DNA from: Dictyophora rubrovolvata
Lineage: Eukaryota > Basidiomycota > Agaricomycetes > Phallales > Phallaceae
Reading direction: 5' to 3'
Assembly: GCA_029959195.1 (NCBI GenBank)
Contig: CP114118.1
Coordinates: 2,418,001-2,482,000 of the forward strand
DNA: 64,000 nt
Shown piece by piece: positions 1-64,000 of this stretch. The translations under genes and the position numbers were made by a program. The notes beneath the pieces are model-generated. The model did not search any database. It had not been told where the DNA came from and saw nothing but the letters and a program-made list of their open reading frames with translations. The stretch's first letter is position 1; each line of letters opens with the position of its first letter.

Positions 1-727
1 AACGGATTGTAACCCTCTGGTGGGGTAGGGTAGCCCAAAACATGGTAGGGTGGATCTAAGAAAAAAAATGAACCAAACCAAATACATACTATGTGAACCT
101 AGACCCGGCATACCGTATATAACAATCTTTCTCATGTACGCATCCAGCTTGCGCATCACGCCTGGATCAAGAGTGTTACCGAAGGCTAGCAGCGACAAAG
201 GGAGGATGTTTCCTAGCGACCACGCCATTAAAGCCATGCCTCCGCTAGCTCTCCCTACGCTCTCTATCTTGAGCGGTATACTCTCGTTCTCGATGAATTT
301 GACTAAAAATCTAGCTATCTCCGCCGCTCGAGCTTGAAGATAAGTTGTATAATGCTCCAATTTACGGCGATCAGGACGGCTATTTGAACTGTCCATGTTT
401 TCAGAATCTGCAGCGCTGAAATCGAAGGCCGGGTCTAATGGATCTGTATCCAAATCGGTCAGAGGGGTTGAGCCTTGATAACCCCGACGATTCACGAGAA
501 CAAGACGTATGTGGCTTGCAGCAGCAAGTGGAATCAGCTTGTGGAAAATATCTACAACCACAAAGATTTAATAACGGCTCATATCACTGGAAAAACAACG
601 TACGACTATTGAACGAAAAACCATGAAGAACGACCAAAGTTGTGTACGGGATATCTGTGAGGGCCGGAACACCACTGTCATAATAGTAGAACTGCGTCCC
701 GAGCTCATCGATTTGAATTATAGGCAT
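1..727 (-). CDS. alpha/beta hydrolase, partial (C-terminus beyond left edge)
   Basis: Reading leftward, exons are 727-604, 551-114 and 55-1, joined by GT-AG introns of 52 and 58 bases that keep one frame. The start at 727 gives MPIIQIDELGTQFYYYDSG, the usual opening of fungal alpha/beta hydrolases. The oxyanion-hole strand VLHGFSFNS follows, then the first splice restores NSHIFHKLIPLA, then LVNRRGYQGSTPL. The nucleophile elbow is AWSLGN with Ser as expected nucleophile. The second splice restores YDPPYHVLGYPTPPEGYNP, a motif I associate with basidiomycete members. The acid and His of the triad lie outside the window. Substrate unknown. The family call is from motifs; the exact reaction cannot be inferred. 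Confidence 0.9.
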
Positions 728-1454
728 TCTATCCAAGTCGTGTTATGTCGCAGAAATGCCTCTCAATCCAGATTTCTCAGACACCCAAAGCCAACAATAG
801 TCTCCGGTTGTACGTTGTGATGGCTGATTGAAGCTAAGACGCTAGATGATTCGACGATGGCCTTTTCTCTTGCTGCTCTTTTACAGGCACAATGACATTC
901 GGGCAAACTTATTTGAAAAAACCTGATTGGGATAAAAGGGTACACGAGCGATGACATTTTCGCAGTTGTCCGAGAATTTGCTGCGCTTGGACGTCGTCGC
1001 TTATTACTTTTGAGCCCTCCGAAGTCGAATCACACGACACTACACGGCGCATAGCAAGTCAACGTAAAAAGCCGAAATAGCGAACGCAAGAAGAGCGCCT
1101 GCAATTGGCCTGTCAAATTTATTTGTTTTTGCAAGAAATCCTGACACGACACGGGTAAAACATCTTCCTGACCCTCATATTGATATGGGGGCTCACCCCG
1201 GACTTCGTCACAAATCATCATGCTCAATCAAACGTCTCTCGGATATAGCGCGTCCTGTAGAATTGCGAGTCGGCTAACGCCATTCCTTTCGCCTGTCTCA
1301 TATGGGATCCCCACTCTGACACTGCTTTTGTAGCCTCCCTCCCACAAGATCCCACTGGCCGTGCACTCGTGCGAAGCACCCACAGGTATAATTACGCTGC
1401 CTCCTTCCCTGTCAAGTTTTTCCGGATGTCCATCTTCTCTCGCTCCTTCCAGTA
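728..1454. other. intergenic, divergent promoter region
   Basis: Separates the divergently transcribed hydrolase and DUF6534 genes. Short open frames on both strands show no recognisable motif and no splice-supported continuation. I see nothing else supportable here. Confidence 0.5.
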
Positions 1455-3458
1455 ATGGGCGACACGCTTGTGTTGACTATGGGTGTGGCCCTCATAGGGA
1501 CCCTAATATCTGCGGTACTTTATGGCATCACCATCACACAAACATACCTCTACTTTCAAAGATTTCCCAACGACAATGTTCTCATCAAGCTAATGGTGAG
1601 CAGAATCCTGTTTTCGAAGCGCGCTCTAAGTAGTAACTTGGTATGCCAGGTAGCCACACTGTGGTACGTTTCGCCTAGCTGAATAGAATGGAGAGTGGAT
1701 AGCTTGAGCTAAAAGGATATTCGTTGAATCTACAGGGTGTTGGATACGCTCCACCTGTCACTCATTTCACATTCCATGTTCTATTATTTAGTAAGTATAC
1801 TCACCCTTCAACTGAAGGTTTGCTGATCACTCGTATAGATCGCGAATTACAACAATCCCCCTTCATTACAATCCGCTGTCTGGTGAGCAGTTCATTATAT
1901 GTCGAAAAAACAAGCTATCGTTCTTATGCATCTCCAGGAGTTTCAATGTGAGTCAGTAGGCCCCACCAATACAACTTGAGCTCAACGTAGCATTACCCCC
2001 TAGCTTGAAGTCTCTATCAACGTGCGTACCTCATCTCTGCGTTGCTGAAACCGCAGGTTAACCAAGAATGCTAGGGGATTATTGGGTTTATTGTCGAATG
2101 GTAAGAAATTTCCGCCGAGTTTAATTTTCTTCGACTGATTCCTTTTTAACAGCTTCTTTGCGCGGCGTCTCTTACGATGTCCGACCTTTTCTTCGCTTTC
2201 ATCTCAATCTAAGCTGATGATTTATTGCAGTGAGTGGCGGGAGTTGGATGGGCTGGATCCTAACACTGTTAGTGGTAAGTTTTTCACTTTCAAAAGGTGA
2301 TTTGCTGTCAACCCAATGATGTCTCCTAGTGTGGTTTATCTCTCATTCATTTTGGTAAACAAGTCGTGCTAAATATTCCTCGTACTACGTTGACACCTCA
2401 TTTTTTATACCTAGGTCTCGGCGTTTGTGAGTAAACCCGTCAAAATATTTACACAAACTAATATGGTTTCGATCTAATCAATAGACTTCACCGACCGGCT
2501 GTATGCAATTAATCAATTAGCAGGTTTCTGCATAACCTGACATTTTACTAGATTCAACCTCAAATTTTTCGTCAAGTTCCCCGAACTTACAGTAAGTCTT
2601 GAACTGCAATATTTTCCTCAGTTTTTGTTAAATCTAAAATTTTGGTATACTAGTGGATTACCAAAGTCGGTTTAGGCAGTGCCGCTGCTTGTGATTTGAT
2701 TATAGCGACTGGACTGTAAGCGTTTCGATGTCTATCTTTCGTCTTTGTCAATATTGAAAGCTTACAGCTGCTGGTATCTATTTAAATCGCGTACCGGGTA
2801 TCGAAAGTATGTCAAAATACGTAGTGCACCCAAACAATCATAATGATAATTTAGGACGGACTCTCTTATCGTCACATTAATGGTATATACGCTTAATTGT
2901 GGTCTGTTAACTGGGTATATTTCCTGTATTTGAATTTTTAATCTTTTTCCATAATGTGTTAAAACAGTGTCTGCGCCACTATGGTCATAATCATGGTGAG
3001 TTATTGAAAGACTTACGAGTAGGGAGGTTTAAACGCTATTTTAGTTCTCCCTTTTCCCGGAGAGCCTGCTATTCATGGCATTTTTCTGGGTCCTTGGAAA
3101 ACGTTTGTATTAAGTTTTTCGGACTTTAAGCCTCTTCCGCTGATGTCAAAGAAACAGTATATTGTAACAGCTGTGTTGCTATGTGAGTGATAATGCTTCG
3201 CTGTGGGAGCTTTGTGACTAAAAAGATGCTATTATTGTCAGGTTGAATAGTCGGCAATCCTTACGCGGACGACTAGGATATGTTCCTAGTATACCATCTG
3301 ATTTACCTTCAAAATTATCAGTGCCGAACGTTCCTAGAATGAGGAGCTCCTATTATCCCGAAGAAACTGCCACTTTCGACACAACATACCCTCGTCCGCC
3401 CGTGAGCCGGGAATTCTTTGACGGTTTTCGCTCACACTTTAACTGTCATTTAACATAG
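1455..3458 (+). CDS. DUF6534 seven-helix membrane protein, 20 exons
   Basis: A 319-residue protein assembled from 20 exons: 1455-1595, 1650-1663, 1736-1790, 1839-1882, 1938-1947, 2004-2021, 2075-2100, 2153-2178, 2231-2274, 2330-2354, 2415-2426, 2485-2500, 2552-2591, 2654-2715, 2768-2806, 2855-2914, 2968-2995, 3045-3102, 3158-3182, 3242-3458. All phases match and the total is 960 bases. It opens GVALIGTLISAVLYGITIT, continues KLMVATLWVLDTLHLSLIS and IIGFIVECFFARRLLR, and ends with the DUF6534 signature KLYCNSCVAMLNSRQSLRGR before a hydrophilic tail. Several hydrophobic segments suit a seven-helix plasma-membrane protein. The molecular function of the family is unknown to me. Exons of 10, 12, 14 and 16 bases are exceptionally small; the exon 8 donor is the least certain junction. 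Confidence 0.9.
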
Positions 3459-4146
3459 ACCCCCCAACCGGTTTTAACCGTAAGAGTTGATACTATTACT
3501 GAGACAAAACGAGAGTACTACAAGTCAGATCATTACTATACAGTACGCTAGTGTTACCATTGAAGTTCTGTGATCTGATTTTTTTCTGTTAAGCAACAGC
3601 AGCAAGAAACATCATCACTTTCGAGCTCGGATGCACGAGATACAGTGACTGCTATACCAAGTCCTTCTTCGATGGTACCGTTAATGCGTCATCTTGCCGG
3701 CTCGCGGTCAGACCCTTGGATAAATAGGAAATTTCCATAAAAGGAGAGATTTGTTTCTAGTGCATCTAAATTAAGGTTGAGCTTTCAAAACGGAGCTCGA
3801 GCATATTTTTATGGAGTAATATTGTTCTGATCACCGATCTGGGTCATTTGTAGTACCTGGGGCGCAAAAATTCGCATTAGGTATCGGGGATGACAGGTAC
3901 CTTGCAGTGTATGCATTTGGAGAAACAAGGGACATTTTAGTTTCGAAATTTGCATGTTGAGATAACCTTTCAATTTATGTATATCAGCGTGTAGTTATAA
4001 ACATAGCTGGCTCGGTTGAGGCAAAACCGGAGCTAATCACCGTCCACAAAAATCTTGAATGGGAGGAGACTTCCTCGGAATGAATATTATTACACATAGC
4101 CTTCTAAAGAACAGACGCAATACACCATAAATCCAACTCAAAAACG
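3459..4146. other. intergenic, no gene seen
   Basis: About 690 bases between the DUF6534 stop and the tRNA. AT-rich with frequent stops in all frames and no recognisable motif. Confidence 0.5.
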
Positions 4147-4229
4147 AGGTCTTACCCGGATTCGAACCGGGGTCTTGGGAAAACCGACGTTGTCAAAATC
4201 CCAGGGGCTAACCACTACCCCATAAGACC
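4147..4229 (-). tRNA. tRNA-Gln (anticodon TTG) with an 11-base intron
   Basis: Read on the minus strand, the acceptor stem GGTCTTA pairs with TAAGACC. The D-arm is GGGTAGTGGTTAGCCC and the T-arm is CCCCGGTTCGAATCCGGG. The anticodon stem TGGGA pairs with TCCCA; between them lie TT, the anticodon TTG (plus-strand 4194-4196), A, and about 11 extra bases after position 37, the canonical tRNA intron site. Length 83 bases equals a 72-base tRNA plus the intron. The split box A and box B are internal. Confidence 0.93.
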
Positions 4230-4433
4230 GGCGGAAGCTCAATTAGACTTTTGCTTACAGGAGCGAGATTGTGTACGTGGGCCACGTGACATCGCAATTC
4301 TTGCTCTCAGTCTCCCTCTATTTCTTTCCATATGTGTTACTCTCGTCTCAGTATCGACCGCCTCGCATAATCTCATTCCCACTAAAATTGGTATAATACT
4401 AACACACCATCAATCAATTTCTTCGCTTTTTCT

Positions 4434-5826
4434 ATGGCTCCGTCTGCGAATTGGTTGGCGTTAAAGAAGGTCCGTCAGTCCTGCTGCCAGAGAAACATCT
4501 TCCTTAAAGCTTTTGTTTCTCACTGACATTCTTCGATTAGAAGCTAGCTGTAGAAGAACCGGCAAAAGATGACAAGAGACCGAAAAAACTACGCAAAATA
4601 GCAATTTCCTCTGAGACTGTGGAGATTGCGTCAGTGACGTCCACCGCCACCAGCGCTGGTGGGGTTCGGAAGGCGTCATCATTACCTCCTGATCCTTCTT
4701 CAAGTCGCGGAGGGAATCCTGATTCGGTAGAAGCCTTACGACGTATGATTCAGGGAGAAGATTCACATCCAGAATCCCATCTATTGTACGAAGAACGCTT
4801 TGGCTTTTTTTTGCTCCTCTCCTTTGACGCGCGTGGTCTTTTTTGACTGTGGTTTAGACCGGGGAAATACATCTCTATGGATTGTGAAATGGTTGGAATC
4901 GCAGGAGGCTCTGGCAGTACAAACAGATTCTCAAGGAGAAATGAAGATGATGAATCCTCGCTCGCACGAGTTAGTATCGTTAATTATTACGGCGTTGTTT
5001 TATTGGATGAGTTCGTAAGACAACGGGAACGTGTTACAGATTGGCGGACGGCATTTAGTGGTATACGACCGAGCGATATGACAAAAGGTATAGTCTCTTT
5101 TTCATTCCTTTTTCGACTTGCATGTGGAACATATAACATATATACGATACCTTAGCAAAACAGTTTACAGATGTGCAAAAGAAAGTCGCAGACCTGCTTA
5201 AGGATCGGATTCTAGTTGGACACGCTGTTCACAACGATTTACAATGTTTGTTACTTTCGCATCCGCAACATATGACCCGAGATACCCAGTTTCTTGCCGG
5301 TAGACATGGAACTTTGAAGCAGAACCTGAAAGCACAAGAAAACGGTGGCCCTGTGAAACGGAACAAGAAATGGGCATTGCGACATCTTGTTTTACACGAG
5401 TTGGGGATGCAGATACAAGCCGGGGAGCATTCTAGCGTATGTGCAACCCCTTTTCAACATGCTGTCGTTATCTTATTGGAAACATAGGTCATTGATGCTC
5501 GAGCTACAATGGCCGTTTATCGGCTTCATAAGAAGTTATGGGATAAAGGATTTCATCCGCCAAATAAAGACCAAAACGTACCTCAATTGTCTTCAAGTTC
5601 TCTGTCGGAAAACAAACCGATCAATAAAAAGCGTAAGCGCGATGAGGAAACGCAAGAGGACGACCTGGAGGCGAACCGAAAACTTCGGGGGGTTAGTTCA
5701 GGTTTATCGGTTGTTGTCAATCGGCATAAAGGAGGTCAGAAGTCAAAGGAAGTCCTGTCGGGAACTAAAAGTCGAAAGGAGAGAAGAGCAGTAGCTGAAG
5801 ACGATGATTGGTGGACAAAGCTTTGA
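4434..5826 (+). CDS. REX4: RNA exonuclease 4 (DEDD 3'-5' exonuclease)
   Basis: Five exons, 4434-4469, 4541-4785, 4858-5087, 5156-5436 and 5488-5826, give 376 residues in one frame. REX4-type exonucleases trim pre-rRNA in the nucleolus. The DEDD core is visible: [11 protein letters not shown] (first Asp and Glu), [14 protein letters not shown] (second Asp) and [20 protein letters not shown] (last His/Asp block). [15 protein letters not shown] is also typical. The N-terminus and tail are Lys/Arg-rich ([16 protein letters not shown]), suiting nuclear import. The start is the first ATG, right after a pyrimidine-rich leader. A damaged, truncated copy of exons 1-3 with their introns sits at about 18530-19246. 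Confidence 0.95.
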
Positions 5827-6686
5827 TCAAGACTGCACGAGAGGACAATGTTTCCCATAACAAATATGTCTCTATCATCGGATTCAAGTAGTACTCTACA
5901 TGATGGTCGCTTCACCTATGGCTTGGTATGACATGGATGTACTGAACTCTTCTTTTTTTGAGTGATACAAATAGCTGCGTAAATCTTTACCCAGTGTACT
6001 AGTATCAGGACTACGACAAAGAAACATCAAAATTTTGCTCAGTCTAGAGTCCATTCATTTAGTTATATGAAAGGACTAGATATAATCCCATCTTGAACGT
6101 TATACGAAGATGTCTGCGACCCTGACACTCGGATGGAGAGCCGTGACAATGTCCGAGTAAGCCGAATCCCCCCCTAGCCGGTTTCGACCTCCCTAATTCA
6201 TATAAAACACAACAACATGCCAAATGAGTATTGTCGTGTGTGGATACCTGAAACACTCACAATCGATCGACCTGTATACATTTTGATTAGTCTTGTTGTA
6301 ATACTACTCAGAGCTGAATTATTGATAGCACCTTGTCTTTTGTACAACAATGTATTTGGCTACAGTGGTGTCCTACAGACGGCCAAATACAGCTATATTA
6401 TACGGCCTACACGGTCTTCGTCGGCCCATATAGCCGTCGATTTTAACCATGTTTTTTTTTCTTGATAGTAGGGGTTTTAGGATTTAAGTTCGGGCTTTTA
6501 GGGTTGAGGGGTTTAGAGGTTATGGTTTAGAGGTTGGCTACATATATATTTATGCCAGAGGGGCGATGTTATATTATAATTCTACGAAGGGCAAAATCAG
6601 CCGTCGGGTGCACTTTTGCAGTGCAATACATTCGGAGTTATAACAACGTTGTATAATATTATACTCTCCCCAGCTTTGAATTCCCG
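5827..6686. other. intergenic with degenerate TTTAGGG-like stretch
   Basis: No supportable gene. Between about 6465 and 6535 the sequence has several irregular copies of GGTTTAG / TTTAGGG-like words (TTTTAGGG, GGGGTTTAGAGG, GGTTTAGAGG), reminiscent of degraded telomere-type repeat. The segment after 6600 is the likely promoter of the protease gene. Confidence 0.4.
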
Positions 6687-8284
6687 ATGTTTTCCTCGTT
6701 TATCCTCTTGACTTTGTGTAGTCTGATCACAGGTGGTACCCTGGTCGACGCTGAAACAAGTATAAAACTTACTTCCTCCTTTCCAAATGTACCTTCAAAC
6801 TCAGGAGGCGCTCTAAGTGCCCGAAGTAGTCTTCGAGAGAAATTCCTGCCTATAGGAACCTCGTTAGACGTATGCGTAATCCAGTCTGTTCTTCTGCATT
6901 TCTCACCCTGTCCTTTTTTTAGGCTAGCATTTATTTGGCTAATGTCACGGTTGGGAGGGGTAAATACACTTTGTTTGTTGACTCAGGCAGCGCGTATACT
7001 TGGGTCGGTGCCAACAAAAATAATCCATACATACCTGGTCCAAATTCGATTGCAACTGGTCAAAACGTAACAGTCATTTATGGAACTGGCAACTTCAGCG
7101 GGTTTCAATGTAACAGCCAATTTCGACACCTTTTTCCTTTAGGCTTGTTTTGACTTTAATTTCAGTTATTGATACCATTGTAATAGGAGATAATGATATT
7201 GTTATCCATAACCAACAATTTGGCTCTGCGGTAACGTCTTTCGATTTTGAAGGTTAGGAGTTTACTACATTCAAACTCTCGCAATTTACATCCTCAATTT
7301 TTACTTCTTCCCTTAGGTGCGGATGGTGTTTTGGGCATCGGACCACAAGGTCGAACTTTTAACACTACGGGAGGCAATCCATTCACTCTTGTTCCAACTG
7401 TCACCGATCAGATGATAAAGCAAAATATCATTGGCGAGAACATCACAAGTGTTTCGTTCTCTCCCATTACTACACCTGACTTTGTCGTGAACGGCGAGCT
7501 TGGATTCGGAGGCATTAATTCTTCGAAGTTTATCGGCAACCTCACCGTCACACCTCCTACTAATATCACGCCTGCTTCTACATTCTGGGGCTTTGAACAA
7601 AGTTTGAGGCGAGTAGACAATTGTTTTTAAAGATTCCAGACCAATTGTTGAATTGGCTATCAGCTTCGGGGAATCTCGCATTCCCTTATTGCCGGCCGGA
7701 ACCCCTGGCATAATGGACACAGGTCGTTTCGGGTTTTGCTTCATCAGCCGATTGTACATATATTTGACTTTTTTCTTCTAAAATTAGGGACCACTCTGAT
7801 TCTCCTTGCCCCAGAGAGTTTTGAAAAATATCAAAACCTGACTGGTGCCGTGCTCGACGATGTTACAGGATTACTTCGGGTTAATTCACTCGACAGCCTC
7901 CAAAGTTTGTTCTTCAACATAGGAGGGGTAAGCAAAAGGCCTTTTGTTCTTCCTGGACTAGTATACCTAAACACCAATTATAGAAGGAATTCGAATTTAT
8001 CCCAGACGCTCAAGTGTTGCCTCAGCAGTTTAATCGTTTGCATGGGGGCGATCCCAACGTCTTCTATCTTATCATTGCAAACCTAGGCGACGACGCCTCC
8101 AAACAGACTGGGCCAGGAATGTTTGTGAACGGATACTTTTGGCTGTAAGTCTGGCGCGCACATAATCTTTTCTCTTTTCTCATCAGAGATGAACAGCATG
8201 CGGCACTTTGTAACTTATAATGGAACCGATAGGACAGTAGGCGTTGCGCAGACACAAAACACTTTTAAGAAAATTTCAAACTAG
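6687..8284 (+). CDS. secreted pepsin-like aspartic protease (family A1), copy 1
   Basis: Eight exons, 6687-6869, 6923-7109, 7166-7252, 7317-7608, 7664-7722, 7788-7927, 7984-8144 and 8197-8284, give 398 residues. A hydrophobic N-terminal signal (SSFILLTLCSLITGGTLVDA) predicts secretion. The two catalytic aspartates are in LFVDSGSAYTWVGA (DSGS form of the N-lobe site) and GIMDTGTTLILL (C-lobe). ADGVLGIG and STFWGFEQSL are typical A1 landmarks. Many Asn-X-Ser/Thr sites suit a secreted glycoprotein. The fourth intron (7609-7663) begins GC rather than GT (AG/GCGAGT); GC-AG is the only splice I find that keeps frame. It faces copy 2 at 8632-10243, which has the same eight-exon layout. Confidence 0.95.
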
Positions 8285-8631
8285 TGTATATCTGCTCAAG
8301 AGTGAATGTAGAATCAATGATACACTTGGAAATTTTTACAAGGTAGAATGATCATCATTTTCGTTAGTAAGACGGTCCTTCCGGTCGGGAGTCTGCGGTA
8401 GTTGATGCGGTGCGTAGTCACGGTGCTCCAGTAACGTAAGAAAAAACTGGCGTAGATTGGATACAAAGGGCTTGTCTGTCGGAGTCGCTCCATGATCAAT
8501 TTTTCTCATACAACTAATATTGAGTCCATTGATTACTAAATTTAGCGTACAACAGTCGTACTAAATATATAGTATGTATGTATTTCGTAGTTCTGATTCT
8601 CTCGTTGCACTTGCACTGTTAATTACATGCG

Positions 8632-10243
8632 CTAAGTGAAGGTATTCTTTGTTTGTGCAACGCCAACGACCTTCCTAGTACCATCGTAGGTGACATAGTG
8701 TCTCATTCTAGAAACCAAAAAGGCACGATTCACAAGTGGGCAGGGATTGGTCGTTATAAATGACTTACAGCCAGAAATAACCATTGACAAACATTCCCGG
8801 GCCAGAAGGCTCGTTAGCGGCATCCCCGAGGTCTGCAAAAAGAAGATAAAAGACCCCTTCTTGTCCACCAATAAGAGTATTGAATTGAGGAGGGAGAATT
8901 TGAGCATTCGGTGTAAGCTCAAAGATGGTCTTTGAAATAAAAATTAGACCAGCTCTATACAAATTACTTAACGGATATTACTCACGCCACCGATGTTGTA
9001 AAAGAGGCTCTGGACGCTGTCCATACTATCTACGCGAAAAAGACCCGTTGCATCGTCGAAAACCGCACCGGTTAAGCTCAAGACCGTGTCCAAAAATGGC
9101 GTTGCCAAAAAAAGAAGTGTAGTCCCTTCAAATTATTTGAATTAAGAAAAAAATTATTTTGGTAAACTACTCGTTTGCGTACCTGTGTCCATGATTCCAG
9201 GTGTTCCAGGTGGAATAACAACTGTCTGTGAATCTCCGAAGCTATCACGCGAGTCAGAAATCAATATTACAATTGAATATAATCCACATACGTAACACTT
9301 TGCTCGATTCCCCAGAACGTTGAAGCTGGGGGTATGTCCGTAGTTGGAACGAATGTCAAGTTGCCAATGAACTTAGTGGGATCAACCCCGCCAAATGTCA
9401 CTTCTCCATCGAGATCAAAGTCTGGTGTTGTGAGGGGAGTTAAGGAAACACCGGTGATATTAGCATCGATAATCCCTTGCATAAGCATTTCGTCTGTGAC
9501 TGTTGGGACGAGTTGGAACGGGTCTGTTCCCGTAGTATTGAATGTGCGATCGGGAGGACCGATTCCAAGGATTCCATCGAAACCTGATTGGAAACATAAT
9601 AAATGAGTATTCGCGGATCGGCTGCCCGACACATCATCTTACCAGCGAACCCAAATGACATATTGGCCACTCCGAATTGTTGGTTTTGAATGACAATATT
9701 GTCGATAATTACTGTGTCGATGACTAGAATACATAATTAATATGCTGGTACCATAAAAAGAATTGTAATCAACGACTGACACTTGAAACCTGTGAAATTT
9801 CCACCACCGTAGGGAACAGTGACATTTTCACCGGTAGCAATAGAATTGGAGCTCGGAATGTATGGATTATCTGGGTCTGCACCAACCCATGTATATGCGC
9901 TTCCGGAATCAACCAAAAGAGTGTAATTCCCCAAGCCGACTTGCACGTTGGCAACATACGCCCCAAACTAAGCAAAGAATCAGCATTTTGGATAATCAAA
10001 GGATGCAATGAGCAGCTTCTTGACATTGAGGGAAGTCCCGATGGGCACATTGATACCTTCATCAGCGAAGTCGCGATTAAATAGTGATCGAAGACGTGCT
10101 CGATCTCGTCGAACAAAGTCATGACCACCATTTGGCAAATTCCTGAGTGTAGAGCTAATCTTTATCGCCTTGGGAGCCAACCCAAAAACGCTATTTGAGA
10201 CAGACAGAAAGAACAATATGAGGGACCTGAAGTGGTTCCTCAT
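8632..10243 (-). CDS. secreted pepsin-like aspartic protease (family A1), copy 2
   Basis: Reading leftward: 10243-10025, 9967-9781, 9723-9643, 9583-9292, 9241-9183, 9125-8986, 8929-8769 and 8707-8632, 404 residues. N-terminal hydrophobic signal (SLILFFLSVSNSVFG). Catalytic sites are LLVDSGSAYTWVGADP and GIMDTGTTLLFLAT. FDGILGIGPPDRTFNTTG and ASTFWGIEQSVT match copy 1 nearly word for word, and all seven intron phases are shared; six internal exon lengths agree, with exon 3 six bases shorter. Here the fourth intron has an ordinary GT donor. The two genes converge with about 350 bases between stops, so an inverted duplication is the simplest origin. Likely an extracellular nutritional or substrate-interaction protease; pH optimum and targets unknown. 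Confidence 0.95.
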
Positions 10244-11544
10244 GGTAAATATTCCTAAACCGTCTCGACACTGAGCTGGAAAGCGCTTTCAGCCATATAT
10301 ATATACTTGTTTGCGCCGACCGATGCCCGTTAACCATCGGACCGCTACAGAGTAATTGAAATAAATGTTATGAAGCATAAAAAGCCAGCTGATCATATTG
10401 GAAAAATATTAATGAAATTGAAAGCTTACTCCAGAATCCTAATGCGCATCAAAGCCAGTAAAGAGTGTTTCGTAAACATTTACCCCTCAAGTAACAATGG
10501 ATATTGAAAAGTAATTGGATGGCGATCGAATTTTTCCCATGTCTCCTTGTTCACGGTTACGTGAGTAGCGCATATCAGACCTTTTCTTAACAATATCATC
10601 AGCTGGGATGAGGGGACAATGCTGTGCTTACAAAAAAGAAAGATGCGGAGCCAATGACCACTGGAAGAAAAGAAACCAAAATCACGTAATAGCGTAACCT
10701 AAACACGCCAGTACTTCAACTGTGTCACTTCCAGATGGACATGCTGATTACCTACCGATCCCTGCCAGGGCCATGAGAATGAGCCGTAGAGGCCTACCGC
10801 ACTGACGCGGCACTTGCGCGTCCCTCGTAAAAAACAAATCCGACTATGAGGTCTATTAATATATGAAAAAAAACTGATTTCAATAAAATCATACTTTGTG
10901 GGGATAATACAGCTGTTTTATGTAAATGAAAAAGGCGATTCAGAGATGTCGTCAATCTTGTAAGCTACCGCAGACTGCCAGTGATGCAGTCACTCATTTG
11001 GACCGCGATAATCTCTGCGAACCTCACCACGGTAGAACCAACCAGTTACGGGATACAGAATACCGCATGTTTCAAAATTTGATGCTCAAACTTGAAGCAT
11101 TGTTCAACTTGAAAGCATTCGCTTCCCTGGTAACCGTGACAATGTGACACTGCGGCCGAAGACTACCTACTTGCATAGCTACTTCACAGCTAAACCTACT
11201 CCTGCTAACATGACTAATTATCAACACTCAGATACTTTCCTGTTGACGCGATTACGACTACCCCAGATTTAGAACGGCGGATCCCTTGCACGTGACAATA
11301 AGTGTCACGTGTGCAGATGGACGGGTTCGAGCTGGCTGAACCGAACTAGGTTATCAAGCCGAGACAGCTCCTGGCTAGTTTAGCCCCAGCCCCTACGGAG
11401 CGGAGAAAATACGGGTCTATGTCATCACGATTGCTCAAATAATTGCCGTAAACGAATCATTCACTTTTCAGATTACCTCATCTTGTGTTGACTAATAGAA
11501 TCCCAACGATTTTCCAGTAACTAGTAACTTGAGGCCCAAGCATC
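10244..11544. other. intergenic, no convincing gene
   Basis: About 1.3 kb. 10244-10330 is the likely promoter of protease copy 2 (TATA-like ATATATATA near 10300). A short hydrophobic frame on the minus strand at about 10640-10800 (RLILMALAGI, spliceable to VVIGSASFFF) is too small to call. The short frame at 10926-11147 has no recognised motif. Confidence 0.4.
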
Positions 11545-12342
11545 ATGAACATCATGGCTGCAATATCTCGCCAATGGAAATCCTCAACATTATCAAGCGA
11601 GATAGAAAATCCTACGAAAATCAATTCTGCTGCATCCTGTGTGTGCGCAGGCAATGAATTCGGACGCTTCTTTCATCAATTTGGGACAAAACTCGGAGAT
11701 GCTAAGGCAGTGGAGGAATTCAAAACACAAATAATTGCTCTAGTGAGTATCCGGAATAATTTGTGACAATAACTGAATTTCATATTGCAGATCTTGCACA
11801 TTTGGATTGCTTCATACGCCCAAAGGATAACGCTATGCATTATAGGGGCGGTCCGTGACTGCATCGATGCCTGTAAACGAGCAAAGTTTCCTGTCAATCC
11901 ACTGATTCAGTTTTACGACTTTCGATTGAAAAACAAGTCTCTGCCAACATGGATAATTCTCCATTCGTTCTCGGATAACCCGTCTAAGGTTGGAACGCGA
12001 CATCGCTTACTTCAAGTGTTTTTGGACGAGCTTCCTCCTCTAACTGCAGCTATTCGAGATGAGCTATATTTAGCGTGCGCCACGACGGGTTTCAACAACT
12101 TTTTTAGTCGTGTCAGAATGGCGAGCTTGAAAGAGCTTCAAGCTCCTTCTGAAATCCATACGTTAATGGAAATAAGGTGTGGCTTAGGGCTGCCTTCTAG
12201 TCTCGTGGAAACCGCAACGGTGGTTCCCACTTTATCCGGGTTTGAGCTGAAGTGGCTTGTCCCCGACATGTCACAGAGATTGAGATCGGGTCTTGCCATT
12301 GGTACAGAATTTGTGGTCAAAGGTATCTGTCCAAATTCATGA
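11545..12342 (+). CDS. hypothetical protein, two exons
   Basis: Exons 11545-11742 and 11791-12342 join through a clean intron (GTGAGT...TTGCAG) to a complete 249-residue frame. I do not recognise the family. The protein is mixed alpha-like, with no signal peptide; the C-terminal half contains SDNPSKVGTRHRLLQVFLDE and PSSLVETATVVPTLSGFELK. It stops ten bases before the start of a decayed eIF5B fragment, so it may be a fragment itself or an intact gene next to a pseudogene. The long open second exon supports real coding. Confidence 0.5.
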
Positions 12343-12352
12343 TCAGTCCAAA

Positions 12353-13606
12353 GGTGGCATGGGCACTACAATTGATGGAATGATATTCTAAGAGAAGGGG
12401 GTCGGATCGTTGTTTGCCGCTTGAATGGACCGATTGTCACCAACGTTCGCGCTTTGCTAACACCTCGGCCTTTACGAGGAATGTGTATCAAAGTATGTGG
12501 ATCTCTGTTTTTGCTTGTCACTTTTTCAGATGCTAACCATCCTGTAGTCGACGTACGTTCACCATAAGAGGTTAAAGCTGCAATTGGTGTCAAGATAGTT
12601 TCTCCTGATTTGGAAAAGGCTATCGCTGCTTCACGGTAGGCTGCAGGACCTGACAACGACGATGACGATCCTCGAGCATGTCGGATCTCACAACTTACAA
12701 GTTGGCCCAACACCATGGATAAATTGTGACGGGGCGTTTGTGCTCAAGCAAGTACCCTCGGAACTTTGGAAGCATTGCTAGATTTCCTTGAAATCCAGCA
12801 AAATCCCTGTTTCCGGTATCAATATCATTACTGCACACAAACGAGATATCATGCGTATCACGACTATGCTGGAGAAAGCGAAACAATTGGCGTGTATTCT
12901 TTGTTTCGATGTTTCTGTTGACAAAGAAGCCAAGAAGCTAGCGGAAGAACTTGGCATTAAATTATCTAAGGGTACGTTCAACCGCGTCTCTGGCGTATTT
13001 TGTCGTAACTGAAGGCTCATCACAGCGGACATTATTTATCCACCTATTCGAACGCTTATAACGCTGAGATGAGAGGCTATATGAAGCCTCAAGCAGTGTG
13101 GCCTGTCGTCTCAAGAATATTCAAGCTTTCTGTAAACGTGACCCGATTATTCTTAGTGTGGATATCGTTGGATTTGATGAACCACTGCGCGTGGGAATTT
13201 CGCTGTGTGTAGTTAGACAAACACGAAAGAAATAATTCGTTCAGGAAAAAATGTACGTCTTCGGTTTGTCACATCGGAAGGTATTGATCATATCCCAGGT
13301 ACTTAGTTGAAAATGGATAGCAATTCGCTTACTGATTAGAGGCTTACTAGATTGTGAAGAAGTCTTAGCAATGTAGTGGTGTTGCTGTCAATTGATTGAA
13401 CAGGCAGTTTGCGGGTCGGCTAAAATGTTCGGACAACATTTCGATGAAAAAGACGAAGATATTAAGTCAAATGGCACGACTGAATATTGACGTTCTGAAG
13501 GTGAATTTAGATTCAATTTTATTATGATACCTACTGATATCAACCCTCATAGGAATTCAGGGCAGACGTTTCAACCGCAGAATGGCATTTGGTTAAAAGC
13601 TTAAAA
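12353..13606 (+). pseudogene. decayed C-terminal half of translation initiation factor eIF5B
   Basis: Fragments in different frames read like eIF5B domains II-IV in order. [12 protein letters not shown] then a stop, followed by [20 protein letters not shown] (about 12353-12460). Then KIPVSGINIITAHKRDIMR, MLEKAKQLACILCFDVSVD and KKLAEELGIKLSKG (12788-12977), then a block resembling the PQAVWPC region (about 13085). MFGQHFDEKDEDIKSNGTT-like text lies near 13425-13480, and the terminal ADVSTAEWHLVKSLK-like segment near 13565-13605. Stops and frame changes separate the blocks and the GTPase domain is absent. An intact copy must exist elsewhere in this genome, since the factor is essential. Confidence 0.8.
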
Positions 13607-13860
13607 AGGAGTAAGCGCAAGTCTCATGTTGGCGTCTTGGAATACCTTAAGTATATTCACGTAACTGATTTCTATATCAGCATTATTTCCAAATCCCTGG
13701 GTTATGGAAGTTTTATTCCAAGTATAATGCGCTGCATAATAATAATAATGAAAGCAAACTTCTTTTTTTGAAAGAATTTCGAGTACATATGAAACATATC
13801 TATTTCTGGAATTGTACAGTCATTGAACCATAGAAATAACGAAATCAAACGCGTACATAT

Positions 13861-14258
13861 CTATGATGATAAGCCTGCTAATTTTTCAATCTGCTTGCAC
13901 TCTGAATCGCCTCGCACGCAAAGTATAGTCGCTGCATCTTTATCCTGCGCATCGGGTATGACGCATCTAATATCCTCTGGGAACGGACACGGACACAGCG
14001 CGGGACTTTGCACGCAATCAAGAGTTTTAGGACAGAGATAATGAGAGCAAGAAACTGTCGGAAAGAGACGTTTGAGATTGCTGAAGCATGGATACACCAC
14101 ACTACATACTGACCAGCTTCAGAATGCATAGCCCATTGATTTCCGGTAGGTTGCTGTTGACGAAACTGTGCGTTTCCAAACATTTGGTCGAAGAAACCGA
14201 ATTGAGCAGAGACGAGAGGTAATAACGCGATGAATAATAGATTTAGTAGCAGCATCAT
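13861..14258 (-). CDS. LCL2: Lcl2-like small secretory-pathway protein
   Basis: Exons 14258-14114 and 14054-13861 (intron GTCAGT...GACAG) give 112 residues. A signal peptide (MMLLLNLLFIALLPLVSAQ) is followed by FGFFDQMFG and a Gln-rich stretch. A Cys-rich core then follows: VSCSHYLCPKTLDCVQSPAL, CPCPFPEDIRCVIPD and ILCVRGDSECKQIEKLAG. This order of SCSxYLCPxT, CPCPxPEDI and final CVRG blocks, and the length, match the fungal Lcl2 family (named for long chronological lifespan in yeast, linked to ER-associated degradation). Molecular role is poorly known. The paired cysteines suggest disulfides in the ER lumen. Confidence 0.88.
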
Positions 14259-14663
14259 GGTTGTATTATAAAAGCTTAACGTGTCTTTAGATTACTTCTT
14301 GGGCGTCTGTTCTATTACGTTCACTGAAAACATTGTCACGAAATTTCCTTTGAATATGGCTCAATTAACCCAAAGCGTAATAGTTATTACAATCGAAAGT
14401 CTCCGGCATACAGTATTCAAAGTCGAGCAATTTGTTGTTGTTCTCGACATGGTCCATACAAGCCGTCCATGCCGGAGTCCTACGATGAACAAGGACTAAC
14501 CCGTTGGACAAGAGAGTGAACACAATACTTGTGGACGACGGACAGCCAGGACGAAAGGAAATACAAAAGACCTGCAATGGTGTAGCACGTTCCTCAGTTT
14601 AACCCACATCTGTCCCACCCACTTCTCCATCACTTCAAACAACATCTCGTCCCTCTACATACC
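14259..14663. promoter_or_regulatory. divergent intergenic region between LCL2 and the proline-rich gene
   Basis: About 400 bases separating two divergent start codons. The 90 bases before 14664 are C/T-rich, as is common upstream of highly expressed fungal genes. No specific factor site is claimed. Confidence 0.4.
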
Positions 14664-16397
14664 ATGCCATCCAAGCGAAAAAACAACCACGACTCTGAAG
14701 CTGCTGGTCCAGCAAAAAAAACCAGAACTGCAGCTGACGTTTTGGCTGAGAATTCGCTACAACGCAATGTCGGTGGAAATCCAAGACCGACACAATCGCC
14801 CTTCAAGGCACCCATTACTATCAAATGGCCGGAGATACCCCCAGACTCTAAAGCCTTCCGGTCAATCATTCAAACAACCACCCGCCGCACCGCAGAAGAG
14901 TTAGGCCTTCCACCTGGTGTTCCCGCCCCAATTCTAGCTATCCCTGCAACTTTCGGCGTCCCAACACGACCAAATTGCGACATAGCTTTACCCGACTTGG
15001 TTCTGTCAACTGGTGTCCGGCCACCATGGGAGCAACAACCTGCTCTTCGCCACGGTTCCCCTTCTTTGTCCGTGTTAACTTCGCCCAAGTCACAGTCGCG
15101 TCCGAAATCGACACCTGCTCTTGCATCTGGCGCTGGTTCTTCATCTTTGCCACAGATGAGAAGGACATCATCGACGGCGGCGATTTCACCACAAGTCCCA
15201 TCCAGTTCAAAACTATCCACTCCTCGACCTACTGCCCAGACCGACAAGAGACCCCTCACCACACAGACCAAAGCCGCTGCATTCCATCCATTTTTTACCA
15301 GAGTGCCAAAAGCATTGCCTTCACCCCAACCCCTCCCTGTAACTGCAAAGCCACCTCCCCCTCAACCTGCTCCCGCATCCCAAATTCTAAAGCCCACACA
15401 GAATAGTCCTGTAATCGATCATGAACCAACTCCATCGTTCACTGATTCGTCTCATTACTCTCCGCCTAGCAAGGTTGTTCCCCCCAAACCCGTCCCCTTA
15501 GGGGGGGAGGGCACCCTAATACGGCCTGCTTCATTGGGTGCTACCTCGCCACCGCCGCCCGTCTCAAAAACTGCACAGAGTCCTCCTCAACCGAGGCCTA
15601 TGCAAGTTCCTCCCCCACCCAACCCTCCCTTTGCTGCCGCCTCACCACCACAAAGAGCACAAGAACCTTCTCAACTGAGGCCTTTAAGACGAGAAGAGAC
15701 CATGATTTGGCCTTCTTCTTTTGGTACCCAATTCCAACCGCCCGTATCCCAAACCGCCCACAGTCCTCCTCGGCCAAACCTCGTGCGCCCTGCTCGACCT
15801 CTACCGACTCAAGGGCAAGTGAGCTCACAAACCCCACCCCAGCCCATACATTCATTACCGCAGCGCTCTATACCCATACCGTCCATGCCTACGCCCATGC
15901 CCATACCAATACCCAATGTTCAACCGAACAATCATAGATCGTGGCATCATGGGGGTTCTAAAAAATCAAATGCGTAAGTTCGACTTTCACTTTACTAGTT
16001 TTTGCCAGAATTTAACCTTAATTGCAGGCGCGGTCCTTCATACCCACCACCACAACAACAATACCATGCCCCACCTTCCTTTTCAACCTCGTCCGTGCAT
16101 TCAAACAAGTACCACCCCGGACAGCCTCTATTCCAAGGTGGGCATTACCGTCAGCAAACGCATAACCCCTACTACCCTCCCGGAGCGCTATCCGGTGCGC
16201 AGACTCCATATGCACCGACACCACTCGATCCTTTGTACCCGGCTTGCCCGACTCCCGCATACGGGGAATACAACCCGGCTCAGCCGAGTTTCGCGAGGAA
16301 CGGTTTCGGTGCAGGTAATCAGGCTGCTTATACTCCGCCGTATATGGGACAGGCCCCACCGGAAAACAATGGTGGGTATAACAGAGGCTGGAGGTGA
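14664..16397 (+). CDS. proline-rich, intrinsically disordered protein
   Basis: Exons 14664-15973 and 16028-16397 give 559 residues. The N-terminus has a nuclear-localisation-like block (MPSKRKN, PAKKTRT). A short ordered-looking segment, ITIKWPEIPPDSKAFRSIIQ, lies near residue 50. The rest is dominated by Pro, Ser, Gln and Thr (SPPQPRPMQVPPPPNPPF, PMPTPMPIPIPN) with low complexity. Exon 2 is rich in Tyr/Pro/Gly/Gln (GPSYPPPQQQYHAPPS, YTPPYMGQAPP), resembling prion-like or RNA-binding tails. No enzymatic motif is seen and I do not recognise a named family. Long open reading over 1.3 kb makes it a confident gene. Confidence 0.82.
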
Positions 16398-17469
16398 AAG
16401 TGGCATGGACAGAGCAGATATACCCGTGGAACCTTGTAAAACTTCTCGAGTCCTGTATTTTATTGGAATATTTGTATCGCATTGTCATGTATAAAGAAGA
16501 ATACTAACCCTTTTGAATTGATTTTATTAAATGGGCATAAGCGTTTGCGAGTGTTTGGCATTTTCGCTTTATGTGTCTGTTTTTGAGAGCAGCCCAAGTT
16601 TAAAAAATCGACCCAGGCTAATCAAAGAGACATCTTAATAGTGAGAAAGTGTATAACTGAGCTGAGATGCGTACTTTGTTGGTGACAACCTACAGTGAAG
16701 TCAATAGGGTAGAGCAAAGAAACCTCTCGACCCAAGATGACTTCTAGGCGAGATAAGCATTTTATATCGCACACCCATCAAATGCACGTTATCAATGAAA
16801 CAATCGATACAATAGCTTGAAAGGAGAACGCCTAACAATGGTTCGGTGAAGGGGATTCATGAAAGGAACTCATGGGGCGTTTAATATGGTGGGCTTAGTG
16901 ACATGTGACATCTATTATTATTACATACATGAAAAGACATCCCGGGGTGTTTGTGGGTGTTTTTTTGTATATTACGTAAAATTAACGTAAGCAAAAAAGA
17001 TGCTTTGTAGTGCGCGAGGCGCAGCCGAGCTAGCCAATCGCGAGTTGCCGGGACGGGCTGTTGACCAATCGCGAGGCGCAGCCGAGCCGCAGGTGAACGT
17101 GAGTGAATAAGCGCAAGTCAACACTCCCACTCAAATGCATTTACCAAATTCGAGGCCCTTCCAGTTCTACTGTGAATTAACATGAGCAACCACCTGAGAC
17201 AATAAGATAAAATTAAGTCACTGAAATACTAAGATATAAGATAAATATTGAGATAAATATAAGAAAAATAGGAGAGAACTAAATACTCAAGAATAACTTG
17301 AGACTGTGGTTTGGGATGTTATTATAGGGTTCTAAAAATTATAATTTAATATTAGATATTACAGATGTCGTGGATTTATTTGTGGAACAAAGTTGAAGGG
17401 ACATGTATGTATTTTTGTGAGAATTAGTAAAGTGGGTGTAGGGTATATATACATAGCTTTGCTAAGTAC
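16398..17469. other. gene-free, repeat-bearing stretch
   Basis: No gene seen. An 18-base word, CGCGAGGCGCAGCCGAGC, occurs at 17013-17030 and again at 17070-17087, and CCAATCGCGAG also occurs twice here. This GC-rich island sits in otherwise AT-rich DNA and looks like repeat-derived sequence at the edge of the mobile-element island. Confidence 0.5.
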
Positions 17470-17983
17470 TGTTAGGTACAGTGACCTGAGACTATTCTGG
17501 ATAATTCCGAATAAGTCCAGACCACTGGGGACAGATGGAACAGAAGTACAGAAGTATGGGATGAGGGACTCAGCTTCAGCTTATATACTGCACCCACTTG
17601 CCCAGCTTTATATATCCCTCAATTTCGGAGTGACAGGGACTTAGAGTACGAGATTAAACTGATATTTAGACTGGGGATCCACAGCTGGGAGCTGAGGGTT
17701 TAAATACAAGAGGGAACAGAACTATAGGAATGGGGATAAGAATAGATAAAGAAAGGTAGCATATGGTTGAACACAGCTTGGGATGATGATTATACAATCT
17801 TCATCCCTTATTACTAAGAGTCTGGGGCTGATATCCCCATAAGAAAGGTGACGGATATGAAGTCTGGACAGAGTACTGACAAGTATGGAATGGGATTGAT
17901 ATGGAGATGCAGGATGAGTGCGGAAATAACCAGAATAGGATTGGACTTCCAAATTAGGAAGGTGTGGCACGCAGGGCGTGACA
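17470..17983 (+). repeat. diverged solo LTR (LTR-A type)
   Basis: About 514 bases, TG...CA bounded: starts TGTTAGGTACAG and ends GGGCGTGACA. It aligns along its length with the LTR-A unit at 21637-22162 (shared blocks such as GGGACTCAGCTTC, CAGCTTTAT, CCAAATTAGGAAGGTGTGG) but with many substitutions, so it is an older copy. Flanks AGTAC (17465-17469) and AGCAC (17985-17989) may be a decayed 5-base target duplication, with one mismatch and a one-base offset. No internal retroelement region adjoins it. Confidence 0.75.
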
Positions 17984-18529
17984 GAGCACAAGGAATGAGT
18001 ACAAAGAAAGGGAATAATGTTTTCAAGAGGGTATGACACAGGAACAATATAGGTAGAGTAAACATGAACCAAAAATAAGGAAATTGCAATGCATGGCATT
18101 AGCATACCCTGTCTCCTGCTGCTGATGAGCTAGAGACTGGTGATAGGGATGTGGATCTGAAATCCCAAAGGTATGAGTATTTTTCAGCTGAATGTTTATC
18201 ACTTGCTCTCTTTTGGAATCTGAAACATATATGTTTTGATTTTATAACCTATGCAGTTTATTGATGTTGAATACTCTGACTGAATTTTTGAGAGTTTAAA
18301 ATTAGTTCAGAAAATTTTTCACACATAATTTCTTTCATATGTAGATTTAATCTTTTTATACTCAAATACAATATGCCTGGATTAAGCCCTGAACATGGGT
18401 GCGGCTTGCTGCACATATTCTCTGCTAGTGTGACATATAACAGCTGACTGACTCAGAGCAACCGCCGACATGACAAAGGGATTGGAGTAAGTATACTTTG
18501 CTAAATTCATTCCTACTATTTGGTACCAA
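17984..18529. other. gene-free stretch between solo LTR and REX4 copy
   Basis: AT-rich, no coding motif. I see nothing that identifies its origin. Confidence 0.4.
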
Positions 18530-19246
18530 CACTACCATAATCACTTTCCCTCCATGGTTGCACTGGCGTTAAAGAAGGTTCGTCAGTCCTGCTGCCAGTG
18601 GATTGAACATCTTTCTCAAGTCTTTGTTTCTCACTGACATTCTTTGATTAGAAGCTAGCTGCAGAAGAACCAACAAGAGGTGGCGAGACAGAAAAATTAC
18701 ACAAAATAGCAACTGCCTCTGAGATTGTGGAGAGGCTGCGTCAGTGATGTCATCCAACACCAGTGTTGAAACATTGAAACTTCGTTGATGGGCCAGTTCA
18801 GAAAGTGCCATTACCTTCTTCAAATCGTGGAGGGAATCCTGATTCAGTAACCTAAGCCTTACGATGTGTGATTCAGGGAGAAGATTCACACCCAGAACCC
18901 TGTCTACTATATGAAGAACACTTTGGCTTTTTTTTGCTCCTCTCCTCTGACATGCATGGTCTTTTTTTGCTGTGATGTTGAGACCAGGGAAATACATCAT
19001 TATGGATTGTGAAACAGTTGGAATCGCAGGAGGCTCGGGCAGTACAAAAAGATCCTCAAATAGAAATGAAGATGGTGAATCCTCACTTGTACGAGTTAGT
19101 ATCATTAATTATTAGTGTTGTTTTATTTATTAGATGGGTTCATAAGACAATGGGAACGTGTTGCAAATTGGCGAACAGCATTTAGTGGTATACAACCGAG
19201 CGATATGACAAAAGGTACAGTCTCAGTCTCTTTTCATCCCCCCGAC
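18530..19246 (+). pseudogene. truncated, intron-containing copy of REX4
   Basis: Resembles the REX4 gene from about its start codon (4434) into its third intron. GCGTTAAAGAAGG at 18567, the first intron with CTCACTGACATTCTT, the second intron with TTTGCTCCTCTCCT, and the exon 3 end GCGATATGACAAAAGG are all kept. Because introns are present it is a DNA-level duplicate, not a retrocopy. It is disabled: stops interrupt exon 3, small insertions change frame, and the catalytic MDCEMVG reads MDCETVG. Resemblance to the REX4 intron runs up to CGAC at 19243-19246, where the palindromic LTR element begins; the rest of the gene is missing on the other side. Confidence 0.88.
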
Positions 19247-19247
19247 C

Positions 19248-19773
19248 TGTCACACTCCGCGTGCCACACCTTCCTAATTTGGAAGTCCGATCCCATTCCA
19301 CTTATTTCCATACTCACCTCACATCTCCGTAGCAATCCCATCCCATACTTGTCAGTACTCTGTCCGGACTTCAAGTCTGTCACCTTCCTTATGGGGAAAC
19401 CAGCTCCTGACTCTTAGTAATAAGGAACAAAGATTTTATAATCATCACCCCTAGCTGTGTACAACCATATGCTACCTTTCCTTATTTATTCTTATCCCCA
19501 TTCCCGTAGTTCCGTTCCCTCTTGTATTTAAACCCCCAGTTTCCAGCTGTGGATCCCTAGTCTGAATATCAGCTTTATTAGTCTCATCTTGTACTCTCTA
19601 AGTCCCTGCCACTCCAAAATTGAGGGATAGATAAAGCTGGGCGAGTGGGTGCAGCTTATAAGCCGAAGCTGAGTCCCTCATCCCGTACTTCCGTACTCCG
19701 TCTTCCGCCTGTCCCCAGCAGTCCGGACTTTCTCAGAGACATCCAGGATAGTCCTGAACCGCTGTACGTAACA
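19248..19773 (-). repeat. LTR-A unit in left arm
   Basis: On the minus strand this 526-base unit starts TGTTACGTACAGCGG and ends GAGTGTGACA, giving TG...CA termini. It mirrors the unit at 21637-22162. Near its start a short inverted repeat surrounds a CTA core. Confidence 0.75.
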
Positions 19774-20099
19774 TGCACCAAAATCTATATTTGGTAAAAA
19801 TTAGGGTAAATGTCACAAAGTTTCCCTAATCCCATGATATGTCCCTCAGAGCTTGAATTTATCTTTGCAACTACCCAAAACCCACATCCAAACATTTTCT
19901 TGTTATCCCAAAAATGTCAATACAAAAGAAATGTCCTCATTCCAAATTTGCTCTTCTCATTCCCTACCATCCCTTCACACTCCTTCTATTGATGACTCTG
20001 ATTGTTTTCATTTTGTCCCTCCTACTCCTGATATCAATCTCTGTGATTTGGACACTCAGTACTATTGTTACGTACAGCGGTCCGGGACTATCCCGGATG

Positions 20100-20506
20100 T
20101 GTCAGGGTACGCTAGCGTCATCCCCTTATTTTCCTTCATTTATCTTCAGTTCTGGTTTATCTTATTCATTTCCTTATTTCTCGTATTTTATCCCATTTCC
20201 TGCATTCCCCCTTCCTTCCGTATTCCCTTCTTTCCCTCCAACGGGCGCTGAGCGCCCATTCCCATCAGAGCCATGGCCTAGGCCCCGGCTAAAAGTCTGG
20301 GACCGGCGTGTATCTGTGCCCAGTCCATGAACCGAAGGCCGTGTATGGCCTTCGCCGTTTTTTCATAGTATATAGTTAGTAGCCCTAGAGGAGGGATCCC
20401 TAAGTTTGTTCTCTTAGGATCCCCTCCCTCTAGGTGAGTTAGTAATTCTACCAAATATATTTTACTTAGGATCCCCTCCCTCTAGTCTGAGTGAGTAGCC
20501 CTGACA
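20100..20506 (+). repeat. nested solo LTR (LTR-B) with perfect GGATG target duplication
   Basis: 407 bases beginning TGTCAGGGTACGC and ending GTAGCCCTGACA. It is flanked by GGATG at 20095-20099 and again at 20507-20511. Removing it rejoins an LTR-A start, so it inserted into LTR-A-type DNA. It carries a repeated GGATCCCCTCCCTCTAG word (about 20417-20433 and 20469-20485) and an inverted relative near 20385. The mirrored copy is 20904-21310 on the minus strand, which lacks the duplication on its inner side. Confidence 0.82.
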
Positions 20507-20903
20507 GGATGTCTCCGAGAAAGTCTGGACCGCTAGGGACAGTGTGATGTATCCGCCACAACTTACACGTCAGTGACTTGTGTAACAGTACTTACGTCAA
20601 CGTCCGACACTTGCATAAGTAAGGTCCAGTAATTTAAATACTGTAGATTAATCAAGAGTACTTCAAGAAGAATATCAATGACAATCTCCTATCAGCTTGA
20701 ACCTTGAAGTCAAACTTCGTTTAAGTGTCTTTGGTTAATGCAAGTTTACAGTTGCAAGTGTGTGCGTGGAAGTATACATGGCTATGAATGATTACTTGAG
20801 TGAGTATAGACTCGAGAGAGAGTAGGTCTTGCTGGTGAAGGTTGAAAGTCCTTGGGGGTCCCTTTAGACTAGAGAGAATAGTATTGTTGATAATGGTTAT
20901 GAT

Positions 20904-21310
20904 TGTCAGGGCTACTCACTCAGACTAGAGGGAGGGGATCCTAAGTAAAATGTATTTGGTAGAAATACTAACTCACCTAGAGGGAGGGGATCCTAAGAGA
21001 ACAAACTTAGGGATCCCTCCTCTAGGGCTACTAACTATATACTATGAAAAAACGGCGAAGGCCATACACGGCCTTCGGTTCATGGACTGGGCACAGATAC
21101 GCGCCGGTCCCAGACTTTTAGCCGGGGCCTAGGCCATGGCTCTGATGGGAATGGGTGCTCAGCGCCCGTTGGAGGGAAAGAAGGGAATACGGAAGGAAGG
21201 GGGAATGCAGGAAATGGGATAAAATACGAGAAATAAGGAAATGAATAAGATAAACCAGAACTGAAGATAAATGAAGGAAAATAAGGGGATGACGCTAGCG
21301 TACCCTGACA
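20904..21310 (-). repeat. LTR-B unit in right arm
   Basis: Mirror of 20100-20506. Its outer flank reads CATCC (complement of GGATG) at 21311-21315, but the inner flank is ATGAT, not the expected copy. The palindrome junction therefore falls exactly on the LTR-B end on this side. Confidence 0.75.
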
Positions 21311-21636
21311 CATCCGGGATAGTCCCGGACCGCTGTACGTAACAATAGTACTGAGTGTCCAAATCACAGAGATTGATATCAGGAGTAGGAGGGACAAAAT
21401 GAAAACAATCAGAGTCATCAATAGAAGGAGTGTGAAGGGATGGTAGGGAATGAGAAGAGCAAATTTGGAATGAGGACATTTCTTTTGTATTGACATTTTT
21501 GGGATAACAAGAAAATGTTTGGACGTGGGTTTTGGGTAGTTGCAAAGATAAATTCAAGCTCTGAGGGACATATCATGGGATTAGGGAAACTTTGTGACAT
21601 TTACCCTAATTTTTACCAAATATAGATTTTGGTGCA

Positions 21637-22162
21637 TGTTACGTACAGCGGTCCAGGACTATCCTGGATGTCTCCGAGAAAGTCCGGACTGCTGGGGACA
21701 GGCGGAAGACGGAGTACGGAAGTATGGGACGAGGGACTCAGCTTCGGCTTATAAGCTGCACCCACTCGCCCAGCTTTATCTATCCCTCAATTTTGGAGTG
21801 GCAGGGACTTAGAGAGTACAAGATGAGACTAATAAAGCTGATATTCAGACTAGGGATCCACAGCTGGAAACTGGGGGTTTAAATACAAGAGGGAACGGAA
21901 CTACGGGAATGGGGATAAGAATAAATAAGGAAAGGTAGCATATGGTTGTACACAGCTAGGGGTGATGATTATAAAATCTTTGTTCCTTATTACTAAGAGT
22001 CAGGAGCTGGTTTCCCCATAAGGAAGGTGACAGACTTGAAGTCCGGACAGAGTACTGACAAGTATGGGATGGGATTGCTACGGAGATGTGGGGTGAGTAC
22101 GGAAATAAGCGGAATGGGATCGGACTTCCAAATTAGGAAGGTGTGGCACGCGGAGCGTGACA
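21637..22162 (+). repeat. LTR-A unit in right arm
   Basis: 526 bases, TGTTACGTACAGCGG at the start and GGAGCGTGACA at the end. Same family as the old solo LTR at 17470-17983. It directly abuts the orphan inositol-3-phosphate synthase fragment. Confidence 0.78.
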
Positions 22163-22179
22163 GTGCGCGACACCGGCTG

Positions 22180-22604
22180 TCGGCAATTCGAAGCATGCTC
22201 TCGATGAATACTACTCCAAGATTTTGATGGGTGGTCGTTCTACCATCAACATTTTCAATGAATGCGAGGTGTGTTTTTTCTTCGTTGGTTTTATTTTTGC
22301 ATATCTGACTTGGTTTACTCAGGACTCTCTTCTTGCCATGCCCTTGATTCTTGATTTGACTATCCTCACTGAATTGCTCACTCGTGTGCAATATCGCGAA
22401 GTCGACAGTGTTGACTCCGAGTTCAAGCCACTCTACTCGGTGTTGTCGCTCTTGTCATACATGCTCAAGGCTCCTCTCGTCAAGCCTGGTACGGATGTTG
22501 TTAATAGCTTAAGCCGTCAGCGCAATGGTCTGGAACAATTCCTCAAAGTGTGTGTCGGTCTGGAAGCCCACGGCGATATTTTGTTGGAAACGAGGGTTTG
22601 GTGA
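22180..22604 (+). pseudogene. INO1: orphan 3' fragment of inositol-3-phosphate synthase gene
   Basis: Exons about 22180-22268 and 22323-22604 with a 54-base intron encode only the last ~125 residues of the enzyme that makes inositol-3-phosphate from glucose-6-phosphate. Recognised blocks are VGNSKHALDEYYSKILMGG, STINIFNECEDSLLA, PLILDLTILTELLTRVQYRE, SVLSLLSYMLKAPLVKPGTD and VVNSLSRQRNGLEQFL. The full enzyme is about 530 residues; the NAD-binding and catalytic parts are absent and the 5' break is within about 20 bases of the palindrome edge. The fragment itself is open and unbroken, so truncation looks recent. Confidence 0.88.
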
Positions 22605-22705
22605 AATTGCCGTGCTCGAATTGTTTCTTGAAATTGATTGAGACAAGTAATGTTCTTGTAGTCAATGTTTTAGAAATATATATATGCGTAGCCTGAATTT
22701 TCTAT

Positions 22706-23166
22706 TTACGTCTTCGACCACGTAATTAAGTTATTGTGATCAGCAGACTTCAGTAAATCTAGCATGTGGCAGTAGGTCAACCCTTCACAGTCTTGCGTTC
22801 GAAACTGAGGGTGTCGAATGCAGTCGAGCAACTGATCAAACAACGGTTCTGAAAGTGTTCCCGCAGCCGTCGCTGTGATAAACCAGTTAGCCAAGTGAAA
22901 AGTTAGGGAATGGATAATATTCAGATTCTGTGGAGGTCTTGGTGGGAGTCTCGGTGGAAGTCTCAGCGAGGGTTTCGGTGTATGGGGATGTTCTGGCTCT
23001 CAACCCGTCTCGTCAGCAGGAACATACGACAGTGTCTTGATGTATCGACAGAACAATCCAAATTTATTGGGGACAGTCTGGAATGGCTCGCCGCTGTCGC
23101 TGTTATGTACCGCAGGATCATTGACAGACTCGAGATCCTGCTCTTTAAAAACTCTCTCAAAAGCAT
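22706..23166 (-). pseudogene. remnant resembling the N-terminal part of a Plavaka-type transposase
   Basis: Minus-strand text includes EPFQTVPNKFGLFCRYIKT, then a stop. In an adjacent frame ESEYYPFPNFSLG is followed, after a frame change, by ANWFITATAAGTLSEPLFDQ and LLDCIRHPQFRTQDCEG. The order PNKFGLFRRY, then YYPFPN...LG(E/D)W, then SxxxFxxLLDIVxxPxF is the pattern I know from basidiomycete Plavaka (CACTA-like) transposases. Only the N-terminal segment is present and it is broken. Family call from remembered pattern, not a search. Confidence 0.55.
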
Positions 23167-23377
23167 TTAACCGACACACTATTATGGCCCCGAACCCGAA
23201 CCCGAATCATCTCGTTCAACATCCTTTATTATACTTTGTTGGGCATACAATGATGTTGGTGGTCAAAGACGCGGAGCTAGCGGCAAGCTGGTGTAGTATG
23301 CTATCGAGCAATTTAGTGTACATAAAAGGAAGTAGCTATATGCGTGCTTAGTCTACCAGCCCGAGTGCTCAGGCGGT

Positions 23378-24809
23378 TCACATATAATTCCAGGAGACAT
23401 CATGAGGATCTGGTAGTCGGATACAAAATTCCTTTAGACACCAATCGTTGCTCGAAAATTTGCTAGTATCGGGAGGCGGCTTATGCAAGTCTTCTAGACC
23501 ACGTCGCATCCATGTCGGATGCCACTTCTGGTTAGGCGAACGCGATTGCTCCTTGACATATGGTCCAAGCTGATCGTCATTCCAAATGACAGGATCCCAT
23601 CCTCCGTCGCGGGTAAAGATTTCAAAAGTTTGCTCCCACCACTCCGATACACACTTCTTACTCGCAGTAATATTTTGCAACAGGTCATCTTCGTTATCAG
23701 ACGAGACCGGCTCATGACCGTCAGAGGTGTCGGTGTATTTCCATTTGACAATCTCGAGCAGCGGGTTGAATGGGCCAGAACGAGTACCGGTGCGACTACT
23801 AGCCGCACAGGAGGATAACGACCTCGTTTGTCTTTCCGAAAAACCATGGTCGCCATCAGGAGTTTCCCATTCACGCCACATACGATAAGTGTTGTAACAT
23901 GTCCATAATCCGGACAATTTGTGAATTTTGTCAATATAGCTCCTCGCGTCTTCCGTTGTTGCGATTTGCATGCGCTGCCTGAAGATTTCTAGCATATCTT
24001 CAGGATAAAAACCCGCGGGAGGTAGCTTTGGACCGGCATTTTAAAGTACAAAGTGAGGATGTGCGTGACTTTTGAGAAGGCCAAGATCTGTGAATGGATA
24101 TCGGTGAGTACTGGATTGAAGTGAAGACGAGTCGGTAGCTGAACAGGTGATACGAGTGATAGTAATCTCTTTCATCGTCGGCCTGAGAGGAACGAGGCGG
24201 TAGATGAATTCCGTTATGGGATATACCTAGTACAAGGAGTCGGTTAACAATAATGCGCAAGGAGGAATTGAGACGAACACACTAAGGGTTTTCGATATAT
24301 TTTCATTTGCTCCTTCATCTCATAAACCATGTCAATGGTAGCCGGATCGGGCAGCAACACGCAATGGCCACCGTTCAGGAGAATATGGAAATCCTCTCGA
24401 ACTATCAACATTATTTGAGTACAAGGTGATAATTATATTGAAGCATGCATTGAAAGTACGCACGAAAAACGATGTTATAACGGGTGTCAAGATTGAGAAT
24501 GTTAGGACGCAAACCCCACCACCATTCTAAAACCTCGAACTGGGTTTGGGTGGGTAAACACGATATCGATAGTGACATAACAAAATGACTAACATTTAAT
24601 CTACGTGCATGTTTTGAAACGAGGTGGTACGCCCGAACTGCCATGGATTGAAGGGTAAGGAGACATTTGCCATTGTTCGGATCTGCGAAAGCGGCTTTGT
24701 TCTTGTGCTTAGAGGCAATGGAAGAACTGTAGAGGCGTTTTGCGCGAGAAGTTGAGTGAACAGAGGAAGAGAAGACGACACGACGCCGCGGCGTTGGTGA
24801 GGTCTCCAT
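23378..24809 (-). pseudogene. HNH-nuclease-like basidiomycete family protein, copy 1, one in-frame stop
   Basis: Exons can be followed from ATG 24809 (METSPTPRRRVVF). The text runs KCLLTLQSMAVRAYHLVSKH, then across an intron at 24593 to FEVLEWWWGLRPNILNLDTR, then DFHILLNGGHCVLLPDPATI, then VYPITEFIYRLVPLRP, and on to a 205-residue open C-terminal stretch ending at 23378. The His / Asn / His spacing (HLVSKH, DTRYN, DFHILL) fits an HNH-type fold seen in an expanded family of basidiomycete proteins. A TAA stop lies in frame at 24043-24041 (HFVL-stop-NAGPK) where copy 2 has HFALFNAGAK. Function unknown; either a young pseudogene or a sequence error. Confidence 0.6.
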
Positions 24810-25513
24810 CGTCGTTCTGTAGTTGAAATAACCACAGATGAATGACGAGCACGCGTCCCGTCTGACATGAACTAGTGTGTGTATACAGTATGACTATGAC
24901 AACATCGACTATAAGTTGTGACGCGTCTGCAAAATGCACGTGACGCACGCGCCGGTATCCAATGGCGACCAATGTCCAGTGTCGTCTGACAGGCAGCGAG
25001 AAATACGAGTAACGAAAACTCAAGTCCACAGATGAAATTTATCTTATGAGTGCGCATTATAACGCACTTTTTCAACAACTCGATTGTATGGGAACTTATA
25101 AATATATATGACCTCGGTGAGAAATTTGACACGACTGACTGACAACTTCATTATTACGGTGCAAACACTAAGAAGACTTCCGGTAACACGACTTGAATTA
25201 ATATATAATGTTAGTGCTTAGTGAATAAATTGAAATAAGGCATTGTACAGGATCAAAAAAAAAGAGCTTAGGACTTTGCTGTGCCGCCGGCTTTCTTTGA
25301 CACTTAAAAAAAGAAAAAAAGGATCTACGTATACGTATAAGATAAGAAGCTATTAGCAAAAAGGGGTAAGAACAAACGTTTTTGAAAGTAAGGCAAACCA
25401 ATGCGAGCACGCAGCCTCCAGCCCAGGACGCTCTGCTAAAACCTCCAGATCCTCACAACGGGCGCGCTTTGGAACTATATGGGGTAGTGGTGGGTGTCCA
25501 TAGTTTGTACAAA
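24810..25513. other. gene-free stretch between the two HNH-like copies
   Basis: Contains the likely promoter of copy 1 and an AT-rich region with poly-A runs near 25255 and 25310. No supportable gene. Confidence 0.45.
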
Positions 25514-26376
25514 TTACAGATCTTCGTGACACAGCTTCTCGCCTGTCGTCGTGATCTGCATACACCGCCTGAAGATTTCCAGTTGACTCGCAGGAAACTC
25601 TTCGAGAGATATCTTTGCACCAGCATTAAAGAGTGCAAAGTGTGGCTGTGCATGACTCCAAAGGAGACCGATACCTGTGTACGGATATTGGTGAAGGTTG
25701 AATTGCAACGACGAGTCGGTAGATGAACGGTCGATACGAGTGATCGTGACCTCATTCATTGAAGCCGAGAGCGGAACGAGGCGGTAGGCGAATGTTGACT
25801 CGGGATATGTCTAGTACAAAAAACCGGTCAACAATAATAGTATGTAAACAGGAACTGAAATGAGTATACCAGGGGTTTTCGCTGTACCTTTTGCTCCTCC
25901 ATCTTCTCAGCGACAATATCAATGGTAGCTAAATCAGGCAACGGCGCCCAATCGTTACTGTCAAAGAGAATATGAAGGTCATTTGAGTACATGCTGACGG
26001 TTGATTATATTGAAAATACGCACGAAACACAATGTTGCAATGTGTGTCAACATTGAAGCCACCAAAATCAAACCCCAACTGCGCGCCGAGTGAGTAAATA
26101 CAACAATATTGATAGTATCATGACGAAATGACTAACATCTGGCCCAGATGGGACGGGGTGGAACGCATGGATTGCCAAGGATTGCAGGGTGAGGAGATAC
26201 CTGCCATGGTTCGGATCTGCGAGGGAGGCTTTGTGCTTTTGCCCAGGTGCGAGGGAAGAGCCGTGAGGCCGTCTTATTGGGGGAGTTGCGACACGAGGAT
26301 TGCCATTGTCGTTAGAGTCCTCATCGGAGGATCCGGGATAAGAGACGAGTGCACGATTTGGTGGCGATGAAACCAT
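25514..26376 (-). pseudogene. HNH-nuclease-like family protein, copy 2, shortened
   Basis: Starts MVSSPPNRALVSYPGSS at 26376, with YLLTLQSLAIHAFHPVPSGP, then an intron with the same GTTAGT donor as copy 1. LGFDFGGFNVDTHCNI, DLHILFDSNDWAPLPD, then FAYRLVPLSASMNEVTITR and HFALFNAGAKISLEEFPASQ follow. It ends at LCHEDL (25514), well short of the C-terminal region kept in copy 1. Several family residues are changed (RYN to HCN; HLV to FHP). Same strand and order as copy 1, so a direct duplication followed by decay is likely. Confidence 0.55.
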
Positions 26377-27384
26377 AGTAAGCAACTGAATAAAGTAATC
26401 CTCAGTTGTAGAGAACAACTACCCTAGTATCCTAGACTGACCTAGAGGCAATTATTTCAATAGAGCACTTGCTCAGGCTCTGGTGTAGGAGAACTCTGAG
26501 AGAATTCTGACTCCAACAAGAAACTGTACAATTCATACTCGAAGAATGAGGCCCAGTGGACATAGATCGGGCTTAAGAGTATACCTCCTCAGTGTTAAAG
26601 AACAACTACTGTATATTATAACGGACCTAAAAAGTTTACTCTTTTACAAAGAAGTGAGAAAGAAATTAAGAACAATGATAAAAATGAATACTTACCCTCA
26701 GTGTTAAGAACAACTGAGGAGAACTAATTCTAGCGGAGAGACGAGCTATTTATATGAAAATTTATTTTCGTTTGTAAGCGTATTAGTAAGCATGTCTTTC
26801 TACCAAGAATGCTTGATTTATGAGAGAAACAAGGAATAGTTTCGCCTTCAACGGACGCTTACAAAGCGCCATTATCGCTTCGTTGTCGTTTTTCAGCTGG
26901 TGACGGTCAGCTTTCAATAAATCCTACTCTTATGAGTTCCATGCTACACGCCAGTATGAAAAATCTGGGTAATCATTTCGTTAGTTATCGATGTACATAG
27001 TCTCCTCAGCTATCAAGCGTATAACTTAATAATGATTAGTGAACACTGGAAACAACGGTAGCATTCTCGTCACATCTCCTGGCAGACGAATCAGAGCGTC
27101 CAAAGCCCGAATTCCCTTGGATCCCCTCTTCTGAGGGCTACTGTCCGCGTTGTTACCGGTAAGGACGTCTATGTTCCCATTTCCCGATGATGGGTGTTGG
27201 GATATCTCCATTACTGCGATGGACCAAGCTATATTTCGTACCAAAGTTCTGGTTTGGGATTATCAACTTTTCAAGTGAATCAATGTCGTCAACTTCTTTG
27301 AAATATACGTAACTTGAATTTTTTTTCTATTTACGTCGTCTTCGGCCACGTAATTATCGCGATAAACTTCTTTCTTCACGTCTA
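26377..27384. other. gene-free stretch with short interspersed repeats
   Basis: The word CCTCAGTGTTAAAGAACAAC or close variants occurs at about 26400, 26587 and 26697. Near 27305-27370 a stretch (TCTATTTACGTCGTCTTCGG, CCACGTAATTA) resembles 22700-22730 in the Plavaka remnant. The last part is the HEN1 promoter. A short minus-strand frame at 27026-27244 has no recognised motif. Confidence 0.45.
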
Positions 27385-29081
27385 ATGTCCGCTACTATCA
27401 CTACTACACTATTGAAAGAAAGGTTAGACAGCGAGGAGCGCGAAGGACTTGTTGTAACGTTCAACCCACCACTTTATCTAAAACGTCAATTATGGCTTTT
27501 AAATACTCTAACACGTGAAAAAGTCCGGTCGGTAAGTGATTAGAGCCCGGCAAGCACTGAATACGCTAAATAAACTCTTATCTCTTCGTCATCACCAACT
27601 ATTAGGTGCTCGATATCGGCTGCGGTGAAGGCAACCTTCTCCAATGTCTAACAGAACCATCGGTTGCATGTTTACCTCCAGAGGACTTTCAAACCTCTGA
27701 CGAGCTGTATATTCATACCGTGCATGGCTTAGATCCTTCTATTCGGGACTTGGAATACACTTTGAAGAGGACTGCTCCTACCGACTATTCTTCTTGCTTC
27801 GGTTCGACCGAAAAACATATGTGGAAACCAGTTCAACCACCACGTTGGAATACGCTTCAAGTTCATTTGTGGAATGGCGGCTTTCAAAATCTAAACTACG
27901 CCGTGTTTGGTAATGACAAGATTGATGCTTTTGTAGCAACTGAAGTGTGAATAAGTCTTATCTTCTTCGATCACCTAATCTCTCTGACGAAAATCGATGT
28001 AATTCTGTTAGGATTGAACACTTGACACCAAACTTACTCCCATTATTCGCCCCTATTCTATTAGGGTACTACCGACCTCGACTAGTCTTGCTGACGACCC
28101 CCAATTATACCTACAACCAAAGATTTCATCCTCCCGATGAACACCCATTATCGGGATTCCCAGATCCGACTGGACGAACGGACAGAGTCTTTCGGTAAGT
28201 ACCCAGCAAGCCGCTTGACAACCTGTCATACCACTTAGACTGTAATTCCCGTGCTCGCTCAAAACCAAAGACACCACGACCATAAATTTGAATGGACGAC
28301 AGAAGAATGGACATCCTATTGCATTAAAGCGGCAGCTGAATACGGTTATGAAGTTGAAGTGAGCGGAATAGGTCATGCCGTAGAGCCCGATCCTTGGAAT
28401 AGGGAACATAGCCTCGGGTATGCCACTCAGGTCGCCATCTTTCGACGGATAGGCAATCGAGTTATTGCTGCACCATCGATCGTCCTCTCAATTCAAGCTC
28501 CCAAACCAACCCGTATCATAACGCATACCCACTTACCCTGTCCCCTATCCTCGGAGGAGCTATCCATCCCTCCAAGTAATACGGACGTATTGAAGGCCGT
28601 TCAAGAGGCTTTCATGGACAACTTGCGTAAAAATCTTTCTTTCCGCGAGATCTGGAGAACCAGCGCAGTCGCTCTGGCATGCAAAGGGGATGTCCGATAT
28701 CTACTTCAGGCATTTCAAGCAGGAAATTTCGACATCGACGAATGGGATGTGAAAGATGCTGTTGGCGATGATGGATGGGCTGTAGAGATCACTTGGAACC
28801 GGTTTGGTATGTTGGGTATTGGTCTGTGACGACGGCGGTTATCGCTTACACAGTTCCGATTTTCTACAGAGCTACCACCTGAGCTAGAAGGTGCACGTTC
28901 TACACCGACGTTGATAGAAACCAGGGATTCAGGTGCGACTGTCGCCTATGATGATGATGACGAGCCTCGAATCGAATGGCACACATACCAACCTTCCGAG
29001 GAAAAGAACGCCTTAAACATTCGCAGTACGGATGATGGATGGTCTACTTGGGAAGCTGCCTTGAGATGGGGTGAAGAATAG
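27385..29081 (+). CDS. HEN1: small RNA 2'-O-methyltransferase HEN1
   Basis: Exons 27385-27531, 27606-27946, 28012-28194, 28271-28806 and 28870-29081 give 472 residues. HEN1 uses S-adenosylmethionine to methylate the 3'-terminal 2'-OH of small RNAs. SAM motif I is VLDIGCGEGNLL (near residue 50). The Mg-binding and catalytic set is visible: VATEVIEHLTP, LLTTPNYTYN and RHHDHKFEWTTEEW (the HxH/E metal ligands). GYEVEVSGIG and GYATQVAIFRR close the domain. An extra C-terminal part (AFMDNLRKNLSFREIWRTSA) is typical of fungal proteins of this type. Splice 2 restores V-IEHL and splice 3 restores R-HHDHKF, supporting the model. Confidence 0.94.
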
Positions 29082-29317
29082 TCTAGTCTTTCTATACAAC
29101 CGTCTTCCACAGAGAAGTAATAACCTTAAGTTTGAAACTGGATTGTTCGTAAATGATTGTATATGTGTCAAGTACTTGGGGTAATTGAAGTAATGATGTC
29201 CGTTGAAGTTACGACTACAATTAATGGGATATACCTGCTTCTCATGAGAATAAAATACAAAATAAATAAAAGCCTTGCTTCACCTTGTTTCATCTAACCG
29301 CTGCTCATCCCTCATCT

Positions 29318-29642
29318 TCACTCTCTCTCTTCGCTGAATTTCGGGGCTACATATACCAAATCAAAATAAGCTTCTGAAAAAACAGACACATGAGATAACA
29401 TACCTATTAAAGGATTTACTTGCGCCAAATAGGTTACTGCCCACATAATATAACAACACGAAAGTGTTAGTAACAAGCTCGACCGTATTAGTCTGCGGAA
29501 ATGAAGCAGTTAGACGTTGTACTTTCGGAAGCTAGCCCTACACATACGTTTGTTGCGGGCCTTTTGGGGTTGCAAACCATGAGGTCAGCATGGCCCCCAA
29601 GACAACGACGAAAACGAAGTAGATTGGGAGTGTTGAAGCCAT
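29318..29642 (-). CDS. VMA9: V-type ATPase subunit e
   Basis: Exons 29642-29548, 29492-29404 and 29346-29318 give 70 residues. Two hydrophobic helices, YFVFVVVLGAMLTSWFA and SLLLTLSCCYIMWAVTYLAQ, flank the family motif TPKGPQQTLIRSS, and VNPLIAPK ends the conserved part. Subunit e is part of the membrane-embedded Vo sector that pumps protons into vacuoles. Length and motif order match the family; both splice sites fall inside conserved words (QQ-T, LI-AP), which confirms them. Confidence 0.92.
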
Positions 29643-30087
29643 GGTCGGGGAGAAGTGTGACTTGCAATGCGTCACGCGTAAATGAGACCACAGCTTGAAA
29701 ACCTTCCGGAGCTGGTCAACCAATGAAAAAAATATAATAAAGTGCGAGCGCGAATTTTTATTGGAATTATAAAGATACAAAAGTATGGTGATAACTACAT
29801 ATTTGTGATTCAGTAGGCATCTAAATGGCGATCATGTATATTTAATCTACAGGGAGAGCATAGCACGCGTGAGTAAAGAAAACAAGAGCCGAATCTACGA
29901 AGTAAAAGGAAACGAAACATGTAATATGTTTTAATCCGAATTATATGTAAAGGATGGGATGTAGCATGACATATGAATAAGGGTATTTTCCCAACAATCT
30001 TGTATGGAGAGGAAAGAATGCCCTATCCGCGACTCGTACGTACTGGCCAATATAGAGAACACAAGCGGCAAAAAAAACCTCCTTTTT
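29643..30087. other. intergenic, no gene seen
   Basis: Promoter of the subunit e gene and 3' region of TPS1. AT-rich, nothing else recognised. Confidence 0.45.
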
Positions 30088-32138
30088 TCACGCCGTTTGT
30101 CCATAAATAATCGGAATGCCCTGATCACGTCCAATCGCGTTCTTGCCCTTATCAGTTCCTGCAACAGGTAGAGGTTGTAAAGGGTCAATCGGTGTACCGG
30201 GTGTAGCAGGAGTTCCGTCGGTATCAGCATCGGGTGTGTGAGTACCACTTTGAACCTCTTCTAAAGGTTTCTCAACGGACCCCGCTGCGCCTATCCTCGA
30301 CATTTCGCTGACGAAGGAAGTACCCCAGAACGCTGCGGAGTATTTGTTGACATACTATAGTGTTACAATACAATCGTTTTCAGACCGTGAACCTTTAGTA
30401 AAACTTGAACAACGATTACTTACCTTGAACAACTTGCGTTGATTGTCTCTCCGTGTGTCCATATCCATTGTGACAGCTTCGTATATGGCATCGGCAAGTT
30501 GCTGCGAGTCCCATGGGTTGACAATGATACTGCCATTCAACGATTGAGCAGCACCTGCGAATTCGGACAAGATCATTGCTCCACAGCGCTTTTGTTGACA
30601 TGCGATATATTCGTATGATACCTGAAGAGTATGGTAAATGCTTTGCTTTGCGGAACCAAAGGTAAACAAGGAAACGGGACTGACCAAGTTCATCCCATCA
30701 CGAGTACTCGAAACCAAGCAAACATCGCTAACAGCGTATAGAGCACATAGCTCATCGAATGGGAGAGATTTGTGCATGAAATGAATGGGCATGAACTCAA
30801 CGGTTCCGAAACGCCCGTTTATGCGTCCAACAAGTTCGTTAACCGTGGAACGCAGATTTTGGTATTCTTCAACGTCTTGCCGTGACGGAACTGCCAACTG
30901 ACACAACACGACCTATCAGAAAAGAAGAACTTTAATGACAACTTTCATATAAGAAAGTAGGGCCTCTTACTTTCCCAATCCATTCAGGATGTTGAGTCAA
31001 GAAGAGTTCCAACGCGTGTAGTTTTTGCGGAACACCCTTGATATAATCAAGTCGATCAACGCCAACGATGATTTTCACGCCTTGGAAACGATTCTCAAGA
31101 GCCTGTATTCTGGTTTTGACACTGTCTTTTTCAAGGTTCTACAGAAAACAGCACATTAACTTGGACCATGACAGGCTGTTCTTAACGAACTTACGTCGAT
31201 GAAAGATTGAGGATCAATACCGATGGGGAATGTCCCCACATGAGCATAGCGGCCAGCAAAGTCAACACCGTTTGGCATCGTCGATAAACCGAGAATCCGT
31301 GTGCATGAAGATAAGAAATGACGGGCATAGTCGTATGTGTGGAAACCAATCAGATCGCAGCATAAAACGCCGAGGAGAATTTCTCTTCGAACAGGAAGAA
31401 TTCTGTGAAGAAGATTAAGTAATTAATCTTAAGTGTATAAAAAGAAAGCATAATAGGGTTGTGTTACCTGTAAATTTCACTACTCGGGAATGGGGTGTGT
31501 AAGAAGAAGCCAATTTTGACGTTGGGGACTGGGGCAATAATTTTGTCCGGATGTTCGGTGATGCCATGCATTATGGAAGCCAGCTCTTTGCCCGATAGAC
31601 TGTCATCCCAGATATATTTGTCGACCATGCCACGCAAAATCATTGGGAGAAGCATAAGATGATAATCTTGAACCCAAACGGTGTCACCCTCTTTTAATAA
31701 TGAGCGAACAGCTTCTGCGAAATGCCAGTTGGCTTCGCGGTAAGCCTTCCAATGGTCTTGGTCAAAGTTCATCTCGCCAGGGTGATAGTGGAATAATGGC
31801 CATAAGATAGAATTTGAAAAACCGTTGTAGTGCTTGTCAGCGAGATCGTCTGATAAGTAGACGGCCACGCAAGAGTATTCATCCATTAGACGTTTGTTAA
31901 CGAGTGGGCGGTCCTTTTCTGGTATATAACGGCCTGGCCAGCCTATCCAGGTGAAAGCCATACTCTTTTTGCAGCCCGAGAGAGCAGAAACGAGACCTCC
32001 TGAGGACATTTTGAAGTGGTATTCGCCTTTGGCATCTTTGGAGATGGTGATAGGCAAACGATTAGAAACAATGATGAGACGACGGCTGTCCGTCCGGGGT
32101 AAAGGAGAATCAGTAGGCGTAGAAACAGAGGAGACCAT
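30088..32138 (-). CDS. TPS1: alpha,alpha-trehalose-phosphate synthase (UDP-forming)
   Basis: Exons 32138-31468, 31402-31195, 31138-30971, 30912-30685, 30621-30424 and 30354-30088 give 579 residues. It condenses UDP-glucose and glucose-6-phosphate to trehalose-6-phosphate in the cytosol. GT20 landmarks in order: RRLIIVSNRLPITI, SSGGLVSALSG, FTWIGWPG, WVQDYHLMLLP, GFFLHTPFPSSEIYR, GFHTYDYARHFL, KIIVGVDRLDYIKGVP and RDGMNLVSYEY. After the core there is an acidic, Pro/Thr-rich tail of about 70 residues (HTPDADTDGTPATPGTP) ending PIIYGQTA. The synthase is single-domain; no trehalose-phosphatase domain is fused. Confidence 0.97.
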
Positions 32139-33861
32139 TGCTGAGGTTTTGGGGAAGGACTATCAAGAAAGAAGGATATATCAATTAAAACGCGAACACA
32201 GCAAACGTCCCGGAGAAGAAGCAAGGGCAATGATAATATGAGGGTGATGGTCGGATAAAGTAAGAGAAAGCGCTGCTATGGATGACAATTGATTTTATTT
32301 GAGTATATAAACGTGCGATGATGAAATGAACGAATCACCTTTTATTTCAAAAGGCGTGACGTATGGAAAGAAGAGACAGTATGATAGTTTTTTTCAGCTA
32401 ACAATATATAAAAGAAAGCCAGTGCTCTCAAGAGAATGGGCCAACGGTTGACCTAAAAATGACCCGTTCGATGCGTCATAAGTAAGGGAGTGCCTCCGAG
32501 CTTTAGACGCCCATACTGCTCTGGCCAGACCGGACCAAACTTTCGGTTTTTTCGTCCTTTACACATCACGGTCCGCCTTTCGGCACGGGTTCTTTAGTCT
32601 CCGAAAACTTCCCGTCCGTTCCTCTGTGACTGCACCACGTCACGGACCTTCTCAGCTCTAGCTCCTTTTGGCCGAACAGTCTGGATCTTTTGAACATATT
32701 GCCTATCTTGCATTTCTCTCTCGTCGATGATTGGCAAACAATGTGAGTTTGTTCAGACGCACGTTGACATTTCTCCCGTATAAGTTGCAGAAATAATCCA
32801 TATTATCGGGATGATGACAAGATGAGCTCAGCCTTACATATTTGACTTGTCTCTTTGTCCACGGATAAAACCCATCTTGTATTCAGAATGCCCGGTGCCC
32901 AGTTATAGCAAGACAAATTCGTTCACTTCGGAAACTTGACACGAAATTCAAATGATGGTAGCTATCTGCAATCCGCTGACTGTTTTTGGTCCGGATTATG
33001 TGCTTCTGGGCCTTTCCCTGACTCGCTTCTAATCTTGAAAAACAACTCGCAAAATCGCGTGTGTAAATTCCACCTTTTCCCTGAGTCACGCCAGCGATCC
33101 TATTCCAAAAACGTGCGGCATAAGGGGCAATTAAATTCCGTCAGGAGGCCATCCAACCGACCAGTCTAGGGCTAGTGTAGGCTTTACCCAAATACTTGGC
33201 AAGACATGAGATGCATGACCAATTGATTTCATTATACTCGCCCAAAGCACTTTGAAGGTTTCAGACTATGGACCCATAAGCCACAATCCAAGATCATACA
33301 TTCCATATTGTACTTAGGTTCTACGGAGAAAAACATGGAATTAAACATACAAACTTCATGCATTCGCTGTAGTCATGTCTGTATTCTCAATTTTATATTA
33401 GCTGTCAAATGTTTTTTGTGCATCTTCTCTAGTTAGCTTCGCTGAATTTAATTAGCAATCATGTCTACACTTTCAATCAGATCACGGGGGTTTTGAGGAA
33501 AATGTGATTCAACGAGAACCGGGAACCAATCAACATCTTGTCCGACTGCATCGCAGCCAAGCTCATCACTCTACTAAACCTCAGCACAGATCGATACAGC
33601 CCAGTTGATCTCTTGTATATTGAAATGGATCGTACCAAGTGCGATGGGCTATCATCCGGAATGAAGGGGTCACAAGCCCGTAAAAATGATTTTTGAGATG
33701 AACGTAGCACATGGTGTTGAACTTCTCCCAACGAGACACTTCACCTTTTCGGCCGGCCTGCAATGGAAGTATACACAGCCTAATATTTCAGTCAGACCGT
33801 TCCTTTTTCTTCATAATAACAAAAAAAACTTGCAGATGGTCACCTAGCCGGTAAATATAAC
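32139..33861. other. intergenic, no convincing gene
   Basis: About 1.7 kb between the divergent-side promoter of TPS1 and the COQ9 stop. Short frames at 32883-33169 and 33477-33763 show no family motif or splice-supported extension. Confidence 0.45.
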
Positions 33862-34675
33862 TCATATCAATCCTCGGCTTCTCGCGACTCCTCTTAAACT
33901 TCGGTATATATAATCCCCAAATTGAGCGGTATCCGACAGTGCTTGATGTGTATGTGATCGAGATTCCAATAGCGTATCAAGGAATTGGAAAGCGGTTCTC
34001 GGTGAAGTAAACTGGTGCAATTCTGTTGTATATATGAGTCATGAATACGACTATTTTTCTAATAATCTAGACCTTTTACTTACCGGCTGCACCATATGCC
34101 AGGGCAAGCGAAGTTCGATTGGCATACCAAGATGTCTAAAGCAACTCATTAGAAAAGACTCTGGCAAACTTGACTTGACCAAGACATACACCGACGGAAG
34201 TATCACCGGACAACTTGCATGCTTCATGGGCTACTCGGCCGACGTGCCAAAGAGCGGGCGTGATATGCATAATAGGAACCAAACTTGTTCCCTCCGTGGC
34301 TATTAGAGCAAATGCCTAAAGTTGGTAAATCGACCACTGTAGTATGTATAACGAAAGCGCTCTAACCTCTGGGAGAAGTTCCAACACAGGTTCATTCCAA
34401 CTCAAACGTCTCCTCAAAGCAGCGCGTATGGAATTAATTTCTTTTTGACCTTCCTGACGGTTTCCCATCTCGATAAGCCCTTCGTCTAGCCACGCATTGA
34501 CCAGCGTCCTTCGCGCATCATCACCTCGTCCAAATAATGCGGTAATCGCTATTTCGGATAACGGCCCATTGGTCAGATTATTTGAAAGACTAACTGGAGC
34601 TAAAGACAACGCTTTACGCGTAAACCCATGTTCTCTGACAAGAGACACAGCTTGACGGAGGATAGCGTCGCGCAT
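33862..34675 (-). CDS. COQ9: ubiquinone biosynthesis protein COQ9
   Basis: Exons 34675-34367, 34315-34196, 34135-34084 and 34022-33862 give 213 residues. COQ9 is a mitochondrial lipid-binding partner of the COQ7 hydroxylase. Family landmarks: LVREHGFTRKALSLAP near the start, ITALFGRGDDARRTLVNAWL, RLSWNEPVLELLPEAFALIA, EACKLSGDTSTSWYANRTSL, YGAAELHQFTSPRTAFQFLD and DYIYRSLRGVARSRGL at the end. The start at 34675 gives no clear mitochondrial presequence, and the frame is open for 90 bases upstream. An additional 5' exon carrying the targeting sequence may have been missed. Confidence 0.88.
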
Positions 34676-35463
34676 CAGGACTGGACCCAAAAGGCTTTTG
34701 ATTACGTGATGGATCCCCGCAAAGCCCAAAACCAACCCAAAACCTCTTTCTTTTACATCTGTCACTTTATCAACGACGATGTTGCTTTTTTAGCGCTATT
34801 TAGTTATCGTGCCTAAGTCGAGCACGAAGATCATCGGAAGGTCAGTGCGTTTATCATCATGGCACTGCGATTGCAGCTCAGCTCAACTTTGTGAACGTAC
34901 TAAGTGCCCATCTGACTGATAGAAGTCTGACCTATTACGGTTAAGGATATCACTTCTGAATCCTTTGGAGACATACTTCAATCTTTTGGTGTCCATGTGG
35001 TTGATTTCAGGAGTTTTTGCGTACTGTGGCCATAATAAACGCTAACTTGGGCAATGATTATCTACGACATCCGGACCAAAATTTGCAAGCTTCTACGAGT
35101 CGGCAACATCTTTTTAAACCCACAAAAGCCTCTCCCTCTTAAATCCCATATAGAAGATATGTCCTTATTGTGTCGACGGCACTGTTACTAGATCAGCGGA
35201 TCAACCAGCTATTTATTCCTAATCGGTGTTTTGATGAACTTTAGTACCTTGATATTACGTTGATGAAGATTGGACTATAAAAGGTGAGCTCAATTTTTTG
35301 TTCTGATTGATGAAAAATGACAGGTGATAGATAACTTTGCAATATTTTGAAATGGTATTTTCCTTTTCCATAATGTAAGAAGCAGTGCTCGTGGCTTTTT
35401 TCTTTCATAAAGGCGATCGAGATGCAATAACCTGTCCACCCTCGTTCCTCAAACCTCTTTAGT
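34676..35463. other. intergenic
   Basis: Separates divergent COQ9 and DUF6533 genes. May hold an unrecognised 5' exon of COQ9. No other gene seen. Confidence 0.4.
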
Positions 35464-37250
35464 ATGGATAACAGCACATTGAGCAACGGAACTACTACGG
35501 AGGCACTGTCGCCAGCGGATATCACAGCACTATACCAAGTGTTAGTCGAAAAAATTTATACATATATTTTTTCTGATTAAAGGCCGGGTAGTTACGTGGC
35601 GGTCTATATATTGTTCAGCAGCATTGGTGATTAATAACATTTTCAATATAATGCCTATTTTGCTGATAGTGTACTGATTTAACCCACAGCGGTCTTGGTA
35701 TACACTACGATTCTGAGCTTAGGAGACGAGGTCGAGTACATTTGGCTGGGCCGCTTCAGCCTTCCCGCATTCCTCTATTATCTTGCCAGATACCCGATCC
35801 TTGCGTCTCAGTTTCTTAGTATTCTAGCAAGTCTTTTACCGGCAGCCAATACGGTCTGTCTGTTTCTTTGATTGCTTTGACAGTTAAATTTCAACATTTG
35901 ATAGTCCGAGAGGTATGCGTCAACATATTCAGTTTTATTGAACACTTGAATAGCTATTTATATTAGCGCCTGCTCGCTTCTGTCTGACTTTTACGGCGCC
36001 ATATCATTACTTCCCTATATTGGAATCCAAGGTCACAACCTCCCATTTAAAATCTTTAAAACGGCTAAGCATTAACAGGCTTATTGATTGCTCGAGCATA
36101 CGCACTCTATCCTGGGAATCTATGGGTCGCTGTGGGACTGAATCTACCTTTTGTCGTCGGTTTGTTCTTCGGAATTTATGGTATGTTGACTTTCTCTCTA
36201 AAATAATATGCGGTATACAATTCTAATGTTTGGTCGCTGAAGTTTCTGCTGCGTACCCAGGATGCACGGCGAATGATGATTTCAGGTAATCTCCTGTTTC
36301 ATTGGTTTTTGCTTAATAAATATCATTAACGAAACTGTTAGTTGTGAGATTTTACAAATATCCAACAATTCACATATGTATATAGACTCATATCTTTTTA
36401 GCTACCATCAAATTGTTAAATGCAGCTCAATTTATCTCGACGGCTGTCACAGATATTGTGGTGTTTCTGGCCGTTATTGTGAAAATTTGGGGTATATGGA
36501 AACTGAGACGAAACTTGGATCTGCGTAATGACGAGCCCGGTATTGGTATTGTGCTGTTTTCCCAAGGTACGTACCCGAACGTTGGAAGAATGGGCCTTAC
36601 AAAATTTCAATGCAACCTTCACAAGGTCTCTCAAGATTTTGGCAAGTTATATGCGGTTAGGGGTATTTTGTCAAATTTTACTGATAGTTCTTCCAGCTTT
36701 GTTCTTTTTTTGACTTTAACCAGTACCATACTTCTGACAGTAGGTTTGCTTGCTTCATATAGAATGGTTGGGTAACCTGACTGTTTTTTCTGTTACTAGG
36801 CAGGACCGGTAAGCACACCAGAGACGAAGGGTTGGATTTTGCAATGACAATAAACTCCAGGGACAGATTGCGGTCGATTTTTCCTACCTTCAAGAAACGT
36901 AAGCCACTCAGACTTTCGTCATATCGCAGAGCTTAATCAAATGATTTTCCTGACGCAGAATCTCTATCATCCTCATTTGTCAGTTCTCATTAGATCTCCG
37001 TCGGCGCAATAAAGTTCATATCGACACCGTGGAGCTTCCAACAATGACGTTCGATGCTCAAGGTGCTCGAAGTGTATTACGATACGTCCACGAAACTTTC
37101 ATAGCAGAGTTTGGAGAGCGGGATCTTCTCGAGGATGCCAGTAATAGCACTGCAAACGGGGACAACGTTGACTCTAGTACAGCTAGAGATGAAGAGAATG
37201 GGTTCCGGTTAAATGAGACGCGGCCAGTCCGAATTTCTGGTGAATCATAA
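35464..37250 (+). CDS. DUF6533 membrane protein
   Basis: Exons I trust: 35464-35540, 35583-35626, 35690-35853, 35905-35912, 35967-36031, 36079-36180, then a C-terminal part including 36404 to about 36565 and 36964-37250. The family signature AVLVYTTILSLGDEVEYIWL followed by GRFSLPAFLYYLARYPI is clear. More helices follow (ACSLLSDFYGAISLLPYIGI, NLPFVVGLFFGIY, FISTAVTDIVVFLAVIV), then ISIILICQFSLDLRRRN and a hydrophilic tail ending in RVSGES-like text. Exon 4 is only 8 bases. The joins at 36270-36404 and 36565-36964 could not be resolved in frame, so the coding model is incomplete there or the gene carries damage. Function unknown. Confidence 0.72.
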
Positions 37251-38344
37251 CTCCACGACTTCTCGTGCATTGATATTTGCCTCCCAAAAATGCCTGTGCT
37301 TGTCACTTAGCGCGCGCTCTCATTAATCAAACTCATTGTTTAAAAAGTATTCGGATTCAACGTGATACTCAAATGCTACTTCTCAATTCATTCACTTGAA
37401 ATTCCGCATGTATATTTATCATTTATCATATATGTAAATACTTCCCGTCTTTTTCTTGTCTAATTGATTTAATTTTTTTCACGGCACCGAGTGCATCACA
37501 GAAGACCGAAGGCGATCCTTTTCACGATAGCTCTCAACGGCTTGACTCGCGAAGCTGTAAGTATCTCAAGACTGGCTGGCTGAGAATCCAAAACAGCAAA
37601 TTGCAACCGAAATCATTGATTCATTATGTGACAGCGTCTTCGTCACGACTCACGACTAGTACTTCACTTGAATCAACTGTCTTCCCTAGGCCTTCTGACG
37701 AACAAATAAACAAACACTTTCATCCATGAGGACAGAAGGCTTTGTATTTACGGACGGCATGCACGTCTCGTGGACTACTAGTACCGCCACGATATCGGAG
37801 ATATCAACCATGATGATACCATGAACTCACCTGCTGTTCCTCCCGTCGCGGTGGTGATTCAGTGGAGTAGCCGTCAAAGTACACAGCTATGTCCTCATGT
37901 CAATATACATATGTATATATCAAATGTACGTACTGCGGCGACAACTCAGGCACGTGTTAATCATTGTAATATAGCCTACAACAGCCTATGACGTTACTTC
38001 GGCAATATTGATGGTTAGCATATCTTTTCCCAAAAGAAGGACAAGGCTGTGAGTATGACTACCGACCAGCATGCCATCTAATACCTCCATAGCCAATTTG
38101 AGGGTCGATCCGAGTTTGCTTCCGTTCATCATCCCTCCTATTATAATGGTTGCGCTGCGCTGTTCAACTCCTAAAAGGATGTATTAGTCCTTTGACGCCC
38201 CATAAACTCGAAATCCGTATTTCCCTTATTAAATAAGCCACTTCATTACAAATGAAATTGCTCTCTTTGTCTCTCAACAACAACAAAGAATGGTAATGCC
38301 TTTCTTTACGTCTTTCTTTATTTCCGTGCTCCTTTCTGACTGTT
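37251..38344. other. intergenic, no gene seen
   Basis: About 1.1 kb with stops in all frames and no motif recognised. The last 100 bases form the upstream region of the deaminase-like gene. Confidence 0.45.
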
Positions 38345-39718
38345 ATGCAGCTCACTCTGGCCATGACCTCAGTTCCAGCGAGGCTTTTTAAGCCCTTGTC
38401 AACCGTAAAAGAAGACCAGTCATTCCGCCCATCGCCCAAGAAGCGCAGATTCAACCAGCCCTCGATGGTCAACCTCCAAAGTGCTCGTGCTGGTCTCAGG
38501 ATTGCGAAGCCTCTCGTATTGGATGCCTTTGCCGAGCTTATAACATATATGATTTCTCCTGGCCATTGCAAAGTGAACGAGCTACAGAAGGATAAAGCAG
38601 AACTCGAACGAGTGGCTACCGCTTTCCGAATTAGCCCTTCTGGGAACCGCGTCCATCTCGTCATTGCAGCAAGCGGTATCACGGAAGAACATGTTCAATC
38701 ATTTCATCGCATATGGCGCATTCTCCGAGCCATCTCTCGTCCAAATGGTAAAGCCCGGGAAAGTACTCTTGAGGAGCATTACCCCCGAGTCGTCCGAGAA
38801 GTCTACACAATGTGCTACGATGTTACCTATAAGCAAATATTTCAACAGTGGGGAGAACGAGTCTTGCTCCATCCGGATATGAAGAGACCGAGCGTGCTCG
38901 GTCGTCAATCCACTATGGACAATCTAGCCAAAATCTTCACCTGCGTAGAACAATGCCAGCACTTTTTCAAATTGCAAAGCACAGGCAGCCGTTCGGAAGA
39001 CATAGTGGACGCTCGTTGGAAATGGTTTGCAATGTGGATGAACGAGTTTACGTCGCTGACGTACGAAGTGTGTTCAGCCAAGTCCTTTTGTGAGTTATGG
39101 GCTTCATTATGCGATTATCAGTGTAAGCCAACTTGTTCGCTTGTTCGTTTATCGTAACCATTACGTATCCATGCTCATCGCATTTCGTCTTTGTTGGCCT
39201 CCGCAGCTCCACCCCCTATACGCCAAGCGATCGAGAATTTGACAACATTACATCGAGCCATCAATTTTATAATCTACTTCGCAATGCACCCCTCCCAGAA
39301 GATTTTTGCATCAGATCTTGATATTATTCTTGTCCCATTAGATCATCCTTCATGGAGCCCAAGTCCGATTCGCTCTCCAGACGAAAAGGGTCCCGATATC
39401 ACCGTTGTTGTCATCAATAGTGATAGCAACGGCAACCGCAACAACAGCGAGTCAGGCTTGGCAGCCCACTGTCCCAAATCTAAATCGGAATCCGAATTCA
39501 CAACCTATACACATGCACCTCGTGCTCTGATCGAGTATCTTGAATACGATCGTATTTATGCCTCTGCGCCTCCTGCTTTGAGTTACATCGGTCTGTCCCA
39601 CCCTTGTTGCAGTGAGTGTGAAGAGTGGATTTCTGTAATTTTGCCCCGCTGTTTCGTAGATATTGATCCTTCTGTGATATGTGGACACTATGTCACTCGG
39701 ACCGCTTTGAAAATTTAG
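38345..39718 (+). CDS. fungal deaminase-like protein with altered active site
   Basis: Exons 38345-39122 and 39207-39718 give 429 residues (or 423 from the in-frame ATG at 38363). The N-terminal part is helical with a basic patch (PSPKKRRF). The C-terminal block HAPRALIEYLEYDR followed by LSYIGLSHPCCSECEEWI resembles the zinc-dependent deaminase-like domain of many fungal proteins (OTT_1508-like group), where H-A-E and P-C-x-x-C bind zinc and shuttle protons. The PCxxC half is intact (PCCSEC), but the Glu of H-A-E is Pro (CAT GCA CCT). That would remove the usual catalytic acid, so a non-catalytic role is possible. Family assignment rests on this short region. Confidence 0.68.
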
Positions 39719-39952
39719 TTTATAATAGTTTAGAATAGTGTACGTATGTAAGTTGTGAATGAGTATTAACGATCGGATTCCGATACCGGTAATTAGAAGT
39801 CAGCGGTGCCCGGATGTGAATTTCAGGATGTATCATGTTCCACGCTCAAGAGATCAAATTGAGGTTGACCTCTCTCTTTCACCACGATACTACTGCTCAA
39901 CAAAGTACTCGCACTTTCGTTCAAAAAACCCTGGCAAAGTTATTATTCAACT

Positions 39953-41386
39953 ATGCCAATCCAGCCTATTTATTACGGATGTATGGCATTAAACACATAG
40001 CTCAGTGCTCTGCAGCTGTATTAACTTTGATTTTGATTTTTTTGTTCCAGATGATGGGTCACCATTCGCAGCCAAATTAGAAGCTATGCTGCTACTTAAA
40101 AATCTTACAGCTAGACGTGTACGTGTGTTATGTTCATTTTCATCGAACTACTCTCCGACACGATCCTCTAATAGGTCGATGTAAGTTTTGACCGGAAGAG
40201 CCTAAGCTATACAACACTCAAAAAGGCTATTACTGCCAGGTCCCGCTATACCCTCCCCGACCGCAACTACTCAATCTTCTCGGCGTACCATATAGGCGTA
40301 TTCCAGTTCTAGCACTAGGACGGGACCTGTATGTCGATTCATCACTGCTCGTGAATGTTTTGGAACGACGATTTCCCGAACATACTTTATTCCCTGCACG
40401 CAAGGATGGTGGAAATCCTGGTGCGGGTATACAAAAAGCTTTTGTTCAATATTACGCGGATCGGAGTTTGTTTCATCTTGGGTTTAAGGTAATGCCATGG
40501 AAGAAGACTCCGAAGGCTTTGCAGGAGGATAGAGTTAAAGTAATGCCACAATTCTGATGTTGCGACGTTTTTTTCTTTTTTTTTCTTGCTTATGGGTATT
40601 GTGTTTTAAGGTTATAGGTCGTCCTGTTGATTTCGACGGGCTAGAAGCTCAGGTTGAAATCAGTCATAGTGAACTTTCTTCGCATTTGGTAAGGAAAAAT
40701 ACTCAAAGCTTTTCAAAACACATGGTTCAGTGATTTATCTCGGTGCTTAGGAGCTTGTAAATGAACAACTATCAGATGGCAGGGAGTGGGTGTTAGACAC
40801 CGTAACACCTAGTTTTACGGACGTGGGAATGTACTTCCTCCTAGCTTGGGTGCGATCATTCCGAAAGACTCGTCCCGTGTTCGATACAACGCAGTTCCCA
40901 TATGCTGTATCTGTAAGTTCCTGAAAATATGCCTATACCTATACCTCACACTTCATTTCACTCCAGTGGCTCGATCGTTTTGACAGTCTCCTAAAATCCA
41001 AACGATCTGCGCTACCTTTGTCCAAGATAACAGGCGAAGACGCTGCCAAAGAAATCCTATCCTCCGATTATGAGGATTTGGCTTGCGTTGGATTTGATGA
41101 TGTCGAAGCGAAGAGATTAGGTCTTACGCGTGGGATGAAAATTGCTATTTATCCTGATGATACAGGTATAAATTTTTTTTTTCAATTCCTTGGCAATATA
41201 CTTGATACATATATATTAATGAAACAATTAGGATCGGATGTTGATACGTATGGAAAACTCATTGCTTTAAACAAGAAAGAGATTGTCATCGAGGTTAATT
41301 CCGGGAGCGAGGCAAAGTCTGTTCGAGTTCATTTCCCGAGGCTGGGTTTTGGAATCAAATCTCTGAGCAGTGGTGCAAAGTTATGA
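39953..41386 (+). CDS. glutathione S-transferase-like protein
   Basis: Exons 39953-39980, 40051-40118, 40175-40180, 40240-40539, 40611-40688, 40751-40912, 40967-41165 and 41232-41386 give 331 residues. The N-terminal thioredoxin-like fold reads MPIQPIYYGYDGSPFAAKLE, then ARRVDVPLYPPRPQLLNLLG and YRRIPVLALGRDLYVDSSLL. The helical domain follows with QYYADRSLFHLG, VEISHSELSSHLELVNEQLS and FLLAWVRSFRK. A C-terminal segment of about 100 residues (LARSDYEDLA-like, GMKIAIYPDDTGSDVDTYGK) extends beyond a plain GST. The 6-base exon (GTC GAT) supplies the V-D of the expected VDVP word. Likely cytosolic; substrate unknown. Confidence 0.85.
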
Positions 41387-43569
41387 GAAAATTGATTTCA
41401 GATTGCGGTTTATGATGCATTCATGTGTAAGTGTATGAATAACACTCATTGTTTAATCAAATGAGATTATATTTGCTTGTCCTGTAAAGTCCTTTCTTTC
41501 ATCTGTGAATGTCACACTTGATTTTGCAGAAGCTAATTGCACCCACCCAACTCAATCAGATCCGTGATCTTCCTTTTTCTCCTTCCCCATCCATTTCCCT
41601 CGGTCCCTCCATTACCATTACCACTCTTCATCTTCAGTCTCTTCGCCGGAGTCTCTATATTCCGCGATAGATAGCCCCCTTTCATCTGAGAACAACGATG
41701 AGTACTAAACTCAAATAATTGAAATTTATTGTGACAATGGGAGCACATTATCACTTACTCCCGATTCATGAATGTTGAAGTTCAACTTCTGGTTTGGGAC
41801 GTTAGAACTTAGCAGGAATGGTTCCGAGACTCGGAACAAATCCAGACGTCTAAGTTCGTTAGGGAGTGTAACAACCCTTGGTGCTGCTATGCTCTCTGTT
41901 TCAAACACTTCGGTCTCGACGAATAGGTTTCGGGCATAAATATATGAATGCTCACACGTGCCCGTTTGGGGCCCAAAGACAAAATCGGTCTACATGTCAG
42001 CGCACTCGGTACTAACACCTACCTCATGATTACCAGTTATAAATGTACCCTGTGGAAAGCATAAGTTGATTAGGACTGAGGAGTTGACTGATCATGGCAG
42101 TCATCGAAATACTCTCACGACTGATAGCGTCTTATCTTATCTCACCCTTTGTTTAAATAATTTCTTTCATATTTCGCTTCGAGAGCAATTTACCTCTAAA
42201 TCAATGACGTCGAACATAAGTACTTAAGTATTCGGGAGGGCATATATAATAAATATGTCAGTTAATATACATATTCAAACATTTGAACACTGTCTCGATT
42301 GTGAGTACGTCCAAAGTGGGTATCAAAACGCCAGTTTAGCTCTTATCATTGCTCTTGTAACACATGTCGCAAGGGAAGCAGAAGAGAGTTGCGATGACTG
42401 TTCATAACAACAGTGCATATTATGTGATTTATGTGATTTGAATGTTCGAAGAAAGAAAAGACGCACTGTCACAAACGCTCTAAATGTCAAAGAAAACGCA
42501 GTCATGGTAAACAGACGATCTATAATATATAACAGGAAAACACATACGCCGCATGCTTTATGACATGGGGTCTGATCAAGACATGATGCGCAACATCTCT
42601 AGGTATCAGAAGTTTGAGTGACTTAGAGGAGACAATGCCGGGGATTCCCGGTTTGATGTACTATTAGTGTACGCACATGGCAACTTGAAAGTTCGTCTCT
42701 CGGGTTTCCTCCTCGCAAACGCGTGGCGAGATTACCAGGATCCGAAATCGGAGTTGGATACGAAGCGGCCTTCATGCTTGGGATTGGAGTACTTTGTGTA
42801 GCCATTGATGTTGATTGTAAGAAATATCGGTGAACGGTGCTGTTATATTTTTGAAGGTTATATAAAGCCTCTCAATGTCATTGATCCACTACACACCTTT
42901 AAGTACTAGTAATATCCGGGGGGGGGGGGGGGGGGGAAGTTGAGAAAGATAACAAGTGCTGGAGTGCAGAAAACAACTCAGATGAGCGAGCCTATATATA
43001 TATGAAAGCTGCGAGATTAGGAGTTGCATCGGAGAAGACAATTCCGAACAATGCGCTTATGGCAGTATGGCATGTAAAAATAATGGACTGTCACCGCAAT
43101 CCGACAGGCTCGTGGTAGGGGGAAGAAACAGCCACAGGGCAAGGTTACCTTATTGTCTGGCGGCACCACTCAGATAAGACCCATATATGAGCAAAGTCAG
43201 CATTGATTTGTTCAAATCATTGTTATTTCTTGCTGTGCAGGGAAGGGACGCCAGTCCGTAAAAGGAACTCAGGGAGAGGATTATGCCCTCTCAAGGCCTT
43301 TCCCTTATTTACTGACCGACTCGGCTGACTAAAGTTGGAGCCCGAGGCATACCCGGCGTGCTGATTTGAGAGCTACATCAAACGAAAATGGGATTATTCA
43401 CAACAACATACGATTTGTTTGAATTAGGGGGATGTAAACCGTCTTTAAAGCAAATATAATTAACACGAATTAAAAAAGAAATATCCAAATTTGACTAGTT
43501 TACTATCACCAGTCATATCACTTTTTTTTTTTTTTTTTATAATCAATTACCGGCGTAGATGCGTTACAT
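41387..43569. other. mostly gene-free; possible minus-strand exons at 41533-41988
   Basis: On the minus strand a frame reading SIHIYARNLFVETEVFETES and PNELRRLDLFRVSEPFLLSS (to 41759) can splice by GTAAGT...TCTCAG to a basic tail (KRLKMKSGNGNGG, RRKRKITDLIELGGCN) ending 41533. I do not recognise it and could not find an in-frame start, so it is left as a possible gene or remnant. The rest holds a 19-base G run (42918-42936) and a 17-base T run (43522-43538) and no other gene. Confidence 0.35.
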
Positions 43570-44497
43570 TCATAAGTTGACCTCTCGCTCTATCGTTCTC
43601 AAAAAATGAAGCATCTAGAAGTAACACGTCACATGGAAGATATGTGATTCAAAGAAGAATTTTACAAATTGATGACGTTCCTCGCCCAACTGTTTTCCAA
43701 CGTCGGTTTTGAGACGATCCCGGAGTTTGAGTAGTTTATCGTAAAAGTGCTGAATAGCAGACGAATCATCTGACGGATCATATAAAGGACTATGAAAATG
43801 AGGTGTTAGTCAATGCGGGTTTGATTTTAGATCCGAATTCTTCTCATATACCGGTTTTTGACTGCACCAAAGGCTGCGCAGCGCATGATACCTAGGTAGT
43901 TGAATAAATTGCATCATTCATTAGAATCTCTCGCTCAGAACCTATGACCGAGAAACCAACCAATGGCCCCCATGGCATCCAAACGGTCGGCATCTTGCAC
44001 ACAGTGGAGTTCCAGACACGTTTGATGCCAGGCTGTTAGGCCCCCAGTTTCGCGCAACTTAGACTCGGTGGACCACGAGATATTGTCTATAATTTTGCAA
44101 ATTAGGTCAGCTCGTCCATCCGCTTGAATGTCTAGTTCAGCATTTTGTTGGGAAACAGTCTCGAAAAATGGTGCTAAGAGTTCACGAGTAGATTTGGATT
44201 CGCCGAAGAAATATTTTTTATCGTTTATATCGTGAAATAGGGCGGATACCTCAACCACAAAAACATCAATTTGAGAAGAGTTTTGGCTTGATTGTAAACG
44301 GTCTGCAAGATGGAGGGCTGTCTTCCTAACGCGATTTACTGAGAGAAAGGTTTTTATTTTTTATTATTATTTTTTTGGGAAACCTGAAACTTCATACCAT
44401 GTAATGCGTCATGCGACGGATCGTATTTGCTCATTACTTGTTCCATCATCTCTTGAGCGAGGTGAATAGCCTTCCTTTCCGACTCATTTCGATACAT
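43570..44497 (-). CDS. HD-domain metal-dependent phosphohydrolase
   Basis: Exons 44497-44398, 44338-43961, 43891-43852, 43789-43666 and 43614-43570 give 228 residues. The HD metal site is visible as [20 protein letters not shown] (first His), [15 protein letters not shown] (HD pair) and [20 protein letters not shown] (last Asp). Then come [31 protein letters not shown] and [17 protein letters not shown], as in small fungal and bacterial HD hydrolases of the YedJ type. Expected substrate is a nucleotide or phosphate ester, not known. It diverges from the zinc transporter gene with about 220 bases between start codons. Confidence 0.87.
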
Positions 44498-44720
44498 ATT
44501 CGCAGGTGATGGAGAAAAGCAATGAGGCAATCAAGTTGGTCAGCTGTCAGGTATTTTATATCCATCGTAGCCAGAGCGTTGCGTGCAACTATGTCGGCCG
44601 GACATTTCCGGACGTTTTGAAGCTCCGCGATCACGACTGGACAGGTAGCGCGGTCAAGTTTGTCAACGTCGTCAGCGGTCTCTTTCCTTTCCCTATTATC
44701 CCGAGTGAAAACAACGAAGA

Positions 44721-46865
44721 ATGGCGTTGAAAAACAAGCTACCGAGGAGTATGACTACTATAAAAACACTGTCTCTAATTCTTCTTGCAACGCTCTTTTT
44801 GACGACGACGAAAGTTGCGGCAGATATCACTGCAGATGTTCACGTACGTGTCATAATTGACTATTTTATGAAGTTGTTATGATTGAAAATCGATGCTTGT
44901 AGGATTATGATATCCAAAAAACTGCAGCCGTCCGTCGACTAATTTCTTTGAAATCTGAATTAGAAGAGGATGCGTCCAAATTAACACGAGAAGTATTCGC
45001 CTGGTTGTTTCCCTTCGGACCAGCCTGGAATTCAGTTTTGGGAACGTTCTATATCAGCTCGTATGCGTCTTTGATATTGTCAATGACTCATCTTCCTTAC
45101 ATAAATTTAGTGTGCCCAATATGATTCTCGCCTTTATACCCGCGCAAATTAGTCCCAGTACCCTCAACACTATGACAGCATTTGCCGTAAGTGAAATATA
45201 TCAATATGGATGAATTAGCTTCCCTCAAAATATATCTATGTTAGACTGGAGGCCTTTTATCCGACGTCTTCCTTCACCTTGTACCCCACTCATTTCTCGG
45301 CGAACCACAAGGCGACGATGTCAAGCTTGTTCTATTGGAAGAGAAACGAAATGTTTTAGTAGGGTGTGTTTGTTTTCTCAAAGTTAAATATAGCTTTTAA
45401 TCATTTGAACTTGATTCAGTTTAGCAATTTTCATTGGATTTGCTTCCTTTTTCGTAAGTAATATAATTCTCACCAAGATCCACCTTGTTAGCTTAGTATA
45501 TTTTAGGTTATGGAGAAAACGCTTCGAGTTCTAGGCAGTGGCGACGAGGGGCATTCCCACTCCCACTCCCACTCTCATTCACCATCATCCACAGCAAATG
45601 GAACTTCAAGTGCATTGGACAAGTCTTCAAAGGAAGGCCTCCGATCACGTTCTACTGATACTAACGAAAAGACACCATCTATACCAGAGGTACAAACAGA
45701 AACCACGAAAGGACCCTCAAAGCTCTCGTGAGTGTTGTAACATGAGCCGCCAGAGGGAATTAAGCGTCCAATTGGCTTTTAGCGCATATCTTAATTTGTT
45801 CGGTGATTTCGTGCATAACATAACTGATGGTCTCGCGTATGTTATATATATTATCAAAGCTTAGTTTACTTCGTTTTATCTTCTAATTTATTCCCCTCGG
45901 ACCTTCCAGCATGGCAGCCTCGTTTTATTCATCTCCACTCATTGGCGCTACAACCACACTGGCGTGTTTCGCACACGAAATACCTCATGAGATTGCCGAT
46001 TACTCCATTTTGGTCCGGTCGGGATTTACAAAAAGACAAGCCATGCAATCACAGTACCTTACAGCCATCGGCGCATTTGTGAGTACTTCGACATCTTTTT
46101 GACCCTTTTTCCCCCGGGCCGGCATATTAATGTGTTAACGCTGAAACAACAATTTTAGGTGGGGTAATTACACGTCTCCCTCAAATTTTCTTTCTTCATC
46201 TCACAGAAAATGGATATTCCAGCACTTTTATGGGAATTGCTATTCACAACGTGTCGGTTGGTAATGAAACAGACTCAAAATCTATCAATCTTTCAGCCGC
46301 TCTGCGTCGGGACGCTGGGGGCTTGTTTGGAACAACAGTACAATATGGCGAATTAGGAAGTCGCTTGTTTTTTTTTGGTGTTCCAAAGGACTTTCTTCAC
46401 ATCTTTTTTATTTATTTAGGTTATTCCATTTGTTGCCGGAGGATTTTTGTATATCGGCGCCGTGGCGGTATTACCCACGTGAGTCCTTTTTGAAATTCGC
46501 AATCAGATTCTTAACATTTATGGCGATAATTAATTTTTCTGCGTTTCATTAGGCTTCTGGAAGAAAGCAAGAGTGCCAAACAGGCTTTGAGAGAGGTGTG
46601 TTATTTCCACTGCTTGAAACCGCGTGGCCGCGGCCATGCATTCTGACTTTACTTTATCTATGATGCTAATATACTGAACATCAGTTCGCTGCGATGGCTT
46701 TCGGTGTGGCTTGTATGCTTCTGGTTGCGTAAGTGGTTTCTTGCTACCTTCTCTATATTTAATTCCCTTCTCGACTTTCGTTTTTCATGGCTTCCGGATC
46801 TTAAATCGGTTCTCTATTCATCTCCTTTCTCGGAATCTCATATATTTCTTAGGTGGAATGAATAA
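44721..46865 (+). CDS. ZIP-family zinc transporter (KE4/ZIP7-like)
   Basis: Fourteen exons: 44721-44843, 44903-45060, 45111-45186, 45245-45363, 45420-45453, 45507-45727, 45783-45836, 45910-46078, 46159-46163, 46223-46337, 46420-46478, 46553-46595, 46685-46728 and 46853-46865. They total 410 residues. A signal sequence (SLILLATLFLTTTKVAA) precedes the ZIP core: GGLLSDVFLHLVPHSFLGE, the His-rich loop HSHSHSHSHS, DFVHNITDGLAMAASF (helix IV site) and CFAHEIPHEIADYSILV (helix V site). VIPFVAGGFLYIGAVAVLPT and LLVAWNE end the protein. These motifs are those of ER/Golgi zinc exporters that release zinc to the cytosol. Exon 9 has only 5 bases (GTGGG) and is needed to restore V-G-T-F-M-G. Confidence 0.93.
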
Positions 46866-49456
46866 ATCGAGATCAATCGCTCGGGGGGCATTTAGTGGAT
46901 ATCGGTGCCTGAGTCCATCATACTCCACTAAGGGCTGGGACAACGGCAAATGCAGCAGCAGATCGTGCATATTTTGTGGTAAAAGTTGTTTATATATTCA
47001 CATATCTATCGTATATCTAACATAAAAGTTGGTCTAAAAATTTATAAATTGGGAAAAAAAAATTGTATTGCAAAGCAAAGCTACGAATGCTGTATTATTT
47101 AATACCCAATGCTCATGAAGAAGGTTGAATAAGGCCTGACGTAGCAATGCCACTCGACATGATTATCGATGGTACTAATTGATTGATAAAAATAACGAAG
47201 TGATCGAGATGCTTCGTGTTCAACGGCTTAAGCTCACGGTAAAAATTAGAGCCACCCTGCCCGTTGACGCGTTGACGTACATCGTTAAAACCCAGTCAGT
47301 TCAATTAATCACAAGCGCGCACGTTCGAGTTTCGTTTAATACTCGTGGACATATACATAAACTGATCAGTATTCTCTGATTGCAACGAGGCAGTGAAAGA
47401 TTATTGATAGAATGGTATTCGTTACGATCCCGGTAGAAGTAAATCCGAGTCTGCATCCTACTTATTATGTATTTGCATCCGACGAGAACCCTGCTTTACG
47501 ATCTATAATCTGCAACTATGTATGGAAAGTAATTTATCAGGAGGGGTCCTTTTTACCGAATTGGGCAGAGGCTGCGTTAGATGTTCATTGATATTCGGCA
47601 AGTGTATTTCAATGTTTAACCCGTGTTGTGTAATTCCACTCAGGCTGTGTCCGTGCTCAAACGTTCACCGCTCATGTCCGCAGTTTTCATTGTCGCGGAA
47701 ATGAATGCCTATGTTTATATCGGAGTGGGAGTTTTCCGACCAACGTTCGAGTCGCTAGTTCGGTAGGGAATTAGAGGTCAGTCAGCCAATGCGGTTCCAA
47801 TGGAGGCAAAAGCGAGATCACGAAGGCTTTGTTGAAGGTTTTCTTCTTCCATCTTCTCGTGGATATCTCACATTTCGGGCGAATGTTTGTATATACAAAC
47901 TGTGAAACCGAATAATAACGAAGTTCACCAATGTATTTGGGCTAACATACTGGGAGAAGAAGCTAAAGTATATGGGTGTCGTCGCAATTGAGATAACTTC
48001 AGAACACGATACAGCGTCCGAAACTTTCCGCAGATCTATTTGCTGAGGCGTGAAGATAGATAGAGATCTTCTGAATAAGGTATTCATATTTTTGGATAAG
48101 TTTTCCATTGACAGTGTTCTTGGTGGTCCGTTATTTTGCACTACACCCCTTCCTTCGCCAAGCCGCCACCGCGTTTTCACGGGCCCTTGCCCTTCTTATT
48201 TCCTAACTTGCCACATCTAAAACCTTTTGGCGGCTCTTTAAATCGGTGGCTTTATGACAGCCAAGGTCGAGAATTGACTTTGTTTTAGTACGAAAGCTTG
48301 AAAGAGAGTAGCAGGAGGTCCTATGATTTCCCCGACAGACCATGAAACAGAGTTTATCGTGACTGGACACCATATGACCAGCAAGAGCGACAACGCCCCT
48401 TACTTTTAGGGCGTAGAAGAGACCATCTTGCTTTATTTTCATAACAAGGGACGGATTGTTTTGTCTGGACGCAATTTGCCTGCCAAATCCCAGTTGACCG
48501 CCCACTACAACAAGCCTCGGATGGCGGCGTCAGTGGCAAGTGCTCAGCATTAAAAAGGAGATTAAAGAGAAGCGACCTAGGAATTCAAAGTCATCATTGA
48601 GAGAGACCTCAAGTGGCTCAGGTGACCCCGAGCGATGACGAAGTGTTACGTTAACTTGACTCGCAAAGCGTGGCGAAACGAGAGGGGTGATTATTAACCA
48701 GGGAGAGGTAGATCGGAAAAGGAGAGTTTGAGTAGCTGTGAATTATGCCACTAAAATTGGCCAATGGGGGAATATGGGAAAGATCTAGAGAAAACACTCC
48801 TAGATTGCCATTGTGTAGGGTCGGAAGTTAGAGCTGACGAGATAACGACTAGAGGGGCAAGGGTGCCAGTGAATTTTGTTCTTTGGCTGATTGCCAGTCA
48901 TGCTAGTCCTGGAATCTCGAAAAGGGATAGACGACAGAACAAGTTTTCCAAATCAGACGGAAAAGCGGCAATAAAAAAATAAAAGAAAATAAATAATACA
49001 TGATGTATACTACTAGTTGATAGCTATTCTAAGAGGGTTAAGTATTAGAGTTTGAACGAATTTGGTTATTTCCCGAAATTGATAATTTTTTTCTTCCTCG
49101 CTGATCAGCACATTATTCCTTTGAACTTCACCAGTGCTGAGACTGGTTGTTGGAATCAGGCTTTGCTTCCGTAGTGCTGTATGGGGCGGGGAACGGTGGA
49201 CTGCTCTAAATCGAGATTTCTGGCAGTGAGGAGCGGCTTATGCAATGCGCGTACGTAATCACCGTACGCACGTTCGTCGGCAGATGAATTTCAGCCGAGG
49301 AATGAAATAATTTTTTTTGGGTTGATGTATTTTTTTTGTTTTTCGAATAAAACGATTCAGTTGAAAAGAGACCAAGTTCTCAATGAACCAGGGTCGTCCG
49401 AGTTTCATCACACGACACACTACGACAGCCAGTTCTCCAACAGTCCTCCTGACATT
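46866..49456. other. long gene-free stretch
   Basis: About 2.6 kb. Short frames on both strands, for example minus-strand 48203-48540, carry frequent stops and no recognised family. The last 130 bases hold the Nudix gene leader, with an in-frame upstream extension. Confidence 0.4.
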
Positions 49457-50151
49457 ATGGGCAAAAGTGATGCTCCTCGTCCCCGCGTTGTCTGCTGTGC
49501 GATTCCTGTTGCAAAAGCAGCCGGAAAGGTCCTCGTCGTCAGCTCACGAAAGCACCAGGATCGTTGGGTTTGTGAGTGCTGCTATCCTGAACCATGTTTG
49601 GTATTCAGTTCATCTGATTGTGGCGTTTTGGCTCTCCTCTCTCTCCGTGCTGTAGTTCCGAAAGGCGGTTGGGAGTCGTCAGATAGGACATTAGAGGCGG
49701 CGGCACAGCGTGAAGCCGTCGAAGAAGGTCCGGCTCTTTGTTCTCTGCGCAATGCGCTCAACCCTCATATATTATCCTCCTCTTTTTTCCATTTTTCCTC
49801 TTGCATAACCATTGCTCTCGAACCGATGACGTATTCAATACCCAAAATCATCCAACGTCATGTCGAATCAAATCTGAAACTAAACTAAACTCAAACCGGC
49901 TTACCGATGGTGCTAACATTGAATAAACAGCCGGCGTCGTTGGCGTCATCTCACGGTACATAATGACTATTCCGACTACGAAATCAACGTACCATTTCTA
50001 CGAGCTCGACGTGACCGGCTTACTTGACCAATGGCCAGAACAGCATGAAAGGCGGAGAGAATGGGTCGACTATGCCGAAGCATATCGTCGATGCAGCTGG
50101 AAGCCCGAACTGGTACAAGCTCTCTCTCGGGCCAGTTTCTTTCCGCGGTAA
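49457..50151 (+). CDS. Nudix hydrolase, diphosphoinositol polyphosphate phosphohydrolase type
   Basis: Exons 49457-49571, 49656-49727 and 49931-50151 give 135 residues. RVVCCAIPVAKAAGKVLVVS and HQDRWVFPKGGWE lead into the Nudix box GWESSDRTLEAAAQREAVEE-AGVVGV, with the RE..EE metal ligands present and split by intron 2. The end has STYHFYELDVTGLLDQWPE and RREWVDYAEAYRRCSWKPEL, as in yeast Ddp1/Aps1-like enzymes that cleave diphosphoinositol polyphosphates and diadenosine polyphosphates. The frame stays open upstream to 49322, but MGKSDAPRPRVV looks like the natural start. Confidence 0.93.
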
Positions 50152-51022
50152 TGCTGTCTATTTATTTGCTGCCTCATACAACCCCTGTCGGCTAGATAAA
50201 TCGAGGTCAATTATACCCCAGGAAGATCGAACGGGGATGCTAATACTGTCTCCTTTGCTTTCGGCTTCACTCGAAACCTACTCGTAGGACATTTCAATGA
50301 CGCCGTGCCTTTCCGGTATGTGCACCTCGCTTCTTCTGCACTTGGTTTTGAAGTTTTTTTCTTCTACTTTCGTTTCAAAGTTTGTTCTTCTTTGACGTTA
50401 CCTCGCACTCGCTGGTTCCATTCTCCGTTTTCATTCTGCATATACCAACACCTCAAACACTTATCGGACATGGTTTCCTTACCTACCCAAGTTCTCTACA
50501 ATTGACTCCAGTTCTCGACTCCCAGTCTTCTGTCTTGCATTTTCACCACTAATTCTAACTACGACAGATCTTGTCGGGACATACATACATACATGCAACA
50601 AACCTCAACAAGTCTCAACAAAGACCCTGACTCGCAGGAAGCAATTCGATCTTACATAGACGCAATCCTTCTCATTAATAATCTCTTCAATTAGACTTCA
50701 CACCTCCTTTTTCTTTATAATTATGTCTCCACCGCTTTACCTTTCTTTTGAAATGCCTGTTGTTTGTCAGCTACTTTGCAATCCTAATCGCATGCATTGA
50801 CTGTTTTCATCCCGCTTGATAGTATTACCCGCCTTGACTATAGTCGCGAGCATGACATATATACATACTCTAAGTCATGAACGTTTTTTTTCTTTTGAGG
50901 ATATACCAAATTCTATGTTGTACAAGAAAAGCCACGGAGAGAATAAGTTTAGCGGGCAAAAGAGAGCATATGCAAAGTACAAAGAGCGATCCATCGTTTG
51001 GATATCCTAACCACTTTTGAAG
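50152..51022. other. convergent 3' region, no gene seen
   Basis: Between the stops of the Nudix and bHLH genes. C/T-rich, with a CATACATACATACATGC microsatellite near 50580. No supportable gene. Confidence 0.45.
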
Positions 51023-52392
51023 TTATTCCTCGTCACTTCCATGTAATACTTCCCCATTTACAACCATTAGTCCCTTCCCGCCATCCCATTCCCTCTCCCA
51101 GGGCCGTGGTATCGAGTCGGGACTTTTGAGAGCAGGATGTGACGGACCTAAGGTTGCACACGCGCGCTCCAATCGGGAGAGTAATGTCGCTTTCTCATAT
51201 AATAAACCCTGAATGTGCTCAATTGCTGTTCAAAATGGAGTATTTGAGTTACCACGTTATTATAATCTGAGAAGAAGAAAAAAAAAGACATACTCTTATG
51301 CAAAACAACGCTCTCACTACGGGGTCCCGCGCGGCCGTCTACCTTCTCTCCACTTTCTTCGCGCGACCGTCTTTTTTTGGAAATTCCACCAACTAGACCA
51401 TTGGATTGGGAATGGCTCATATCCTCTTCTGCCCGAATGGCTTCACGCAGGGCAGGAATAGTCTCACAAAGCGCCTCGTATCCTCTCCGAATATTGGCCC
51501 TGCGCTTCTGCTCGCTCTGGATATGATTCGCTTTCTTCTGCTGTGGTGTTAAAAGCGTAGCTTTTGAAGCAGAAGCAGAAGTGCCTTGAGGTGACGTTAG
51601 CGGGGACCCTACTGAAAGTAAGGAGGCTGATGAAGAGCCTGCAGCGACGGAGGATGTTGGAGGAGAGCCGTATGATGCATTGTTATTGAGTATTCCCACA
51701 GCTAGTTGAAGTGGTGGTGAAAGCGACCGTCTCGGTCGTTTTGCAGAGGGCGGAGAAGAATTTGTTGATGATCTAGGGGTCTTTGAAACACCAGTGGGAG
51801 GTGCTGGAGCAATCGGTCTATGATGGTGCCCCCCAACGCCATTAGCACCGGTACCACCGAGCATCGTCATAGTAGTACCCGCCGATCCAGACGAATTCGA
51901 TCTCACGCTACGACCCGACGCTTTCACGCCCCCATTCGCAGCACTACTCGATGACAATGTCGAACCATTCCCAATATCCGAAGAATCACGAGACGCACGA
52001 TAATCAGACGACAAAGGAGGAGGAGGAGGCCGGAGTGCAATAAGATCTCTCGTCGCCTTTGTCAGTGCATTGGCATTGCTATTATTCCCAGATCGCGCCG
52101 TTGAATACGGCAGATTGGTAAAAACTTGCCAATTCGGATCGTGGATCGCGTTTTCACTCGTACGGGGAGCTAGATCTCTTATGCTTGTGACGCTAGACGA
52201 AGGAGGGGCAACAGACGGCGAGGAGGACGAGGAAGTAGGGGGAAATGATTCAAAGGCACTGCGCTCGGCTGGGGTGAATTGAAGGGCCCGACGCTCGCTT
52301 GGTGTTAACAAAGGAAGGACGGCGGTCGCTGCCATGAGCGACGGGCTGCGCCTGAGCACTGAATTCGACTCGGTCGAGGGCGCACGCTGCAT
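51023..52392 (-). CDS. basic helix-loop-helix transcription factor
   Basis: Exons 52392-51294 and 51225-51023 give 433 residues. The first ~280 residues are Ser/Pro/Ala-rich and disordered. The basic region and helix 1 read KKANHIQSEQKRRANIRRGY then EALCETIPALREAI, with the His/Glu/Arg spacing for E-box binding. A Lys/Arg-rich loop (SKKRRSREESGEK) follows. Helix 2 is SESVVLHKTIEHIQGLLYEK, obtained only by splicing out 51226-51293 inside the codon after HK, a common bHLH intron site. A leucine-rich extension (ATLLSRLERACATLG) completes it. It resembles fungal INO4-like nuclear factors; target genes unknown. Confidence 0.93.
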
Positions 52393-52576
52393 GTGATTGT
52401 TGTAACTATTGGCTTTTTGCTCAATCTAATTACGTAACACACTATACATATGGCAACTCTCGATTATGTGATTCAAATTCATAATAACTATATTCATCAT
52501 TATCATTACAGAAGTCTTCAATCAAAATTAGTCAAATCTATTCCATACAAAAAGTGCTAAAAGAATAAACGGAAAA

Positions 52577-54207
52577 TCAATAATTCAAGAACGAGACTTC
52601 ACTGGCAGAACTTGAGCTTACTTTATACAGACTCATCACTTTAACAACCCACGCCTCCAAATGGAAAATCTTTTTATTGCCAATACGCATCCGTGTCTCC
52701 TATTGTTCGTTGTCTTGTCAGCAAAAACGGTCACTTGACGTGTTTAAGGTTTGAAAAAGAAAGCCTACGTATATGGCCGCCCAGTGCATGATATCAGCCT
52801 TCAAACTTTCATCTACGTTATCCACTACCCAGTCGGCGATCGTCTGGGGAATTCCAGTCAGTAACACGTGGGCTTGAGTATAAGGGGAAAACCCCTCTAC
52901 CTTGATAATAACAGTTGGTGGTATGCAGTGCGCCAGTAACTCATACAGCTTGGTCCGGACCTCCATGACGCGCTTAGGCGTCTGTTCCTGGATAATTAAC
53001 TCTCCCACCTTGTGGCAGTAAACCTCCCAGTCTGGTTTGGCTATGGTCAAATCACCAGTAAGATCCGGTCTAAGAGAAAAAGCAAAAGTCAGCTGTCTTT
53101 TCCTTTCCTCGTGCGCGTGGAACACATGGGATTTTTTATTTTTCTCACGATTGCATCTTCAGTGCCTCTAAAACGAGTATAGCCTTTCGCATGTTGCCTC
53201 TAGCATCATTGATAATTTCCTCGGCGGCTTTCTCTGGAAGATCGAATCTCTCTTTCTTAGCTACATACTCTAGAGCTGTTTGCATCTGTCATTATTAATT
53301 ATCAATCAGAGAAGAGTCACTTTTTTTCCTTGAATTTACCTCCTCTGATGTAGGGGCCGGAACCCGAATGAGCAAACAACGGCTCAAAATTGGGGCAATC
53401 AATTTGCTCGTGTTGTTCGCACATAGAATGATACGCATGTTCGTCATATACTTCTCCATGGTCCGCCGGAGAGCCGCCTGTGCATCTCTTGTCAACGAAT
53501 CAGCTTCGTTTATGATAACGACTGGTGAGCCAAATAGTCAATTAAAAAAAGGAGGCAAAGACGAAAAAAAAAAGGAACATGTGACCAGCCTTTGAATCGA
53601 TGTTTCGCGGACACATCGACTTGTTGGGTTTGCGCAATCTCTTTCAAGATTTCTTGAATGACAACACGATCGTAGGTTCCAACATCACTAGCTTTCTTTT
53701 TAGAAAAAAAAAGAAAACACTGCTCTCTTGCGAGACCCCCCATACCTTGGTGTAATTTCAATATGGTAATTACTCTGTACAATATTCAAATCCAGCTTCC
53801 TTCTTGACGGTGTTAAAAAGACGCGTTGGTCGATTTTGAGCTAGCCGTGAATGGTTAAACATCACGGCGGCGCATAATAATAATGATCCGCAAAACATAC
53901 TTTCTCAGCAGATGGACCAAATAGTTCACGTAACGTCGCACTGATTCGAGTCTTTTTACCTGCACCGCTAGGACCATAAAATAATAAATGTGGAAAATCG
54001 CCCGAGTTTGCCTTCAGAGTAGTGTTAGCGCGGTGAGGTTTAGGATCAAAAAAAAAGATTTGACTCATACGAGGGAAGTAAGACGAGAGGAAAGGGGCTT
54101 ATGGTAATGCAGATCCGCAAGTGTTCGAGGCCGGTGCTGATATGCTAGATTTATAGCGAACTTTATAGAGATAAAATACAACTTACCTTATCGACCCAAA
54201 GTGACAT
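52577..54207 (-). CDS. RFC5: replication factor C small subunit (yeast Rfc5, human RFC3 type)
   Basis: Ten exons, 54207-54187, 54136-54071, 54011-53901, 53840-53746, 53687-53590, 53521-53340, 53285-53149, 53069-52901, 52843-52769 and 52699-52577, give 358 residues. The complex loads the PCNA clamp. Landmarks: [36 protein letters not shown] (P-loop with the KKTR form specific to this subunit), [38 protein letters not shown] (sensor with NEAD), [18 protein letters not shown] and [20 protein letters not shown]. The intron after KHRFK (53589-53522) must begin GC to keep frame, a second GC-AG intron in this window. The last exon may end slightly differently (GTAAGC after SLYK). Confidence 0.95.
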
Positions 54208-54488
54208 TATGAGAGGTGGAAGAAAAGAAACAAGTCACACTAGAAGGTGACGGCGCGTGGCGTCACGAAAGGGACTCGGTTGTCCGAATGTGTTCTACGA
54301 ATAATTTCCCCAAAAACCATAATTGATTAGAATGTATTATTATATATCTCGAAAGAGAGTAACAGTGTCAATACAAAGGTTTGACGAAAGAAGTACATAG
54401 AAAACAAAATATCCTCCAGATCCAGTATTTCGTTGTCAGTACCGGGGCCATGATTGAATACAAAGTTAACCAAACACTTGGCATTTTA

Positions 54489-56067
54489 TCATGCTAACCC
54501 ACCCACAGCCATCCGAGCTACATCGTAAATAGCACGTTTCGCACCGGCCCATAACCCTGTGCCACCTAATCGGCGTCTCACTTCTTCCAAATCGCCGGCG
54601 TGAAATGTAATCAGCTTGCTTGGGGTAGTAGCAGATGATGATCCTGTTGAACTGAGCACTCTTAATCGTTTTCGCCGAAGACGGAACAAGTACGACACAA
54701 AAGAGACGAGACACATGATAACGAAGAATGAAATTTTGGACTTTGTAAGATGAGGAATCAAGGTTGATCTAATGAGAGTGATTAGTGACGGCTGTGAAAC
54801 TGATCGGGATGAGATTATTTCGGATGACGATGACGATGATGAAGGATAAGAAGACGAGACGGCCTTGTGCGACTGTGGCGAAACGACATGGGCTGGGCGT
54901 TGAATTGTCGACGTGGTACTGTCGGTGATACTCCGAGGAGGTCGTAAATGCACCGGACTCTGCGTCAGAGGTGTCGGCGTTGTACTTGAAGTGGCCGGCT
55001 GTAGACCATTCGGACGACGTGTCGGTACTGCAGTATGTGTTGAGGTGGTGGATGCGGAAGTAACTGATGGACTAGGAGAGGGAGCTCGGTCTGGGTTTGA
55101 AGAGGATGGAGTATTAGGTGCGACTTTAGGAGTAGCTGTGCGGCTGGAGGAAGTAGATGGAGATGGAGATGAAGGACTGAAAGAGACGCTAGGCACTCGT
55201 TCTTGTTGTCTGCTACGGTCTATTCCAGTGACGTATTCCGAGCGCAACCTCTCAACAGTTCGAAGAAGTTGCTTCAGAAAAAAAAAAAAACGACGTCATC
55301 AAAATTAGATACTTCCTATAACTGGATCTACTATCATCAAGGCTTACCATGCGACGTTCCTCGAGCAGTTCACGCTCGTAGGCAAGAAATTCCCTGATGT
55401 AATCCCATTCTCCCAATCTCGGCAGAAGGTGTAGACAATACACCTCAATAACCTTTTCATAGCCATCCAAAGCTTCTGCACGCAACTTGGAATCTTGCGA
55501 CAATTCTTCGGAAGGCCGATTATTCCTCCTGTGCAACCAATCCTCCACAATCTCCCGCCCGACCTGCGGACAATCTAATTTTACAGAGGCCAAGGCGAGC
55601 GTCACTAGGACCTGAGACGGAAGAAACTCCGCGGTTGGACGAGAATGATTTGAAGGTGTGAACAATTGCAATGAGCGTGTATGCATTGTGGCTATAACTG
55701 AAGGTGGCGACAAACGTAATGTCATTTGTAGAGACTCGGGTAGCAAGCTAACAGGTGATGGGGTGTTTGAAGTGTATACGGTTGCCTCCAGCGTAACACG
55801 GAGAACATCCCACTTGCGGCGTTGGGAATTTAAGGAATCCGGAGATGATGAAACTGGAGAATGCAGATTCGAAAATGCAGAAGTAATTAGTGAATACGTG
55901 AGGACCATGTCGCGCTGAATGAATGCTTTTGCGGCACGATTGTACAGCGAGCGCAAGGTGGCAACGGTGTGTTTCGTCGCCGCACCTTTCTTTTTGGTGG
56001 AGACAGGAAGCTTTGTGACTTTGGGACCGTTAAAGGAGACCATCACTGTTGCCGTGCTGGTGGGCAT
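54489..56067 (-). CDS. tail-anchored helical protein of unknown function
   Basis: Exons 56067-55348 and 55271-54489 give 500 residues. The first 240 are predicted mostly helical (VATLRSLYNRAAKAFIQRD, LVTLALASVKLDCPQVGREI, LLPRLGEWDYIREFLAYERE). A long Ser/Thr/Pro-rich linker follows, then one strong membrane segment near residue 430 (SFFVIMCLVSFVSYLF) with flanking RLRRKRLR, and a short C-terminal tail. This design (N-terminal helical repeats, disordered linker, C-terminal anchor) recalls peroxisomal Pex26/Pex15-type anchors of the AAA exportomer, but no diagnostic motif is seen, so this is only a suggestion. Confidence 0.8.
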
Positions 56068-57865
56068 GATGGGAGAGAGACGGAGAGAGGGAATAAACCC
56101 TAAGTGTAGGGCCAAATGCTCAGTATGTTATTTGGTGGTCCGGTCACAAGCGAGTTGCTGTTATAGCCGGGTCATGTGAAAACTGCATAGCTGGTGATGA
56201 CGTAACGCCCGGCGCTAAAAGCAAGTCCCCCATCTCAGACTCGGAGCACACTGGTTTGTCCCGCACTTTCCATGAAGAAATAGTGCGAGTTTTGACAATG
56301 ACAATGAATATCGAAAGATCAATCTATGGCGCTTTATATATGTATTCCGTGTCACGACGTTAGTAGTTCTGGTTTCACAATGTCCGATCTGGCGTTTAGG
56401 GCCCTTTCTACTTCTTCAACCCAGCCTTGGTCAATTACAGTCCGACTAAGGCTATCCCATAGTAATAACTATCATCTCCAGCCGGGACGTGACGGACAGC
56501 TCACCAACGAGTTCATTTCCCTAATGTCATCTGCTCAATTCAAGTCCAACGGCTTTCCCGTTTTGTGAAACATCGTTCACCTAAGTCTGGTCAAGAATGC
56601 ACTTCTCTTCACCTTTTGAACAAACAACACGCATGTTTTGTTTACTCAGCGGCCATTCGTAATCAGCTTCTAGTTCACTGTTATCAGATGGAAAATCACA
56701 CACGGCATCCCAAGTTTGATTACCGCTAGTCTTCTTTTACAAAAATAAGTCATATTCGAGGCCGACTCAACATGAAAAGGGTCGTTCATACATACATATG
56801 TACATTGGTCTTGGCATTACGTTTCTATTGAAGAGCATGTTGACTGTTGACTGCCATCTCAGGCTCATGTTTGCTACAGACGATGGTTTTCTCTCCGCTC
56901 CCCCATCCAGCTCATACGAAGATACCCACAGTAAAGTCCAATGATAAACACTCTCCCACAAAACCATATGACGACTTCATATTATTCTCGTTGTGAGAAT
57001 GCGCAGTTATTGGTTTTCCATCAATCGGGTCCGCACTGGAAAGAGAATTGCTCCAATCGGCGCATATGGAACCTCTGGCGTTATTCACCACGAACTTGGA
57101 GAGTGTTTCTTGTTTGCGAGTCATGGCAATGTACGGTACCCTTTTATTCTTTCGGTATGACTCGAGTTTCATAATCGAAGAGACGGTGCTTTGTTTCACC
57201 TGGCATTCATAATGCGTACTGCAGAGTCCAAGTCGATGGGACCCTCAGACAACTGAAGTACTGAAGGAGCTTCAGCTTCATAACCCACTTGACGGCTTGA
57301 GAAAGATTGTCACCGATTCTTGATTCCGACGCTAGGTAGTATATCATCTTTTATCATCTTCCTTGACGACAGCCCATAAACATCGGCCATTTAATCGAGG
57401 GAACCACATGCGGAGTGCCATCCCTTGACCTCGTGACATCAACTGAATATTCGATGTGTGAGCCGGGAATTGGCTTGTGTTTTTTCGGAACAGACACCGT
57501 CAGTGGGAAGGCTTCGGGTTCACCCCGGGCAATGCGATTGGCTGCCCCGTCTTCGAAAAGAACTCTTCCGTTCCCTTTTGCTCGTCGATCTTCTGGTGTC
57601 AAATTGAAAAGACCCTTGCAACTGTCAGAAGATACTTCACGATTCTAATTTCATTACAAGACAAGCAACAATACTCTGGGCACATGCTCGGCTGCAGTCA
57701 CTATTCAAGACAGCGAACGACTTTCGGAGCCAGTGACGCCCGAATATACCCGGGCCCTATATGTATGATGTAAAGGGCGCGACCTAAAAAAACTCTGGTC
57801 CGCTTCCTTTTCCACCACACAGCTCACAGCTCGTTCTGTGATAATACACTTCCTTTTTTCTCGAA
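56068..57865. other. intergenic; one weak minus-strand frame
   Basis: About 1.8 kb. A minus-strand frame at 57354-57602 (RVLFEDGAANRIARGEPEAF, HIEYSVDVTRSRDGTPHVVP) has protein-like composition but no family I recognise and no supported splice partner. It could be a terminal exon of an unidentified gene. Nothing else is supported. Confidence 0.35.
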
Positions 57866-59910
57866 ATGTCCGCTTTACGTGTTGCATTCAAGTCCCAAGT
57901 GCGTCTGTTTTCTTTTATATACTGCTGCTTTCCTTGACATCATGCCCCTTCTTCCCTTTTTCCTTTGGGGTTTGGGGCTGCTTTTAGACAAGAGCATCTT
58001 TCAGTCTCACTACCAGACGGTTTGCTTCATCAAAGTCTCAAAGTCTAAAGGACCGTGTGTCAGAGCTCATTCCTCAACGTTTAGAGACCGTATGTATTAC
58101 AAGTGCTTCATCATATTTGTCTGCTTAGTAACTATTCTTTCCAGGTCAAACGGGTTCGCGCTGAACATGGCAAGAAAGCATTCGGACCAGTCATAGTCGA
58201 CCAACTCTATGGGTACGTCGACTGCTTATTCTCAAATAAGAAACGGGCAACCCTAACACAATAGTCCACCTCAGCGGTATGCGCGGTCTTCCCGCTTTGA
58301 TCTGGGAGGGTTCCGTTCTTGACCCAGATGAGGGCATCCGCTTCTGTGGCAAAACCATTCCTGAAATAAAAAAGCTGTTACCCACCGCCCCCGGTGGAAG
58401 CGAACCTCTCCCGGAAGGAATCTTTTGGTTGCTTTTGACAGGCGACATCCCGACATATGATCAAGTGAAAGCGCTTAGCGAAGACTGGGCTGCTCGTTCT
58501 TCTATTCCAGCGTTCGTTGAAGAGATTTTGGACCGCTGCCCATCTGATTTGCATCCCATGAGCCAGTTGTCAATGGCCATAACTGCTGTAGGCTTTCTGC
58601 TTATTTCCAAAAGAAGAGGTGATAGCCTTACTATATGTACTAGTTGAACTACAACTCCGCTTTTGCCAAAGCATATCAAGAGGGTATCCCGAAGAAAGAC
58701 TACTGGAAGCCGGTCTACGAAGATGCTATGGATTTGTAAGTTCTCGGGCTTATGCGGAATGCCGACCTCACCTCATTACCTCATCCACGATCGTAAAAAG
58801 GATTGCTCAACTTCCCAATATCGTCGGTCGCATCTTCCGTAATCTCTACGGAGGCGATAAACTACCCGCCATCGACGCTACAAAAGACTATTCATATAAC
58901 TTGTCCAACTTGCTTGGCTTTGCTGAGAAGAATGACTTTGTCGAATTGATGAGATTGTACCTGACCATTCACAGGTGCGTTCTTTTTTATAGGTTCATGC
59001 GTTTGTTTTTGTCGTGTTGACTGTAGTGCCGTTGTTTAGTGATCATGAAGGTGGCAACGTATCAGCCCATACCGGCAAGCTAGTCAGCTCAGCTCTTTCC
59101 GACCCCTACCTCGCCTTCGCTGCATCCCTCAATGGTCTTGCCGGACCATTACACGGGTAATACTTATTGCTTTCTTCATAGTAGTCATTGATTTCTATTT
59201 CGCATCACAGTTTGGCTAACCAAGAGGTTCTCATCTGGATCGAACGAATGAGATCAAAACTCGGTGACAACCCGACTGATGAAGCTGTCAAAGACTATGT
59301 CTGGGCGACCCTCAAAGGCGGCCAAGTCGTTCCAGGTTACGGACACGCTGTTCTTCGCAAGACGGTAACGCTGTTCAATTTTTTTTTTTTACCCCGGATT
59401 TACCCATCTGAAACCTTTGTCTCGATGTTTTAGGATCCCCGTTACATCGCACAAAGAGAATTCGCGCAGAAATACATGCCCGACGATACTCTTTTCAAGC
59501 TTGTTGCTCAGATATACAAACTCGTCCCCAATATTCTTCTCGAAGTACGTTCTTCCCCTTCCCTTTCCCGTTTTCGAAATTCATTTTTTAATATACATCT
59601 ATCACGCACGCACACAGGCCGGTAAAGCTAAGAACCCCTACCCGAACGTTGACGCCCACTCAGGTGTCTTGTTGACACATTACGGGTATGTTGAAAATTC
59701 AAATTCACGATTTCTTTTTATCTAATTTAACCTGGGGCGTTGTTTTCTAGTCTCAATCAAATGAAATTCTACACCGTTCTTTTCGGTGTCTCGCGTGCGT
59801 TGGGTGTTATGCCCCAATTGATCTGGGATCGCGCTCTCGGTGCTCCGATAGAACGTCCCAAGAGCTATAGCTCCGAAGCCATTGATAACATGTTCAAAGG
59901 CAAGAACTGA
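57866..59910 (+). CDS. CIT1: citrate synthase, mitochondrial
   Basis: Eleven exons (57866-57898, 57988-58089, 58145-58212, 58275-58587, 58644-58735, 58801-58974, 59040-59156, 59211-59364, 59434-59544, 59618-59685, 59751-59910) give 463 residues. It condenses acetyl-CoA and oxaloacetate at the entry to the TCA cycle. An Arg/Ser-rich mitochondrial presequence ([20 protein letters not shown]) opens the protein. Catalytic landmarks: [55 protein letters not shown] (catalytic His), [20 protein letters not shown] (His), [18 protein letters not shown] (catalytic His-Asp region) and [15 protein letters not shown] (Asp, His). Ends MFKGKN. Every splice falls inside conserved words and keeps frame. Confidence 0.97.
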
Positions 59911-60603
59911 ACAAATTTGTCGACCCGGCGGCGGGATTTGCGTGCATTCAGGAAACCGTAAAATGATGGTAACCGTTGGGGACGGGGACGTTGGGGGTAT
60001 TTTTAAAAAAAACGCTTGGAGTGTTGGAATTTATATGACGTACATATCTGACCTTATTGCCATCCGGGTGATGATCTTTTGTTTTAATTTTTTTTTTAAC
60101 TGTAGCCATCGTCAAATACATGATTTGCCATTGAACTAGTGAACTCGGTATGATATATTTGCTATCTATATTATTTAATTCCCCAGATTGATCGCGTGTT
60201 GACCGGGGTAAAAAGGTGTCGTTTCGGCTGCAACTGCAGACCTCTGATATTCAGATGACTTCGAAGTAGTTTTTTTCGAACACAATAGTGCCTTTTCTTG
60301 AATTGAGTTATTGATAGAAGCCAGGATTGTTTCAACAATGACTTTAAATTATTCGCAATGACGCATACATGCAGCCAGGTTTTTGAGGAACAGCCCCTCG
60401 TGATGATAAGGATCATTACTTGTTTCGCAGATTGCACTGTCGCGTTTGCGACGAGAATAATCGGCTCTTCCCACTTGTTCATTTCTGTAGGATCGATTTG
60501 GAACCTGACTTTGACTGGCTTCCCGAGAGAATATTTGTATTAACGCTCTACGAAAGGATATAAATAATAGTCATTTATATGGAAAAGAGAACGAATCTCT
60601 AAA
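59911..60603. other. convergent 3' region, no gene seen
   Basis: Lies between the citrate synthase and phosphomannomutase stops. AT-rich, no supportable coding sequence. Confidence 0.5.
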
Positions 60604-61762
60604 TTATTCGTTTGAAAGGAAAGACTCCTTCAAGATACGAGCCGTATGTTCAGGATTGCTAACAGCATGTCCAATAGTCCTGGGATCTGAATAAATCTCA
60701 TGATCATTTCCACCCTGTATACAACACCGAATTATGAGAAGATCCAAATCGAACTGGATAATGCGAAACTAACCTTGAAAGTCTTATCACCGAAAAAGTG
60801 TATTTCCTTATATCCTTTATTTTCGACGTGCCTGAGACAGTACGTTTTGTCCCAACCTCGAGGAAAAATATCGAAAGAAATTTGACCGCCAATTGAAAAA
60901 GTCAAGCCGTAATCGGAAAATTTCTCCTGGAGAATGCGGACGAATGTGGCGCGTAATTGATGTTTCTGAGGGGATTAGTAACACAACTTTTGTGGTAAGT
61001 TTCTCCATATATATATATATATACGTTTTGTTTGACTTTTCGAACCTTATCGTATTCTAAAAAAGCATTTCGTTCTTCTACGCTGTTGTGTTTGAAAGTT
61101 TGACAAATGTAAAGTCAAAGTATAGATTGTGTGGAAGTCGAACCCAGCATTTCGGCCTATTGGGCTGACATTGACCATGCTCTTTCTGAACTCAACAAAG
61201 GTGCCTCTAAAGACAGTAGGGACCATTTATAAAATCGAATTAGGTGTAAAAAATCTTGACTGAACGCACCGTTTGATAGGGATATCCATATCGGCAATGT
61301 AATGCAAGATGAAATTGACCAGCTTTTTGTATTTCTCCTCTCCAAGTTGTTGGATAAACGACACTTCCGATATGAGGTTTGTTCCTTTGTAAGCTAATAC
61401 GCCATTTTCAGGAAACCCATAATCAAATAATTCTAAGGCTTTTGAGAGAAACAAGGTTGAAAATTATCCTTTCAAAGCACTATGTAATACATACCGTCTA
61501 CACCATCAACTGTAAGCTGTTCTCTTATTTTGACCAGATCAGAACCTCCGACAAAACCGATATCATAGATTTTCCGAATGTCTTTGAGCAATTGTAGCAT
61601 TTCCCCCGAAACTTTCTGTTGATCACTTTTTGATTAGATTAGATCATAGCGCCAAACAAAACAAGCTGGAAACGAAACTCGTCTGGGGATGGTCAATGTG
61701 TCATCCACGTCGAATAACAAAAGAGATTTAGTTGACTTGTTAGTGGGTACGGAATCGGACAT
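60604..61762 (-). CDS. SEC53: phosphomannomutase
   Basis: Seven exons, 61762-61679, 61615-61504, 61438-61270, 61206-61144, 61082-61046, 60965-60774 and 60714-60604, give 255 residues. It converts mannose-6-phosphate to mannose-1-phosphate for GDP-mannose and glycosylation. The HAD nucleophile motif is [77 protein letters not shown] and [18 protein letters not shown] complete the family pattern. The fourth splice (61143-61083) is set by restoring [17 protein letters not shown]. Only 98 bases separate its start codon from the divergent RuvB-like 1 start, implying a shared promoter. Confidence 0.96.
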
Positions 61763-63611
<1,849 letters not shown>

Positions 63612-63980
63612 TTAAACTGCCGTACTGTATTTTTGTAAAAGGTGATCGTGCGTACTGCTTAGACCGCGATACCACCAACGTAGGAGGTTTAGTTGTCCAT
63701 CAAAAAATACTAAAGTTTCAAGTAATAACATCAAGACGAATATACAATTCACCGGCATGGCGTTAAATACCCATTTTTAGGTTTTGTGATTATTCAAACA
63801 AAAGACAAATCGCTCTTGAAAGTGGGCAAAGCCTCAAAGATATAATGTCGCTTTGAGTTATAGAAACGCGTCTGCAGTGGACGGGTTATGGAGGCATAAT
63901 TTATCACTCGTTTGTCCTTGTACATGTCCATAATGTCAGATCTGTGGCTTATAAGTCAATAACTCTTATTCAAATCTCGG
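63612..63980. other. intergenic, no gene seen
   Basis: 3' region of RVB1 and spacer before a possible tRNA at the right edge. Nothing else recognised. Confidence 0.45.
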
Positions 63981-64000
63981 TCCTTGTGGTCCAGGGGATT
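63981..64000 (+). tRNA. possible tRNA 5' end, cut by the window edge
   Basis: TCCTTGTGGTCCAGGGGATT looks like a tRNA acceptor strand followed by a box A (TGGTCCAGGGG fits TRGYNNARNNG) and resembles fungal tRNA-Glu starts. The rest is outside the window, so neither identity nor reality can be confirmed. Confidence 0.35.

Follow-up and report, generated by a model that had tools for sequence, protein, structure and literature searches.

A palindrome among nested solo LTRs of Dictyophora rubrovolvata, a probable rearrangement scar

The analysed window, a stretch of 64,000 nucleotides of Dictyophora rubrovolvata (C2:2418001-2482000 in a 28.2-Mb genome of 11 contigs), contains two long arms that mirror each other across a short spacer. 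The locus raises the question of whether such a palindrome is a mobile foldback element that moves with the enzymes of another element or the trace of a rearrangement, and by which route a rearrangement would have produced it.

Mirrored arms

An inverted-repeat search of the window returned arms at 19247-20506 and 20904-22163, each 1260 nt long and 397 nt apart, in agreement with the near-identical facing arms of the preliminary description. The arms match at 1247 of 1260 positions (99% complementary), which is far beyond chance. They had been called exact, which is right for their identical length and wrong for their sequence: 13 of the 1260 positions differ, 12 by transition and one by transversion. 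Reading of the sequence contexts places nine of the 13 differences at CpG sites as changes from CpG to TpG/CpA, a pattern that suggests decay of methylated repeats, and leaves four differences (0.3%) outside CpG. The rarer family base lies sometimes in the left arm and sometimes in the right. Palindromes are a known assembly hazard, and one arm could in principle be a false mirror copy of the other. Both the 13 differences, with the rarer base in either arm, and the different original insertion context that each arm keeps (below) stand against this artefact, and it is considered highly improbable.

The components of the arms were compared with their other copies, a few of the compared rows being one copy viewed from two loci. 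The arms are 98.5% identical to each other in LTR A against at most 96.4% to other rows (32 rows), 99.7% against at most 92.9% in the segment of repeat C (29 rows), and 99.0% against at most 95.8% in LTR B (28 rows). The nearest relative of each arm among all rows compared is thus the other arm, which indicates that the duplication, or the last gene conversion, is younger than the insertions. The likeness of the arms may stem from upkeep by gene conversion or simply from a recent duplication.

Nested repeats and their target duplications

The features of the palindrome and its flanks are collected in Table 1. The palindrome is a stack of nested dispersed repeats and not an element. LTR B is inserted within A2, a second and inverted LTR A, with the target duplication GGATG. 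The order given earlier for each arm, namely LTR A, a 292-base linker, a short piece of A and LTR B, is right; the short piece, described as the start of LTR A, is instead the 3' tail of an oppositely oriented copy. The placing of the two breaks is borne out: the outer one coincides exactly with the end of an LTR A and the inner one exactly with that of an LTR B.

Table 1. Features of the palindrome and its flanks, in window coordinates
Feature	Start	End	Strand	Remarks
Left flank	18564	19247	+	82% copy of window 4456-5097
Left solo LTR A	19248	19773	+	526 bp, TGTCAC..GTAACA; flanks CGACC / TGCAC mismatched, recombined LTR
Repeat C fragment (linker)	19774	20065	+	292 bp; starts about 5 bases inside the 5' end of C
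A2 3' tail (second, inverted LTR A)	20066	20099	-	34 nt, ends GGATG
Left solo LTR B	20100	20506	+	407 bp, TGTCAGGG..CCCTGACA; GGATG on both sides, original insertion context
A2 continuation beyond the B insertion	20507	20542	-	36 nt
Repeat D, first 361 bp	20543	20903	+	Cut exactly where B' begins
Right solo LTR B'	20904	21310	-	Flanks ATGAT (D side) / CATCC (A2 side) mismatched, recombined LTR
Mirrored A2 tail	21311	21344	+	
Mirrored C fragment	21345	21636	-	
Right solo LTR A'	21637	22162	-	CGCAC / TGCAC read in LTR orientation, differing at one base; keeps its original site in repeat C
Repeat C, first 10 bases	22163	22172	-	TGTCGCGCAC, outside right LTR A'
Truncated inositol-3-phosphate synthase fragment	22173	22611	+	C-terminal part, 87% to the gene on contig C7; 5' part missing at the junction

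The linker is the 5' end of the longer repeat C, for which 40 of 66 candidates were scored, giving at least 38 sites besides this one. The other copies of C continue together, many of them over 1.4-1.8 kb, up to the limits of the loci compared. Direct contact between repeat C and a complete LTR A is found solely at the palindrome among the loci compared; on contig C5 (L003), repeat C lies 9 nt from an LTR A that C cuts short. The 397-nt spacer between the arms is not unique DNA: LTR A supplies 36 nt of it and repeat D the other 361. Repeat D aligns elsewhere over about 1.04 kb, and all seven of the other copies that hold its first 361 bp run on past the point at which B' interrupts it here. 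Two other assignments were considered for these parts and rejected. The linker, being the 5' end of repeat C, is neither a unique spacer nor the internal part of an A element, and the inverted A pair is not an LTR retrotransposon: the A copies in each arm stand tail to tail, where such an element or a TRIM has its two LTRs in direct orientation.

No coding sequence for a transposase or reverse transcriptase was found inside the palindrome, as had been claimed. The accompanying term non-coding is nearly but not strictly right: none of the frames that were searched matches a Pfam family, and yet a 138-aa frame at 19914-20330 overlaps the linker and small frames are present in a copy of the linker repeat. 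Pfam searches with the frames of C and D copies likewise returned no family. The collection of plasmids gave no match, the sole Rfam match was to tRNA, and no tandem repeats were found. Integrase matches in the genome number 69.

Long, near-identical inverted arms that hold no transposase frame are what a foldback element would look like, and a mobile foldback element had been proposed as one of two readings. Among the 40 candidates scored, of 516 found in the 28.2-Mb genome, the full arm matches its two copies at this site alone, and the next longest match in that set covers arm positions 2-818 on contig C5. No equal flanks of 3-12 bp surround the composite, and its internal pieces are separate insertions with target duplications of their own. 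The single palindrome in that set and the missing flanking duplication leave the foldback family without support, and an origin as a mobile foldback element is scarcely credible.

Repeats A and B have the TG..CA ends of solo LTRs (TGTCAC..GTAACA in A, TGTCAG..CTGACA in B). For every distinct full-length copy at the loci of the best-scoring candidates, the 5-bp flanks on the two sides were compared; incomplete copies, duplicate views of a copy and extra loci of the palindrome site were set aside. The flanks of the 26 copies of A are identical in 16, differ by one mismatch in four and by more in six; the corresponding numbers for the 28 copies of B are 10, four and 14. Flanks with at most one mismatch (20/26 for A and 14/28 for B) compare with means of 1.6 and 1.3 copies (maximum 6) for shuffled flanks, so both repeats insert in the manner of LTRs. 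In the loci compared, copies with mismatched flanks are nonetheless fairly frequent, above all for B, so a mismatch by itself is a weak sign of recombination.

Nesting of solo LTRs is frequent in this genome: LTR A sits within LTR B at four places (L005, L008, L016 and L022). On contig C8, only about 31 bp separate two equally oriented copies of LTR B (777282-777688 and 777720-778125), and an older LTR A copy (84%, minus strand) is present at window 17490-17983, 1.3 kb to the left of the palindrome.

At the palindrome, the two LTRs with mismatched flanks carry the flanks of different insertions. The right B' (ATGAT/CATCC) joins the context of D with that of A2, CATCC being the reverse complement of the GGATG that flanks the left B, and the left A (CGACC/TGCAC) joins a foreign flank with the context of C. 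The left B and the right A each keep their original context, and neither arm is therefore simply the parent of the other. Such junctions are signs of ectopic exchange between LTRs.

Flanking DNA and possible routes to the palindrome

The DNA outside the arms was compared with its paralogues. On the left, the BLAST match to the paralogous segment reaches 19224, and a gapped alignment suggests that the similarity extends as far as the junction with LTR A. Positions 4456-5097 and 18564-19224 form a local duplication (82%) that ends near this junction. Farther left, positions 18000-18430 hold a fairly young repeat with copies at several other places (92-99%, e.g. C6:1621560, C9:1299885 and C10:1585049) that ends at 18430. 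On the right, the segment 22173-27268 is a paralogous copy of the inositol-phosphate-synthase locus on contig C7, including the C-terminal fragment, and the neighbouring gene of that locus has two copies in the window (about 23930-24820 and 25527-26330). Beyond the known fragment, the C7 locus has only weaker matches, among them pieces at window 26881-27259 (67% and 79%) that belong to the 5' half of that gene for the synthase. The 5'-half pieces at 26881-27268, to the right of the fragment, look like older remains, and a link between the two may exist. A trehalose-phosphate-synthase frame at 31464-32138 (minus strand) has its best match in PDB chain 8fhw, which we take to be a Cryptococcus enzyme.

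A reciprocal exchange would leave a partner copy with the remaining halves of the target duplications, and short-pattern searches returned none that was convincing. The pattern for the partner B/D junction had one match, on contig C1, with three mismatches and unlike the expected junction; the pattern for the partner A/left-flank junction had none. The continuation of the left-flank paralogue (1503 bp) matched, besides itself, eight places over at most 253 bp at 67-79%. These missing partner junctions and flank continuations, a negative result of short patterns and of searches capped in number of matches, suggest that the event was non-reciprocal or that the partner was lost.

With good though not full confidence, the palindrome is read as the scar that an accident of repair left among clustered, nested solo LTRs, an inverted duplication accompanied by loss of the stretch separating the left A from D. 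We infer that a copy of B once stood in D and a copy of A in the left flank, that both switches belonged to one event and that the steps ran in the following order. Repeat C would have inserted into the inositol-phosphate-synthase paralogue, two LTR A copies would have inserted into C in opposite orientations, B and D would have entered the second of these (A2), and a further, inverted B would have entered D. A repair strand that entered on the left by way of another, separate LTR A would then have paired with the inverted A bounding the cluster on the right and copied A-C-A2-B-A2-D leftwards. In D, the inverted B would have let the strand pair with the B in A2, and copying would have continued outward through A2-C-A into the right flank. 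The product would be the inverted duplication, without whatever had separated the left A from D; neighbouring DNA was probably deleted in the event.

The nested order is seen directly, as is, exactly at each breakpoint, an LTR whose flanks do not match, and these observations fit the earlier suggestion of a rearrangement by template switching or break-fusion duplication. If pairing ran through a B formerly in D and an A formerly in the left flank, the inner junction should lie at a B end in D and the outer one at an A end, as they do. The target duplication of the left B is intact and that of the right A nearly so. Six of the eight mismatches of the left A lie at CpG; none of the six falls in the middle, which holds 7 of the 21 CpG sites, and the chance of this is 0.055. 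Its outer 80 bp are 96.2% identical to the A copy at L004 against 94.9% to the right arm, a difference of about one base. Comparison with the other A copies revealed no crossover point, donor tract or donor haplotype in it, and six of the 26 A copies in the flank comparison also stand without matching flanks. No ancestor that lacks the rearrangement was seen.

The event is best described as non-reciprocal, an inverted duplication with deletion, and a repair strand that switches twice accounts for it in one step where inversion followed by gap repair takes two. In that two-step history, a crossover between inverted LTR A copies inverts the cluster, and ectopic gene conversion later replaces the DNA to the right of D; the conversion would be gap repair copied from the inverted left arm and anchored in B and A. 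The same junctions are predicted. Inversion between inverted A copies is seen on contig C10, where the copies at 1394429-1394965 (L013) and 1395954-1396491 (L021) carry the flanks ATCAG/ACTTT and ACTTT/ATCAG. These exchanged target duplications, with about 1 kb between the copies, mark the pair as a simple inversion and show that inverted LTR A copies have undergone exchange elsewhere in this genome. The two-step history needs two events at one small place and nothing separates it from the one-event model; it is regarded as possible but less likely.

Another inverted pair, at C6:2290006-2293294 (L060), encloses repeat C and consists of two copies (1374 bp, 96.7%) of a different C-like repeat. 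It was considered as a second palindrome among 86 loci compared and set aside: a third copy (L029) is equally similar (96.8%), so the pair reads as independent insertions.

Fusion of sister chromatids through inverted B copies, breakage of the resulting dicentric and healing by pairing at LTR A would also create these junctions. In yeast, breakage-fusion-bridge cycles have been invoked for inverted duplications, and resolution of dicentrics by way of Ty elements has been described (PMC3102749). Healing at the present locus would have to rejoin the right chromosome end, of which there is no sign either way, and this route is considered unlikely.

Known systems and meaning

Precedents for each ingredient of this reading are found in the literature (PMC3102749, PMC2775673, PMC8473981 and PMC10622511). 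In Saccharomyces cerevisiae, gross chromosomal rearrangements mediated by Ty1 and delta sequences involve several exchanges (PMC3102749). They share with the palindrome a dispersed LTR homology, and the Ty products include inverted duplication of Ty copies and dicentric resolution. The yeast events described there were selected in the laboratory and used full-length Ty elements, whereas the palindrome is a natural kilobase scar at solo LTRs, fixed in the assembly. The yeast system resolves dicentrics; involvement of a dicentric at the palindrome is hypothetical.

The junctions of inversions generated by Galileo in Drosophila buzzatii contain transposon copies in inverted orientation, target duplications that have been exchanged, and nested insertions of later date (PMC2775673); the LTR A pair on contig C10 has the same exchanged flanks. 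Galileo is a DNA transposon and the event is reciprocal, whereas the palindrome is non-reciprocal, with duplication and apparent loss. For break-induced replication, PMC8473981 describes a strand that changes template and, as the other course, two-ended gap repair, and either would yield this palindrome. The case treated there is long-tract conversion between homologues at the yeast site FS2, and the palindrome is an inverted duplication. Foldback-primed inverted duplications (PMC10622511) are likewise short-spacer inverted duplications from break repair. Unlike in that process, the switch points of the palindrome coincide with the ends of matching LTR families, which suggests long homology rather than short foldback priming. 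The searches of the open library returned no paper on the locus or on natural kilobase solo-LTR palindromes, and these may exist elsewhere.

The palindrome is most probably a rearrangement scar made by solo LTRs, of a known kind and single as far as the search reached, and it adds no new kind of element. Thanks to its nested insertions and their target duplications, a non-reciprocal rearrangement can be followed at nearly single-base resolution, and the LTR A inversion on contig C10 provides an internal control within the same genome. A broader proposal would make nested solo LTRs a recurrent switching hotspot, at which strands hop between inverted LTRs, palindromes form repeatedly, neighbouring genes are deleted and the arms are later homogenised by conversion; this is regarded as very doubtful. 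If the reading of the palindrome as a repair scar is true, solo LTRs that are themselves immobile can still mirror and delete DNA.
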